Below are positions 1-64,000 of a stretch of DNA of 64,000 bases, piece after piece. Below the pieces are notes generated by a model, which did not search any database, was not told where the DNA came from, and worked only from the letters and a program-made list of their open reading frames with translations. The number at the start of each line of letters is the position of its first letter. The stretch's first letter is position 1. The stretch is taken from NCBI GenBank assembly GCA_034231615.1, contig CM067298.1, positions 63,795,729-63,859,728 on the forward strand, written 5' to 3'. Source of the DNA: Meghimatium bilineatum (lineage: Eukaryota > Mollusca > Gastropoda > Stylommatophora > Philomycidae). A program made the position numbers and the translations under genes.

Positions 1-423
1 AATTATCAGCACTGTTTAAGCAGTAAAAATACATATGTGCAGTTAATATGTTTAAGAAAATGTATTATTAGAAAGGCAGTGAGCCTATGGAAAACAAAAA
101 CAATCCGCAAGAGATCTACGGGATAAAAGAGTTTGACATGCATTGGTTTCAGACTGCCATGATGACAGAAAGTGTTCGTGAATAAGAAATGGAAGTTGAA
201 CTAAACGTTCTAATTTTGTTTCTGATTATAGTTTTGTATCTTCTTATTCTTCAACGTCCATTGCCAAATGTTCCAGTATAACGTATTGGAAAATAGGTTG
301 TGCTATTGATTATATTTTAGCTATGATTTCTGCGTATTTGGGCCTGAAACATTCGTCTTTATATGACTTCTGAGACACTTTACTTTGATTCTCTGTGAGA
401 AGGGAAAGTCAATTCCATCTTAC
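1..423. other. AT-rich sequence, no gene
   Basis: No coding signal is recognised. The stretch at about 235-375 weakly resembles a decayed SINE-M on the minus strand: a TTC-rich start, then words like ATTTCTGCGTATTTGGGCC and TGAAACATTCG, which parallel positions 6370-6400. I would not call it more firmly. Confidence 0.3.
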
Positions 424-966
424 ATTCGCCTTAGTCGCGCTCTGTGATATGTTTTGTTAGGTAACAGTGTTCGCCTTAATCGCGCGCTGTGATATGTTTT
501 GTTTGGTAACAGTGTTCGCCTTAAACGCGTTCTGTGATATGTTTTGTTAGGTAACAGTGTTCGCCTTAGTCGCGCTCTGTGATATGTTTTGTTAGGTAAC
601 AGTGTTCGCCTTAGTCGCGCTCTGTGATATGTTTTGTTAGGTAACAGTGTTCGCCTTAATCGCGCTCTGTGATATGTTTTGTTAGGTAACAGTGTTCGCC
701 TTAGTCGCGCTCTGTGATATGTTTTGTTAGGTAACAGTGTTCGCCTTAATCGCGCTCTGTGATATGTTTTGTTAGGTAACAGTGTTCGCCTTAATCGCGC
801 TCTGTGATATGTTTTGTTAGGTAACAGTGTTCGCCTTAGTCGCGCTCTGTGATATGTTTTGTTAGGTAACAGTGTTCGCCTTAATCGCGCTCTGTGATAT
901 GTTTTGTTAGGTAACAGTGTTCGCCTTAATCGCGCTATGTGATATGTTTTGTTAGGTAACACTGTT
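424..966. repeat. 45-bp minisatellite, about 12 copies
   Basis: Near-identical 45-bp units in direct tandem. Each contains CGCGCTCTGTGATATG and TTTTGTTAGGTAACAGTG. Copies differ mainly at one or two positions (TTAGTCGCG or TTAATCGCG). The 45-bp period is a multiple of three and happens to lack stops on the minus strand, so the array reads as a 15-residue repeated peptide. This is a by-product of the period, not a gene. Confidence 0.95.
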
Positions 967-1620
967 ACATGTTGTGAGCACTGTACTCAAAATTCCATTG
1001 TGTGTGTCGCTTTCTAAAATTAAAAAAAAACTATTTCACATTTTAAACATTTGAATGAGTGCATAAAAACAGTATTTCTGACGTCTACGTTTGTTAAAAC
1101 TATCCCCCTACCCATCGTTCAACATCTGTTCATATATATATATATATATATATGTTCACCAATAAATGTTCATACTCCGAAACACCCACACTCCCCGAAT
1201 TATTGAAGTAAATTACGGACTTCAACAGTGTAATGTCTGGATTTTTCCTACGGACGTCATTACATCGTCATCATCATACCAGCCACCATTATCTTTACTT
1301 GAAGATATAATAGGTATTTCCTTATGCATTATTTGTTCAGAATATGTTCTTAAATGAACTGGAAAATTAATATGGAAAACTGACTACGAAGTCAGGTTTC
1401 GTTTATTGGCATATGTTTTTTCTGCCGTATTAAAATATTAAGGAATATACATAATATTCTAGGGAAACAAAAACACTAAGCAGATGCGGCTGGCTATACG
1501 ACAGAAAGGTATGCAACCCACTCTGGCAACAGGACAATAAAATTAGATTGTGTGCCCTCACAAGGGATTTATAAAACATTAGGAGTTCATTTCTTATTAA
1601 CACTTGGACTAATATATTAA
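967..1620. other. AT-rich spacer with a short (TA)n tract
   Basis: No coding or mobile-element signal is recognised. A (TA)n microsatellite of about 10 units lies at 1132-1152. The rest is AT-rich with stops in all frames. Confidence 0.6.
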
Positions 1621-1845
1621 TTACGTCAACAATTAAAGGGGAAGGGGTGGTCTGAGAAAATTTTACAATTGTTGACAGGGGGAGTTCTCGAAAGTTTAAC
1701 GTCAACAGTGATTGTTGACAAGGGCAGTTCACGAAAGTTTAACGTCAACAGTGATTGTTGACAAGGGCAGTTCACGAAAGTTTAACATCAACATTGATTG
1801 TTGACAAGGGGAGTTCAAGAAATGTTCATGTCAACAGTGATGTAT
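1621..1845. repeat. 43-bp minisatellite, about 4-5 copies
   Basis: Units share GATTGTTGACAAGGG and GAAAGTTTAACGTCAACAGT. Unit starts at 1710, 1753 and 1796 give a period of exactly 43 bp. The left-most copies are more diverged. Confidence 0.9.
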
Positions 1846-1859
1846 TTTATCTATCTCTA

Positions 1860-2230
1860 TATTTATATGACGTGGCCTTTTCAAGAATCTTGTGGTTCAC
1901 TGTAATTCTTCGAGATTCTAGTTTCTGCGCAAGCTGTTCAGCTTATCCAAGTGCCATGTTCAGGGCGTCTTTAATACCCTGTGTCCGTTATAGTCTTGGT
2001 CTGCCTCTTGTTATGTTTTTCTGGTACTTTTCCCCCTGGGTGACTAATTTTTCTAAACCAATGTGCATTTTATATGCGCAAATATGTTAGCTTGCGTTTT
2101 TTTTATAGTTGTGAGAAGTAGGTCTTCCTCTATGTGGAGGTCTTTACATGATCTGTGTTGCTTCGTATTTCTGCCCATGGTTTGTTTAGGATTTCTGCCG
2201 GTGATAGTTTTGTACAATTTTAAAAGTGTA
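1860..2230 (-). mobile_element. LINE-F-like C-terminal fragment
   Basis: The minus-strand conceptual translation contains GLEKLVTQG, then TRGRPRL, IKDALNMALG, AEQLAQ and ITVNHK. This is the order seen at the carboxyl end of many APE-type LINE polyproteins (G-[LI]-E-x-L...RGRP...A-E-x-L-A-x-[DN]-R). It matches the better-preserved LINE-F copy near 45300-45420 (LNMTVIDAERLAQDR). Internal stops and a missing reverse transcriptase show a 5'-truncated, dead copy. Confidence 0.6.
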
Positions 2231-2264
2231 TATGATCTGTTTACATTCGACTAATGTCAATAGA

Positions 2265-2817
2265 AAATTCAAAATTCAGTTAGTTAGTCTTGGATTATCG
2301 TCACTGCACTCAAGACAAATCCATAGATGCTCAGATCTTTCCTTGAGTGTATCCGCCAATACATGTTCACTGACGGTTCCAGTAAGCCGTTCATTGACCA
2401 TCATTCTTTCTTGCCCACGAAACCGCTCCTTTCTAGCGACACCACATTTCAAACCATTCTCCCGTATTCTATTCATGGAATAATGGTCATTGTCACTTAT
2501 ACAGTCAATTGCTCATGCATTTCCGGTAGTGCGCTTAAAATGTCTGCCCGATCTATTACCACGCCATTAGCCGTAGTAGCCGCGTGTTCGGCCAAACTAT
2601 CTGCTCTCTCATTACCACGGAATTCCGCATGTACCGGCACAAAAATGAAAGTCACTGGACGCATATAGGAATTCTTCACTGCATCCAGCCACTGTTCCCG
2701 AATGTACATTCTATCAAGCTGAAAATGCGTACCTGACGCATGCATTAAAGAAGGAAGTAAACACAGCAAGAAAGAGAACTGGACACCCCACCTAATAGTT
2801 GCTGCGTCTTCGTGCAC
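2265..2817 (-). mobile_element. LINE-H fragment: RNase H domain and C-terminal tail
   Basis: The minus-strand reading (2817 down to about 2497) gives VTFIFVPVHAEFRGNERADS followed by LAEHAATTANG. This is the final RNase H motif of LINEs, in which HxxxxGNE(R/K)AD carries the last catalytic Asp. A second segment (2476 to 2276) carries FRGQERMMVNERLTGTVSEH and then SEHLWICLECSDDNPRL, the typical family tail. The two pieces lie in different frames around a stop, so the copy is a pseudogene. Related copies are at 6580-6955, 43205-43640 and 51480-51600. Confidence 0.75.
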
Positions 2818-3580
2818 GAAGAGTTTTTAAAAAAAATCCCAAATGGCAGGTTGCTTCCATGAGACCTACTTCACATTTAAGTATTATTTCATCTTGCCAT
2901 CCTGCATGGGTAAGGTCTGACGATCGCCCTATTGTCTATCACACCACCCATTATGCCATAGTAAACTTTCAGTAGATGATATTATATTGATACGTTCCTC
3001 TTGTAGAAGCACACCATTACTTCTTCTGTACAATTACGTGTCCCTGTGTGGTATTACAATCAGAAAATCTAGAATAGTACATAACGCTGAAGAAACTAGA
3101 TGGGATCCTGCCCTGACTAATGACCTAACTGTCAAAGTGCATGTAGTGCCACGATGGATCAGGAAACATCCTATATTTTTCAGTATGGAATGTGTCGAAA
3201 AACAATGATATTCAGAGCCTCAAATCAGGTAAACATGTTGGTTCTGCACACTTGGAAAGCACCTTGGATGGAGGAAGCGTATAGTTGAGTACCCGACACA
3301 CACAAGTGAGAGACTTGGGCGAGACATCTTTTGCTATGAATAATCTCCAGCAGGAAATAATTCTTACAAGGGGAGCTAAAGTCTACGTCTCCAATTATGG
3401 CATGACGCGTAAATTTAGAAATATCAAAATGCCCCTAAAATGTACTGCCTCTTAGTGTAAAACATTTTCTCATAGCATTCCACACCTCTGAGAGTTTAGT
3501 CAGTTGAGTATAAAGCGTTGGAGAAATTACACCACAGAACAATGGAAACAAGAAATAATGGATCGTAATTCCTGGAATAC
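2818..3580. other. Unassigned sequence, part of a dispersed repeat pair
   Basis: No gene is seen. The stretch at about 3330-3500 resembles 61890-62030 in the same orientation. Shared words include CCTAAAATGTAC, CCTCTTAG and AGCATT-CACACC. The element type is unknown. Confidence 0.4.
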
Positions 3581-3589
3581 GAAAAACGA

Positions 3590-3632
3590 AATGTAAAATG
3601 CAAAATGCAAAATGTCAAATGCAAAATTGTAA
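3590..3632. repeat. Short imperfect tandem repeat (AAAATGC-type)
   Basis: About five imperfect 7-9-bp units of AAAATGC, AAATGTC and similar. It is followed by AT-rich sequence without other features up to about 4140. Confidence 0.7.
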
Positions 3633-3639
3633 TCTTTAA

Positions 3640-4145
3640 TTATGCAATTTTAATTGTTTTGTGTGCGCTGGATTTTAAATAAATCATATTTTTTGCATGA
3701 ATTTTTTTCTTCTTCACAGTTTGTGGCAGTGGGAATTGGGTTAAAAATATTTTACGTAATTAAGAATGGAAGGTCTATGAATTCTTGAAAGCTAGCTATT
3801 TACAGAGAAGAGGTGGAGGTCAAACATAGCAGACAATTGTTGACGTAATTTATGGACAGTCCCAGAGTGCTGTAGTGAGGAAGTGCGACTAGCGATTACG
3901 AAGTCAATGACAGTAGAGATGGCGATGAACGTGTTCAGCCATAAATGTGGCAATATTTCAGGATTATTGTTGAGAAAGATATTTTTATAGAGCGCCTTCT
4001 GCGTTCTCTGACTGCACCATAGGTCGTAATGGTCAGTGACTGCAATGTGTCGAATTATGTCCGAGGAATAAGGAGATTAATTGACGTTTGATAATTCAGT
4101 AGACAGTGGTAGACATCAGCACAAAATATCCTTTGCGAACATCTA
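3640..4145. other. Unassigned AT-rich sequence
   Basis: All six frames are broken by stops. No repeat or motif is recognised. Confidence 0.5.
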
Positions 4146-4596
4146 TACCTTGTTAAACCAGACATATATACAGTGTTAAACCTAACATCTATACCGTGTT
4201 AAACCAAACATCTATACCGTATTAAACCGAACATCTATACCGTGTTAAACCGAACATCTATACCGTGTTAAACCAGACATCTATACCGTGTTAAACCGAA
4301 CATCTATACCGTGTTAAACCGAACATCTATACCGTGTTAAACCGAACATCTATACCGTGTTAAACCGAACATCTATACCGTGTTAAACCGAACATCTATA
4401 CCGTGTTAAACCAGACATCTATACCGTGTTAAACCGAACATCTATACCGTGTTAAACCAGACATCTATACCGTGTTAAACCGAACATCTATACCGTGTTA
4501 AACCTAACATCTATACCGTGTTAAACCGAACATCTATACCGTGTTAAACCGAACATCTATACCGTGTTAAACCTAACATCTATACCGTGTTATACT
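4146..4596. repeat. 23-bp minisatellite, about 19 copies
   Basis: The unit includes CCGTGTTAAACCGAACATC with a period of exactly 23 bp (for example starts at 4261 and 4284). Two variants alternate, ACCAGACAT and ACCTAACAT. The leftmost unit is the most diverged. Confidence 0.95.
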
Positions 4597-4819
4597 CCCA
4601 GTTCGTTATTTCTTCGCTCCCAACTTACAACCAAAAGTTTTACTTGCATAAATTCTGTGGTATTCTAAAATGTAAAACAACTTCATATGAAATTTGTATA
4701 CTTCTTGATGGAACGGAATACTTATAGAAATGATAGGAGAGCATAGCTGTATCCAGTTTCTAATATGTGAGTATTATACATTGATCATGATAGATCCGTA
4801 TATAACACTGATCTATGAG

Positions 4820-5215
4820 AGCTGGAAAATTTCATTATCATCAGAAAAGAAACTATTGGGTTTCGAAAACAAACGCCACTGTAGCGAATTCAAAGCGAAC
4901 GAAAAATTCAGAGAAGAGACACATCAAAACTACATCACAGATGTTATTAGAAAACTCCGTTGGTCCTACATCGGACATGTCCTACGCTCAGACAGTAAAA
5001 TAATACACCCCCCAATCTCTAGCATGGATAACAATAGACAGAAGAGCCAGGGGTAGACCAAAGGAAACGCTGAAGAAAAGTAATTTGATAAATTAAAACA
5101 AATAATATTCATACTATCCAAGAACTGCACATGACAGCATTTAACAGACATAATTGGAGAGATCTGACCTCTGCGTTATGCGCTAACTTCAGCTATAAAG
5201 GACAACGTATGAATG
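4820..5215 (+). mobile_element. LINE-B C-terminal fragment
   Basis: The plus-strand translation gives FENKRHCSEFKANEKFREET, then VIRKLRWSYIGHVLRSD, a conserved LINE carboxyl-terminal block ([RK]RWxxIGHVLRxD). A frameshifted RGRPKE-like segment and a weak RIGEI-PLRYAL ending follow. A second copy with the same ending lies at 18560-18890. It is 5' truncated and lacks reverse transcriptase. Confidence 0.75.
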
Positions 5216-5540
5216 GATGAAAGTTGACACCACAATCCCCTATGAGCTTAATCGCGATAATGATGTGCGCGACATAAAACCACGCCTACGAGTTTACATT
5301 CTAAATTAGTTATCTCAACTATTATCTGAGATTGGTTTAAACAAGTAGTCGCATGTGGTTGCAGTGCACCCCCCCCCCCCCACGGCCACACACACACCGT
5401 ATAATTAAAATTGAACTATAAAGCGTACGGCTAATCAATCAGTACACTAACAACAGTAATGTCGTATGCCGCTATTTTATATGTATATATTCCTTAGAAT
5501 ATAGAATATTCTAAGATATTCTAAGATAATATTAATAGGG
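5216..5540. other. Low-complexity spacer
   Basis: Contains a C homopolymer of about 12 at 5371-5382 followed by a short CA-rich tract. No coding signal. Confidence 0.6.
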
Positions 5541-5830
5541 AGAAAATCATGGAAAGAGATACAAATAAAAGAAAAACAAATAAAGAAGTGCTAAAGACAC
5601 TTAATATGAAGAAAGAACTACTACGAGAAATAAAGATCAGGCTTACTTGAAGATAAAGTCAAAGGGAGGCGAGCAAGAGTTAGGCAGCGATACAAGTGGG
5701 AGAGTAACATAACACGATGGACAGATTGCAGTCTAGCAGAGTACACCACCAAGACAAGTGATAGACGATGTTGGAGATCCGTTGCAGCCAGCCTTCGTTG
5801 CGGAGACTGCACTTGATGATGATGGTATTC
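5541..5830 (+). mobile_element. LINE-A C-terminal fragment
   Basis: The translation shows NKEVLKTLNMKKELLREIKI, a collapsed region where GHIKRHDTLL would lie, then remnants of RGRQRYKWESNIT and RCWRSVAAS-LRCGD in shifted frames. It ends with a (GAT)-type tail (TTGATGATGATGG) seen on other LINE-A copies. Several frameshifts; dead. Confidence 0.75.
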
Positions 5831-6262
5831 CTTATTTTTAAGAAATCCTGCTAGTCATCGTGCCCTCGCGTCCTTTCCTTTTCTGTCCAGCAATTTGTTT
5901 TCTTATTTTCTTCCAACGACGAACAATCACAGTCACAATGATGAATAATTCCCAGAGGCCATCTACAGGAAGCAGATCTGTGCTCACTACGGTATGCATA
6001 TATTCATAAGACAAATTTAGAGGCCTAAAGGTGTTTTCAATTCACATATTTATCTAGTTGTGAATTGTCAATGGGAAACTCAGACTATAGTTTTTTTTGC
6101 TAAGTTCTAGATTTCAACTTTTGCACATCTACTACAAAATCACATGAATGCATTGTTCATGATCTAGACGTGTTGTCTAAGAATTGTAGGTAGGTTTAAA
6201 CGGACTTCCAATACGTTATCTCTTGTACTGACGGTGCATTATGGAAGTCTGCATCCTGTCTC
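5831..6262. other. Unassigned AT-rich sequence
   Basis: No gene or known repeat is recognised between LINE-A and SINE-M. Confidence 0.5.
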
Positions 6263-6563
6263 ATATTATGAGTTCCTCTCTTCTTCTTCTTCTGCGTTCG
6301 TTCTCAAACTCCTGTAGATTAGCAGGATGTAGTCCGGAGAACGGAATGAGTTGTCATATGAACGGAATGCGATATCTGCGCATTTCAGCCTGACACATTC
6401 GACTTCAGCGTGGCTTTGGGTCACTGACACTATATGGGATGGGACAGCCAACTCATCCCATAACCTCTTTAGTCGCCTCTTACGACATGCATGGAAGGTA
6501 AACAGTGTTGCTATTCTTTGTTCCCATTTCGGACCCGGCAACACTCGGGCGATATTATGAGTT
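6263..6563 (-). mobile_element. SINE-M copy with perfect 12-bp target-site duplication
   Basis: ATATTATGAGTT occurs at 6263-6274 and again at 6552-6563, bracketing a 277-bp insert (6275-6551). On the minus strand the insert starts TATCGCCCGAGTGTTGCCGG and carries GTCGTAAGAGGCGACTA (6470-6486 on plus), a core like that of Meta-type SINEs. It ends in a (GAA)n tail, seen as TTCTTCTTCTTC on plus. The duplication and tail are the signature of LINE-mediated retroposition. I see no clear tRNA head. Other copies are at 35964, 42480 and, diverged, 24071 and 27560. Confidence 0.85.
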
Positions 6564-6579
6564 AAGACTGCCGATTATC

Positions 6580-6955
6580 ATTTGCAAACATCGAACAAGT
6601 CCATATTTGCCACGATCACCGACTCAAAAATCTAACAGAGTGTAGCGGCCGACAGCTCCAAGACGATGTTAATGTATCCATCTCTGCATATATCTATTAT
6701 GTTTATCATGTCGAGCTGTACCAGTCTTGAAATCCAACTCGCTCAGTTTTAAGATCGACAGTGATTCACACTTTTGAAAAATTCTTCTGAGCGGACGATG
6801 TACCTTAACGCATTAACTTTGTCAGATCTATCCATTGATGTACATACTGACAATGTGAACATGCTCGCCAGTGTATCAGCTCGCTCATTGCATTTGACCA
6901 CAACGTGCAGGTACGATTATAAAAGTAATTTTTCTAGTCACGTATTGTATCAATA
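6580..6955 (-). mobile_element. Decayed LINE-H (RNase H and tail)
   Basis: The minus-strand reading near 6950-6770 gives MTRKITFIIVPARCGQMQ and then NG-IDRSDKVNALRYIV. It aligns in order with TFIFVPVHAEFRGNERAD and NGVVIDRADILSALPE of the copy at 2497-2817. Lower down (6580-6640), nucleotide words match that copy's SEHLWICLECSDDN tail. GNERAD is lost and there are several stops. An old fragment. Confidence 0.45.
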
Positions 6956-6963
6956 ACTCCACC

Positions 6964-7375
6964 AATTAACGGCGAACGATTCCCGTTTCAATTGTGCGGA
7001 TAATGTTCATTGATTCATTAAGTATGCATTAGAATAGTTATGTGACATCAGCCATGAACAGTACCTTCGTCACAGATTTTGTCTGGTTTTGTTCTGAAGG
7101 CATACTGAATTTTTAGACTGAATTGTATTCATTCTAGACCGTGTAAAATAAGTTCAAGTACAACATTGAGGATGAATGATTAACCCATAGTTATTGATTA
7201 TTGAATCATTTTCTGTAATCATATCGTGAATGAGCACCCTGACTTTTGTAGCCACCGTATCCTACAACTTCTATCGAGTATAATCACTACAGAAAAGGTA
7301 CCCAGTAATGCAGGCACAGTGGGTGTCCACTCCTTCTTAGGATCAACGAAAGTACGGTCGTATACGTTATTGTTG
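6964..7375. other. Unassigned sequence
   Basis: No coding or repeat signal is recognised. Confidence 0.45.
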
Positions 7376-7379
7376 TTAT

Positions 7380-7966
7380 GTTCCTCCAGGGCCATAGGCG
7401 GCGCATAGGGCAGAAACCATAGCTTTCCATTTCTGTCTGTGTGTTGCCAGGTCTTTCAATTATTGCGTGTTGTTTAGGTTAATGGATATGCCTTCTCTAT
7501 TAATGGTTCTTCGTAGAGTTTCTCTAGCTCTCCCTCTTCTTCTTACTCCGGGTGGCACCCACTATAGTGACTGCTGGGGAATTCTTAGGCTGTTCATTCT
7601 GAGAACATGGCCGATTTAAGTTCAACGCCTTTGTCTAACGAAGGAAGACATATAGGTTCGTTTGCTTTCCTCTCTTATAGTAGTGTTAGATTTAAAGGCA
7701 ATCCTCTTGACATTCAGAATGGTACGTAGGCATTTGTTTTCAAAGGAGTCTAGTCTCTTATCTGTGGCTTTTGTGGCTTTCCAACTTTCGCACCCATATG
7801 ATAGAATAGGGATGATGTTGGAGTTAAATGGTCGTATACGTGTCTCATATATAGTCTGCTTGTCACAACCATGATCTATCCATTTTTGAGCCTTGGGCTC
7901 TCCTAAGTTCTTTTGCCTCCACTTGTATCTTTGCCTACATCTCTCTCGTCCTCTTTCTCTCAACAA
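7380..7966 (-). mobile_element. LINE-I C-terminal fragment
   Basis: From 7966 downward the minus strand encodes RCRQRYKWRQKNLGEPKAQK, then KQTIYETRIRPFNSNIIPIL, SYGCESWKATKATDKRLDSF and ENKCLRTILNV. This is the YGCESW...F..KCLR.IL block that follows the reverse transcriptase in many LINEs. Beyond a stop at 7622 come pieces of GHVLRMNSLRIPQQSL and finally DLATHRQKWKAMVSALCAAY then GPGGT, the typical last residues. The 114-codon open segment suggests moderate age. Confidence 0.8.
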
Positions 7967-8484
7967 CTACCACTTTTTAGGAAGTTTAATATGAAAATAA
8001 ATAAACAATAAATGGTAGTTATGCAGATCAGTAAGTCAAAAAATCCTTGCTTACTTTCTTTTATAGTGGAATAGTCACAACTGAATTTTCTGACAATTTC
8101 TCTAGTTGCAAGTCCAATGGCAAACATAACAGCATCTTGCCATTGCTCTTGTGATGTAAGTCGAGTAAAGAGAAAAAACATTAATATACTTTCTTTCGAT
8201 AGCATCTAGATAATGCATTTTACGCGAGTAAACATTCTGAATATGTGTGCCAAGTTTCAACCTGTTTCGACTTTTAATATAGTCTGAATGTATTTATTTG
8301 CTTATATCCACGTTGAGCACGATGGGACTGCACCAACTTCATCACTTGAACGCGTTCTTGATTGAGAAATCGCCCAACTATATAAACACTTTAAGGATGA
8401 CAACAAATATCATTTTCGATGCGGTTTACTGGTTGCTAGTATAAACTTTAAAATGTAAATTATAGCAACTATTTGTCCGGTTCT
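7967..8484. other. Unassigned AT-rich sequence
   Basis: No motif is recognised. Short open frames here show no protein-like features. Confidence 0.5.
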
Positions 8485-8685
8485 GTGGCTGTGTCTGTGA
8501 AGGCCAATGTACCGAGTTCGATTCGCACCACAGGCAATTGTGCATCCGGACCGTTCAGAAAGCACTGGCAAACTACTGAGCGTATTTATATTGACTAGAA
8601 AACCACTACAACCAAAAAACGCTGAGTTTATAGCCACATCCTGAATAGGATATGCTACCAAAAAGTATACATTAAATGTATGGGA
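8485..8685 (+). mobile_element. SINE-P copy (tRNA-like head)
   Basis: Contains a B-box-like ACCGAGTTCGATTCGCACC (8511-8529). The body includes CCGTTCAGAAAGCACTGGCA and CTGAATAGGATATGCTA. The same order of blocks recurs at 59085-59290, which shows a dispersed family. The B box suggests a pol III-transcribed, tRNA-derived SINE. Ends are not resolved. Confidence 0.65.
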
Positions 8686-8882
8686 AGGTCCTTTGGCAGT
8701 AACCAGCTGTCAGTGATAAAAATAATTCGTTATGTACTAAGCCGCAGGAAATGTTAGGTGAGTTGGTCCTTTCCCTTCCTTGCTGTTGTATCAGATGCAC
8801 AATAACAGCTGGGTCTATTGGGAGAAGCAGTTTTGTGAGACATGACATCACGTCCCGAATGTTGTTTGTACAGTATAGTATA

Positions 8883-9305
8883 CACTAGCGCAGGTGTCGG
8901 GTACCTTTTTGTCTGAGTGAGACATGGACACCACATATTTTGAAAAGTAATTCATTGAGAGTCATACATTATGTTTAAAACTAAAAATTCAAGTAAATGT
9001 GTGCATTTTGTGTAATTTCAACACTAGAAGTACAATAATTATGTCTCTGAATTCGTTTTAATAAGTTATGGTGTTGCTAATCTGTAATGAGTATTTCTTA
9101 CCATCAATGCGAATTCTGGTGATGAGCTGCAGTAGACTTTAGCTCATTTGTAGAAAGAAATATTGATATCCAATGAATATGTAGATCAAAGGAGTCTAAA
9201 GAAACATTTTTTGGATAATCGAACACTTGTCTGCGAGCCAGATTTAGCCATCAATAGAGCCACATCTGGCTCGCAAGCCATGTGTTCCCGACCCCTGCAC
9301 TAGCG
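8883..9305. mobile_element. Non-autonomous hAT transposon with perfect 8-bp TSD
   Basis: CACTAGCG occurs at 8883-8890 and 9298-9305, bracketing a 407-bp element (8891-9297). Its ends are CAGGTGTCGGGTACC (left) and, read inward from the right, CAGGGGTCGGGAACAC. CAGGGGTCGG-type ends with an 8-bp duplication are diagnostic of hAT transposons. A subterminal hairpin with perfect 11-bp arms (GCGAGCCAGAT) lies at 9233-9243 and 9264-9274. No transposase is encoded, so it is a miniature passenger mobilised in trans. Confidence 0.9.
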
Positions 9306-10325
9306 CATACGTAAAACACAAAGTCGTTCAGCTTTACAATGAACCATCAAACTATAGAGATGTCAAAATACAATTAACACTATACAAGAGTTTCAAAATA
9401 TCAACCTTCAGTTTTTTTTCTAGACAATACAAGACAAACAGTAAAAATAATAGTACTATCACGGCAGACATTTATAATCAGAGACACACACACGGTAATA
9501 ATAAAGTACGCATACACAAATATTGGTATGAGTTATTGGTTTGACGATGATGATGATTCACGATCTTACTACAGGAGTTCTACGATCGTACATGCATGAA
9601 GACTTCGACTGTTCTGTATGATTTTAGTTACTTGAGAGTAGATATGTTTTAATGTCCGTTTAAAGCATTAAATAATACAATTAAGAAGCATGGAAAAATT
9701 ACAGAAAATAATCAGACTGGCTGGCGAGATTTGACACATGCGTGTTCAGTTCTATTTTTTCTTCAAGCTTGAGTCAAATTTTCCGAATTAAATGTCAAAA
9801 TCAGAAAACGTGGTGACTTAACTTAACCAGAGAATTTGTGTCAGCTGAGAGAACATGGTTTAAATCATGTCTGCTATCTTCTGATAGTTTACAGCTCACA
9901 TGCGATGTTTGTCCCATTTGTAGAGTCCAATTCTTAACAAGTAATTTCTCTTCGGTTTCCATTGGATATGATCACAATCCCCAGAACTAAATTTGCTTAG
10001 TTCTTTCCTCCAGCATAATCTAGTCCTTTCCCGGTCCGTATTACAACGAGGGCCTGGGTTTTATAGTTCAGATTGCGAAGAATAAGGTCATCGTCTTCAT
10101 TCAAGCATGTTGTAAGAAGTGACCAAGAAGGTTGGGGGATAGGCTGGCAACCTGTCACATATGAAAAATTATCGTTGTCACTTCATGTATTGTCTCAATT
10201 ACTTACTTTCTGTCTTCTATCAAATGATCCCAATAGATGACGAATAAATGCAGACCGTTTTCTTTCTATTGATGATGTAGTCAACGTTGTTGCAGGCTTC
10301 TGAAAATTGGTTTATGGTTGTCTGC
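9306..10325. other. Unassigned sequence, about 1 kb
   Basis: No gene, repeat or transposon signature is recognised, apart from a short GAT run near 9545-9557. Confidence 0.5.
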
Positions 10326-10334
10326 ATACTCTAC

Positions 10335-10595
10335 TTGGAGCCGCGTATCGCAGTGGTTAGCATACTGGCTTTGCATATGAGTGATCCTGGGTTCATTCCC
10401 CTGTTGAGGCGGAAATATTTTTCAGATCGCAACGGCTCCCGGGTCGACCCAGCCTTACATGGGTACCGGATTAATCCGGGAAGTAAAGAATGCGAGGGAG
10501 AGGAGATGGCTACCGCCCTTATTTGCAGTGCTTCTGAAATGTGAGATTGCTAACATCTCTCACCCCTACGTCATTAATAAATATTATGGGTTACT
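10335..10595 (+). mobile_element. SINE-1 copy (tRNA-derived)
   Basis: The tRNA-like head is at about 10338-10402: an A-box-like TATCGCAGTGGTTAGCA and a B-box-like GGGTTCATTCCC (10389-10400). The body continues with GGATTAATCCGGGAAGTAAA. The 3' end is CACCCCTACG...TATGGGTTA, shared with the copy at 33994-34245 and resembling the end of LINE-E. It lies directly against LINE-C. Confidence 0.75.
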
Positions 10596-11906
10596 TTACT
10601 TACTGTAATTTACTCTACAAAAATAATAGAACAAATAATGCGATACATTGCACAACCACAGTTGAGCAACTCTCAGTTTGGCTTCAGAAGAGGAGCAAGC
10701 TGTACAGACGCACTTTTCACACTGAGACAACTGAGTGAAAAAGCAATCGAATACAATCGAGATTTAAAGACAGTATTTGTAGACCAGAAAAAGGCATTCG
10801 ACAGAGTAGATAGAAACATTCTATTGGAAACATTATAAATGTATAACATCAGAGGACAACTGTTAGATAACATAAATGCGATATATCAAAAATGTCAAAG
10901 CTCAGTAAGAACAACAGATGGAATGACTGAACCTTTTGAAACAAGATCTGGAGTAAGACAAGGATGCGTACTTTCACCCCTACATTCAACATGGACAGAA
11001 TAATAAAAGAAACTCACATCAGCAAAGAGAAAAACACTGCAAAAAACCTGATGAAGAACTTAATAATGAAATCAATGAACTATTATTTGCTGATGATCAA
11101 AGTTTAATATACAAAGATGAGGAAACTTTACAAAAGCACATCAATGCGTTGCTGTTAGCATGTCAGAAGTACAACATGAAAATTAATGTACAAAAAACAG
11201 AAGTTGTGAAAATTAGCAAGTCTTCAGCACCAATGAATATAACAATAGATAACACCAAAGTGAAACAAGCCAAAGAATTTAAATATCTAGGCAGCATTTT
11301 TTTCTGAAGATGGAAGACTAGACAGAGAAATAGAAACACGGTGCCAGAAAGCAAACACAGTGACTTACCAACTTTCACCATAACTTCTTCATCCAAAGAT
11401 CAAGATGGAAATTAAAAAAACAAATAATATCTACAATTTTTATACCAACACTGTGCTACCAATGTCAAACATGGCCTGTAACAGCTTCGCAGCAAAGACA
11501 AAAGTCACATGTGAAATGAAGTGTCTGAGGAGAGCTGCAATGGTTACCAAACTAGATAAAATAAGAAATGAAGAAATTAGGAAAAGAGTTAGTATAGTAT
11601 CATGTATCGAACATATTGAGAGACAGCATGTAAAATGGTTTGGTCACCTTATGAGAAGGAATCCAATCCAAATACCAATAAGAGCATATAATACAAGAAT
11701 AACAGGGCATAAAGCCAAAGGTAGACCAAGAAAACGGTGGATAGAAAACATTAAGATAACCTTGAACAAACATGGACTTAATGCAACCTCGGCGACACAT
11801 CTGTCCTTGAAACGACCGCTTAAGATGCCACCCCTACGCTTAACGGTAAGTGTGAATGCGATCAACAATCATTCACCTATGGATAGACAATAGACAATAG
11901 ACTATA
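10596..11906 (+). mobile_element. LINE-C: reverse transcriptase and C-terminal region, frameshifted
   Basis: The reverse transcriptase blocks appear in order: QFGFRRGASCTDALFTLRQL, KTVFVDQKKAFDRVDR, GVRQGCVLSP, a mutated catalytic box (LLFADDQSLI, about 11083-11105), then VQKTEVVKIS and KQAKEFKYLGSIF. The carboxyl end (11405-11893) carries VKWFGHLMRRNPIQIP and GRPRKRWIENI and closes with a GACAATA-repeat tail. Frameshifts near 10980, 11040 and 11300 kill the protein. The endonuclease is absent (5' truncated). Copies of its end occur at 19582-19853, 54765-54860 and 63590-63785. Confidence 0.85.
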
Positions 11907-12256
11907 CAATACACTATTACTGAAAGTGTCACTAATATGTAAACTTTCAGCTTTATTGAACACAGAGAATATATATTTACACACGATATCGCAATATAAA
12001 CTAAGAATATGATTCTAATATTATGGATGTGTTCCTTTGAGCTTGGTATATAAATTGTGCAACGATTGTATTCATTCCTTATATGGGATAATACCTCTCT
12101 TACCAGCAAGATGTATGGTCTGCTCATTTTTTACAACATACCGCCTGTGATAGTTCTGTTTATATGTTTCCATCATCATTACGTGACGGATAATAGGTTT
12201 GAGATGGTAAACATGTCTACCTAATCATTTTCTCATTGATACTGAATTTTGTAGTA
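11907..12256. other. Unassigned AT-rich sequence
   Basis: Nothing is recognised between the LINE-C tail and the pogo-like element. Confidence 0.45.
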
Positions 12257-12557
12257 CAATATGAATCCGATTATCCGAATTAATTTGAGATCGGATCGAT
12301 TCGGGTAACTGGGTATAACTCAGGAAAAATGCAAAATAGTGTACATACATACATTCATACATTGAAATATACGAATGTTATTAATAAAAGTACAGTAATA
12401 TGTAAATAACTATGTATTGCAAATAAAATACATAGTAACGGCGCGTCGCACTGCCCTGGGAACTCTGTACCGCGTCCGCTAACGATCTCAAATTATTTCA
12501 CCCAAATTGGATTCGGATAATTGTGGATTCGGTTAATTGGGATTCGGATTTCTGCTG
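12257..12557. mobile_element. Pogo/Tigger-like miniature element
   Basis: Flanked by TA (12255-12256 and 12558-12559). The left end reads CAATATGAATCCGATTATCC. The right end, reverse-complemented, reads CAGCAGAAATCCGAATCCCA. Inverted GATTCGG and TTATCCGAATTAAT words follow on both sides. This style of terminus (CAGTnnAAnTCCGATTATCC) is familiar from pogo/Tigger elements. 301 bp, no open frame. Termini have diverged, so it is not young. Confidence 0.55.
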
Positions 12558-12559
12558 TA

Positions 12560-13090
12560 TTTCCTAAATCGTAATTTATGGCTTCATTATTATTTAATTT
12601 GAAAGATGGTTACAATAAATACTATTCTTACTTTAAACCCTCCATACATTTATGACAAACAAAATAATTAGCACGTTGCAAAACTAACGCTTTAAAATAT
12701 GTATCACATGGGCGGTATTAAAGTCCGAAATATTATATGACCCATATTTCCATTCACTTTACATCGTTCTTTACGATGACTTCTCCGTGGAAATAAATCG
12801 AAATAAATTAGTGTTAGACATTCCAAGAGACAGATAACTGATTTAATATTATAGTCTAGACCGGAGCGAGGAGGGAAATAATGTTTCAGAATAAAGATAA
12901 TACTGAAATATCCCTATAGCTGTATTTCTGTATACGGAAATCCACTTTGTAACATTAGGCGTTGTTATCTACTGTGGATTGTAGCTGGTCTACAAGATCA
13001 ACAACAGCTGGGTGTCTTGTGATATTTATGCAGTTTGTAGTTATTGTTTGTTTTTCAAAAACTGTCATTTAAGTTTGCTTCCAGTGTCGA
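12560..13090. other. Unassigned AT-rich sequence
   Basis: No coding or repeat signal is recognised. Confidence 0.45.
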
Positions 13091-13099
13091 CATCGTGAC

Positions 13100-14235
13100 A
13101 TATACTGCTCAGAAAAGGAAGTGCTACTTTTTTGGAGTTACGTTTATAAAAGATATTTGTTGATTGGACATCATTCAACCAATCGACTGTGTCGACCTGG
13201 TCATGAACTTCTCGTGGTTACCTGAATTGCACTCATCTTATTATTCGTGAGGTCAAGAAAGAGGTCAAGGTAAAGGTTAGAAGAACCATTAGTCGCCTTT
13301 GGAGGTGATTTCAACAAACTGTCTCAATGGCAGTCCGATCGTGAGTGTAAGACCCAGAGTGACAATTACAGCCGAAGACCGCTTCAAAAAGCTGCGTCAC
13401 ATCAGGAATTCATTTTACATCTGCATCCTTCACTGTACACTCAATACCAGCGATTCGTCGAATTTAAGATCAAACGGCCAGAAACCGGCAACACGCCGTT
13501 GGTCTTTGGGCTAGAATACCCCACAGATGTTCTGTTGTTACGAACCGGCATCGCCAAAACCGACTGCAGTGAGTGAACCAGTATCGTCAATGAACAGTTG
13601 GAAATCGACTGGAGACGGGATTGATTTAATGATGAATCTTTGTTTGTGCTCCAGCGATACGATAGACGGAGAGTTTACAGCAGAGTCCGTGATGTCTACG
13701 CACAGAACAGCGTCGATTGGGCTCCTACACATAGTGGTCAAAGTGTACTGATGTGGAGGCGATAAACTTCATTGGAAGAAGTGACCTGGTGCAAAATTAA
13801 GGACATCTTACGTCAAAATGGGTATACGCCAAGATACGTCGCTAAAATTGTTCGTAATCGCTTCCTTCTAATATAGGCTGCACGAGGGTAGATTTTTCAG
13901 CACGATAACGCTCGACCTCATGTGGCACAGCTCACCACCCAGTTCTTCGCTGACAACACCGTCCAGACCACTATATGGCCAGCCATGTCATCAGACATGA
14001 ACCTCATAGAACAATTATGGGATGAACAACTGAAAATTGAATCTATTACACGGAGATGTCGTATTCTGATAGAGACCAGATGATGCTATACAAATTACTG
14101 AAACGGAGGCCTCGGTCGCATAAAGTAGACGTCCAAACCACATTTAATGAACATCATTGCATTGTTAAAGTCTGAAAGATTCTTCATGCAATGGTTAAAA
14201 CATTAAATACCTAAATTAAATATTTTTGTACAAGT
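13100..14235 (+). pseudogene. Tc1-type (DD34E) transposase pseudogene
   Basis: The plus-strand translation, spread over frames, gives VRPRVTITAEDRFKKLRHIR (second DNA-binding helix region, 13350-13400), DW-RD-FNDESLFVLQRYD (first Asp, about 13600-13660), VDWAPTHSGQSVLMWRR, FQHDNARPHVAQLTTQFFAD (second Asp, about 13900-13950) and MNLIEQLWDE (catalytic Glu). The second Asp and Glu are separated by 34 residues, the Tc1 signature. At least four stops or frameshifts are visible and I cannot define matching terminal repeats, so the copy is long dead. Confidence 0.85.
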
Positions 14236-14331
14236 TTGAAATTCACTTTCTGCAATAATGTTGCGCCCCCCCCCCATTATTTTAGAATGAGCTGGAAGGA
14301 CTAGTTAACACACATGTTCAAGAGATTACTA

Positions 14332-14363
14332 TAGTCCGTTCAGAATCGTTTGCCGAGATGTTA
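14332..14363 (+). repeat. Left 32-bp terminal inverted repeat
   Basis: Begins TAGTCCGTTCAGAATCGTTT. Identical over 32 bp to the reverse complement of 16670-16701, then the sequences diverge. Presumed transposase binding and cleavage site. Confidence 0.95.
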
Positions 14364-14639
14364 TGATTTATAATTCAAAAAGTTCTTGATGATTTCACAT
14401 GAATTTTGGCATACGTTGTTAAAATGTCCATGTCGCGAAAACATATGTGTTACTTGATGTCTAGCTGTAACGGTTATTTGAAAGCGGCGAATTCTTTTGA
14501 TGTTTGCCCATGTAAATATTATTTCGACCATAAACAAAATATTTTACAGTAATCTAGTGCAATGATGACCCATAGGCGTGTCCACAAAATTTTACATGGT
14601 GGCAGGTGTAAAAAAAATTTAAAATATATCTTTTGTTCG

Positions 14640-14850
14640 TAGAGTCAATTTGATATTGTTCCATGCTCTTGGTGTGAGTTTCACAAATGTTGTCGCTGCC
14701 TTTGAAATAAGTACATATATTTCTTCATGTAAGGAAATTTTGTCTGTAATAGTTGATCCAAGATATCTGAACTTCTGTATTGAATCAAGCGGGCTAATTT
14801 TTATAAGTAATGGTTGATGGTTTGCTTATAACATTTTTTTGAATTGCTTG
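14640..14850 (-). mobile_element. LINE fragment carried inside the intact transposon
   Basis: The minus-strand reading gives ISPLDSIQKFRYLGSTITDK, then EEIYVLISKAATTFVKLTPR and AWNNIKLTLRTKDI. This is the conserved LINE region just after the reverse transcriptase catalytic core (F.YLGSTIT...EI..RI.KA...F..L....W.N..L...TK). It lies between the transposase stop codon and the left terminal repeat, in the same orientation as the transposase. Boundaries and TSD are not resolved. Confidence 0.65.
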
Positions 14851-14940
14851 GGTGGTATTGAGCAATGAAATGTTTTACAAATCAACTTGTAAATTTTGCA
14901 AATCAAACTTTTTTTAGTGTAGACTTAATCAGAGTAATGA

Positions 14941-16209
14941 TCATTCATAATCAGACGAGTCAAATAGGTCGATTACTGTTTTCGGCTGAACAAACAACAA
15001 ACCTTCCTTTTTCCAATATTCCTCTTCTTGGCGTAACACATGATCCTCACATTTCACCCAGTAGTCTTTATGTATATTTGATAGAGCCTGATTTGTAAGA
15101 GTCTCAATATCACATAATTTGAAAGTTGTATTTGTAGATGCTACGTGTCCTTTAACTTTTGCCCAAATTAGCTCTATAGGATTTAAGTGTGCATGATATG
15201 GAGGTAGTCTCAAACATCTATGACCATGTTCTTCAATTAACTTGTCTATTTTAAATATCTTTGTTCGTTGTGTCTGTTTTACAAGGTTAAGCAATTCGGG
15301 TTTCAAGTACCTGTCGGTAAATGGTATGTGTTCTTTTATGAGCCACGTTTTGATTGCATCTTTTGTACTTGATGATGTTGGGATTCTATCTTCTACGTTC
15401 ACTACGTTATGGTATGAAGCATTGTCCATTATCAGACAAGAAGGTCTATCTAATATTGGAAGAATACTTTTTTCGATCCAGTCTTCGAATATGTGCCCAT
15501 TCATTTCGGAGTGGTAGTCTCTATTGTCAATGGATTTTGAAATGAAAATTAGATGAGCATTCTGCAACAACCCATTATGTCTGCTACCTGCATGTGCAAC
15601 TATCAAACGTTGCCCTTTACTACTTGGTACTGATCTTTTAATACTTCCATCTGCTAACTGCCATTCCTTTTCATTTGTATGATGAGCGTTGATCCAAGTT
15701 TCATCTAAATACACAATATCATAACCATTCCCTTCACGTAAATACTTGCTTCTAAGAGCTACCAGATGTGGCTTTTCACAAATAATGTTTTTTCCACCAG
15801 CATACTTTCTAAAGGTGAAGCCTGCATTTCTTACAGTTTTCCATAATAAAGTTTTTGATATTTCAATGTCGTTATTAGTTTTCAGCCAAATCTTCAACTT
15901 TCTAAGTGTCACTTCTTCGTTTTTATCAAACATTCTACATATTTCTCTTTTTACTAGGTCCTTATCGAAACTGTCTATCTTTTCTTTCCTTCCTTGCTTT
16001 CGTGAATTTGTTGGCAATAAATATCCGCTTGCTTCCACTATTCGATCAAATGAACGTTTACACAAACCTAAAATATGCATTGTTCTCTTCTCAGGATTTG
16101 ATAAAGAACAATAAAGATGTCCCTTTTTACGCTCTCTGCAGAAGTATTGATAAATCTTTATAGCAATGTTATGCTCAGTAAAATATTTCGCTTTCAGATT
16201 CATTCTCAC
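14941..16209 (-). CDS. DDE transposase, IS630/Tc1/mariner superfamily, widely spaced DD83E
   Basis: A 422-residue uninterrupted frame that starts at ATG 16209 and stops at 14941. The protein should bind the element's inverted repeats and catalyse cut-and-paste transposition at TA sites in the nucleus. The N-terminal half (about 40-135) is basic and helix-rich, with a likely helix-turn-helix around FDKDLVKREICRMFDKNEEV and LRKLKIWLKTNNDIEISKTL. The catalytic domain follows: D169 in YLDETWIN, D262 in LIMDNASYHN and E346 in HLNPIELIWAKVK. There are 83 residues between D262 and E346, far more than the 34-41 of Tc1, mariner, maT or rosa types. I recall a DD82E group called Sailor with similarly wide spacing, and this could be a member, but I cannot check that. 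All catalytic residues are present and the family blocks (RPSCLIMDN, LPPYHAHLNPIE) are well kept. A methionine at residue 3 is an alternative start. I see no intron. Promoter elements would lie in 16210-16669 but none is obvious. Confidence 0.92.
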   Translation of the reverse strand: MRMNLKAKYFTEHNIAIKIYQYFCRERKKGHLYCSLSNPEKRTMHILGLCKRSFDRIVEASGYLLPTNSRKQGRKEKIDSFDKDLVKREICRMFDKNEEVTLRKLKIWLKTNNDIEISKTLLWKTVRNAGFTFRKYAGGKNIICEKPHLVALRSKYLREGNGYDIVYLDETWINAHHTNEKEWQLADGSIKRSVPSSKGQRLIVAHAGSRHNGLLQNAHLIFISKSIDNRDYHSEMNGHIFEDWIEKSILPILDRPSCLIMDNASYHNVVNVEDRIPTSSSTKDAIKTWLIKEHIPFTDRYLKPELLNLVKQTQRTKIFKIDKLIEEHGHRCLRLPPYHAHLNPIELIWAKVKGHVASTNTTFKLCDIETLTNQALSNIHKDYWVKCEDHVLRQEEEYWKKEGLLFVQPKTVIDLFDSSDYE

Positions 16210-16669
16210 ATAGACTTGCAGAAGGTAATATGCTTAGTGCCGCCTACATTCTGTAAATATTGAGACGTGCCTCTGACTTGTGACTTGAAATCGAGTCAAT
16301 ATCCATTTTTGATTTCACATAATTCTAAGTTCAGGAAAAATAATATTTGGTGCTAAACGGGAATTTCCATATGTAACATTGCTTTATACAAATGTACAGT
16401 GGAAACAACTACTTTTAGAACGGTGCACATTCTACCGTGAGGGTCATGCCTTTATATTTAATAATCAGATGTGAGATGTAAGCATCTACATAATCCAGCG
16501 GTTGTTTATAATTTAGATTAACTTTTTTTTAATATAGGTTAAATAAGGTATCTTTGATACTGGATCACATTTCTTTGATAAAAAAATATTTCTATAGCGA
16601 CATTATTATTCTAAACCTAACTTCAAATGATGAATCCAAATGAACAATACGTTTTTGATAAAAATAATT

Positions 16670-16701
16670 TAACATCTCGGCAAACGATTCTGAACGGACT
16701 A
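16670..16701 (-). repeat. Right 32-bp terminal inverted repeat
   Basis: Perfect inverted copy of 14332-14363, ending in GAACGGACTA before the TA duplication at 16702-16703. Confidence 0.95.
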
Positions 16702-16777
16702 TAGAAATAATTGTAATATTGAAAATATTTCTGCTCCCTTTAAAGTAGAAATATAACTATTAGCAATGATAATCAAG

Positions 16778-16860
16778 GATGGTGATGATGATAGTGATGA
16801 TGATGATGATAGTGGTATTCACAGCGAGGACGACGATGTTAATGACAATAAAAATAATGG
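16778..16860. repeat. Imperfect (GAT)n/(GATGGT)n tract
   Basis: Runs of GATGATGAT with AGTGGT interruptions. It could be a stranded LINE-A (GAT)n tail, but no LINE-A body is attached. Confidence 0.75.
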
Positions 16861-18256
16861 TAGGGGAATCTGTTGCTGTGATGATCATGACGATGTTGTG
16901 GACTGAAGAAGGACGGAAATAGTCAAGAATCTATTAATGATGCATCGTACACCTACGTACTTTTATCATTTTTTGCGGGGTGCAAAGGGTTCCGCATTGC
17001 TCTCGGTGGACACAGTGTTAGCAGATAACCAAGATCTTAAAAGTGCCAACTCGTGGTGCTCCTTGGAATCAGGAAGACATCTGTTATTGTTGTCTTTCCG
17101 GCCAACACATTTTGGCTAGAGTTCGTGGGTGTGGGGGCTATAGATAGAATGGGAATTTCCTGCAAAGAGACAAGAAATATCATCGAGATCTCTACTCAAC
17201 ACACACAGCAGCACTGTGGGCATACAATAATGTAAAGCATCTGTGAATTCCTTCTCTGTTAAACAAGAATGCAGAAACACTGAAGAAACATTGGCCAATG
17301 GTGATGTCCCGATATGGGTATCCCGCTACGACATGGTGATCCTATGAGTACACATGGATTCCGGAAGACGGCAATATTCGCTATAAGGCAGCATTGTGTA
17401 TGTAAACCGAGTTAGTGGCAAGTAAGCTACAATCACGAGACCGACTGGCGGAATTGGTTTTCATGCTGGAGAACACACAAAATCCCACATGCTCCACCAC
17501 AATTGACTCCAATAAAAGTAGGAGTCATGACTCAATTATTGTGTACGTCAACTTGAAATGTACTCCTGTGAATGGAGAAAACAATCATTGCACACATGAC
17601 AAGCATTGAACAAATGTCTTGGATCATATTGTTCAAATTCTGACCTATGTAGTGTTGAGATCAGGACTCTGGAGGCTATAGGCAACGTCAATGGGGAACA
17701 AGTCATTGAGGACACTGCAAACCTAGCCCAACTCGACTATCGCTGTTGAACCACACGGTTCATACAGAGAGAATTTTGTTCAGTATCCAAGGCCCACTGT
17801 GAATCTTCTTGCCCGAGATATGCTCAATATATCTACTTTTTAGGTGGTATGTGCAGTGGTGAAGATAAAAAAAACAAAAAACAATGGGCAACGCGTGGCG
17901 GTGTATTGGAAGGCCATCAGAAGCAGACAGGACGAGTGCGTGAGAAATGTAGAGATACAATACTAAATTCCGACGTGTTTGGCAAAGCAGCACCACGTCT
18001 AAGAAAATGTATCAACCCTGAGTCTAATTCGACTGTCGACCTTTCCCAACACTGCTGAACAAGAAAAAATTAGGTATGGGATCTAGAAACACAAAGGGTG
18101 ACAATGGAATGGTCTTCCTGCACAAGGAATAGCTCGCTAAACGATGAAGGTCGTCGGAAGAGAAAAGGTGCATATTGGGTGACCCAAGCAAACTATCAGC
18201 TCGTCTCGTCACATATACCTATCTTAGTAGAAGGCTTCTTCAATGAACATTGAATT
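16861..18256. other. Unassigned sequence, about 1.4 kb
   Basis: No mobile-element motif, repeat array or convincing exon is recognised. Short open frames (for example 17849-18058 plus) show no known domain. It may hold an unrecognised element, and it abuts the assembly gap. Confidence 0.45.
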
Positions 18257-18356
18257 NNNNNNNNNNNNNNNNNNNNNNNNNNNNNNNNNNNNNNNNNNNN
18301 NNNNNNNNNNNNNNNNNNNNNNNNNNNNNNNNNNNNNNNNNNNNNNNNNNNNNNNN
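18257..18356. other. Assembly gap of exactly 100 N
   Basis: The round length suggests a placeholder of unknown true size. A (TA)n tract starts 17 bases to the right. Confidence 0.98.
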
Positions 18357-18373
18357 AACGAAATATTATCTCG

Positions 18374-18420
<47 letters not shown>
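18374..18420. repeat. (TA)n microsatellite
   Basis: About 23 TA units next to the gap. This probably caused the break in assembly. Confidence 0.95.
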
Positions 18421-18422
<2 letters not shown>

Positions 18423-18559
18423 CTTTCAATTTTATCATATCTCGTATTTATATGTGAGCAGGACTATATCTCGTATTTATGTAATTGTGAAAGTAATGAT
18501 AGGATCAGTTTTCTTCCAATAAATATGTTGCTGCCTTCGTAGGAGAACTAACGCACATT

Positions 18560-18890
18560 GGAGTGAATTCACATCGAATGATAAAATCAGAGAAGAGACA
18601 CATCAAAACTGTATGACATATGTTATTAAAAAACGCCGTTGGTCCTACATCGGACATATCCTACGGTCAGACATCAACAGAATACACCACGAATATCTTG
18701 AATGGATACATACAGGCAAAAGAGCGAGGGGTAGACCAAAATAAATACTCAGAAGAACAATACTTAGAAAAATTAAAACTTACAATATTCATACTATTCA
18801 AGAACTGCACAGAATATGTTTGAACGACAGAATTGGAGAGATCTGACCTCTGTCCTATATGCTAACATCAGCGTCAAAGGAAAATGAAAA
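18560..18890 (+). mobile_element. LINE-B C-terminal fragment
   Basis: The translation gives RSYIGHILRSDINRIHHEYL (with one frameshift), EWIHTGKRARGRPK, then NRIGEI-PLSYMLTSASK. It parallels the copy at 4820-5215 block by block, including the nucleotide start AGAGAAGAGACACATCAAAAC. Dead and 5' truncated. Confidence 0.75.
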
Positions 18891-18950
18891 ATGTTGCTGG
18901 AGAGGTGATATTACAAAAGATGAGAGTTCAGGAGTAGCTTATTGACTTAC

Positions 18951-18983
18951 TGTAGGATATCGATTACGTATCGATATCCTACA
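18951..18983. repeat. Perfect 14-bp-arm palindrome
   Basis: TGTAGGATATCGAT (18951-18964) is exactly inverted at 18970-18983 around a 5-base loop, TACGT. It could extrude as a cruciform or be a remnant of a foldback element. Function unknown. Confidence 0.85.
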
Positions 18984-19179
18984 TTATTACTTTACGTAAT
19001 ATATGACTTCTACATACACATATATAACACATTTCAGTAGGACATTTCATACAACAGAAGATACTACTGGACCTCTTAGTTTTCTGGGTATGTTGGAAAA
19101 CTTTGGAGAACAACTATCCAATTCACTTATAGTTAGTATAGGAGTTATTAGGCACGGCAGAGATATCTTCCTCAACTTT

Positions 19180-19570
19180 AATGAAAAGGTCATATTACAC
19201 AATATATTTTTCATTTTTCTCAATGTTGTTTTTATCTACCCACTTTAGCTTCTTATTTATGTAGAACTTCTTCCATCCGCTGTAATCATTGTACTTGAAT
19301 ACTTGAATTCGTGGACCTTTTTAAATCTTATCTCATTCACTTTGATCTTGCGAGCTGTGGTATTCTGTTTCTTTGAAATAACCATTACTTCTGTTTTCTT
19401 GATATTTAGGAAGTGACTTTTCCTTTTACTTTCTGTCACTACTACATTAATTAATTCTTGAAGGTCTTCCTCACTTTTAGCAATCAGCACAGTGTCATCC
19501 GCATATCTTAAATTATTCATGTTATGTCGTCTCACTGATATTCCTGGTATATCAACTATTCACGCTTTAT
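19180..19570 (-). mobile_element. LINE-J reverse transcriptase, distal part
   Basis: The minus strand encodes ISVRRHNMNNLRYADDTVLI (the YADD catalytic box) and AKSEEDLQELINVVVTESKR, then FLNIKKTEVMVISKKQ and HEFKYSSTMITADGRSST, corresponding to thumb and YLGS-type regions. It is the continuation of 19865-20085, separated by the LINE-C insertion. The 92-codon open stretch is well kept. Confidence 0.8.
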
Positions 19571-19864
19571 GTTTTCACTGTCTATCTATTTTCTATTGTC
19601 TTTCCCCGGGTTGATTGTGATCCACTCTTGCCGTTAAGCGTAGGGGTGATTGGAGCTCGAGCTTGCGTTCTATCGCCAGATGTGTGGCCTCGGCTGTGCT
19701 ATGACCGTGTCTGTTCAGGATGTCCCTGACGTTTTCTATCCATCTTTTCTGTAGTCTTTCTCTGGCTTTGTACCCTGATCTCATATGGTTATATCCTTGT
19801 ACGGGCAACTTTTCGTGATGCATTCTCATAATGTGGCCAAACCACGGTATACAGTTTTCACTGT
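19571..19864 (-). mobile_element. LINE-C insertion nested in LINE-J, 11-bp TSD
   Basis: GTTTTCACTGT occurs at 19571-19581 and 19854-19864. The 272-bp insert (19582-19853) reads on the minus strand as WFGHIMRMHHEKLPVQGYNH, QKRWIENVRDILNRHG, EATHLAIERKLELQSPLRLT and a GACAATA-type tail, the LINE-C end. The flanking LINE-J coding sequence resumes exactly across the duplication. It is a clean 5'-truncated retrotransposition event. Confidence 0.85.
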
Positions 19865-20085
19865 ATAAAGGTATAAAGAGAATAGGTCTGGTGAAAGTGC
19901 ACATCACTGTATAACTCTATGTTATTTGTTGAAAGGGGCTAAATTGAGTTCCTCATCTTAATGCTGCTGTTTTTTGCCAGTACATGTTCTTGGTGATTCA
20001 TAACTCCTTATAGGAGATGTTAAAATTCTTTAGCTAGTGTACCACTTCTATGTGTTTAACTTTATCAAATGCTTATGTGTAGTAT
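19865..20085 (-). mobile_element. LINE-J reverse transcriptase, proximal part
   Basis: The minus-strand reading gives KAFDKVKHIEVV, then ITKNMYWQKTAALR, remnants of a G-V-x-Q-G-C block, and ALSPDLFSLYSEN. These are LINE reverse transcriptase motifs A to B ([YF]xKAFDxV...QGCxLSPxLF). Frameshifts are present. It joins to 19180-19570 once the nested LINE-C is removed. Confidence 0.65.
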
Positions 20086-20133
20086 ATAAAAAGGTACATG
20101 TATGTTTTACCTCTAATGGCATCTCTATTATTG

Positions 20134-20282
<149 letters not shown>

Positions 20283-20299
20283 CATTTCTGGTACCTTTC

Positions 20300-21195
20300 C
20301 TTTTGGCGAAAATCTTCTATTTAAAATCTACACAGTGAATATCTTTAAACATATACAAGGAATACTAGGACTCAAGACCATTGGGAAAATAAACAATCTG
20401 AGATATGCATATGACACTGTCCTTTTATCAGAAAGTGAACACGAATTGGAAAGACTAACAGACCAAGTCGATAAATCAAGTAAAGAATATGGACTGGATA
20501 TATACATCTAAAAAAATAAAAACCATTATAAGCAACAGTCACATAAGAACATGTTCTAAACATAAAAATAAATGGAGAGCAACTACAACAAGTAGAACCA
20601 TATCATTATTTACGGACACCTAATCACACATGATAGCAGATGTGAAATAGAAGTTAAAGAAGGTAATATAAATGGCTAAAAGTACTTTCAATGACATGCG
20701 GAAAATATTAATATCAAAACAAATTACAAACAAGCTAAAATTGAGAATTATAAAATGCCACATCTTCTCTATATTAATGTATGACTCAGAGATATAAAGA
20801 ACAAACAAACAATTAGAAGACATAATTGATGCATTTGAGATGTGGATATATATAGAACAATTGGGTGACACCACGGAAAAAGGAAAAAAAATATACAAAC
20901 ATAGAAGTTCTAACACAACTTCGCATAAAGAAAGAACTATTAAAGGAAATAAATATCAAACAAATGAAATATTTTGGACATATCAAAAGACATGCTACCT
21001 TGTTGAAAACCTTACTTGAGTTTAAAGTCGAGGTGATACGTGCAAGAGGGAGACAGAGATACAAGTGGTAGAGTAACATCACCAAATGGACAGGTTACAG
21101 TCTAGCAGAGTACACCACTAACATAAGAGACAGTTTATGTTGGAGGTTTGTTGCAGCCAAACATCTTTGCGGAGGCAACTTAATGATGATGGTGA
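20300..21195 (+). mobile_element. LINE-A, reverse transcriptase remnant to 3' end, decayed
   Basis: The translation starts [20 protein letters not shown], then [20 protein letters not shown], where the YADD box has become YAYD, and [14 protein letters not shown]. Later blocks appear in shifting frames: LISKQITNKLKLRIIKC, GHIKRHATLLKTLLE, RGRQRYKW and a TTAATGATGATGG tail. Many frameshifts. This is one of the two longest LINE-A copies in the window (with 55005-56000). Confidence 0.8.
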
Positions 21196-21854
21196 ACATA
21201 CATAAAATAATCATGCACCTCAGTTTAACAAACGAGCATGAAGAATCACCAGATACCATTTTGAGATCGTATCATTTTCTATTGAATGACTTTCTGCCAG
21301 TTCAGAAGCAATAACGTTAATGGTTACAGCTGAATAGAATAGTTCGCTGCTTAGATTACCACTCAGATGTATTCACGTACTTGAATCCATTATAGATTTG
21401 AATGGGATGATACTTGTCGAGAATACTTAAATAATTAAGCCATGCAATGTACAAGTAATTGATATTCTTTCCGTTCGTTAGTAAAAAGAGCTTTGTTCTG
21501 AGAGATTAAACAGAAAATTAGAACTCTTGTCATGAATTAAATAATGCTTTATTATATGTCGTCTGGTTACTCCAGCTGCAAATAAATAGTAAGTTACAAA
21601 ACCGGAACTTATCCTTATTTCAGCTACACACAAAAAACAACTAACAAAAGCATTAGTGACATCTCACTTCCGTATCCGTGTAATACGAGAAAGTGTAATT
21701 AACACTTACATTTCTCTTTTTGCGGTTCAAATGTGGATAAGAGCTACGTCTTCTTAATGATAATTTCTGCTATAAGCTACTTCTCATCGTAACACATAAA
21801 CTGCTCACGATCTTCTGGAAACAGTTAGAATGTATTTATACAATTTCTACGAAT
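21196..21854. other. Unassigned AT-rich sequence
   Basis: No coding or repeat signal is recognised. Confidence 0.45.
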
Positions 21855-22384
21855 CCATACACATCTATCAGAGAAAAACACGAAAATCAGTATAATTTCA
21901 TACACATCTATCAGAGAAAAACACGAATATTTTCACGATTCCATACACATCTATCAGAGAAAAACACGAAAATATTCGCGATTCCATACACATCTATCAG
22001 AGACAAACACGGAAATCTTCACTATTCCATACACATCTATCAGAGACAAACACGGAAATCTTCACTATTCCATACACATCTATCAGAGACAAACACGGAA
22101 ATCTTCATGATTCCATACACATCTTAGACAAACACGGAAACAATCACGATTATATGAACATCTATCAGAGAAAAACACGGAAACATTCACGAGTCCATAC
22201 TCATCTATCAGAGACACAGACGAAAACTTTCGCAGTTCCATGTATATCTATCAGAGGCCCACACACAGAAAGCTTCACCACTCCATACACATCTGTCAGA
22301 GACAAACAAGGAAACAATCACTATTCTATGCACATCTATCAGAGAAAAACACGGAAACCAGCATGATTTCATACACATCTATCA
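21855..22384. repeat. 43-bp minisatellite, left half (about 12 copies)
   Basis: The unit is built around CATACACATCTATCAGAGA and AAACACGGAAATCTTCACG. Starts at 22028 and 22071 give 43 bp. The array is cut at 22384 by LINE-E and continues at 23094. Confidence 0.93.
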
Positions 22385-23093
22385 ATAAGAGCAAAATCTT
22401 GGTAAACAGCAGAGACACAGAAAACCAGACTAATATCATGATGAATGGACATAAGCTTGAAGAGGTGAATACCTTCAAATATCTCGGATCCAGTATATGC
22501 AGCGATGGTAAATGCAAAGCAGAACTAAAAATAAGGCTGGAGATGGCTTTAGCGTCCTTGTCAAGGCTAACTGTGATTTGGAAAAGCAACATCAGTGTTG
22601 GAGTGAAAATCAAACTGTATAGGTCGCTGGTGCTTTCCGTTGTGTTGTATGGTTGTGAGAGTTGGACACTCACTGCGGACATGGAGAGAAGATTACAGGC
22701 TTTCGAGTATAAATGCTACAGAAGAATTCTACGAATTTCCTATAGGGAACATAAGACTAATGTGTACGTAAGAAATAAAGTAGAGATGTGTGCAGGTGTC
22801 CAGGAGCCATTGCTTTCAATAGTGAAACGACGAAAACTAGCATGGTTCGGACATGTATGCAGGCACGATTCCTTGTCAAAAACAATACTGCAGGGAACTG
22901 TCGAGGGTGGAAGAAGCAGAGGAGGGCAAATAAAGACATGGACAGACAACATCAAGGAATGGACAGGGCTAGATATTTCCACACTCATCCGCATCGCTGA
23001 GGATAGAATTCGCTGGAGGACTCTGTCTGCTGAAGCTTCCAATGTGGTACCCCTACGACCCTGAAGGGTTATGGGTTTTATTGATATTAATTG
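22385..23093 (+). mobile_element. LINE-E insertion (5' truncated, frame intact)
   Basis: About 227 codons remain open to a stop at 23062-23064. Blocks: EEVNTFKYLGSSICSDGKCK, LYRSLVLSVVLYGCESWTLT, YKCYRRILRISYREHKTN, RKLAWFGHVCRHDSLSKTIL and KTWTDNIKEWTGLDIS, ending SNVVPLRP. The reverse transcriptase core and endonuclease are missing. The insert interrupts the 43-bp minisatellite. A 47-bp stretch is identical on both sides (22338-22384 and 23094-23140), consistent with an unusually long TSD. The open frame suggests a recent event. A decayed copy is at 29945-30685. Confidence 0.88.
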
Positions 23094-23470
23094 ATCAGAG
23101 AAAAACACGGAAACCAGCATGATTTCATACACATCTATCAGAGACAAACACAAAAATATTCACGATTCCATACACATCTATCAGAGGCACACAAGGAAAC
23201 AATCACTATTCTATGCACACCTATCAGAGAAAAACATGGACACCAGCATGAATTCATGCACATATATCAGACAAGTAAGAAAATCGTCGCGATAACATAC
23301 AAATCAATTGGAGAGTAATACAGAAATCATCACGATTCCATACATATCTGTCAGAGACAAACAAGAAACTCTTCATGACTCTATACACATCTATCAGAGA
23401 GAAACAGGAAATCCTTCGAGATTCCAAACACATCTGTTTGAGACAAACATGGACACCTTTACAAACAAAC
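23094..23470. repeat. 43-bp minisatellite, right half
   Basis: Continuation of the array at 21855-22384, more diverged towards 23470. Confidence 0.88.
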
Positions 23471-23844
23471 AAAAGAAGTAGTTCTGACATGAGAAAAAAT
23501 AAATGGAATTCGATGATGGTGGTTGAATGTATTACATGAGCTGCAACGCCAGCTTACATGTGTATTCATACTCCCTGATGTAACCCACATTAACTCGCAT
23601 ACACGACTGAAGGTGTGTCTCACCAATGTTGATAGTCTATCCTGGTCAGGTCGCAGCGATCAATCCAGCACTTTTGGTTGTAGTGATCTTCTAGGCAAAA
23701 TGATAAAGCCACTTGGTTGTCATTACCTTCTGAACGATCTGAATGCAACATTTCCTGCGGATGGGATTTAATCTGGTACCATGGCTGTCAGGTACGGGCG
23801 CTGTACTTTCTGCCACAGAGACGTCGACATAAATCCCTTATACA
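23471..23844. other. Unassigned sequence
   Basis: No feature is recognised. Confidence 0.45.
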
Positions 23845-24075
23845 CAGTCAACACCATCATCATTAAGTGTTCTCTCTGCAACGAAGGTTGACTGCAACGT
23901 ATCATTGCTTTGGTTGTATACTTTCGTTGGCTATAAACTGTCAGTCGTGTGATGTCCTTACCACTTGTAACTCTGCCTAGCTCTTTCTCGCCAACTTCCC
24001 CTCTTCAAATGTATTATCAAGCAAGATCTTAAACAAAGCATCATGTCTTTTTATATGTCCAACATACTTTCTTTT
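23845..24075 (-). mobile_element. LINE-A C-terminal fragment
   Basis: The minus-strand reading gives KKYVGHIKRHDALFKILLD, then eroded RGRQ and S-L-A-E blocks and VNLRCRENT next to an AATGATGATGG tail. Frames are shifted. It directly abuts a SINE-M-like fragment at 24071. Confidence 0.7.
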
Positions 24076-24250
24076 CTTCTTCTTCACCGTTCATTCTCAA
24101 ATTCCCACTGCATAACTCTTGTAGCAGGACCATGGTTCTATTAGATATTCAGAAGGATGTAGTCCAGAGAATTTAAATGCGTTGTGTCGTCGTTTTATTT
24201 GCGTCAATGGCCCAACACATCCGTCTTCGGTTGAACTTTCTTTGCATCAT
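24071..24250 (-). mobile_element. Diverged SINE-M-like fragment
   Basis: A TTCTTCTTCTTC start (a GAA tail on minus), then CATTCTCAAATTCCCACTG, GATGTAGTCCAGAGAAT, and AACACATCCGTCTTCGG, matching SINE-M blocks at 6290-6400 in order. It shares a sub-family insertion (CTTGTAGCAGGACCATGGTT) with the copy at 27560. Confidence 0.7.
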
Positions 24251-25147
24251 TCTGTTTGCCATCGCATAGTTCTTTTTCATACAAAGTTTATCGAAACCTC
24301 TTTAATTATTCTACCAACCACACTACAGACACTGTTTCGTATGGTTAAACACCCTGATATAACGAAATTTAAAACGACACACTATTGACAGACCCGTTCT
24401 TCATCATAAAATATACAACTTCTTGTTATAAAACAGCGATTATGAGACTAGGTTACTAATCGTATGCGTTTAGACGATCAGAAAAGTGCACTATTGTTAC
24501 GGCAGATTATTACTGTGACTCCAGTGTTGAGATACTTATAATGACTTGCTGATGATCCAGCTCTTTCTTAGAATAAATTGCTACTATATATGATGTATGA
24601 ATGGAAGAAACATCATATTAACAATGAGAATACGAAGTTATAGTAAAATTACCTAATAAGAGTGCGCCATCGGTGTATAATAATTGGGGATTAATACAAC
24701 CCTTTTGGCAATTCCATGAAAATATATTATGTAGTATGATGTTATAAAAACTAGAGGGAACAGAAAATCGAGATAAATATAGAAGAATACGTTGGATTCA
24801 GAACAATAATATGTATTAACCAGATTATAACTGTCAGAACAGGCATCGAAGAATCAGTGGAAATGCAATCCCCACTTATTATCATATTGATAGATTTTCA
24901 AAAGCATCTGCACATTCAGACTAACAAAAAATCAGTATACGAGTATGACTTCTGTATTAAATAGTTTTAAGACAATATGATGTCACTAATTCAATTTCTG
25001 ATTAGGCACGAAAAATTTTACATTAACTTTTTCGTCTTTCCGAGCAACTAGTCGTTCCAGTTAACTGAAAGTTACAACAGTAAGATCGTGAATTTCACCT
25101 ATTTAAATCTGTATAATCATTCTCAGTGGTGAACAAATTTAGAAATT
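24251..25147. other. Unassigned AT-rich sequence, about 0.9 kb
   Basis: No motif is recognised. Confidence 0.45.
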
Positions 25148-25275
25148 TGACAAATTATATTACTTTGACACCACAATGACAAAATATTGTTTTACTTGGA
25201 CACCAGTATGACACAAAATGTTATTACGTGCACACCACAATGACATAATTTTATAATTGGACAGCAAAATGACAC
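25148..25275. repeat. Degenerate about 32-bp tandem repeat, 4 copies
   Basis: GACACCACAATGACA-like cores at 25167, 25199, 25231 and 25260, separated by AT-rich spacers. Confidence 0.75.
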
Positions 25276-25319
25276 AAATTGGAAGTCAAAAGGCGTAAAG
25301 TCTTCATTATATTTGATTT

Positions 25320-25575
25320 ACCTCATATTCACTCCATCCCCATCAACGAAGCGGCACGTCGCTTCCCAAGAGTACACAGCAAGTGCGACAGTTGCCACAG
25401 ATCTCAGAACAAAATCCAATTTGAAAAAATCCCACAAATATCCGAAATAAATCCACTATAAACAAGATAACACAAGCCGGAATTAACCTCGCGACGTCTT
25501 GAGCACAAAGCGAACAGCTGAAACATTACTCTATGGTGATCCCTCATAACGACACAAGATGGATATAGTGTCCAA
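25320..25575 (-). mobile_element. SINE-2 copy
   Basis: Shares GAAGCGGCACGTCGCTTCCC and AAACAAGAT-ACACAAGCCGG, in order, with copies at 29605, 52855 and 56740. The tRNA-like end (degraded B box near 25480-25492) lies to the right, so the element is on the minus strand. Confidence 0.65.
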
Positions 25576-26894
25576 GAATTTTCCAATATATATTTTCGTT
25601 GTCTTTTTTATATTCATTCAGCTTAATCTGGAACTAAAAATACTAAGCAAATATAATAGATTACAAATGGTTAACCCCATTGTATAATTTTTCGTGCGAG
25701 TCAGATCATCGTATAGTTTGTTCTTCTGTTCGGTGTTCGGAAATTTGATCCAGTTTTCTATGTGAAACTGAGCAGTAATATTTTTCAGTTATGCGAGAAA
25801 ATAACAGAAAATAACTAGCGAGCCCCTTTGCTGGTGTTGCTGAGCTACATTGAAATATTCTGAGCAACGGATTCTCATGTTCTATTGTTGATGTTGAAGC
25901 TTGTTGGGTTTTTTCTGTACAGTTGTCAGTCATTTTACCTTAAAGCGCACATCATACATGAGCCGTTTTTGGACGCATGTATCGGGTGTTCGCACGTTCC
26001 GGCTTATATTAGTTTGGTCTGTCTCAACATTGTATTTTCACTCACAGTAAGGAACACAATAATTGTTTTTAGTGCGCGTTATTCTTTTTGTGCTGTCAGC
26101 ATTAATGGTGTCAAGATGTGTATGCACGTTTCACTTGTCGAAGTTGACAAATCTCAACTTCTTTTTTAATTCTCTTTGCGCTGTTTATGGTTGTAGAGGT
26201 GTTTGAATTACACTGTATTTTGATGAAAGTAAGGAAAGATTGCGCTATGCATCAACCTTACTTTCTTATCTTGGACAATTGACATAAGTGGCAAGACAAA
26301 GTCACGACAATTTGAAATAATACATGATGCAATGGATTGACAAGTACGTTCTGAGTGTCTTACTGCAATCTATTCGATCAAGGTTTCTCTGCCGAGCGCC
26401 AGCTTTCTACCCGCTATGCCTTCCAGTTACATCATAGGATTAATCCAGCGATACCATTCTTCCCAAAACTTGGGTAGGCAAACCCTATTTAGGATGATCT
26501 GAATTTCGTGGATCACTCTTACTTCTCTTTAGAGTATCTCGTGATATAGACTCTGAGGAATACCTCGAAACTGTAGGATATACAGTATCAAACATATTTA
26601 GAACAAATATTGACTAAACGTAACGATCTCTCATCCCAACACATACTGGCAAATGTGAACAACACAGCTCTACTATCCGTCTTGTGTGAAATAGCCATAA
26701 GACAATTTACATTTTTCCGCTGGTGTCAGACGTGTCCAACCATTGTGGCAAATAAAACGGCCACAATGCATAACGACTAAGTTCAGTTTTTTTAATCAAT
26801 TTCACTGAACAGTAAACGTCCGTAGCTGATCGCTAGTAGGTCAGTCCTATATTGTAAACAGTTCATACACATTGCACGTACTTCACGTGAGATC
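25576..26894. other. Unassigned sequence, about 1.3 kb
   Basis: No gene or repeat is recognised. The open frame at 25885-26169 shows no domain and has ordinary AT-rich composition. Confidence 0.45.
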
Positions 26895-27300
26895 TATCTA
26901 TTTATACGATGTGGCCCTTGTTTGCCCTGCGGCGTCAGGCGTGTAAGAGTTCTCTGGAGATGGCCTTCGTGTGTGCTGTTCCTGTGACTTCTTTGATTTC
27001 TGTGATCCATTTTTTACATGGTTTGTCTCTGACTATAGCCGTTATGTCTATATGTCATGGCTGTTTGTGGCATTTTATCTATTGGTAATCTGGAAAAGTG
27101 TGAAAACCACTTGATTTGTTTTCTTTTAATGTATTCCAATACTGGTATTGGTTTGGTTATCTGTCTGATGTTATCATTTCTAATTATATCTCTTAATAAC
27201 ACTCCGAGTATTCTTGTAGACATGTCATTTCTGCAGTCACTATTTTTCTTTTGTCTTCAGCTGTCATTGTCCAGGTTTGGCATCACGTTAAATCACCTAT
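26895..27300 (-). mobile_element. LINE-D C-terminal fragment
   Basis: The minus-strand reading gives RILGVLLRDIIRNDNIRQIT, VLEYIKRKQIKWFSHFSRLP and AMTYRHNGY. Then, shifted, KKWITEI and a TPQGKQGP-like end whose nucleotides (GACGCCGCAGGGCAAACAAG) match the LINE-D end at 63020-63050. The tail begins TATAAATAGATAG. 5' truncated. Confidence 0.75.
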
Positions 27301-27559
27301 CTTAATGTTTGCGGTCAATCTTGCTTGAATCTACATGTGTCATTTTCAACTTGACAACATACGCCAACATTCACTTTTCTAAATATCTTACGAATATACA
27401 GTTAATATAAGAAGTATTCAAATCTGTTAATTTCTAAATGAATTAAATTGTGATTAGTTCCATATCTGATAATCTATGATGTGTTACCAAAGCCCATATA
27501 GTTAACGCGTATGTTGATATCCCTGATACTCAGGCGATTTATTTTTGCACTTCTATGTC
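27301..27559. other. Unassigned sequence
   Basis: Nothing is recognised. Confidence 0.4.
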
Positions 27560-27725
27560 ATACTTCTTCTTATTCAGTGTTCATTCTCAAACTCCCGCTG
27601 GATTTCTCTTGTAACAGGACAATGGTCCTACAAGATTTCTAGTTGAATGTATTCCAGAGAATGGAAATGCGTTGTGTTGCCGTTTTATTTGCGTCACTGG
27701 TCCAACACGCCCGTCTTTGGCGGTA
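27560..27725 (-). mobile_element. Diverged SINE-M-like fragment
   Basis: TTCTTCTTATTCAGTGTTC, then CATTCTCAAACTCCCGCTGG, ATGTATTCCAGAGAATGG and AACACGCCCGTCTTTGG. Same block order and the same sub-family insertion as 24071-24250. Confidence 0.7.
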
Positions 27726-28038
27726 TATGTCTATCTCTAAATATATTCACGCATTCCAACAATCTTCCAACAATTCCTCTATATCTACGAAACTAGGAAA
27801 AGGGAAAGGACCATTTTTTATATTCCATGGTAACACATATAACAAACATCGACATCGTTTCGATGATTAGGCCTTTATCAAAATCACAACATAAAACGGG
27901 ACTTTTAAGAAATGGCACTGTCCACTTATTGTTGTTCACATCTACTATTTCGACATCGTACTATCCATAGGAAACACAAGTATTCCTTTCGTCGTCTTTC
28001 TCCATCTCTCTGTCAGTATTATCACTATTTTTTTCTTC

Positions 28039-28066
28039 TCTCTCTCTCTCTCTCTCTATCTCTATC
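28039..28066. repeat. (TC)n microsatellite
   Basis: CTCTCTCTCTCTCTCTC followed by TATC repeats. Confidence 0.9.
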
Positions 28067-28080
28067 TATATCTGTCATTG

Positions 28081-29022
28081 TGTGTGGGTTTCATTTGAGT
28101 TTTAGCGCTAAAATAAATCTTTAGGAATCCCAGCTCACGAATCTTTAGGAAATACACGAATGACAGTGAGATGATATTCACCGTGCCACTCTCTGTAGAG
28201 TCGTTGTGTCATGTCAGATCGTTACGATATTCCCATTGCTGATTGAATGTGGTGATGGCGTGTGATAATGGAGTGCGGTGATGGCGTGTGTAGTTCATAA
28301 TTAGTTAACAGACATTTGCGTAACTATGGTTACATTTAATATTGCCGAATATAAGTGATGTGAACACAACGGTTAATGAGCAGTCTCCATCAATAGATGC
28401 CACTATAGATGTGTGTTAATGATTTATGTCTGATGAAGAAATACACTCTTTTTAGTCGAAAATTCATTCTGATATAAAATTATTCCAGTCCGACCACAGA
28501 TGACATGTATAAATAAATGTTTATATAAAGAAAACATTGTCACTGCCTCCTTTCGTATAGATTATATAGGCCATACAGCACTACATTATGAATTATGTGA
28601 ACTTACATCATTGTACTCTGGGAGACCCATTTATTTTCAGTTTCCCTAATATGTCGAAGGGAATGTATGCTAATTGTTTCGGTGGCTCGCTAGTGATGGT
28701 TTCATGATGGGCCTCAGTTATAGGAAAACAGTGTAGCTATTCTCCTTTCGTCTGTGTTATGCAGTAAACGTTTTGCAAACTTCGAATAACAGAAAGGGTT
28801 TCTATTAGGTCCCAACCGAAAAATGTGATTCATACACACAAACGACGAAACATAAAAATACACAAAAAACATGAAAACATAATCGGATAGATGAGGCGTT
28901 ATAAAGCTTCCACAAGAAAAAATCTTGAATTTATAGGCATTTGATCTTCTACCCCTGATGCTGAAAGGCAACAAAGGGTGTATCGAATAGACATATCTGC
29001 TAAGGTATTCTTCTGCATAATT
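28081..29022. other. Mostly unassigned; small LINE-D-like tail
   Basis: The only resemblance found is at about 28945-28990, where CTACCCCTGATGCTGAAAGG and CAACAAAGG parallel the LINE-D 3' end (CTACCCCTGACGCCGCAAGG at 63014-63033). GGTGATGGCGTGTG occurs twice near 28250-28290. Otherwise nothing is recognised. Confidence 0.4.
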
Positions 29023-29135
29023 TTGGTCTAGTAAGTCATATTGGTGAGATCCACAGTCATTAAGCATGCGAAACGATTTGGTCTAGTAAGGCATTGGTGA
29101 GACCCACAGTCATTAAGCATGCAAATCGATTTGGT
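29023..29135. repeat. Tandem duplication, about 59 bp x 2
   Basis: TTTGGTCTAGTAAG...GGTGAGA-CCACAGTCATTAAG plus CATGC occurs twice head to tail, with few differences. Confidence 0.9.
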
Positions 29136-29349
29136 TTATTTTATGAACTATTCACTGAATTTATCTTGCTATTATATGTATTAGTGAGCATACAAAACTC
29201 AATACTTCGTGTGTTTTCTGTCTTTACCAATTTTATATATTTTACTGCAATCCAGTACAGTATCTTTTACTTACAAGAGTTTACTTATTACTAATACACA
29301 TGCATTCGCATTACTGGTTGTTAAAACTCTCATTACTCTCCTAGAGAGA

Positions 29350-29580
29350 GCTTCATTGATTGACGTGCTCGGTTTAGAGGACTAACTTCACGTATTGACT
29401 TTCTTGAGTTAGATGACTTAATTCAGCGACTGACCTGCTCGGGTTATAATATTCACTTCACAGATTGACCTTCGTAGGTTAGAGGATTCATTTCACAGAT
29501 TGACCTTTTCTGGTTAAAGGATTCACTTCGCAGATTTACCTTCTCGGGTAAGAAAATTCACTTAGAGATTGACCTGTTCG
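29350..29580. repeat. 35-bp minisatellite, about 6-7 copies
   Basis: Units carry CACTTCACAGATTGACCTTC and GGTTAGAGGAT. Period 35 bp (29461 and 29496). Edges are more diverged than the centre. Confidence 0.9.
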
Positions 29581-29604
29581 AATGTTCCTATATGTACTGC
29601 ACTC

Positions 29605-29805
29605 CTTACAACGAAGCGGCACGTCCAATTTCAACGAGTAGTAATCATATCACGTAGTAGAACTCCGTATCTTCAAACGATAATTCCCAGATATCTCATA
29701 AATAATTCAGGTATAACCATGTTGTGACAATTAGGAAGCGAACACATACCCTCTACACACAAGGCAAATGGTTTAACCACTATGCCAATGAGATTACTAC
29801 TGATA
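29605..29805 (-). mobile_element. SINE-2 copy with A and B boxes
   Basis: GAAGCGGCACGTCC and CAAACGATAATTCCCAGA match other SINE-2 bodies. On the minus strand an A-box-like TGGCATAGTGGTTAA (29772-29787 on plus) and a B-box-like GTGTTCGCTTCC (29734-29745) give a tRNA-like pol III promoter. Confidence 0.75.
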
Positions 29806-29944
29806 GTAATTCACTCTCATTTCTTTACGTTTTACATTGGACATTGTTGAAAGCATTCATTCTTCACAGTAGGAAACAAATTTTGCACACTGATTGAAGC
29901 GATACATTTCAAGTTAAACTTATATTCCTCATAAATTAGTAACA

Positions 29945-30685
29945 TACATCAGTATGAACTACAGGAGCTAACCCCAAAGTTGGAAAAAGTTATCAGAAAG
30001 TACGAAGTAGAAATGAACACCGAAAAGAGTATAATTTTAGTAACAACAGATATATCGAAGACATATAACACAATGATGAGCGTAAATTTGAAATAACGAA
30101 TACTTTCAAATACCCAGTATCCTCCAAATGCAGTGATGGAACAACCAAACTTCATTAAAGATACGGATGTAGATTGCGTTAGCAGTTATTTAAAGACGAC
30201 CAGATCTAATATTAAAAAGTAATATCGGTGTTGAAGTGAAGATCAGAGTTTATAACTTACCTAGTGTTATTTGGTTGATAGAGGTGGACCTTCACTGAAG
30301 ACATGGAAAGATTGATGTATGCTTTCGAATGCCTGTTATAGACGACGAACTCTGCTGAACTCCTTTTAGGAGAATAAGATAAATGTGTACGTAAGAAATA
30401 AAGAAAATAATCTCGCAAGTTCACACAACATATCACATTCATTAGTGAAACGACCAAAACATGCATGGTTTGGGTATGTTTGCCAATGTAAGTACCTGTT
30501 AAAAACGATCTAGAATGGTACATTGGAAGAAGCACAAGAGGCCATATAAATTCATGGACAGATAATATTAAAGACTAGACAGATCAAGATTTGTCCACAC
30601 TCATCCTCATTCCTGACGGAGATGACGGACCCAAGGTGGTACCCCTGCGACCTGATGGGATACGGGTATATGGATTGATGAATAC
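29945..30685 (+). mobile_element. LINE-E, decayed copy
   Basis: The translation in mixed frames gives VIRKYEVEMNTEKSIILVTT, TNTFKYPVSSKCSDGTTK, a TFTEDMERLMYAFEC block, then INSWTDNIKD-TDQDLSTLI and KVVPLRPDG. It parallels 22385-23093 block by block but with many frameshifts, so it is far older. Confidence 0.8.
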
Positions 30686-31244
30686 CACACAATTTAGAAT
30701 GATTATTCCATTGTTTTAAAACCTTCATAGCTCATATTGGTCAACATTTATTCAACAGCTACACTCGTATGTTTTCAGTGCACAGTTCACTGAAAGTTCA
30801 CACTATTTTCAATGAAAACATCTGGTGTTTCAAAGCGAGGAACAAACAGAACGAAACAGATCCAGCCAACATGAAATTATCAATTCACCGAGGCAATTGC
30901 ATTGACCAGTAATCTAAAGATAACTTCCTTTCAGACACTGGCATTTCAAAAATTACTGAATAAAAACGAATATGTGACAAGGCTTCTAATGATGTCATAG
31001 CCGGGAGAGAAATAAAAGATGAGATCCCACATTTAATTAAATCGCTTAAGGTGTCCAAACTGAAATAGCCTGCAGCAGTGATATCCGGTCCCTGGCACTT
31101 GGCTAAATTGTTTATAGCAGCTGGAGAAAGAGTTGAGCTCAGAACTTAAATACAAAATTGAGCTAAAATATATGAACATATATTTAATATTGAATATTTA
31201 ATATGTAAGCTATTACATTGCAAAAATATAATAACAAGCTTTTG
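30686..31244. other. Mostly unassigned; possible LINE linker fragment
   Basis: At about 30980-31150 the plus strand reads ASNDVIAGREIKDEIPHLIK, then SLKVSKLK and AVISGPWHLAKLFIAAGERV. This loosely fits the LINE segment before the reverse transcriptase (EI..AI..LK..KA.GPD...AE..KAGGE). Weak, single-stop-containing, possibly coincidental. Confidence 0.35.
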
Positions 31245-32040
31245 TATGCTATATTGTCCCAGAAAATACGGACAATAGTATTACGGTATTCTATTAGATG
31301 TCCCAGAATTTCATAAAGTTAGAAACTTGACCTTTGTACCATCAGGTGTCTCATAGTATCACACAATTAATAACTTGATATATTTACTACCAATTGTACA
31401 AATGTACAATAAACTAATAACCAGATCTTGTGGTCCCCATTTGTCATATATCATATGATTCCTGCTGCCATGAGTTTTCCAAGAAGAACACAATTAATAT
31501 TGTGATCCTGCAAAAAATAGTTTTCCAAGAAGAAAACAATTAAAATTGTAATCCTGCTACCATCAGTTTTCCAAGAAGAACGCAATTAATATTGTGACCC
31601 TGCTACCATCAGTTTTCCAGGAAGAAAACAATTAATATTGTGATTCTGCTACGATCACTGTTCCAAGAAGAAAAAAATTAATATTAAGATCCTGCTACCA
31701 TCAGTTTTCCAAGAAGAAAAAATTAATATTAAGATCCTGCTACCATCAGTTTTCCAAGAAGAACGCAATTAATATTGTGACCCTGCTACCATCAGTTTTC
31801 CAAGAAGAAAACAATTAATATTGTGATCCTCTTACCATCAGTTTTCCAGGAAGAAAACAACTAATATTGTGATCCTGCCACCATCAGTTTTCCAAGAAGA
31901 AAACAATTAATATTGTGACCTTGCAGCCATCAGTTGTCTCAGAATATCACAAAATTATTAACGAGATGTTGCCACAAGCAGTTGTCCCAGAATAACACAC
32001 AACTATTGCATTAATTTTTATCAACAGCAATTCTACTAGA
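31245..32040. repeat. 46-bp minisatellite, about 10 core copies with decayed flanks
   Basis: Core units (31484-31930) carry CCATCAGTTTTCCAAGAAGA and ACAATTAATATTGTGATCC. To either side the repeat continues in diverged form (TGTCCCAGAAT-TCACAC words, about 31250-31480 and 31930-32040). The centre is homogeneous and the edges are old. Confidence 0.9.
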
Positions 32041-32320
32041 ATGTCATTTATTTAGTAAATTGATCGTTTTATCACTTTTGTTACTGCATGCTTCTCTGTG
32101 AAGGAGTGCAGGGTGACTTTCTAATGGCTGTGGAAATAAAAGTCGCTTTGCCATAGCAAACGCCGCGACATGTAAGGGAAGGGTTTTAATTATGCCTCTT
32201 AAATTTAAAAATCCTGTCCCAGATTTAAAAATCCTGAATTCAGGACCTACAGGGTCTGAGATGGGCGGCCTAACCCCACTGCCATGAAACAGTATCAACA
32301 GTAGAAAATATTAACATATT
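32041..32320. other. Unassigned; short internal duplication
   Basis: TTTAAAAATCCTG occurs twice (about 32203 and 32224). The GC-richer part (32150-32285) could be an unrecognised SINE, but no promoter boxes are clear. Confidence 0.4.
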
Positions 32321-32930
32321 AGTAATTCGACGCGATTGATCTACATTGGCCCGCACCATTATATGTTTAATTATTGTTACTCACTCCCCTTTGTCAAAAA
32401 TAAAATATTAAAAAATATAATGTTTGTTACCTGACATAAGACCACACTTCAGTGTATATGCTTGCAACTGATAGCTACTACTAGTCTACATCATTCAGCT
32501 AGGCTGATCTCAATATGGCTAGAATTTTGTATTGATCAATTTCCGTTTAATATTTGTGGCATGCCAATGAAAAGCACGAATCATAAATATAGCAAATAAC
32601 TTATGTAACCAGTTGCAAGTCATAAAACTAAAGAGAAAGATGCGCCTGTCATCATTAGATTCCTCTATACTATTTATAGATCAGTAATATGTGTGCCGAA
32701 AAGATGAGGACATTTACATAGCGTTCATGTGATTGAAGATTCGAAATAGCTTCGTGACGTTTTGTTTATAAGGTCGTTTTCGATTGTCACTGTGTGAGTA
32801 TCGCTTCAGACAAAGTCGTAGTTCAGTATAAACAGGGCATGACAGCTAAATCGATATATTTCATTGGTCTTGGCTGACCAAGTCTTTTCACTGATCGATA
32901 AGTGTGCACTTCGTGTCTCCTGACAATCAA
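32321..32930. other. Unassigned AT-rich sequence
   Basis: Nothing is recognised. Confidence 0.45.
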
Positions 32931-32934
32931 TAAT

Positions 32935-33045
32935 AGGTAATAACTGCAGCAAAACTGAAATCCAACAGGCGAATATAGACAATAAGGTGATGAACTTTTG
33001 CTAATCACTGAATACGCACATTATAACACACGAAAATCATGCTTT
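32935..33045 (+). repeat. Dispersed repeat, foldback-element family (part)
   Basis: AAATCCAACAGGC, TGCTAATCACT and CACATTATAA occur in the same order and spacing as 58670-58765 (CTTAAATCCAACAGGC, TGTTAATCACT, CACATTATAA). The second copy continues into the motif found in both arms of the foldback at 46239-46684. Confidence 0.6.
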
Positions 33046-33049
33046 TATT

Positions 33050-33937
33050 CTGTTTTAGCTGTGGAAGCTCGAGCGCGGAAATTTCACTACTTGATCCCTC
33101 TATAAACAACTTTCTAAGTCAAAAGATGACAAAATATTTCAGAAACTTGCAGAAATTTAAAATAACATAATACATACACATGAAGAATTTAAAATAACGA
33201 AATACAATACATTGTATATTTCATTCCTGTCCTTTATTATCAATTTTTATATTTTCTTAAATATTTCTTTCTCCTTTCCTTACTTTTGATTGAATTTTTA
33301 CTTTAATTACGATTTCTCTCTTTCATTGTAATCTTCATAATCTTTATATTTCTAACTATTAGTATTATTATTGTTAAAATTGTTCAATTTCTAGAAATGT
33401 TAATTCTATTTTTATGGGTTTTTTTCGTGATATTATGATTCTAAATTTCTCTCTTTACTTTATTTACAATACAGTTATTTTTCCATGTTTGCTGCAATAA
33501 TTTTTCTATGGTCCCCAATTTTTCTTTCTAATTACTACTCAAGGGTTAGGGTTTTTTTTTCCTTTATTCCAATTCTATATTCAAGCATTCATCATCATTA
33601 TCGGCTCGTTCTCTGTGGGACCACACGTGTAGCATTCTACCCTAGTATTATATTATGTTGTTCCATAGTTCTCTTTATGGATACCGTAATAATCACAGTT
33701 CCCTGCCAAACCTCAAACTATCGGAATGAGTGTAACTCCGTGGTTTTGGTTATGAATATCACATTAACAACTGTGTTGGTGTCGATGTACAATGTAATTT
33801 TTTGTCTTCAGTTACTACGCAACTGCTTTAACATTGACACAGTCAGCTAGCTAACAACAACAAAAAAAAAAAAAAAACAAGTAATCAAACACGCATACAT
33901 GAGCACATAGAGTGCACAAATAGTGAGTCTAATCTTA
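33050..33937. other. T-rich unassigned sequence
   Basis: Strongly T-rich around 33230-33550 and an A run at 33863-33878. The 121-codon frame at 33485-33850 is a product of base composition, with no domain. Confidence 0.55.
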
Positions 33938-34245
33938 TTGTTCTTCTCCCACGCCAGTTCTCAAAGTCCTGCTATTTATCAGGTTGTAGTTTGAGTTTCA
34001 GTTTAACAGTGGTTAAAGCACTGGCTTTGTATATGAGTGGTCCTGGGTTCATTCCCCAGTTGAGACGGACATCTTTTTGAGACCACAGCGACCCAGTCCT
34101 AATTGGATACAGGATTAATCGCGATAGAGAGAGGGAAACTTCGAGAGAGAGGAAATGGCTATCACCCTCATATAGCTGAGCAACTGAAATGTGAAGACGC
34201 TAACATCTCACACCCCTACGGGATTAATGAATACTATGGGTTAGC
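33938..34245 (+). mobile_element. SINE-1 copy beside a short SINE-M remnant
   Basis: 33938-33992 looks like the end of a minus-strand SINE-M (TTGTTCTTCT...CAGTTCTCAAAGTCCTGC). From about 33994 a SINE-1 starts: A-box-like TTTAACAGTGGTTAAAGCA, B-box-like GGGTTCATTCCCC (34044-34056), the body word GGATTAATCGCG, and a 3' end CACCCCTACG...TATGGGTTA. It matches 10335-10595 in order. Confidence 0.75.
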
Positions 34246-34669
34246 CTTGGCTTTAGCTTTTAGTTTGGATATGGAGTTCTGTTATGCCATACAACTTAAC
34301 TACGCTATGCGCATTTTACGGTTTTACACCAAACTTTACCATGGGTTTTAGGTTAGTGTGACATTTTATGGAATGAGTCTTCCAACCACATCGCTAAAAC
34401 ATTTTTGTCGCCTTTTGTCAAATACATTACAAGTCACAGTTTTACCAGTCTTTGGTTGTCTTTCGTGTCCTGGCAGCACACGGGTGGTTAATTCCATTAA
34501 AGGGTATCTCATGTTTATAAATACTATTTTGGAATTATGTATATTTTTCTCTCATACACGAACATCTGGCTCTCAGATATGGATCATTCGTTATTGATGA
34601 TCTTATTTATGTGTGCACTGTCACTGTAGTTCGTTCACAATAGTTGAACACCGATATTGTCTATTATCT
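34246..34669. other. Unassigned sequence
   Basis: No feature is recognised. Confidence 0.45.
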
Positions 34670-35055
34670 CCTTAATTACTAAGGGTATGGGTTTCATATT
34701 TTGCATAAGTGTATTATTTCATAACCAAATTAATGATTTATGTTTAATTATTATCGAGACTGAACGGATGTATCGCAGCAGTCGCTACTAATGTCGTTTT
34801 AAGGTATCGATTACTTGTTTGTTGATAGTTATAAAAGTAGATATGCTTACGGTACACATTACCATATATTTATCCAAACTAAGCTTATGGACTTTATATT
34901 TTACATAAGTATATTATTTAATAAACACGTTGAGGACTTAAGATTAATTATTATTTAGACTGAATGGATTTATCACAGCATTCCCTACGAATATCGTTTT
35001 TTAATGTAGCTATACTTGTTTACCGATAGTTATAAAAGTAGATGGGTTACCGCAA
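34670..35055. repeat. Tandem duplication, about 200 bp x 2
   Basis: Paired landmarks about 200 bp apart: TTTCATATTTTGCATAAGT (34693) with TTTATATTTTACATAAGT (34893), and GATAGTTATAAAAGTAGAT (about 34825 and 35026). Copies have drifted considerably. Confidence 0.85.
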
Positions 35056-35169
35056 GCGGTACTCTATATATTTCTAAGTCATCAAAAACAATACAAATTA
35101 CCATGGGCATAAACTGCACAATACAATCAAAGTGGTTACGAGAAAATAATTTTATAAAAACAAGATAAA

Positions 35170-36450
35170 CGAGAAGAAGAAAAAATGTTGTGGATAACTT
35201 CGATGAAGACATGATTAAAAGAGCAATTCGTGGACTTCTGTATTACAAAGAAGCATTGACATTAAAAACATTAAAAACGTATCTAGTTCACAACAACGAC
35301 ATTCACATTTCGAAAACAAATGATGAAATCTGTAAGAGGTGCTGGATCTATATTTCAAAAATATACATATAGTCGAAGTGTCATTTGTGAGACACCTAAT
35401 TTATTAACTATCAGAAGTAAATATTTGATAACAATTAGGGAGATGCGTACAGAAAATTATGATATTGTATATATTGATGAAACATGGATAAATGTTCACC
35501 ACACTCATGAAAAGGAATAGCAATCTGTAGATGGAGCTATTAAGAGATATGTGCCTTGCAGCATAGGTCAAATATTAATAATGGCACATGCAGGTAGCAG
35601 ACAAAATGATCTTTAGAAGAAAGGTGAACTCACTTTCATTTCCAAATCTACCGATAATCGAGACTACCATGCTGAGATGAGTGGTCATATATTTAGAGAG
35701 TGAATAGAGAAGACTGTACTTTCATCATTAGATAGACCCTCGTGTCTGGTTATGGACAACGCTTCCTACCATAATGTTGTTGCATATGAAGATAAGATCC
35801 CTACATTCTCATCTACTACGGAAGAGATAAAAAAACATGACTTTAAAAAGAACATATTCCAATTAATGAAATGCACATAAATTACTGTTACTCTTGGTAA
35901 AGAATTAACACAGAGAAAAGACTTTCCACACTGATACAATTTTCGAGCAGCATATGCATAGATCTTCTGCGTTCGTTCTCAAACTCATGCAAATTAGCAG
36001 GATGTAGTCCGGAGAACGGAATGCGTTGTGTCATGGTTTACAAAACTGCTGCGATATCTGTGCCTTTCGGTCTGACACATCCGACTTCAGTATGACTTTG
36101 GGTCACCGACCCTATATGGAATAGCCAACTCCATCCCATAACCTCCTTAGTCGCCTTTTACGACATACGAGAAGGTAAACAGTGATGCTATTCTTTGCTC
36201 CACTTTCGGGCCCCGGCAACACACGGGCGATATGAATAGATGTGTAAGATTACCACTGTACCATTCACAATTAAATAAAATAGAATTTGTTTGGGCTAAA
36301 TTAAAGGGAGCCGTGGCAAATGAAAATAAAACCTTAATGATGTTCTGAAAATTGCATATACTATGCTCTCCGTCATTGACAAAAAATTGGATAAAACGAA
36401 TTCTGAAAAATAAAAATTTCTAATATTGTTCACCGAGAAAAATTGTATAT
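35170..36450 (+). pseudogene. Dead relative of the DD83E transposase, broken by a SINE-M
   Basis: The plus-strand reading gives VDNFDEDMIKRAIRGLLYYK, VHNNDIHISKT, a frameshift, YDIVYIDETWINVHHTHEKE then a stop, AHAGSRQND, STDNRDYHAEMSGHIF and LDRPSCLVMDNASYHNVV. After the SINE-M (35964-36229) it resumes RCVRLPLYHSQLNKIEFVWA then KLKGAVANENKT. All blocks match the intact protein at 14941-16209 in order, including both Asp and the Glu. The sequences differ throughout, so it is a separate, older lineage and not a recent sister copy. No terminal repeats are found. Confidence 0.88.
35952..36241 (-). mobile_element. SINE-M inserted in the dead transposase, 12-bp TSD
   Basis: ATATGCATAGAT (35952-35963) and ATATGAATAGAT (36230-36241) flank a 266-bp SINE-M. 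They differ at one base. It shows TTCTGCGTTCGTTCTCAAAC at its 3' side and the core GTCGTAAAAGGCGACTA (minus; 36148-36164 on plus). The transposase reading continues across the duplication. Confidence 0.85.
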
Positions 36451-36484
36451 GGAGTAGCATGAAATATTTTCTGTAGAGTACCAT

Positions 36485-36990
36485 TACATATCTTCTATAT
36501 CATCATCATCATTAAGTGCCGTCTCCGCAACGAAGGTTGGCTGCGACGTATCACCAACATCTCCTGTCTCTTGTCTTGGTGGTGCACTCTGCTAGACTGT
36601 AACCTGTCAATCGTGTAATGTTACTCTCCCACTTGTATCTCTGCCTACCTCTTGCTCGCTTCCCTTTGACTTTACCCTCAAGTAAGGTATTCAATAAGGT
36701 GTCATGTCTTTTAATATGTCCAAAGTATTTTATTTGCCTGATCTTTATTTCTTTTAGTAGTTCTTTCTTCATATTAAGTGTCTTTAGCACCTCTTTATTT
36801 GTTTTCTTCTCTTTCCATGATGTTCTCTCTATTCGTCTATATACCCACATCTCAAAGGCATCAATTTTGTCTTCTAATTGTTTATTTAGTGTCCATGTTT
36901 CTGAGCCATACATTAATATGGAATAGATGTAGCATTTTATAATTCTCATTTTTAACTTGTGTGTAATTTGTTTAGATATTAATATCTTAT
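36485..36990 (-). mobile_element. LINE-A C-terminal fragment, frame largely open
   Basis: 132 open codons (36949-36551): MRIIKCYIYSILMYGSETWT, FEMWVYRRIERTSWKEKKTN, QIKYFGHIKRHDTLLNTLLE and RARGRQRYKWESNITRLTGY, ending TRDRRCW. After a stop come FVAET and a (GAT)n tail (36505-36513). The best-kept LINE-A in the window and a good family reference. Its 5' end runs into the 24-bp satellite. Confidence 0.88.
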
Positions 36991-37680
36991 ATAGTCTCGA
37001 TAAATATCGTCTGTATAATAGTTATACATATCTTCTGAAGTGTTTCGTTGCATAACTTTGTAATGCACCTATAAATATATTCTGTTGTGTACTGATACTT
37101 AGCTTTTATAGTGTATCGTTATATATCGTCTGTAGTGTACCAATACAAATCTTCTGTAATGTACCAATACATATCTTCTGTAGTGTACCAATACATATCT
37201 TCTGTAGTGTACCAATACATATCTTCTGTAGTGTACCAATACATATCTTCTGTAGTGTACCAATACATATCTTCTGTAATGTACCAATACATATCTTCTG
37301 TAGTGTACCAATACATATCTTCTGTAGTGTACCAATACATATCTTCTGTAGTGTACCAATACATATCTTCTGTAGTGTACCAATACATATCTTCTGTAAT
37401 GTACCAATACATATCTTCTGTAGTGTACCAATACATATCTTCTGTAGTGTACCAATACATATCTTCTGTAGTGTACCAATACATATCTTCTGTACTGTAC
37501 CAATACATATCTTCTGTAGTGTACCAATACATATCGTCTTTAGTGTACCAATACATATAGATTTATGTTGTGTACTAATAGATATATTCTGTAGAGAACT
37601 AACACATATCATCTGTAGTGTACTAATACATATCCTCTGTATTGTACCAATACAAATCTTCTGTAGTCTACCAATACAAA
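36990..37680. repeat. 24-bp minisatellite, first block, with 120-bp higher-order period
   Basis: The core 37111-37560 consists of units with GTGTACCAATACATATCTTC. A variant (TGTAAT in place of TGTAGT) recurs at 37155, 37275 and 37395, exactly 120 bp apart, i.e. every fifth unit. Flanks (36990-37110 and 37560-37680) are diverged copies. Open frames in several phases are artefacts of a 24-bp period. Confidence 0.95.
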
Positions 37681-38270
37681 TTTATGTAGTGTACCAATAC
37701 ATATCTCCTGTAGTGTATCGAGAAATATTTTATGTATTGTACCGAGACATATCTTCTATAATGTACTGTGACATATCTTCTATAGTGTACCGTGACATAT
37801 CTTCTATAGTGTACCGAGACATATCTTCTATGGTGTACCGAGACATATCTTCTATAGTGTACCGAGTCATATCTTCTATAGTGTACCGAGACATATCTTC
37901 TATAGTGTACCGAAACATATCTTCTATAGTGTACCGTGACATATCTTCTATAGTGTACCGAGACATATCTTCTATGGTGTACCGAGACATATCTTCTATA
38001 GTGTACCGAGTCATATCTTCTATGGTGTACCGAGACATATCTTCTATGGTGTACCGAGACATATCTTCTATAGTGTACCGAGTCATATCTTCTATGGTGT
38101 ACCGAGACATATCTTCTATAGTGTACCGAGTCATATCTTCTATAGTGTACCGAGACATATCTTCTATAGTGTACCGTGACATATCTTCTATAGTGTACTG
38201 AGACATATCTTCTGTAGTATATCGAATTATATCTTCTGTAGTGTGTCCAGACTGAAAATATAAATACAAT
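37681..38270. repeat. 24-bp minisatellite, second block (variant family)
   Basis: About 22 units with GTGTACCGAGACATATCTTC. Variants GTGAC, GGTGTACC and GAGTCAT follow one another in the same order in units 3-6 and 9-12, suggesting a 144-bp higher-order step. It is clearly related to the first block but has its own diagnostic bases (TATAG versus TGTAG; CGAGAC versus CAATAC). Confidence 0.93.
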
Positions 38271-39060
38271 ATCTTCTCTAATTGGAAATTGTGTAGATAG
38301 AGTCACACATTCTGAACGACATACACATTATTAAACACACACAAGTATTTTCAGACAGAAATAAAACAGAGTGACCTCTATAATTGCAGGAAGTAAGAAA
38401 GACTGGTGTTTGCGTGAAGTACATAAAGTTTTTGTGAAATAATTTGGTGCTTTAATAAACGGGCAGCGCAAGAATAGATGAGAGACGGAAGAAAAGTATG
38501 ACTTTAATAGAAATAAGAAGTAGACACCGCAATACTAACTAAGCTCAGAGAGATATAAAATAGATAATTGGATATATTTTCTGTACACGACCACAATGAG
38601 TCATGTCAGGGGATTTTTAAGACAACTTGGATGTATATCTTTGAAGAGACACACATGTGCATCTGATATTAACGACAGCAGATATAAATTCCCAAGTATT
38701 TCCACAGAGAGAAATAGAATAAATAATATGAATATTTAAATAAACACGAGTTGTAAACAAACGGTTTTATACATCATGGTTCATTACACAAACGGGATAT
38801 AGCATTAGATAACCTTTTATTCTCCTTCATTATTGGCTTTTTTTTTAGAGTAATACTACATCAATCACTAATGTACTGCCTCAAAGGACTACAAGGTTTG
38901 ACTTGATTCTACTCGAGTTTCCCATGTGTGTTACATTTTTCTAATTAGTTAAACAATGACCCTTACGAGAGTATAACTCAGAGGCAATAACTCCGTAGCT
39001 TAAGTGGTAATTCTCCTTGCACCTTTATCAAATTGAACCTGTTTTTTTTTTTTTTTTAAA
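38271..39060. other. Unassigned AT-rich sequence
   Basis: No gene is recognised. A T run of about 16 lies at 39041-39056. Confidence 0.45.
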
Positions 39061-39061
39061 C

Positions 39062-39145
39062 GATGATTCTTTTTTCGAACGCGTACGATCGTCATGTTAG
39101 CACATGACAAATAGCTAAACCACTAAGTCACAAAGATTTTCAAGG
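39062..39145 (-). mobile_element. Possible tRNA-like SINE-2 head
   Basis: The minus strand reads TGACTTAGTGGTTTAGC (A-box-like) and GCGTTCGAA (B-box-like), spaced as in SINE-2 heads. No body is recognised beyond the T run. Confidence 0.35.
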
Positions 39146-39214
39146 TACTCCCTGATTGTTCACAATTTATGAGAACATACACTGATTATGAACTGTCAAT
39201 CTCTTGCTATAAAA

Positions 39215-39470
39215 AACTGCAGTAGTTTGGTCATCTGGAAATAATGCCGTATGATTCATTAGTTTATACATCATATATGAAGAGATGAGAAGCAGAAAGA
39301 AGAGCCAGGGGTAGACCTAGAATACTCTGGATCGACAACATCAAAGAGACATTACACGAACATCGCATAACATTATCTGAAGCTGCCGGAAAACCGAAAA
39401 CAAGAACATTGTATCTCCCTCGACACCCATAAAGGGTAAAAGAGGAAGGAAAGATAGATAGATAGAAAGA
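39215..39470 (+). mobile_element. LINE-G C-terminal fragment
   Basis: The translation gives FGHLEIMPYDSLVYTSYM, a stop, then ERRARGRPRILWIDNIKETL, HEHRITLSEAAGKPKTRTLY and LPRHP. This is the RGRPR-W-D-N-I-K carboxyl block. The tail is GATAGATAGATAG. Confidence 0.7.
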
Positions 39471-40327
39471 ATCTCTTGCTTATCATACTGGAAATAACCA
39501 GAATGTTAGAGGATGTCAGACACAATGGAGAGTGCTGCAGTAACCAAACGAATAAGCAGTCAATAAGGTATAAAGGTTACTATAAAATCCAAACTATCAA
39601 TATTGAAAATAGATACCTAGCAATAAACCAAAGAACAAGACATAGTTTCCACGTTACGGTTCAACAGGGACCTTTCTCAGAAAACACATAACAATCAGTA
39701 AAAACACACAAAACCATAGAAATATTTAAAATTGGTATGATGTGGACATGTTTTTCTCATAACAAGACATTTCCAAGTGAAAGTACATACTTTACTTAGT
39801 ATTTACTATTTGCAGCACATGAGAGTACTAGACTTGCATAGTTGTGTAAGGGAATGATGATGAAATAATACATTTAGCTGTGAGGCATGTGAGCGATAGC
39901 TCTAAACATTGCATAGCGTTTCTGATTAAACAAAACTCGTCTGAATTGTGTAACTGAGGCAACACCGGTACTTATAAAGTTGCGTTAAAGACATAGTTGT
40001 GTAAGGTGGGCTTATGGGTTTGTATTTAGTCCTCGAAGGGAGAGTTTCCATTGCACCAGCATCCCAAGATTACTACGACATGCTAGCAGCTCAGCGTACA
40101 TTTTGGGGCCAACTATCTCATCATTCTTTTGCCACATTCGTTGACCCATCGGCAGTAATTGCATGTATATCATTCCCCATTAACTAGAAGTCTACCACAA
40201 AAGGACAAATGTGCAATGTTCGTTGGTCAGTATCCCCAGCTTCGTCTAAGATGATTTGATAGAATACTAAGAAATTGAGACTTGATGTGACCATGATTTC
40301 TTCAGATGTTAAGTCTACATTTAGAGC
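39471..40327. other. Unassigned sequence
   Basis: Nothing is recognised over about 0.85 kb. Confidence 0.45.
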
Positions 40328-40713
40328 ATTGTATAGATGTGTATTGTATTGTATAGATGTGTATTGTATTATATAGATGTATATTGTTTTGTATAGATTT
40401 GTATTGTATTGTATAGATGTATATTGTTTTGTATAGATGTGTATTGTATTGTATAGATGTGTGTTGTATTTTATAGATGTGTATTGTATTGTGTAGATGT
40501 GTGTTGTATTCTATAGATGTGTATTGTAGTGTATAGATGTGTATAGTATTGTATAGATGTGTATAGTATTGTATATATGTGTATTGTATAGACGTATATT
40601 GTATTATATTGTATAGATGTGTATTGTATTGTATATATGTGTATTGTATTGTATAGATGTGTATTGTATTGTATAGATGTGTATTGTATTGTAAAGATGT
40701 GTGTGATATTGGC
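40328..40713. repeat. 20-bp minisatellite, about 19 copies
   Basis: The unit is GTATTGTATTGTATAGATGT, in phase with the 60-base line. There is a local phase slip near 40580-40605 and scattered point variants. Confidence 0.95.
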
Positions 40714-40929
40714 TCTTGTGAAGACTTCAGTATGTGATTCTTAATCTTGTCATTTTAATCTGAGACATCTGTGGATACAGCATTTATGGAAGTGAAAAAC
40801 ACTCTTACATTAACTTGAAAATATAGGCAGGGGTCTTGTAAGCAGGGGTATTTTAGGCTGGGGTCTTGTAGGCAGGAAGCGGGTATGCTAAATTTACCAT
40901 CTGGTAAAATCTCCACAATGAATGTTGGG

Positions 40930-41090
40930 TCAACAGCCCCCCTGCAGTCATCTTCGACCTCTTGCCTTGGTGATACACTTTGCTAGACTGTAACATGTTA
41001 CACTCATACAAGCATTTCTGCCTACCTTTTAATCGCTGCCTTTCTACTCTACCTACAAGAAGCGTCTTCAACAAGGCGTCATTTCATTTA
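40930..41090 (-). mobile_element. LINE-A fragment
   Basis: The minus-strand reading gives LLKTLLVGRVERQRLKGRQK and an eroded S-L-A-x-Y-H-Q-G-K-R end, equivalent to TLLEGKVKGKRARGRQRYKW and the block after it. Short and dead. Confidence 0.6.
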
Positions 41091-41212
41091 ACAGTTTAAC
41101 TTGCTGCTTGCTGAAATTTCACCTCTCTGACAAGTTACTGGCAGTGAGTGGTCTACTGATTTGTATGTTGTAGGAGAAACGAAGCTTTTATTACTATATT
41201 TTTTGTTTGTAA

Positions 41213-41307
41213 ACATGACTACAGACTCACATGACAAAAGACTCACATGACTACAGACTCACATGACTACAGACTCACATGACTACAGACTCACATGACT
41301 ACAGACA
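41213..41307. repeat. 16-bp minisatellite, about 6 copies
   Basis: The unit is ACATGACTACAGACTC. One copy has ACAAAAG in place of ACTACAG. Confidence 0.93.
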
Positions 41308-41574
41308 TATGTATTTTATCACTGTTTCATCTATTAAATGATGATGAAAACTACTCATGTAGTTGTGTGTGACTGGTAAAAGCCCACTTCTCTACACATT
41401 GTTCAGTTATCTAGTACTACTTGTGAACAACATTTGTCAAACTGAGCTGAAAAGGGAGGTCAACATAGCGAAACTGTGACATGCCGTGCATGTTTCAAGA
41501 GGTGTTTGAAGAGGTAATAGTGGTTTCTCTTGCCATGCCTATAGTGATAAAGTGATCCAAAAGTCATTCTACAG

Positions 41575-41825
41575 TACCAGATGTTTTATGAAAGGAAATT
41601 TAAAAAATACAAATAAAATATTATGGAAAATAAAGAGACATGACACATTGTTGAAGGTGTAAGGAAAAGTTGAAAGATGTAGAGCAAGAGGCATAGAAAG
41701 ATGTAAGTAGCAGGGAAGTGATTGCCAATTTACACTGTGTAAGCGTGTACCAAGAAAAGCAAGATAATTTGTTGGTGATCCATTACAGCCAATCATCGTT
41801 GCCGAGACGACATATAATCATCAGG
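41575..41825 (+). mobile_element. LINE-A fragment
   Basis: The translation gives KIKRHDTLLKV, a stop, then GKVERCRARGIERCK, and later DPLQPIIVAETTYN, matching LINE-A's RHDTLL, RGRQRYK and C-terminal blocks. It meets LINE-K head on (opposite strand) at about 41825. Confidence 0.7.
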
Positions 41826-42110
41826 AGGTGCCATACCGGCTGGCGTAGGCGGACATGGTTCTCCACAGCTCTCTATCTACAGTAGTATGTATCAAGGTCG
41901 ATTTTGTTTCCTTGCCGTGCCAGATTGTCAAACTGTCTAATATTTTCTCACGTTGTCGCCCTCTGTCTCTGTTGCCTTCAATTTTTGCCTATTGTTAATA
42001 TGTTCTCCAAACCTACCTGCCCCATGAAGTGGCTAAGACGACATATAGTGTGATTTAACATGTTACCCTTTCGCTAATCTGTATTCATTCTTCCTTCTTC
42101 TTTAGTAGTA
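41826..42110 (-). mobile_element. LINE-K C-terminal fragment
   Basis: The minus-strand reading gives SHFMGQVGLENILTIGK, then R-Q-R-A-T and TLIHTTVDRELWRTMSAYAS then RYGTS in shifted frames. The G-LEN...TGK and final DRELWR-M--A---GT are typical LINE ends. Dead. Confidence 0.6.
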
Positions 42111-42207
42111 TTCCAAACATGTTTACATGTGGTTGTTCACGTGTATCCTTTACTGTTAACATAGGAAGATTATGAAGTCGATGTACACTGACCTAACACA
42201 GATCCGC

Positions 42208-42479
42208 AATAAATACTTGCACTATCTGTGACGTAGTGCCACCGCCAATGATATAAGTGAATGGTGGCTTTGTAGGCACGTGGTAAATGATATAAGTGAA
42301 TGGTGGCTTTGTAGGCACGTGGTAAATGATATAAGTGAATGGTGGCTTTGTATGTACGTGGTAAATGATATAAGTGAATGGTGGCTTTGTAGGCACGTGG
42401 TAAATGCACAACCTGCAACTTTTTGTGTCTGATTTTGGTAAATTTTAATAGTACTATTGCTCTTGTGAATTTGTTGTCT
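42208..42479. repeat. Left direct repeat flanking a SINE, containing a 39-bp x 4 minisatellite
   Basis: Starts AATAAATACTTGCACTATC and ends TTGTGAATTTGTTGTCT. Contains four tandem 39-bp units (GATATAAGTGAATGGTGGC...GTAGGCACGTGGTAAAT, about 42247-42405). The right counterpart (42757-42911) has one unit. The length difference, 272 minus 155 = 117 bp, is exactly three units. Confidence 0.9.
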
Positions 42480-42756
42480 TCTTCTTCTTCTGCGTTCGTT
42501 CTCAAACTCCTGCAGATTAACAGGTTGCAGTCCAGAGAACGGAATGCGTTTTGTCATGGTTTACAGCGTTGCTGCGATATCTGCGTCTATCGCCTGACAT
42601 ATCCGACTTCAGCATCGCTTTATGTCACTGTCATTATATGGGATGGGACAGTCAACTCCATTCCAAAACCTCCTTAGTCGCCTTTTACGACATGCGTGGG
42701 CGTAAACAGTGTTTCTATTCCTTGCTCCCCTTTCAGGCCCCAACAATACAAGGGCG
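42480..42756 (-). mobile_element. SINE-M copy between long direct repeats
   Basis: 277 bp. A (TTC)n start on plus, TTCTGCGTTCGTTCTCAAAC, core GTCGTAAAAGGCGACTA (minus; 42675-42691 on plus), ending near AATACAAGGGCG. Same length as the copy at 6275-6551. It sits exactly at the junction of the two direct repeats. Confidence 0.88.
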
Positions 42757-42911
42757 AATAAATACTTGCAATAACTGCGGCGTAGTGCCACCACAAATGT
42801 AATAAGTGAATAGTGGCTTTGTAGGCACGTGGTAAATGCGCAGCTTGCAACTTTTTGTTCCTGATTTTGGTAAACTTTAATACTAGTATTGCTCTTGTGA
42901 ATTTGTTGTCT
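42757..42911. repeat. Right direct repeat (155 bp)
   Basis: Aligns end to end with 42208-42479 once three of the four 39-bp units are removed. Landmarks are AATAAATACTTGCA, GTAGTGCCACC, GTAGGCACGTGGTAAATG, GCAACTTTTTGT and TTGTGAATTTGTTGTCT. Confidence 0.88.
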
Positions 42912-43204
42912 ACTGTTGATTGCGTGTATAAAAGAATCTTGCTAATTGAAGCCAAAGCGATTATGTAATTTGCAAGTCTAACATTCACAAGTTGAGTGTT
43001 AACACTTATCACTAATTCAGTAGCCATTGGTAGACCCAATCATTGATCCCTGATACAAGAATATCACTATAATATTTAGGTTCAAACATACTTTACTGGG
43101 AGCTATTTTACGGTACTAGCAGTTTTAAATCTGTGTTTGAACTGTACTAGTGAAAAGTAATAAAATATAGTTCCTATTATGATCTCTTTGTGATTAGATT
43201 CACC
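42912..43204. other. Unassigned sequence
   Basis: Nothing is recognised. Confidence 0.4.
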
Positions 43205-43640
43205 AATAGGCATAAAACTTTAACATTCTTGATTAGAAACTGGCTTCACAGCACGCGGGACATTCCCATAAGTGCTCCACCCTCCGCTCCAGCAGCCAGC
43301 CCAGTGTATGTAGACTCAGAGTCCCGGTCTGGTGTTGGTTGTGTGATCTTCGGAACTTTCCAAAAAAATTACTTTTCTTGGCCTCACCTCTACATACTCC
43401 CATTTCTAACATTCTCTGTATGTGTACGTTCTCAGCCTCATTGACATCATCTGCATCTTGAAATGAATTTATTACTGCTTTCATTAAGTCTGCTTTATCT
43501 CTTCTCATCAATGTGCCGTCTATCGCCGCATTTCCTGCCAATAAGTCGGCTCTCTCGTTTCCTCTGACCCCAGAATGACTAGGGCTGTATATCCATGTAA
43601 TGAATGCTCTGGACAACTGAGTTGTTCGATCCGTCCCACC
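43205..43640 (-). mobile_element. LINE-H: RNase H end and C-terminal tail, frame open
   Basis: 127 open codons: FITWIYSPSHSGVRGNERAD followed by LLAGNAAIDG. This is the last RNase H catalytic region (H...GVRGNERAD). Then NEAENVHIQRMLEMGVCRGE and LGWLLERRVEHLWECPACCE, ending SF. The 3' end TTTCTAATCAAGAA matches 51585-51600. Such RNase H domains occur in Jockey/I/R1-type LINEs. Reverse transcriptase is absent. Confidence 0.85.
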
Positions 43641-44647
43641 ATTCTTTTCTTAGCATGAACATGTGTATATTGTAAGGAAACGTACACCAATATTTGATTG
43701 CAACCAACTGTTAATTTTGTAAATCTGCTAAATTTGTCAATTTCCCGTTAGTCTCAATAATTGTGTAAACCCATTAGTTATATCCTTGTATCTAGCGATC
43801 AGATATCAAATTTTAAAAAAATTAAGTGTTATGATAACAAAAACTCATCAGCATATGCAAAATGTAAAGGTCTCACCAAGTATTACAATAATATCTTAAT
43901 TCAGTAATTTTTATTTTTCATTTTTAACGTTTCAGTATTGAAACGTTAAACCATAAAGAAAATTTAAACCAACCACAGAAATAACAAGTGAGACAATAGG
44001 ATAAAGAACTGATCCTTATAGAGTTCAGTCAAACCGATCTTCAGAATAGTACATCCCTCAGTACACAAACAACATCTCTTACAATCTTAGCTAATCCGTC
44101 TTTTCCTTGATGTACATCGTCTCAAGATATGAAATATACGCAAAGTGAACAATGATGAGTTTTATCAGTCAAAATAATAGAGATTTCTTCGAGAACTGCG
44201 CGAGTAAAATTCTGGAGAAAAGCGTGATTGAGTCTACTAAGGCGCACAATCCTGCAATAAAGTGATTGTTGTAAATGTCTGTTCAATCTGTTCATATGAC
44301 AAGCTTAGACTGAATTTCATTTCGCAGTGCGTTTCCTATTCTAAACGTAATGTTGTGACATGTTATGCAATTCGTAACAATGACTAATGAAGTTTAGGGT
44401 GAAGTTGGCTGTTCCGTATAGTAGATCAATCTACCCCAAAATCTTACTAACACCGGAAGTGTCAGACCATAAGTTGCAGACATTTAAGCCAAGCTGTAAG
44501 AAAGCATTCCAATCTCTGAATTATATCTCGCTAACCACCATATGTCTGAGAGAAAAGTAAGAAGAAGAAAAGTAATAATGTTTACTTGTAAATTGTGCTA
44601 TACAACGATCATTCATAATTTAGCATGATCTTCAGAGCAACGTGATG
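43641..44647. other. Unassigned sequence, about 1 kb
   Basis: AT-rich, no motif recognised. The short inverted words AACGTTTCAGTATTGAAACGTT at 43927-43948 form a small hairpin. Confidence 0.5.
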
Positions 44648-44908
44648 TTTTGTTAGAATCAGCACTTACACATGTGTGATGTCTAAGCTACTCTCAGCGG
44701 TTGTGTTAGAATAAGCACCTCCACATGTATGATGTCTAAGCTACTCTCAGCGGTTTTGTTAGAATAAGCACCTCCACATGTATGATGTCTAAGCTACTCT
44801 CAGCGGTTTTGTTAGAATAAACACCTCCATATGTATGATGTCTAAGCTACTCTCAGCGGTTTTGTTAGAATCAGCACCTCCACGTGTATGATGTCTAAGC
44901 TACTCTCA
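44648..44908. repeat. 53-bp minisatellite, 5 copies
   Basis: The unit carries GTTAGAATAAGCACCTCCAC and TGATGTCTAAGCTACTCTCA. Starts at 44705 and 44758 give 53 bp. Very low divergence. Confidence 0.95.
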
Positions 44909-44924
44909 AAAGAGCAGCATATCG

Positions 44925-45000
44925 GTTCATAGCACATAGCTCCGTAATTCCAAGCGATAACCTCCATGGGTCTACAATAAAATATATTTGTATACACGAC
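44925..45000 (-). mobile_element. SINE-2 fragment
   Basis: CATAGCTCCGTAATTCCAAG, CGATAACCTCCATGGG and ACACGACGTCA parallel the middle of other SINE-2 copies (for example 52915-52985). Short. Confidence 0.4.
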
Positions 45001-45465
45001 GTCATAATAGTTTGCATATTCGCAGTGACAATATATGGATGTGAATCACGGGCAATCACCAACACAGTGGAAAATAAAATAACAGCATTTAAAACAAAAT
45101 GTTACAGAAAAATCTTCAGAATACCATCTGCAAAAAAAAAAAGATTACTAATGTAGCCATCTGAGAAATAGTAATGTAAAAGAAAACTGAGAAACAAAGA
45201 CAACCATGACAAATAGCATAGTAGTCCTTTGCAGAAAACTAAAGTATTTTCGCCATACCAAACGCCATGACAGCCTAGAGAAGACCATTATGGATGGGAT
45301 GATATTAGGGAGATGAACAAGAGGCAGACCAAAAAGATGGACGCAAGACATCAATGATCACCTGAACATGACAGTAATAGACGCAGAGAGACTGGCTCAA
45401 GATCGACATAAGTTTCGAAAGTCTGTTATGACTGCTACAGATGACTTATTTAGGATAAGCTACCT
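44990..45465 (+). mobile_element. LINE-F C-terminal fragment
   Basis: The translation in mixed frames gives YGCESRAITNTVENKITAFK, TKCYRKIFRIPSAKKK, LCRKLKYFRHTKRHDSLEKT and GRPKRWTQDINDHLNMTVID then AERLAQDRHKFRKSV. Related to 49161-49952 (HYFRHLKRHDG) and to 1860-2230. Several stops. Confidence 0.75.
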
Positions 45466-45659
45466 GATGATAATGACAAGATGTCACTAATCGATATAGA
45501 AAGGTTTTCATTCAGAAATCGGAGATTTTGTTTGATGTATAGTTTTTTTTCGTGATATATGGGACTTTCATCTCGACAAATCATTACGTCAAGTCTTTTT
45601 AAAGAACTATGTTGTCTGGTTCTTGGATATGTACCTCTTGACTAGGTCTGATGCAACAT

Positions 45660-45978
45660 GTTATGCAGGATAATTATAAGTATAATTTCGGCAGCTGTTG
45701 TTGGCTGTCCCATGATAAATACAGTTAAACTTAATTATAAGTATAATTTTGGCAGCTGTTTATGGTTGTCCCATGATACATACAGTTAAACTTGATTATA
45801 TGTTTAATTTTGGCAGCTGCTATTGGCCGTCACATGATACATGCAGTTAAACTTGATTATATGTTTAATTTTGGCAGCTGCTATTGGCCGTCACATGATA
45901 CATGCAGTTAAACGTGATTATATGTTTAATTTTGGCAGCTGTTGTTGGCCGTCACATGATACATGCAGTTAAACGTTA
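45660..45978. repeat. 61-bp minisatellite, 5 copies
   Basis: The unit carries ATGTTTAATTTTGGCAGCTG and CACATGATACATGCAGTTAA. Starts at 45794 and 45855 give 61 bp. The first two units are more diverged. Confidence 0.93.
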
Positions 45979-46225
45979 TTATCTGTCCGCTACAACACAT
46001 GCGCTGTTCACTTCTTGCTATGAAACCTGCAAGTACTTTATCGCGTCCCCTTCATAGACTGTTCTACACAGAAGCTCATATGTAGGAATTTGCTTCTTAT
46101 TCTTTCTTTAGTATTACAGCCAGTAGAAAATAGTGATAAATAGACATAAATGACATGCGATGAAGACAAGTTTCAGAATTGGGTTGCTTTATCTCTTAGA
46201 AATGACTGAATGTTAATATTCTCAC

Positions 46226-46697
46226 ATTAACTCCCCTGACAATCAAAACAAAGTAACTGCGTGAAACGTAACAACAATTAGACACGTAAAACACAGGTTT
46301 ATATTTCGTTTCAATGGGACACGACAGACTATAGCTAAAGCTAGTAGGCAATGATGGGCAATGATGAGCACACAAGAAATCATAAAAATTACAATACACA
46401 AATCACATTCAACGTTTCAACCAAAAGGTCTTTATCAAGACACAAATAAAACATCAAAAGATCAAAAGATGGATGTTGTGATAATTTTTCCATTCGTCGT
46501 CTTTTGATGTTTTGTTTGTGTCTTGATAAAGACCTTTTGGTTGAAACGTTGAATGTTATTTGTGTATTGTAATTTTTATGATTTCTTGTGTGCTCATCAT
46601 TGCCCATCATTACCTACAAGTTTTAGCTATAGTCTGTCGTGTCCCATTGAAACGAAATATAAACCTATGTTTTGCGTAAGTCTAATTAACTCCCCTG
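46226..46697. mobile_element. Foldback element with about 195-bp inverted arms and 13-bp TSD
   Basis: ATTAACTCCCCTG occurs at 46226-46238 and 46685-46697. The 446-bp insert between them is mostly an inverted repeat. The left arm (46276 to about 46468) and right arm (about 46497-46687) are nearly identical when one is inverted. Both include AACGTTTCAACCAAAAGG and TCTTTATCAAGACACAAA, separated by about 30 bp. No open frame of interest. The arm motif recurs at 58750-58800 and weakly at 27850-27885, so it is a dispersed family. Confidence 0.82.
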
Positions 46698-46955
46698 CAA
46701 CGTTAGAATAGGTATACACATAGTTGAACTTTTGTTATGCACCCTTCCATCGTTTCACTCAGCACTCCCTTATCTACATCCGCGACTTGATTCCCTTTAT
46801 TAAAGATGCGAGAGCTCTTGTGATTCTGAACTACAGATTCCAAAGAGATGGTGACAGTGTTAGTGATCTTAAGAGAAACATGGATAGAACCATTTGTGTG
46901 TTATGTACACCGACCAGTCATGTATCCCTTAATAAGCTCAAGATCGTTTACTTAA
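46698..46955. other. Unassigned sequence
   Basis: No firm feature. It may be the eroded 3' end of the LINE at 46960-47440. Confidence 0.4.
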
Positions 46956-46959
46956 TGCC

Positions 46960-47440
46960 CATTCGCGGGATGTTGATTATCATGTCTTTCCACATCCTGC
47001 TTCGTGGGATGTAAGTCATTTCCGATATCAAAATTCTCCCATGCCACATTACCAGGTTTTCTAGCAGCGTCTCTCTTGGTTTTCCCTTACACCATCTTGT
47101 TCTTCAACGTTTTTGTTGTCACGATGAGTTTACTCTTTCTTTTTCACAAGATATATCCAAAGAATGTGGACTGTTTCTAGTGCAATTGAGCTATTCTCCA
47201 TTTCACGTAATTTCTTTCAAGATGCATTCATTACGTTTGTTATCTGCTTGTTATTACTGTTCTTAACATTCTTCTATAAAACAACAGTTCTACACTGCCT
47301 GCCTCGATATTATTGTTGTTACTATTCTGCTAATTGTCTAAGATTCGTTGCCAATCATTCTAATTGGTTCTATATAACTTCTAATAAATCTCTTTCACGC
47401 CTCGGTTGATACTACTATATTACATCTCATCATACATTAT
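46960..47440 (-). mobile_element. Decayed LINE C-terminal fragment
   Basis: The minus-strand reading, frames mixed, gives RFIRSYIEPIRMIGNESL, SVELLFYRRMLRTVITSR, STFFGYIL and LKNKMVQGKTKRDAARKPG, fitting the FYRRMLRI...FFGHV...G.. order of LINE ends. Heavily damaged. Confidence 0.45.
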
Positions 47441-49130
47441 CTGTCCTACGATGTGATTGTTGGACCTTCTTCAACCGTGTTCATGTTCTTGGGGTAACAA
47501 TTGTTATGTTAGTCCTACAAAAATATATTATGTACCAAACGTATGTTTCTGGTCTTAATGGAATACATCAGAATGATGTTCAGATGAATATCACTGTGTA
47601 CATTTAAACTCAGATTTATAGTAGATACATATTTTCCGTACATGCATTAACACAGCGTGTCGAGTGAACTGCCTGGTATAGTATGTATACTGCTCTCAAG
47701 TAGCTTTCATATATATCAAGTGATATATTCTTTCCAGAACGTTGTCTTCGTCGTATATACTCTGAACGCCTCTCTGTCCTCTCAGAGAAGCAGGCCTGCA
47801 GTGGCCAGAGATAGTTAAGACATTCAGAATGGATGCATTGATCTTTCATGGTTTACAAAAATATAGATTTGTATGCAGATACAAGTTTTCATTTCTTGTT
47901 TATTGAAACGAGTAGATGAGATCAAGGTATCATGTTCAACATTAAGACTTAGCCACAGCAGGATCAGACACCATGTCTGAACCAAATTCATGATAGTTCA
48001 AGTTGATATGTGTAAATGCATCACATTTAATGTCGCACGAACGCTAGTCTTAATAGAGTTTTATGGACACATATACCTCAGGAGAGGATGCAAGCGATAC
48101 CAGGATGCTGCGAGGAGAAGATTGTTGCAGTATATGACAGAACTTAACTCCTGAAAACTATAACAAACTTTATCGAAGAATATCTTGTCTGACATGCTAT
48201 AGCGGAAGAGAAATAGCACATTTACATAATATTTCTTGTTTGCATTGGTGCTGCTTTTATGTGAAATATATTTTCACTTTGAAAAATCTGTAAGTTGATT
48301 TCTGATGATATATTACAGAGCTATATGTTTTGGTGGTGTACGCTCCTTTAAACACAAGACGATTGTACACGTTGGTTATATATAGAGTATAACCATCAGA
48401 CAACATAACTAGAGATTCAAATTAGTAGACTAAAACAAGCAGCGAAGGCGGGTTTTTATATCTTAAAAAACAGGCAGACATGAAGGGAGAAGGAAGTGAT
48501 TAAAGCTAAAAAAGTTGAAGAAAGCGGAGAAGCAGATATATCTTTGGAGAACGGCATGTTCTGTCTTATATTCCACAGGTAACTAAAGGAGAAGATAACC
48601 AGCATTAGTTATAAGAGTTCATATTCAGAAACATAGTCTAAGAGGCTGTATAGATGTTGTTTTTCTTATAGGTCTGATGGTTAGTTCAAAGTGCGAGGAA
48701 CCAGATACAAAACGTTAACTCGTACAATATTCTCCAGGCAGTGACAGAAATGAATATTTCTGATGACACCATAGTTTTTGAGACTTGCTTAATGGTAGGG
48801 ACCACACAAGTAATTTTGTTTCAGACACCTTCAAACCTCTGGAGAGTTCAATACTTGGAATCTAGCATAGTCGCCTTTCTAGTTGTGATACCATAAAACA
48901 TTTATGAGTTTGCGTGTCTAATTTACTATTGTCAGTTTCAACACAATTATTTCAGACATTACTATGGCCACATCGCTACTGCATGTTTTTTTTTAAAAAA
49001 ATAGAGAATCTAGAAAGTATAAGGAAGGAACTTCACTCTGCTCGTGTAACATTGCTATTGTGTTATACTCACTTTGTCAAAATTACAAATTGATAAGAAT
49101 TACTAGTTATAAATATAAGAGAACGGCTAC
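47441..49130. other. Unassigned sequence, about 1.7 kb
   Basis: The longest stretch without any recognised element. All frames are short. A YGHIYLRRG-like word (48060-48100 plus) hints at another LINE end, too weak to call. Confidence 0.45.
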
Positions 49131-49160
49131 AGAAAATTGAGTTTAATCCATTAAATATCT

Positions 49161-49950
49161 GTGGGTACAAGATTCCAGAAATATGATACCCTGACAGTTC
49201 TCCTTACTACACATCCTGAGGGACTGAAACAGCTAATCACAATAACAAAGAAATACAGCAAGATCCAAACCCTATATCGAAACGCACAGAAAACAAACAT
49301 TATAACAACAAGAAAAACATACATCAAAGTGATAAACAACATAGACAATATAGAACTGGAATGTTTATACAAATACGAATATCTGGGAGCAAATATAAAC
49401 AGTTCCGGAGATTGTTCAGTCGAGATTATAAGAAGACTCACAATTTCAACACTCAAATTAACACAAATGAGAAAGCTGTGGCAAAATAGTAATAACAATA
49501 CTAAAGTAACTCTTCTAAGAGCATGTGTTTTCCCAGTGGCCACATACAGATGCAAGACTTGGACTTTAAACACGGCAATATCCAAAAAATTTTATTCTTT
49601 TGAAATGAAGTGCTACAAACAGATCCTACGAATAACATGGACAGAGAACAAGAAGAACATTGAAATGTTAAAATTAGTAAAACTAAATCAATGGTGGCGT
49701 TCAAATACCATCATAAGAAGGAAGCTACATTATTTTCGGCACTTAAAGAGGCATGATGGTATTGAATGGTTTATTTTGACAGTATGTAAGGTGAGAGAGA
49801 GGAAGAGGAAGACCACGAAGATGATGGACCAGCGACATCGAATAATGTATGCACAGGTCTCTGACCATGCAGATCTGATTGCAAGGGACAAAGAGTCGTT
49901 CAGAGAAGTATCAATGATGAAGACTACGTTCTGTAAAGAATATGTCACTT

Positions 49951-49953
<3 letters not shown>
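49161..49953 (+). mobile_element. LINE-F, post-catalytic region, 263-codon open frame
   Basis: It begins in a damaged catalytic box (YDTLTVLLTTHPEGLKQLIT; YADD lost), then NAQKTNIITTRKTYIKVINN, YKYEYLGANINSSGDCSVEI, TYRCKTWTLNTAISKKFYSF, MKCYKQILRITWTENKKN and HYFRHLKRHDGIEW, ending CKEYVT and a stop. The frame is uninterrupted, but a missing active site and 5' end make it non-functional. A (TA)n tract starts immediately after the stop. Confidence 0.82.

Positions 49954-50039
<86 letters not shown>
49954..50039. repeat. (TA)n microsatellite, about 86 bp
   Basis: Pure TA directly downstream of LINE-F, so probably its expanded 3' tail. Confidence 0.97.
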
Positions 50040-50041
<2 letters not shown>

Positions 50042-51268
50042 TGTTTGTTTGTTTTTCGTTCGCTCCATTGTAACCATCACGGATATCCGTGCGATTTCCG
50101 CCGTGAGCGTGATTACGTTGTGCCACCGTTATGCGCCTTGTAGGCCTAGCACATCCGATTTCGGCATGCCTTGACAATTCGGGTGGGCTACCCTTAGCCT
50201 GTGACAGCCGCTATATCTGTCTCCAGGCACGCGTAGTGAAGACTCTTCGCCCAGACGATTTTCTTGCTCTCGTCTCACTCGAACGAGGTGTTCCACTGTC
50301 TATGAACTTGCCTCGTGTAATTGGACGTGCTGTGCCTGTGCCCATTGGGTACTGAACCGTTTCTCATCCATGAGCCTGGTTCCTTAAGGGGAAGAACTCA
50401 ACAGAGGAGTTGGACCCTGGCTCTTTCGCCCTCTTAGCCGAGCTGTCATTCACCGACATCGTGTACCCCTTGTCCAAGTTCGAGTCTCACACCACGCGTT
50501 TGAGAGCAAGGCGTTCTCGAGCTGAGCGTCCTTGTCCCAATAGCGCCTGAGCCCATCAGGTACTGAACCCTTTCTCTCTTCAAGTGTATTTCCGGTGTAG
50601 GAAAACTTGACAGTAGAGTTGGGCCAGGGCTAAATCGTTGTCCCTTTTGTGCCTGAGCGAATCGGGTACAGAACCCTTTCTCTTTGCAAGCATATTTCCG
50701 GTTTAGGAAGGCTCGACATTAGAGTTGGGTTAGGTCTTTTGCTTTACCAAACGCCGATGGATGGGTCTGGGTCTCTGCCTGTAAGGAACTCTGGTAACTA
50801 GAAGCCCGTCTCGAGCTGACGGAGCTAGTAGTTCCCTTTCCTAGGGACTTTTCACATTCTATTTGCAGTTCGCGCTGCCCTCTAGCGCTATTCTGCCCTT
50901 TCATTGTTTCATTGTACTCTGTATGAAACATATTTGTCTCTCGCCATGCATTTACCTTTACGTGCATTTTACATTGGCCGCCCCTCCAATGTTCGGACTG
51001 GACTGACTAGCTTCACTGTATGTCGACAGTGTCGCTATATGTGGTGATGCTGGTGGTGTCGGAGATATTATCTGTCTCTTGTGCAGTCAAATCTCTTTCC
51101 ATCTGCTACCTCCACATTCTCGGACACGATCCCCAAATGATTTGGCCAGAATCAGCACGAGCTGCTGTATTTCTGTTTCCAGGGTGCACCACGTGGAGGT
51201 ACATTTGGGATCTTGGTTATCTGCTAACCCTGGGTCCGCCTAGAGCAATGCGTTCCCTTTGCACCCCA
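50040..51268. repeat. GC-richer island with about 105-bp repeats and SINE-like blocks
   Basis: Base composition is visibly richer in G and C than the surroundings. Three related units (about 50325, 50535, 50638) share CCTGAGC-ATC-GGTAC-GAACC, CTTTCTC and GTATTTCCGG-GTAGGAA. CACATCCGATTTCGGCATGC and GGGTGGGCTACC (50150-50190), and TTTCTGTTTCCAGGGTGCAC (51171-51190), recur in altered form at 61130-61260, suggesting a common SINE-like family. Short open frames have no domains. Confidence 0.55.
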
Positions 51269-51304
51269 TATATATATATATATATATACAATTATATATA
51301 TATC
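51269..51304. repeat. Short (TA)n tract
   Basis: About 36 bp of TA with one CA interruption. Confidence 0.9.
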
Positions 51305-51329
51305 TTTTTATAGAAGCTACACGGCATGT

Positions 51330-51605
51330 CATCTATACAATCCCGTAGTCGTAACCTTTGATAACAGTTACCATGTTGTTCAGACAGGCCGACGTTGTGC
51401 TTGAACTAGTTACGGGCACGGCAAGGTGGGCGGAACAACAAAGAAACGTTCGCAAGGGCCAAAGTTGTGCCCTGATGTCGACGTATGTTTCGGCAACATT
51501 AGACTCGAAACACGATCGTGTCGAATGGCTGCTGGAACAAAGGGCGGAGCACTTATGGGAATGCCCACGTGCCGTGAGGCCGTTTTCTAATCAATAATCA
51601 AGAAA
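51330..51605 (+). mobile_element. LINE-H C-terminal fragment
   Basis: The end of the open frame reads VEWLLEQRAEHLWECPRAVR, matching LGWLLERRVEHLWECPACCE at 43233-43616 (minus). Nucleotides GGAGCACTTATGGGAATG and TTTCTAATCAA are shared with that copy. The part before about 51480 is diverged. Confidence 0.7.
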
Positions 51606-52617
51606 CTAGAACTCACAGTATCTACGACCGTAGTTTTCTTTGTTCGTCATATAACAACTTAAAAATATACTAATCTTGCGAATAAGGATTGTTCTTAATA
51701 TGATCATTCATGTAATACAGCATTCTGAAGATCAAAGCTGGATTGATGCGTTGGAATTATCGATACACGTGGGCTTAACACGGGTGACATGGAAAGATGC
51801 GGGTATTACTAAACATAGCCAGCATATCACGTAAAGTATTTACCAAGTCATTCTCCGAAATAATTCATCATACTGATCTCATACTGCGTCACTTATCTTG
51901 GCTGATGCAATTGAACATCTGTCACTTTATATAAACTTTGTATTGCAAATCAAAGAAAAGCACTGAGAAAGTCAAAGATACCAAACGAAGTGACGATCAT
52001 GAGATTAGTCACAGACTTCTTGTTACAAGTGATTAACAAGAGTCACAGAAAGTAGCAGATGTTTAAAAAGTGCCTAACTTTATTGTTTTAAACCAATTCT
52101 GACAAACAAAAAACAGGAGCACCTCTATGACAGTTTCTACAATAATCTCATGTAGCTTAACAAATATTTGTAAATCCGCCTTTTCCAGTGATTTTCAAAG
52201 CATAACGTCTCTAAGCACGTGCAAAGCGATATAGGTTCAGTTTTATTAGCCAAGATGAGGGATGATATGTGAGACCAGAACGTAGGACTATTCTATGGAA
52301 AGACTTGGTCACTACTGTACATGAAATCCAGACTGTTTTCGTAACAGTCCCCGTGCGTTGCGAAGTCACTTCCAAATCCGTGTATAACTATCTAAAAAAA
52401 ACTGTGAATCAGTGCGCAAACTTTCCTATACATGCTCAATGTGAGAATTGTTCACTACGAGAAAAAACAGTATTTTTTTGTAACAGCCGCATCTTTCTGT
52501 GACTAACAATGTGTGTATCTAGATGTCTGTAAATCAACTGCGGTATTTTCTGTATGCCTTATGATTGCAAGAAAGCCACAGTAAAGTTCCCTACCGAATT
52601 TAAGAATATATAGTTTG
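51606..52617. other. Unassigned AT-rich sequence, about 1 kb
   Basis: Nothing is recognised. Confidence 0.45.
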
Positions 52618-52795
52618 TGGCTTTGCAAAATACAAGTCGTATTTGGTAAAACAGACATGTGGGACTTACAAAATACAAATCATGTTGGGTAAAACAGCTA
52701 CATGGAACTTGCTAAATACAAGTCATATTGGGGTAAAACAACTATAAGGAACGTGCAAAATACAAGTCATACTAAGTAAAACAGCCATATGGACA
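52618..52795. repeat. About 46-bp minisatellite, 4 copies
   Basis: Each unit carries CAAAATACAAGTCATA-T and GGTAAAACAGC-ATATGG-A. Moderately diverged. Confidence 0.88.
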
Positions 52796-52854
52796 TGCGA
52801 AAGCATTGGAAAGACTCAAATGGGGTAGAGATTGACTTTACTGTAATTAATTTC

Positions 52855-53055
52855 ATCATATGTACTCTGCCCCCTTCTCAGCGAAGCGGTATGCCGCTTG
52901 CCAAAATTACTGCTCATAGCGTGTATCTTCATAGCATCACGCGATAATCCCAAGGAAATTTGATTTATAAACAAGACGTTACGATCTGGGATCGAAACCG
53001 CGACCTCATAAGCATGAAACCTCCATTTTAGAAAGAACTGTGTAATAATCTCACT
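52855..53055 (-). mobile_element. SINE-2 copy
   Basis: GCGAAGCGGTATGCCGCTTG, TCACGCGATAATCCCAAGG and ATAAACAAGACGTTACG match the family. On the minus strand GGTTTCGATCCC (52989-53000) is the B box. Confidence 0.75.
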
Positions 53056-53129
53056 AATGTTGAGATCCAAAGTAGCTCTTCTCATCTTAGCATTTGGTAC
53101 AATTGTAAACACTTGTTCTCATCGTGATT

Positions 53130-53600
53130 CAATTGTCAAGGGTAGACGAGTTTTATTAATATGGCCCTCGTGTGTGTTGAGTATATTGTTGAATTTTTTT
53201 CGCCTGTTTTATTTCGGTGGTCCATCGTATTCGTGGTCGTCCTCTAAGTCTGCCTTCTCTGTATCTGTGTTGCATAGCTTGCTGTGGTATGCTATCTGGT
53301 GGTAGTTTGCTGATATGTGCAAACCATTTGATCTGTTGGCTCTTAATATATTCCAAGATTGGGGCGGTGCAGTTCTTTGTCTAATGTCCTCATTCCTCAC
53401 TCTGTCTCTTAGTAATATTTCTAGGATTATGTGTAAGCATGTCATTTAAGCTGTCTCAAGTTTACGTTTGTCTTGTGCTGTTGTTGTCCATGTTTGTCTT
53501 TCGTAGCACAGCGTTGGCATAATAATCGTTTTGAATAGTGCTTTTTTGGTGTTTCAATCTACATTAAGATTTCTTAAGATTGGTGTGATTTGCCCTAGGG
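53130..53600 (-). mobile_element. LINE-D C-terminal fragment
   Basis: The minus-strand reading gives ILEYIKSQQIKWFAHISKLP, DSIPQQAMQHRYREGRLRGR and PRIRWTTEIKQAKK, with an upstream frame giving MTCLHIILEILLRDRVRNED. Same order as 26895-27300. 5' truncated; frameshift between the two parts. Confidence 0.8.
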
Positions 53601-54500
53601 CTTGGTACATTTGTATCGTTTCTATTGTTATCGCCAATAATGGTGAAACGTTTGATGTGGTTCATGAGCATTACTGGTTGCGCACATTCATTGATTACTT
53701 CGACTACAGTAAACTACGAGCTATTGCACTCCTATTTATGTGAAGTGATGCTTCTTATCTTGAGCTGTCTTTCTTACCAAAGCGGCTCTCGATTGTAAAC
53801 ATTATTTAGTCTATAAGTGTATATATCTGTCTAGAAATCTTTATTGCAAACCACATTTTCTGTCTGAATTATATATTGACTTTTTGCCTTGACTATGAAT
53901 TGTCCACTGTTCTCCAGGCTGACAGCGCGTATGAAACATCATGTTTAACGGGCTGGAAGGCACTTGCCAGATAAGCGTTGTGGAACGTAAAGAGCTTTGT
54001 GGGACACATTGAGCACTCTGGTAATCCACTGCTTTCTGGTACATCTCCAGTAGTCTTGATTTATCCTGCCACTGGAACAAAGTTGCATCAGGAAGAGAGA
54101 GTGTGGTTGACGAATGGTGCAACAACTCCTGAACACTTTAAACAAATTCCAGCGTTAGTCATTACTCAACTATCATCAACTATTCAGCCCCAGTTACTGA
54201 AACCAACCTCTGCAAGAACGGTTGTGCTTTGTGATTTTTGTTGCAAGAGACATAAATGACATTTAAATAATAATAATAATAACAGGGAAAAAACTTAGAC
54301 GCGCACAACAAAAGACAGATGTGTTGACTGTTGTTTGTAGCATGTCATATTCAGGAAGTATCAATTAGACCAAAATATGTGGATGTAGTGAGTTTCTAAG
54401 CAATATCAATATCTTCATTAGGAAGGCAATGTTTTCTGGGCTGTCCGAATGCACTGTTGCCTGTGACGGGGTTTTGAAAGTAGTATCCTGGCCGCACGAG
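53601..54500. other. Unassigned sequence, about 0.9 kb
   Basis: Overlapping open frames on both strands (53841-54259) show no domain. (ATA)n at 54267-54280. Confidence 0.45.
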
Positions 54501-54504
54501 ACGT

Positions 54505-54655
54505 TGTCCCAAACAAATAAGCCAGACCTAGATGCTCGACCTCTGCCACAAAGCCGGATCGAGACATTGTTCCTCTGCCACAAAGGTGAATCAAGACTAT
54601 GTCCCTCTGCCACAAAGCCGATCCGAGACTCTGCCCATCTACCGCAAATCCGGGG
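54505..54655. repeat. 32-bp minisatellite, about 4 copies, GC-richer
   Basis: CCTCTGCCACAAAGCCGGAT with GAGAC; repeat starts at 54541, 54573 and 54605. Confidence 0.88.
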
Positions 54656-54764
54656 ATTGAATGCATTGAAACGAAATTATAAAACAACTTTTCCTTTCCG
54701 TATATAGCATCCATATAGTTAAAATTATAATGATTCTTCAAAACGAAACAATATTGTCTATAGT

Positions 54765-54860
54765 TTTTTCCCAGGTTGATCATTATCAGAATACTCGCAC
54801 TTGCTGTTAAGCGTAGGAGAGATGACTGTGAACTTTAGTTGTTTATCCACAGCCAGATGT
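54765..54860 (-). mobile_element. LINE-C 3' end fragment
   Basis: GTTGATCATTATCAG, CTTGCTGTTAAGCGTAGG and CACAGCCAGATGTAA match, in order, the reverse complement of the LINE-C end (compare 19615-19690). Confidence 0.65.
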
Positions 54861-55004
54861 AATATTGATTATAAATACAACTTCCAGATAGAATTACATA
54901 ATTGTATTTGTAAAAAAAAATGTATATAAACATTATCATAAATCGATGTGAACAGTTCTAGAAGTGTGAGCCCAGCATCTTGTGATATGAGAAAGCAATT
55001 TACT

Positions 55005-56000
55005 TCATCATCATCATAAATGATGCAACAGACCTCCAACATTCCCTGTCTCTTGTTTTGGTGGTGCACTCTGCTAGACTGTAATCAGTCCATCGTGAGA
55101 TGCTACTCTCCCACTTCTATCTCTGCCTACCTCTTGCTAGCTCCCTTTTGACTTTACCCTCAAGTAAGGTAGTGAATGAGGTGCCATGTCTTTTAAAGTG
55201 ACCAAAGTATTTTTTTGCTTGATCGTTATTTCTCATTGTAATTCTTTCTTCATATTAAGTGTTTTAAGAACCTCTTTGTTTATTTTCTTGCATTGATGTT
55301 CTCCTTATTATTCTATATACCCACATCCCAAAGGCATAAATTATATCTTTTAATTTGTTTAGTGTCCGTATTTCTGAGCCATACAGTAATATAGGATAGA
55401 TGTAACATTTTATAATTCTCATTTTTAACTTATTTATAAATTGTATAGATGTTACTATTTTCCTCAAAACATTGAAGGTACTTTTAGCCATTCCTATTCT
55501 CCTTTTAATTTCTGTTTCACATCTGCCGTAATGTGTGACTATTTCTCCAAAATATTGATAATGTTTTTGTTTGTTGTAGTTTCTTTCCGTGTATATTTAT
55601 GTTCAGATCTTGTTCTTCTGTGTCTTTGCTGATTAAAAGTTTTTTTTGTTTTTTTTTTTATTTGTGTTGGATATTAATATCCAGTACCTATTGTTTACCT
55701 GATTTATTGACTTGATCTATTAGTCTTTGTAGCTCACTTTCTGCTAAAAGAACAGTGTCATCTGCATATCTAAGGTTGTTTATTATACTCCCACTGATAT
55801 TGAGTCATGGCATTCCTTCTATATATTTAAAGATATTCTCTGTGTAGATATTAAATAGGCTTGGTGATAAAATGCATCCTTGTCTTATCCCTCTTCAAAT
55901 TTCTATGTATGGTGAGTAGCTTTTTTCACACCTTATTGATGTAGTTTGTTCCAAATATATAAGTATTTGTAATCATTTTGATGTCTTTTCCATCTATGCC
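55005..56000 (-). mobile_element. LINE-A, reverse transcriptase remnant to 3' end
   Basis: The minus-strand reading, mixed frames, gives LRYADDTVLLAESELQRLI with an intact YADD box (about 55780-55720), INKLKMRIIKCYIYPILLYG, SEIRTLNKL, CGY-RIIRRTSMQENK and KEVLKTLNMKKEL, then RHD-L and TTKTRDRECWRSVAS with a (GAT)n tail near 55010. A single long copy with many frameshifts. Confidence 0.85.
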
Positions 56001-56509
56001 TATTTATTGAAGACATTTGATTAATTTTTCATGTTGGAAATTACTTCACGCAAGCTGTAATCCAACGTTTCCTTCTTAAACATACAGCTTGACCACAGAA
56101 GTTTATTCTAATGGCCGCACTGGTCTTGGCAATATCTTGTTTTTAGTGTTAACACTATCCTTAGATAACGATACTTGATTTGGTTTGGTAATTTTTGCTT
56201 CTGCGACGCATGAGTTTTCTCTTCCATTCTAAGCCTTGCTTCTGAGACGCACGGACCCGTCACTCGCTTGAAAACAACTGTATACATAAATTTGGTGCTC
56301 TTGAACCTTTCGGGATCAATTAGCGGCAGTCGTATGGATATCATGTTGTTCCATCATTTCTATCTTTGTTGTCTCGTTTCACGTGTATTTGGATGTGTTT
56401 TTATATTTTATGTTTGTGTTGTTTCAACTCTAACCTAGTTCCAACCCTTCTGGATAATCTTCACATTTATCTCTGCTATGAGAACGTCCATAGTGCCAAT
56501 TTTACTCAT
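56001..56509. other. Unassigned; holds part of a dispersed repeat
   Basis: On the minus strand, 56205-56300 reads TACAGTTGTTTTCAAGCGAG, TGACGGGTCCGT and AGAAGCAAGGCTTA. It parallels plus-strand 59020-59090 (GTAGCTGTTCTCAAGCGCAA, TACGGGTCCGG, AGAAGCACGACTTA). Element unknown. Confidence 0.5.
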
Positions 56510-56720
56510 CGATTTTTGTGTGTGTGTATGTAGTCTTGATTAAGGGCTTTCGTAGAAACGTCGATTAGTGTAATATTGTGTGTGTTTCCAGTTATTAGCA
56601 CAATTTCATTACCTAGTTCCAAACTCTTCCTCACTTACTCTCCTTTCATTCCGTCGCTAACACTAGAGATAACGTTACCGGTCAGTTTAAAATGTAAGTC
56701 ACAAGGTCTAGAGAATAGAT
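56510..56720 (+). repeat. Dispersed repeat, copy 1
   Basis: AACGTCGATTAGTGTAATAT, TGTGTGTGTTTCCAGTTATTAG and TTACCTAGTTCCAAACTCTT correspond to 57670-57790 (ATGTCGATTTGTGTGTG, TGTGTGTTTCCAGTGATTAG). The nature of the element is unknown. Confidence 0.55.
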
Positions 56721-56739
56721 TTCACTTATATGGGGGCTT

Positions 56740-56935
56740 CTACATATGTACTCAGTCCCTGTAAACTATACGGCACGATGCTTGTCCCTAGAGTACCACT
56801 CATAGCATGTACTCCCTAGCTACAAGCGATAATCACAAGTGATATTGGAAAACAAAAATAATTTTGTAAACAAGACGACACAAGTCGAATTCGAACCCTT
56901 GACCTTAGGGCTAACTGGAAGTTAACCCGATCAGT
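56740..56935 (-). mobile_element. SINE-2 copy with a consensus B box
   Basis: CTACAAGCGATAATCACAAG and TTTGTAAACAAGACGACACA match the family body. On the minus strand GGGTTCGAATTC (56887-56898) is a textbook pol III B box. The best SINE-2 head in the window. Confidence 0.78.
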
Positions 56936-57654
56936 TCACAAAAAGTGTTCTGAACATTTAATTTTAAAACAATTAAGTCTCTTCACAGCATAGTCATGTG
57001 GACTCATCCTTAATAATCCTTCTATCGTGATAATATTCGATTTTTCTCGAGGAAAAGCCATTTGTTGACCAATTTATTTCTTACGCTGAAAAATCTTAAC
57101 GACAGTTTGCAAATATCGTAACCTTATGGATAACGAAGTTAAGTAAGCCAGCAGACATTACACTTGCGTCCTTTTGTGGCATACCCCTATACGGTGGGGA
57201 ATGTTAGGTGTGCCATTACTACAAATGGATCAACAGATCTGACACAGTAATTATGAAATAATTGGTCAATAGGTATATGCCAATCTCCGAGTAGGACATG
57301 ATGATCCTGTGAAACTTCTTCAAAGGAATGCTTAAGTAAAGTCCTAAACATGCATCCATAAAATCCCTAGCACACCCATGACTTTCAGACAACAAACGTT
57401 GTACAAGTTAGGATGCCACCTCAGTTACTTGAGGAAGATATGTGCTTTTGTCAGAAAGGCCGTCGTAAACTGCTTGCTCTCAGCTAAAGGGATTACTTCA
57501 TCACCATCATATTCTTCCTCTTCTTCAATCAACTACATCGTCAATTACACTACAATCATTCTTGTCATTTACACATTTTTCTAGACCATGTGTACTTCAG
57601 TGTGTCTTGTTCCTGCTCGCTATTTTTGTAATGTATATGTGTATGAATTCTTCA
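56936..57654. other. Unassigned sequence
   Basis: No feature is recognised. Confidence 0.45.
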
Positions 57655-57800
57655 TAAACTCTTTTTCGTCAAAATGTCGATTTGTGTGTGTGTGTGAGAT
57701 TATGTGTGTTTCCAGTGATTAGAAAAAGTGCATTACTTTGTTTAAAGCTTTACGAATTACACTACAAGTTTTACACTAATCAAATAGTCTCTCCTTCCGT
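57655..57800 (+). repeat. Dispersed repeat, copy 2
   Basis: See 56510-56720. Includes a (TG)n run at 57683-57697. Confidence 0.55.
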
Positions 57801-58664
57801 TGTGAATTATTTTACATTATTTATATTTTTAATTTCTCTCTTTGTCTTCCTATGTCTTTTCTCCCTTGATCTTTCCGGTGGTTACTAAATTATCACATAA
57901 TTTCCATTCAATCCTCAATAGTAAAGAAATTACCAAAAAAATTAGTATGCCCTAAAAATCATGATTATGTGTTTATAATTTTGCCATAATTTGTTGTTTT
58001 ACTCCAGTATCTCTGTGAGATTAATTCTACATCAATTTTCTTGTTGTCTGTCCATGGAATTTACATCATTATTCTTAAAAATCACATCTCAGTTTGCCTC
58101 CAGTTTATCTTGGGCACTTTTGTTTACTTTTCATGCTTCGCTTCCTTGAAGAAAAAGTGGCTCAATATAACATACTACTATTACTATGAATCACTGTACC
58201 AAATTACTAGTAAATGGACTGCCATTAGAGCTTTTTTTCGCAATGACTTCACCGTTGTCTGTAAAAATTTACTCGTTAATTGATCAACTGTAGAGTAATT
58301 TAATTGATTTCTTCCTGTTCCCCACCCTTGCCTACCAGCTTTCACTTCACGGCAGATCATGTTAGTCTGTAGAATATGTGTCTTAAACAGCTGAGTTAGG
58401 CTTAATATCGCAGTGTTTCTGAAGATGTTCATGACGGAAAGAGTTACTGTCTATCCTGATTTATGTATATGTATTCAACTAAGTCACTCCTTCAAGGCAG
58501 TAGATACATATTCTAAGAGTTTCCTTTCCTTTTATAAAAGAGGTGTTTTCTTCATTTCTGAGAGATTTTTTGGTGTCTTGTTTGGGAACACTACGGGAAA
58601 GAGGGAATTTGCTCGTATTTGGCTTCCTTCTCAGTATTAAATGATCGATAATATGTACTTACTG
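57801..58664. other. Unassigned AT-rich sequence
   Basis: Short T-rich frames only. Confidence 0.45.
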
Positions 58665-58810
58665 CGCAAAACTTAAATCCAACAGGCAAATCCAGGAATA
58701 GGGTAATGAAAGTTTGTTAATCACTCAAGATACACATTATAATATGCACAAATGGACGTTTCTACCAACAGGCCTTTATCAAGACACAAATTAAAACACA
58801 ATTAACACAT
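58665..58810 (+). repeat. Dispersed repeat related to the foldback element
   Basis: The left part matches 32935-33045. The right part (GACGTTTCTACCAACAGG then CCTTTATCAAGACACAAAT) matches the arms of 46239-46684, including the preceding ATTATAATATGCACAAAT. It links the two repeats into one family. Confidence 0.65.
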
Positions 58811-59019
58811 ACAACAGAAAATGGACAAAAAGGATATGGACGTTCAAATCGACATGTTTAATATAGTCTGACCAGAAGAAGTGAAACGACACCAGACAGG
58901 GAAAATAGAAAAATGACTACATACATGTGATCCAAAACAAACAAAAACTATGGAACAACGAGAATCACACATGAGACAGGCGCTCAGTAATGCCGTCGGG
59001 TTTAAGAGTGACATATTGG

Positions 59020-59295
59020 TAAATGTAGCTGTTCTCAAGCGCAATACGGGTCCGGTCGTCAGAGAAGCACGACTTAATGGCCGTAACCTGAATGTCATGG
59101 GAGCTCCCATGGCCCGTGTCATTGAAGGTACCGAGTTCGATCCTCGCCACAGGTAATTGTGTATCCCGACCGTTCAGAAAGCAATGGCAAACTACTGAAC
59201 GTATTTCTATTGTCTAAAAAATCACCATAGCCAAAAAATGCTTGGTTGATGGATACGACCTGAATAGGATACGCTAATAAAAGAACAAACATAAA
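59020..59295 (+). mobile_element. SINE-P copy with upstream shared block
   Basis: B-box-like ACCGAGTTCGATCCTCGCC (59130-59148), then CCGTTCAGAAAGCAATGGCA and CTGAATAGGATACGCTA as in 8485-8685. The block just upstream (59020-59090) is shared with 56205-56300. Confidence 0.7.
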
Positions 59296-59449
59296 AGTAT
59301 GTTTCAGTTGAAAAGACTACCGGATTGGTTGATTTGACCTTCTCAACCCAAAAAAAGGTAATAGAATGGTTTATATTGCTACTAATGCTGGAAATTTAGT
59401 CAACCAGGGAATAGGAAGACCACAGTGTCTGGGGTAGTCACGGCAGGTG

Positions 59450-59705
59450 CAGTGTTCTGTATTACATTCCTCATCCACTTGTCTGGACTAGTACATTGTT
59501 CTGTATTACATTCTACGTACACTTGCCTGGACTAGCACATTGTTCTGTATTACATTCCTCATCCACTTGTCTGGACTAGTACATTGTTCTGTATTACATT
59601 CCTCATCCACTTGTCTGGACTAGTACATTGTTCTGTATTACATTCTACATACACTTGCCTGGACTAGTCGAAGCAAGCAGTGTTATGTATCACTTTCTAT
59701 ATACA
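59450..59705. repeat. 44-bp minisatellite, about 6 copies
   Basis: TTCTGTATTACATTCCTCAT and CCACTTGTCTGGACTAGTAC; starts at 59455 and 59499. Two sub-types (CCTCATCC or CTACRTAC) alternate. Confidence 0.94.
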
Positions 59706-59984
59706 CTTGTCACATCACGTGCATATAAGCTTTTTTTTAGAGTCTACCTTTCAACCTTGTTCGCACAACTTTGCATTCGTTGCAACAATATGTCATGGTG
59801 AGTGGTGTGGTTATGTACAATAATAGTCGACCATCACAGACGATGACAACAATTTCATACTTGTGTTATTTCATATCTCCGGTGTGTGTGCCACAATAAC
59901 TGAAAATTCTAATCCTAGCATATAATCCAATGCCACATTTGGGGCACTATATTGGCCATCTGTGCCCTTATTTTTCTGACTTAT

Positions 59985-60280
59985 CGGACATCACATTTTA
60001 TCTGGGTCTATGAGATGTGATGCTTCTCGGCTATGCAAGCACCCTCGCTGATGTTGCTGTACCACAAAGGACGATTCTGAACAACAGACTCCCAGGATGT
60101 GGCATTGATGTTCAAGCTACCTATGGACACTGAATGAGTGAGCACTTTGAAGGTTTCTTCTGTGACCGGCCAGATAATTTTTCTTGCAATAATCCAGTTT
60201 CTCGCTACAACTGGAAATTGATAGTCCCCATTTGAGTATTTATATAACTTGAAAGGACAGACCGAGGGCATTGGATGTTG
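59985..60280 (-). mobile_element. LINE-L C-terminal fragment
   Basis: Open minus frame: FKLYKYSNGDYQFPVVARNW, then SVSIGSLNINATSWESVVQN and RPLWYSNISEGACIAEKHHI. The SL-N-ATSWE--AQ-R--WR--I-KGA---E block is a recurrent LINE carboxyl end in many animals. Only the last about 90 residues remain. Confidence 0.75.
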
Positions 60281-60984
60281 GTAGACCTGGCTGGACCATG
60301 CTTATTTGTTCAGGAGTAATTGCTCATCTCCATAACAAGGGGCTCTTCTTGGTGAGGACTTAAAGGTTTAAACATACATACAGTGAGCTAACTGTATATA
60401 GTTATCATGCATGTACTCAAAGAGATCCCATGGAAGAAATATCTCCTTTGTTCAACTAAAGTGTGAGCAACAGGGCACTATCATTTCAAATTCTAATTTA
60501 CGACTGAGTCGGAAAGAATAGGAATTCATCTGAAACTTGTACCATTTAGGCTCTCTCTTCTATCTCTAGAAAAGTATTTTCCTTATTGAATGGTGAAAAA
60601 AATGTGCACTTAAAACTTCCACAGTTCAGGGGAAACTCATTACTGACTTCTTCAGAGATAATGTATCATTACTCATAAGATCATCACTGTCTCAAAATTC
60701 AGTACGCATTATCTTCTCCCTTTCTGCAACAGCAGTCATCTGTCATCTTAAAAACTATGCTTGAGGCTTCAAGATATTTCGTCATACCCTTCTACTCTTT
60801 TTTGAGTTGTGCAATTTTCATTCCAGAGTTTCATATAACAAAATTTAAATTAACATAATGGATGAAATAATTTTTAAAACGTTGTTTACAAACCCCATTC
60901 CTGATTTTGACTACCAACGAGGGACACGGAGTTTATTAGTCATTTCCGTGCAACGGGGTGATGCTTTCCCTTTCATCTCAAAAT
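60281..60984. other. Unassigned sequence
   Basis: Nothing is recognised. Confidence 0.45.
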
Positions 60985-61360
60985 GTATTTCTTCTTCTTC
61001 TTCTTCGTCGCACGCCTTGCGGCGGACCCGCTGAAAGCATTCCGCTGACCGTCCTGAGAAGGACGTATGAGGGTGATCTGCGTTTTGTCATGTTTTACAG
61101 AAAGCTGCGTTGTCTGCTCCTTTCGACCTGACACATCCGTCTTCAGTCAGCATTTTTTGGGCCGGGTGGGCATTACCGTATTTTCGATCCCTAGTACTTG
61201 GTCAGGCTACAGCAGGGTTGCTGCACTCCTGTTTCCAGGCCCACTGCGTGGAAGTGTACTGAGGATCTTGACCAGCTGTGGTTCGCTGACCCTGATGCTC
61301 GACCAGCTATGGAGCGCCGATCGGTGCACTCTGGTGTGCATGTCATCTCTGGGCCCCAAA
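60985..61360 (-). mobile_element. GC-richer SINE-like element, related to SINE-M core
   Basis: Starts with a TTCTTCTTCTTCTTC run (a GAA tail on minus), as SINE-M does, and has CCTGACACATCCGTCTTCAG (61128-61147), the SINE-M central word. It then differs: GGGCCGGGTGGGCATTACCG, TGTTTCCAGGCCCACTGCGT and GTTCGCTGACCCTGATGC, the last two found in altered form at 51170-51240. Probably a SINE sub-family with a different 5' half. Confidence 0.55.
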
Positions 61361-61400
61361 ATGTATTTGAAATGCAGAGGCGAGGGTACATGAAATTTTC

Positions 61401-62314
61401 TCAAGAGCAATTTTAGGTTACAGATGACCGCATGCTGAGTCTGAAAAGTAGCACATCATATCAACCACTAGGCAACAATATACTCTCACTAGATAAAATA
61501 TCAATACAGTGATGTAGATTTCCTCTCGAGGAAGCCCCATACTATTTAATCGGTACTAATATGTTTCACTTTGTGGCGCAATATCCAGAGAACACAGAAC
61601 TTGGCAAAAGAACTTTGCACATCACGCTAAATGAAATCAGATGAACAACAGCCCTGACCATGGTCATATCTGCCACCGTGAACGCTGTACACTAGCTATG
61701 ATCATGCGACAAAAGAGGTGGTGAAAATCAACTCTATGCGGGATGTGACATTTCCGCAGGAGAAATATAAAATCAAGCAAATAATTGTATGTTAGGCTTG
61801 CACAATTCGAGATCCCTTTACAATGGCGGGGAATGCATAACTTTCTGCCCACAAACGTCCCACTGACTTTGGTCCGGAGCTGGGCTGGTATGGACCACTG
61901 TGAGATAATTAGCAGGGAAGCAAAAGCTCTGTATTCATCATTGCGTATTGAGACAATTAGGAAAGTCATAAAACCTCTAAAATGTACCCCCTCTTAGAAA
62001 AAGAACTCTAGAGCATTACACACCAATGACAGTTGAAATCGTTTGGGTATGAAATAATAACGGAAAAACAATTCCATTGCACATAGAAAGAAAAATATAA
62101 GCTCTTGTAATTATTAGATATCAGAGCAACAAATAACTTACAGTTGGCTATTTGAGTTAATGTGAGTATTGTGTGTATTGCCACTAGCTGGTCACTCTAG
62201 TATTCAGAAATTTAATTTAGTGTGATTTTCTTACGAAGCAAAGGAATTTTAGAGATTAAAGTTGACTCATATCCAGTCCTCGTGTGTAATGTCTGTTTAT
62301 CCCACAATTTGTCA
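61401..62314. other. Unassigned; partner of dispersed repeat at 3330-3500
   Basis: 61890-62030 shares CTAAAATGTACCCCCTCTTAG and AGCATTACACACC words with 3430-3490. No other feature. Confidence 0.45.
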
Positions 62315-62530
62315 ATTCATCATCATCAAATGCCGTAACAGCTGCAATAGCCTCTAACATCCTGTCTCTTGTTTTGGTGGTGCACTCTGCTAGGCTGTAA
62401 CCTGTCCTTCATGTAATGTTACTCTCCCATTTGTATGTCTGCCAACCTCTTGCTCGCTTCCCTATGACTTTCCCCTCAAGTAAGGTCATCAATAAGGTAT
62501 CATGTCTTTTAATATGTCCAAAATAAACAT
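62315..62530 (-). mobile_element. LINE-A fragment
   Basis: The minus-strand reading gives FGHIKRHDTLLMTLLEGKVI, GKRARGWQTYKWESNIT, then a frameshift into the last blocks and a (GAT)n tail at 62318-62328. Confidence 0.8.
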
Positions 62531-62789
62531 TAAAAATTTTGAGACCATTGTCCATTAGAAAACCTGAGTAGATTGCATGTCTGTATATTGATGCGTCTTT
62601 CTTATGGAAACTTCGTAGCACGTCATCAATACAATTATTTTTTTCCTACCATTCTTGCTTCTTGTGTGTGTGTGTGTGTATTTATGGTTTGTTATTTGTA
62701 TATATACATGTGCCCTTAGTAGTTGGAAGGGAACCAGTGATGTACTGTGCAGCACTGGGAAGAGGGATACTACAAACACTGGTTGAGGC
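62531..62789. other. Unassigned, with (TG)n at 62662-62679
   Basis: No other feature. Confidence 0.5.
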
Positions 62790-63585
<796 letters not shown>

Positions 63586-63589
63586 ACAG

Positions 63590-63785
63590 ATTTTCTAGGT
63601 AGACCAAATGTAGACCAAGAAACGGTGGATAGAAAACATTAAGATAACCTTGGAACAAACATGGACTAAATGCAACCTAGGCGACACATCTGGCCTTGAA
63701 ACGACAGCTTAAGATACCACCACTACGCTAAACGGCAAGTGTTAATGTGATCAACAATCATTCACCTGGGGATAGACAATAGACA
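63590..63785 (+). mobile_element. LINE-C 3' end fragment
   Basis: GTAGACCAAGAAACGGTGGA, TAGAAAACATTAAGATAACC, CACCACTACGCTAAACGGC and GATCAACAATCATTCACCTG match 11715-11880 in order, ending in the GATAGACAATAGACA tail. It abuts a reverse transcriptase fragment. Confidence 0.8.
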
Positions 63786-64000
63786 GATTTTCAAGGCCTT
63801 AGAGAGAGTAGATAGACAATAACAATGGAAACACTATCAATATATGGAGTACCAGAACATTTAATTAATATATGCAAAGGCATTTACACTAATATCCAAT
63901 GTGAAGTAAGAACAAGCACAGGCTTGTTCAATAAATTGCAAAATCATCCGTGTGTTCGACAAGGGTGTCCTATTCCCCATACTTTTATAACATATGTCGA
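63786..64000 (+). mobile_element. LINE reverse transcriptase fragment, runs off the window
   Basis: GATTTTCAAGGCCTTAGAGA and GAGTAGATAGACAA are a decayed DFSKAFDRVDRQ motif. The translation then gives METLSIYGVPEHLINICKGI, YTNIQCEVRTSTGLFNKL and CVRQGCPIPHTF, i.e. reverse transcriptase motifs A to B. The catalytic YADD would lie beyond 64000. The strand and end-to-end junction with LINE-C suggest nested insertion. Confidence 0.75.

Follow-up and report, generated by a model that had tools for sequence, protein, structure and literature searches.

A young, high-copy Sailor/Submariner transposon family with a TA target, and a copy whose reading frame appears to have been restored within a frameshifted lineage

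Amongst the DDE transposons of the IS630-Tc1-mariner kind, the Tc1/mariner elements proper have catalytic triads of the DD34-41E/D type (PMC8533490), and wider spacings have been described under two names. Sailor is a DD82E group with a range of DD78-111E, in which DD83E is called frequent, with the consensus motifs I/VVYLDET, VIIMDNA and HCELNPIEL and a reported 4-bp TATA target duplication (Shi et al. 2021, PMC8533490). Submariner has a D-E spacer of 75-86 residues, DET/DNA/PIE motifs and members in all three domains, and its TA duplication was demonstrated by paralogous empty sites (Sun et al. 2015, PMC4495683). The name Submariner does not occur in the main text of the Sailor paper (PMC8533490). 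A further point of reference is ISY100, a cyanobacterial insertion sequence of the IS630 family, which moves by cut-and-paste into TA, is cut two nucleotides inside its 5' ends and has TATATA as its donor junction (PMC2170065).

The window, i.e. the whole stretch of 64,000 nucleotides of the Meghimatium bilineatum genome analysed here, contains one element with such a wide spacing, the features of which are as follows:

14332..16701, minus strand: Sailor/Submariner-type DNA transposon of 2,370 bp, with its transposase on the minus strand
14330..14331, no strand: left target-site duplication TA, from the sequence; TA and not TATA from the empty sites of other copies
16702..16703, no strand: right target-site duplication TA, from the sequence; TA from the empty sites of other copies
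14332..14363, plus strand: terminal inverted repeat of 32 bp at the element end nearer the 3' end of the gene, TAGTCCGTTCAGAATCGTTTGCCGAGATGTTA
16670..16701, minus strand: terminal inverted repeat of 32 bp at the element end nearer the 5' end of the gene, exact reverse complement of TAGTCCGTTCAGAATCGTTTGCCGAGATGTTA
14941..16203, minus strand: transposase frame of 420 aa from the first ATG, with a DDE_3 domain and a predicted RNase-H transposase fold
14941..16209, minus strand: transposase frame from GTG, 422 codons, the longest frame of the element
15703..15705, minus strand: first catalytic Asp codon, D167 counted from ATG and D169 counted from GTG
15424..15426, minus strand: second catalytic Asp codon, D260 from ATG and D262 from GTG
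15172..15174, minus strand: catalytic Glu codon, E344 from ATG and E346 from GTG, 83 residues past the second Asp
15725..15739, minus strand: double-deletion site, lacking one 5-bp GTGAA unit and 10 further bp; its exact placement is ambiguous inside short repeats

An earlier note, made from the letters of the window alone, had described perfect 32-bp inverted ends with TA outside both, a single uninterrupted transposase frame of 422 codons and the triad D169, D262 and E346 with 83 residues between the last two, and all three were found as described, the frame starting with GTG on the minus strand. The genome search with the ends that it had proposed gave 1,138 exact matches of their inner 30 bases versus none for a reversed control pattern, so that the inverted ends of the window element are not due to chance.

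The transposase matches the Pfam profile DDE_3 (E 4e-15), scores below threshold against an IS630 profile (78.6 bits, cut-off 100) and carries the motifs LDETW, MDNAS and LNPIEL. Models of the window protein and of a 425-aa relative, P0001, both match the RNase-H transposase fold. Helices 286-295, 306-315 and 323-330 are predicted within the stretch from the second D to the E; this spacer comprises 83 residues in both proteins and 80-86 in all 85 of 85 aligned proteins. The assignment to the IS630-Tc1-mariner kind, likewise made in the earlier note, is supported. Amongst the few named relatives is a protein of Bradybaena similaris, and the domain PF27940 is found on most of the 120 listed homologues and was not reported for the window protein by the Pfam search.

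Compared with Tc1/mariner proper, the predicted RNase-H fold and the TA target are shared, whereas the spacing lies outside DD34-41E/D, Mos1, SETMAR and Sleeping Beauty having 42-49 fewer residues between the second D and the E. With Sailor the window element has in common a spacing within DD78-111E, motifs that by eye are close to the consensus (IVYLDET, LIMDNA, HAHLNPIEL), a GT after the TATA string, a single gene, and prokaryotic kin in Delta- and Gammaproteobacteria, the published TATA target being the difference (PMC8533490). Amongst the relatives in prokaryotic records (68 loci), 40 of the 42 frames read are DD82E, the other two being DD83E and DD86E. With Submariner, in turn, the window family shares the spacing of 83, the DET/DNA/PIE motifs and the TA target as well (PMC4495683). 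By its spacing, its motifs and its predicted fold the window element is a member of this known Sailor/Submariner group; the DD82E Sailor group had been rightly named in the earlier note, but the spacing that it had called unusual is ordinary here, DD83E being frequent (PMC8533490). Judging from the spacing, the pea-aphid and nematode members and the TA target, the names Sailor (2021) and Submariner (2015) probably refer to the same group.

Two database records deserve a comment. The element on L052, a contig of 3.3 kb recorded as belonging to a Bathymodiolus gill symbiont, is of animal type and almost the same as P0095, itself located on a 181-kb contig, so that L052 is probably mussel contamination; and a contig filed as Candidatus Argoarchaeum (L073) carries a bacterial-type relative, reflecting either an archaeal member or a binning error. 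In the host genome a mariner family (PF01359, e.g. L166) is also very numerous, and 150 of its 2,616 candidates were scored, many of these matches lying in open frames of about 382 codons. A tree with L166 as the single mariner outgroup placed this sequence on a very long branch, far too long for rooting, and the root was not used.

Copies of the window family were typed by exact patterns across the deletion site in the whole 1.61-Gb genome (32 contigs), the resulting counts being lower bounds since copies with a substitution inside the pattern go uncounted. The ancestral-site allele was found at 632 places, an allele with a 5-bp frameshifting deletion at 251 and the double-deletion allele of the window at two, with no match of the reversed control in any of the three cases. 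In total this makes 885 typed copies, more than the largest Sailor counts consulted here, which were obtained by other criteria and amount to 341 for Timema cristinae and 219 for Haliotis rubra (PMC8533490). Full copies encode a transposase of 425 aa, and their TATA strings are 2,381 bp apart.

Three samples were drawn: 39 further copies by identity over the first 371 bp (from 40 scored of 940 candidates), 20 ancestral-site copies spread across the first 100 listed of the 632, all on contigs C1 and C2, and 20 deleted copies spread across the first 100 listed of the 251, omitting those already sampled. Four short copies of 81 were excluded before tree and distance calculation. The full 425-aa frame is present in 11 of the 20 sampled ancestral-site copies versus none of the 20 sampled deleted ones. 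Median pairwise divergence, used here as means were inflated by misaligned gapped copies, amounts to 0.54% amongst 19 ancestral-site copies, 0.39% amongst 20 deleted copies and 0.67% between the groups, and codon-position counts gave no clear selection signal amongst the copies. On C1, where 81 of 100 listed TIR matches (1,138 in total) were used for pairing and 15 of the 81 stayed unpaired, 33 exact end pairs were obtained, of which 32 span 2,222-2,389 bp; the remaining pair of 3,901 bp is the locus L035, probably a nested insertion. Short deletion derivatives (MITEs), for which a search had also been proposed, are thus absent from the 33 exact TIR pairs on C1, a set that derivatives with altered ends would escape, in contrast to Submariner, which was described from amoeba elements and Pandoravirus MITEs (PMC4495683).

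This is thus a young and large family, most copies of which are full-length. The recent activity suggested in the earlier note is supported at the level of the family by the number of typed copies and their low median divergence, and the family very likely was or still is active. On C1, all 15 listed deleted copies lie beyond 52.8 Mb and the 64 ancestral-site copies extend from 4 to 130 Mb (p 0.009 in an exploratory KS test on this one contig), a bias in position that could reflect local hopping or mixed ancestry.

The history of the window copy becomes apparent only when it is aligned with its sister copies. Relatives and most other genomic copies examined are 5 bp or 15 bp longer just before the first catalytic D. 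Ancestral copies have GTGAAGTGAAGGGAATGCGCGAGAATGG directly before the first catalytic strand, and in the deleted copies one GTGAA unit of the tandem GTGAAGTGAA is missing, which results in a frameshift. In these copies, L145-L164 among them, the frame typically stops after 164 residues, or sooner in a few that carry additional changes, and the catalytic part is encoded by a second, 265-residue frame that starts with a methionine at the domain border. The window copy has the same 5-bp deletion and, about 7 bases further on, a 10-bp deletion between GAATG repeats. The first deletion broke the frame and the second reopened it, so that the window frame is open at a net loss of five residues. The 10-bp loss alone was not found by exact-pattern search of the genome, and the double-deletion pattern gave no additional copy when three mismatches were allowed.

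When 77 copies were placed in a tree, the window copy and the second carrier of the double deletion, L122 on contig C25, came out as sisters (support 0.905), nested in a cluster that comprises, besides these two, 42 deleted and two ancestral-site copies, one deleted copy lying outside. Amongst 37 copies, the window copy has no private substitution and has one site in common with L026 alone. L122 differs from it by one substitution, at a site diagnostic for the subfamily, and has lost its open frame through a tandem duplication of 5 bp. The flanks of the two copies do not match next to the element; one match of 258 bp and 70% identity lies farther out, at unequal distances. The nesting indicates that the window copy descends from the frameshifted subfamily, and the likeliest order of events would be the frameshift, its spread, the second deletion and at least one more move or copy.

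Consequences for the protein can be predicted from the homologues and the models. From R151 to D172 each of the 84 homologues has 21-24 residues (71 of them have 22) as compared to 17 in the window protein, which has also lost R162, an arginine conserved in 82 of 85 homologues. The five missing residues belong to the helix before the first catalytic strand, a helix that in the models shortens from 145-163 to 145-156, the mean confidence for residues 151-160 falling from 94 to 79 and the overall fold remaining. Because of this loss before the first catalytic strand, R162 included, the window protein is probably inactive or weak, an impairment that is probable rather than proven.

The claim that the window holds an intact autonomous element is therefore not upheld, as this copy belongs to a frameshifted subfamily and is open only through a further 10-bp deletion costing five residues. 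The same inactivating change in many genomic copies, which had been named in advance as speaking against such an element, is found in the lineage of the window copy with its 251 places but not in the family as a whole, given the full frames amongst the ancestral-site copies. An open frame between perfect ends is accordingly no proof of an autonomous copy; sister-copy comparison alone exposed the break and the reopening.

Taken together, it is very likely that the window element belongs to a young high-copy Sailor/Submariner family and is a frame-restored copy within a frameshifted lineage, probably inactive or weak. Full copies would bind their own 32-bp ends, excise, insert into TA and duplicate it, binding and excision being assumed by analogy with the family. 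One copy would then have lost a GTGAAGTGAA tandem unit just before the first catalytic strand, and full-length transposase would have moved this frameshifted copy in trans, spreading it to about 250 places. The 10-bp deletion between short repeats would later have reopened the frame in one of its descendants, giving rise to the window copy and to L122 on another contig. The 164-aa DNA-binding product of the deleted copies may compete for the ends or act as a repressor.

An alternative hypothesis holds that the window copy is autonomous and functional, the second deletion having restored function along with the frame, and that it forms a naturally revived lineage with the copy on C25 as its offspring or parent. 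Its 420-aa frame is indeed open with all three catalytic motifs, the model keeps the fold, and the presence of the double-deletion allele at two unrelated places implies that it moved or was copied after it had arisen. However, five residues including R162 are gone from a stretch of nearly fixed length, full-frame ancestral-site copies could supply transposase in trans, the allele is found at two places as compared to 251 for the 5-bp deletion alone, and L122 is itself frameshifted, which makes this scenario unlikely. Also quite unlikely is a variant in which the lineage killed by the frameshift spread in trans to about 250 places and was then revived by the second deletion, the enzyme with the shortened linker helix being functional. 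The 15-bp difference might further be due to a single complex event in an ancestral-site copy instead of two steps, as the two deletions are just about 7 bases apart. This is very improbable, though, since the 5-bp part is identical to the deletion at 251 other places, the window copy has the diagnostic sites of the deleted cluster and nests inside it, and the 10-bp loss was not found alone by exact pattern.

With respect to the target site, the window copy on its own is compatible with TA as well as TATA. A TATA duplication was at first adopted from the Sailor paper and dropped after the empty-site test favoured TA. For TATA to be the true target, the TA-only empty sites would have to be alignment accidents, a view that can draw on TATA being found on both flanks of 32 of the 37 full-length copies (three truncated ones of 40 omitted) and in all eight bacterial copies examined in NaphS2, and on the report of Shi et al. 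(PMC8533490). However, when the flanks, joined with one TATA, were aligned to element-free sequence, a 2-bp gap appeared at the junction in 13 of 17 spanning alignments, in one of them split into two single gaps. These 13 stem from six insertions (L020, L014, L034, L156, L038 and L025) and include the two closest empty-site pairs (96%); of the remaining four, the alignment of L014 with the window has a 2-bp gap that is shifted upstream by a few bases, and those of L020/L048, L017/L128 and L154/L005 are unclear. In addition, the repeat invaded by L020 occurs in the genome with 9,442 exact TA-form sites versus a single TATA-form site (26-base pattern). That sole site (G000:C1:41158671-41158698) might have been left by an excision or have arisen by chance, and the same repeat is also found in the window (5534-5761, 20736-21130, 36567-36956 and 55049-55429).

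The bacterial relatives provide a further comparison. Recognisable ends were found in 38 of 59 tested loci from prokaryotic records, some of them weak; weak end pairs were accepted (e.g. L063, L083, L101, L102, L104), none of them amongst the seven informative joins. In these seven loci, where the joined frame extends over at least 60 codons on each side, it is restored by a TA join in all seven and by a TATA join in none; amongst the shorter joins three favour TATA and others TA. Pfam searches were run on four of the seven (the other three being L075, L079 and L099, the last with a seemingly arginine-rich joined frame that may not be a genuine gene). The TA junction falls inside the domain in L058 (TdeIII restriction enzyme) and L067 (integrase), in L107 two alcohol-dehydrogenase domains lie one on either side of it, and in L089 the formyltransferase match begins beyond it; L067 and L089 are copies in one genome. 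Against these results, and with the main text of the Sailor paper containing no word that starts with 'empty' or 'paralog' (PMC8533490), TATA as the true target is scarcely credible.

The duplicated target is TA, as the earlier note had it, and the element itself starts and ends with TA: since the empty sites hold TA, the TATA string at each flank consists of the target TA and the terminal TA of the element. ISY100 offers a biochemical precedent for such a TA-ended element, albeit as a cyanobacterial insertion sequence unlike the animal family here, its TATATA junction being consistent with an element ending in TA beside a TA duplication (PMC2170065). Because the bacterial relatives that could be tested also give TA, the TATA duplication is read here as a flaw in the published Sailor definition and not as an exclusion of this family. 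The hallmark is thus corrected to TA for this animal family and the testable bacterial relatives, which returns the group to the common IS630-Tc1-mariner mechanism and ties Sailor to Submariner.

Least credible of all is that the deletions are assembly or sequencing errors, for although there is one assembly and the tandem GTGAA is a possible error site, the 5-bp allele is common to 251 places and linked to other substitutions in aligned copies, and the double deletion is identical at two places.

The preferred reading, a frameshifted lineage spread in trans with one frame-restored descendant, has parallels, though not tests, in other systems. Takeovers by internally deleted P elements were shown in experimental fly populations (PMC12393704); the likeness would be that full-length copies are joined, and perhaps displaced, by spreading defective ones, the difference that a large internal deletion was followed there by experiment, whereas here the spread of a 5-bp deletion is deduced from one genome. 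For the autoregulation of Hsmar1 it has been argued that an invasion does not necessarily end when non-autonomous copies titrate the transposase (PMC3687335). With hundreds of near-identical full and defective copies, the present family offers a natural case for studying their competition.

Apart from the transposon, the other coding relics of which had all been called broken in the earlier note, the window contains two open relics resembling reverse transcriptases, one at 22240-23064 (274 codons), the best-scoring named relative of which is from the gastropod Nucella lapillus, others being from Elysia marginata and Apostichopus japonicus, and one at 49161-49952 (263 codons) that was judged by eye. 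The long open frames at 420-962 and 37106-38306 consist of short tandem repeats and are probably not genes.
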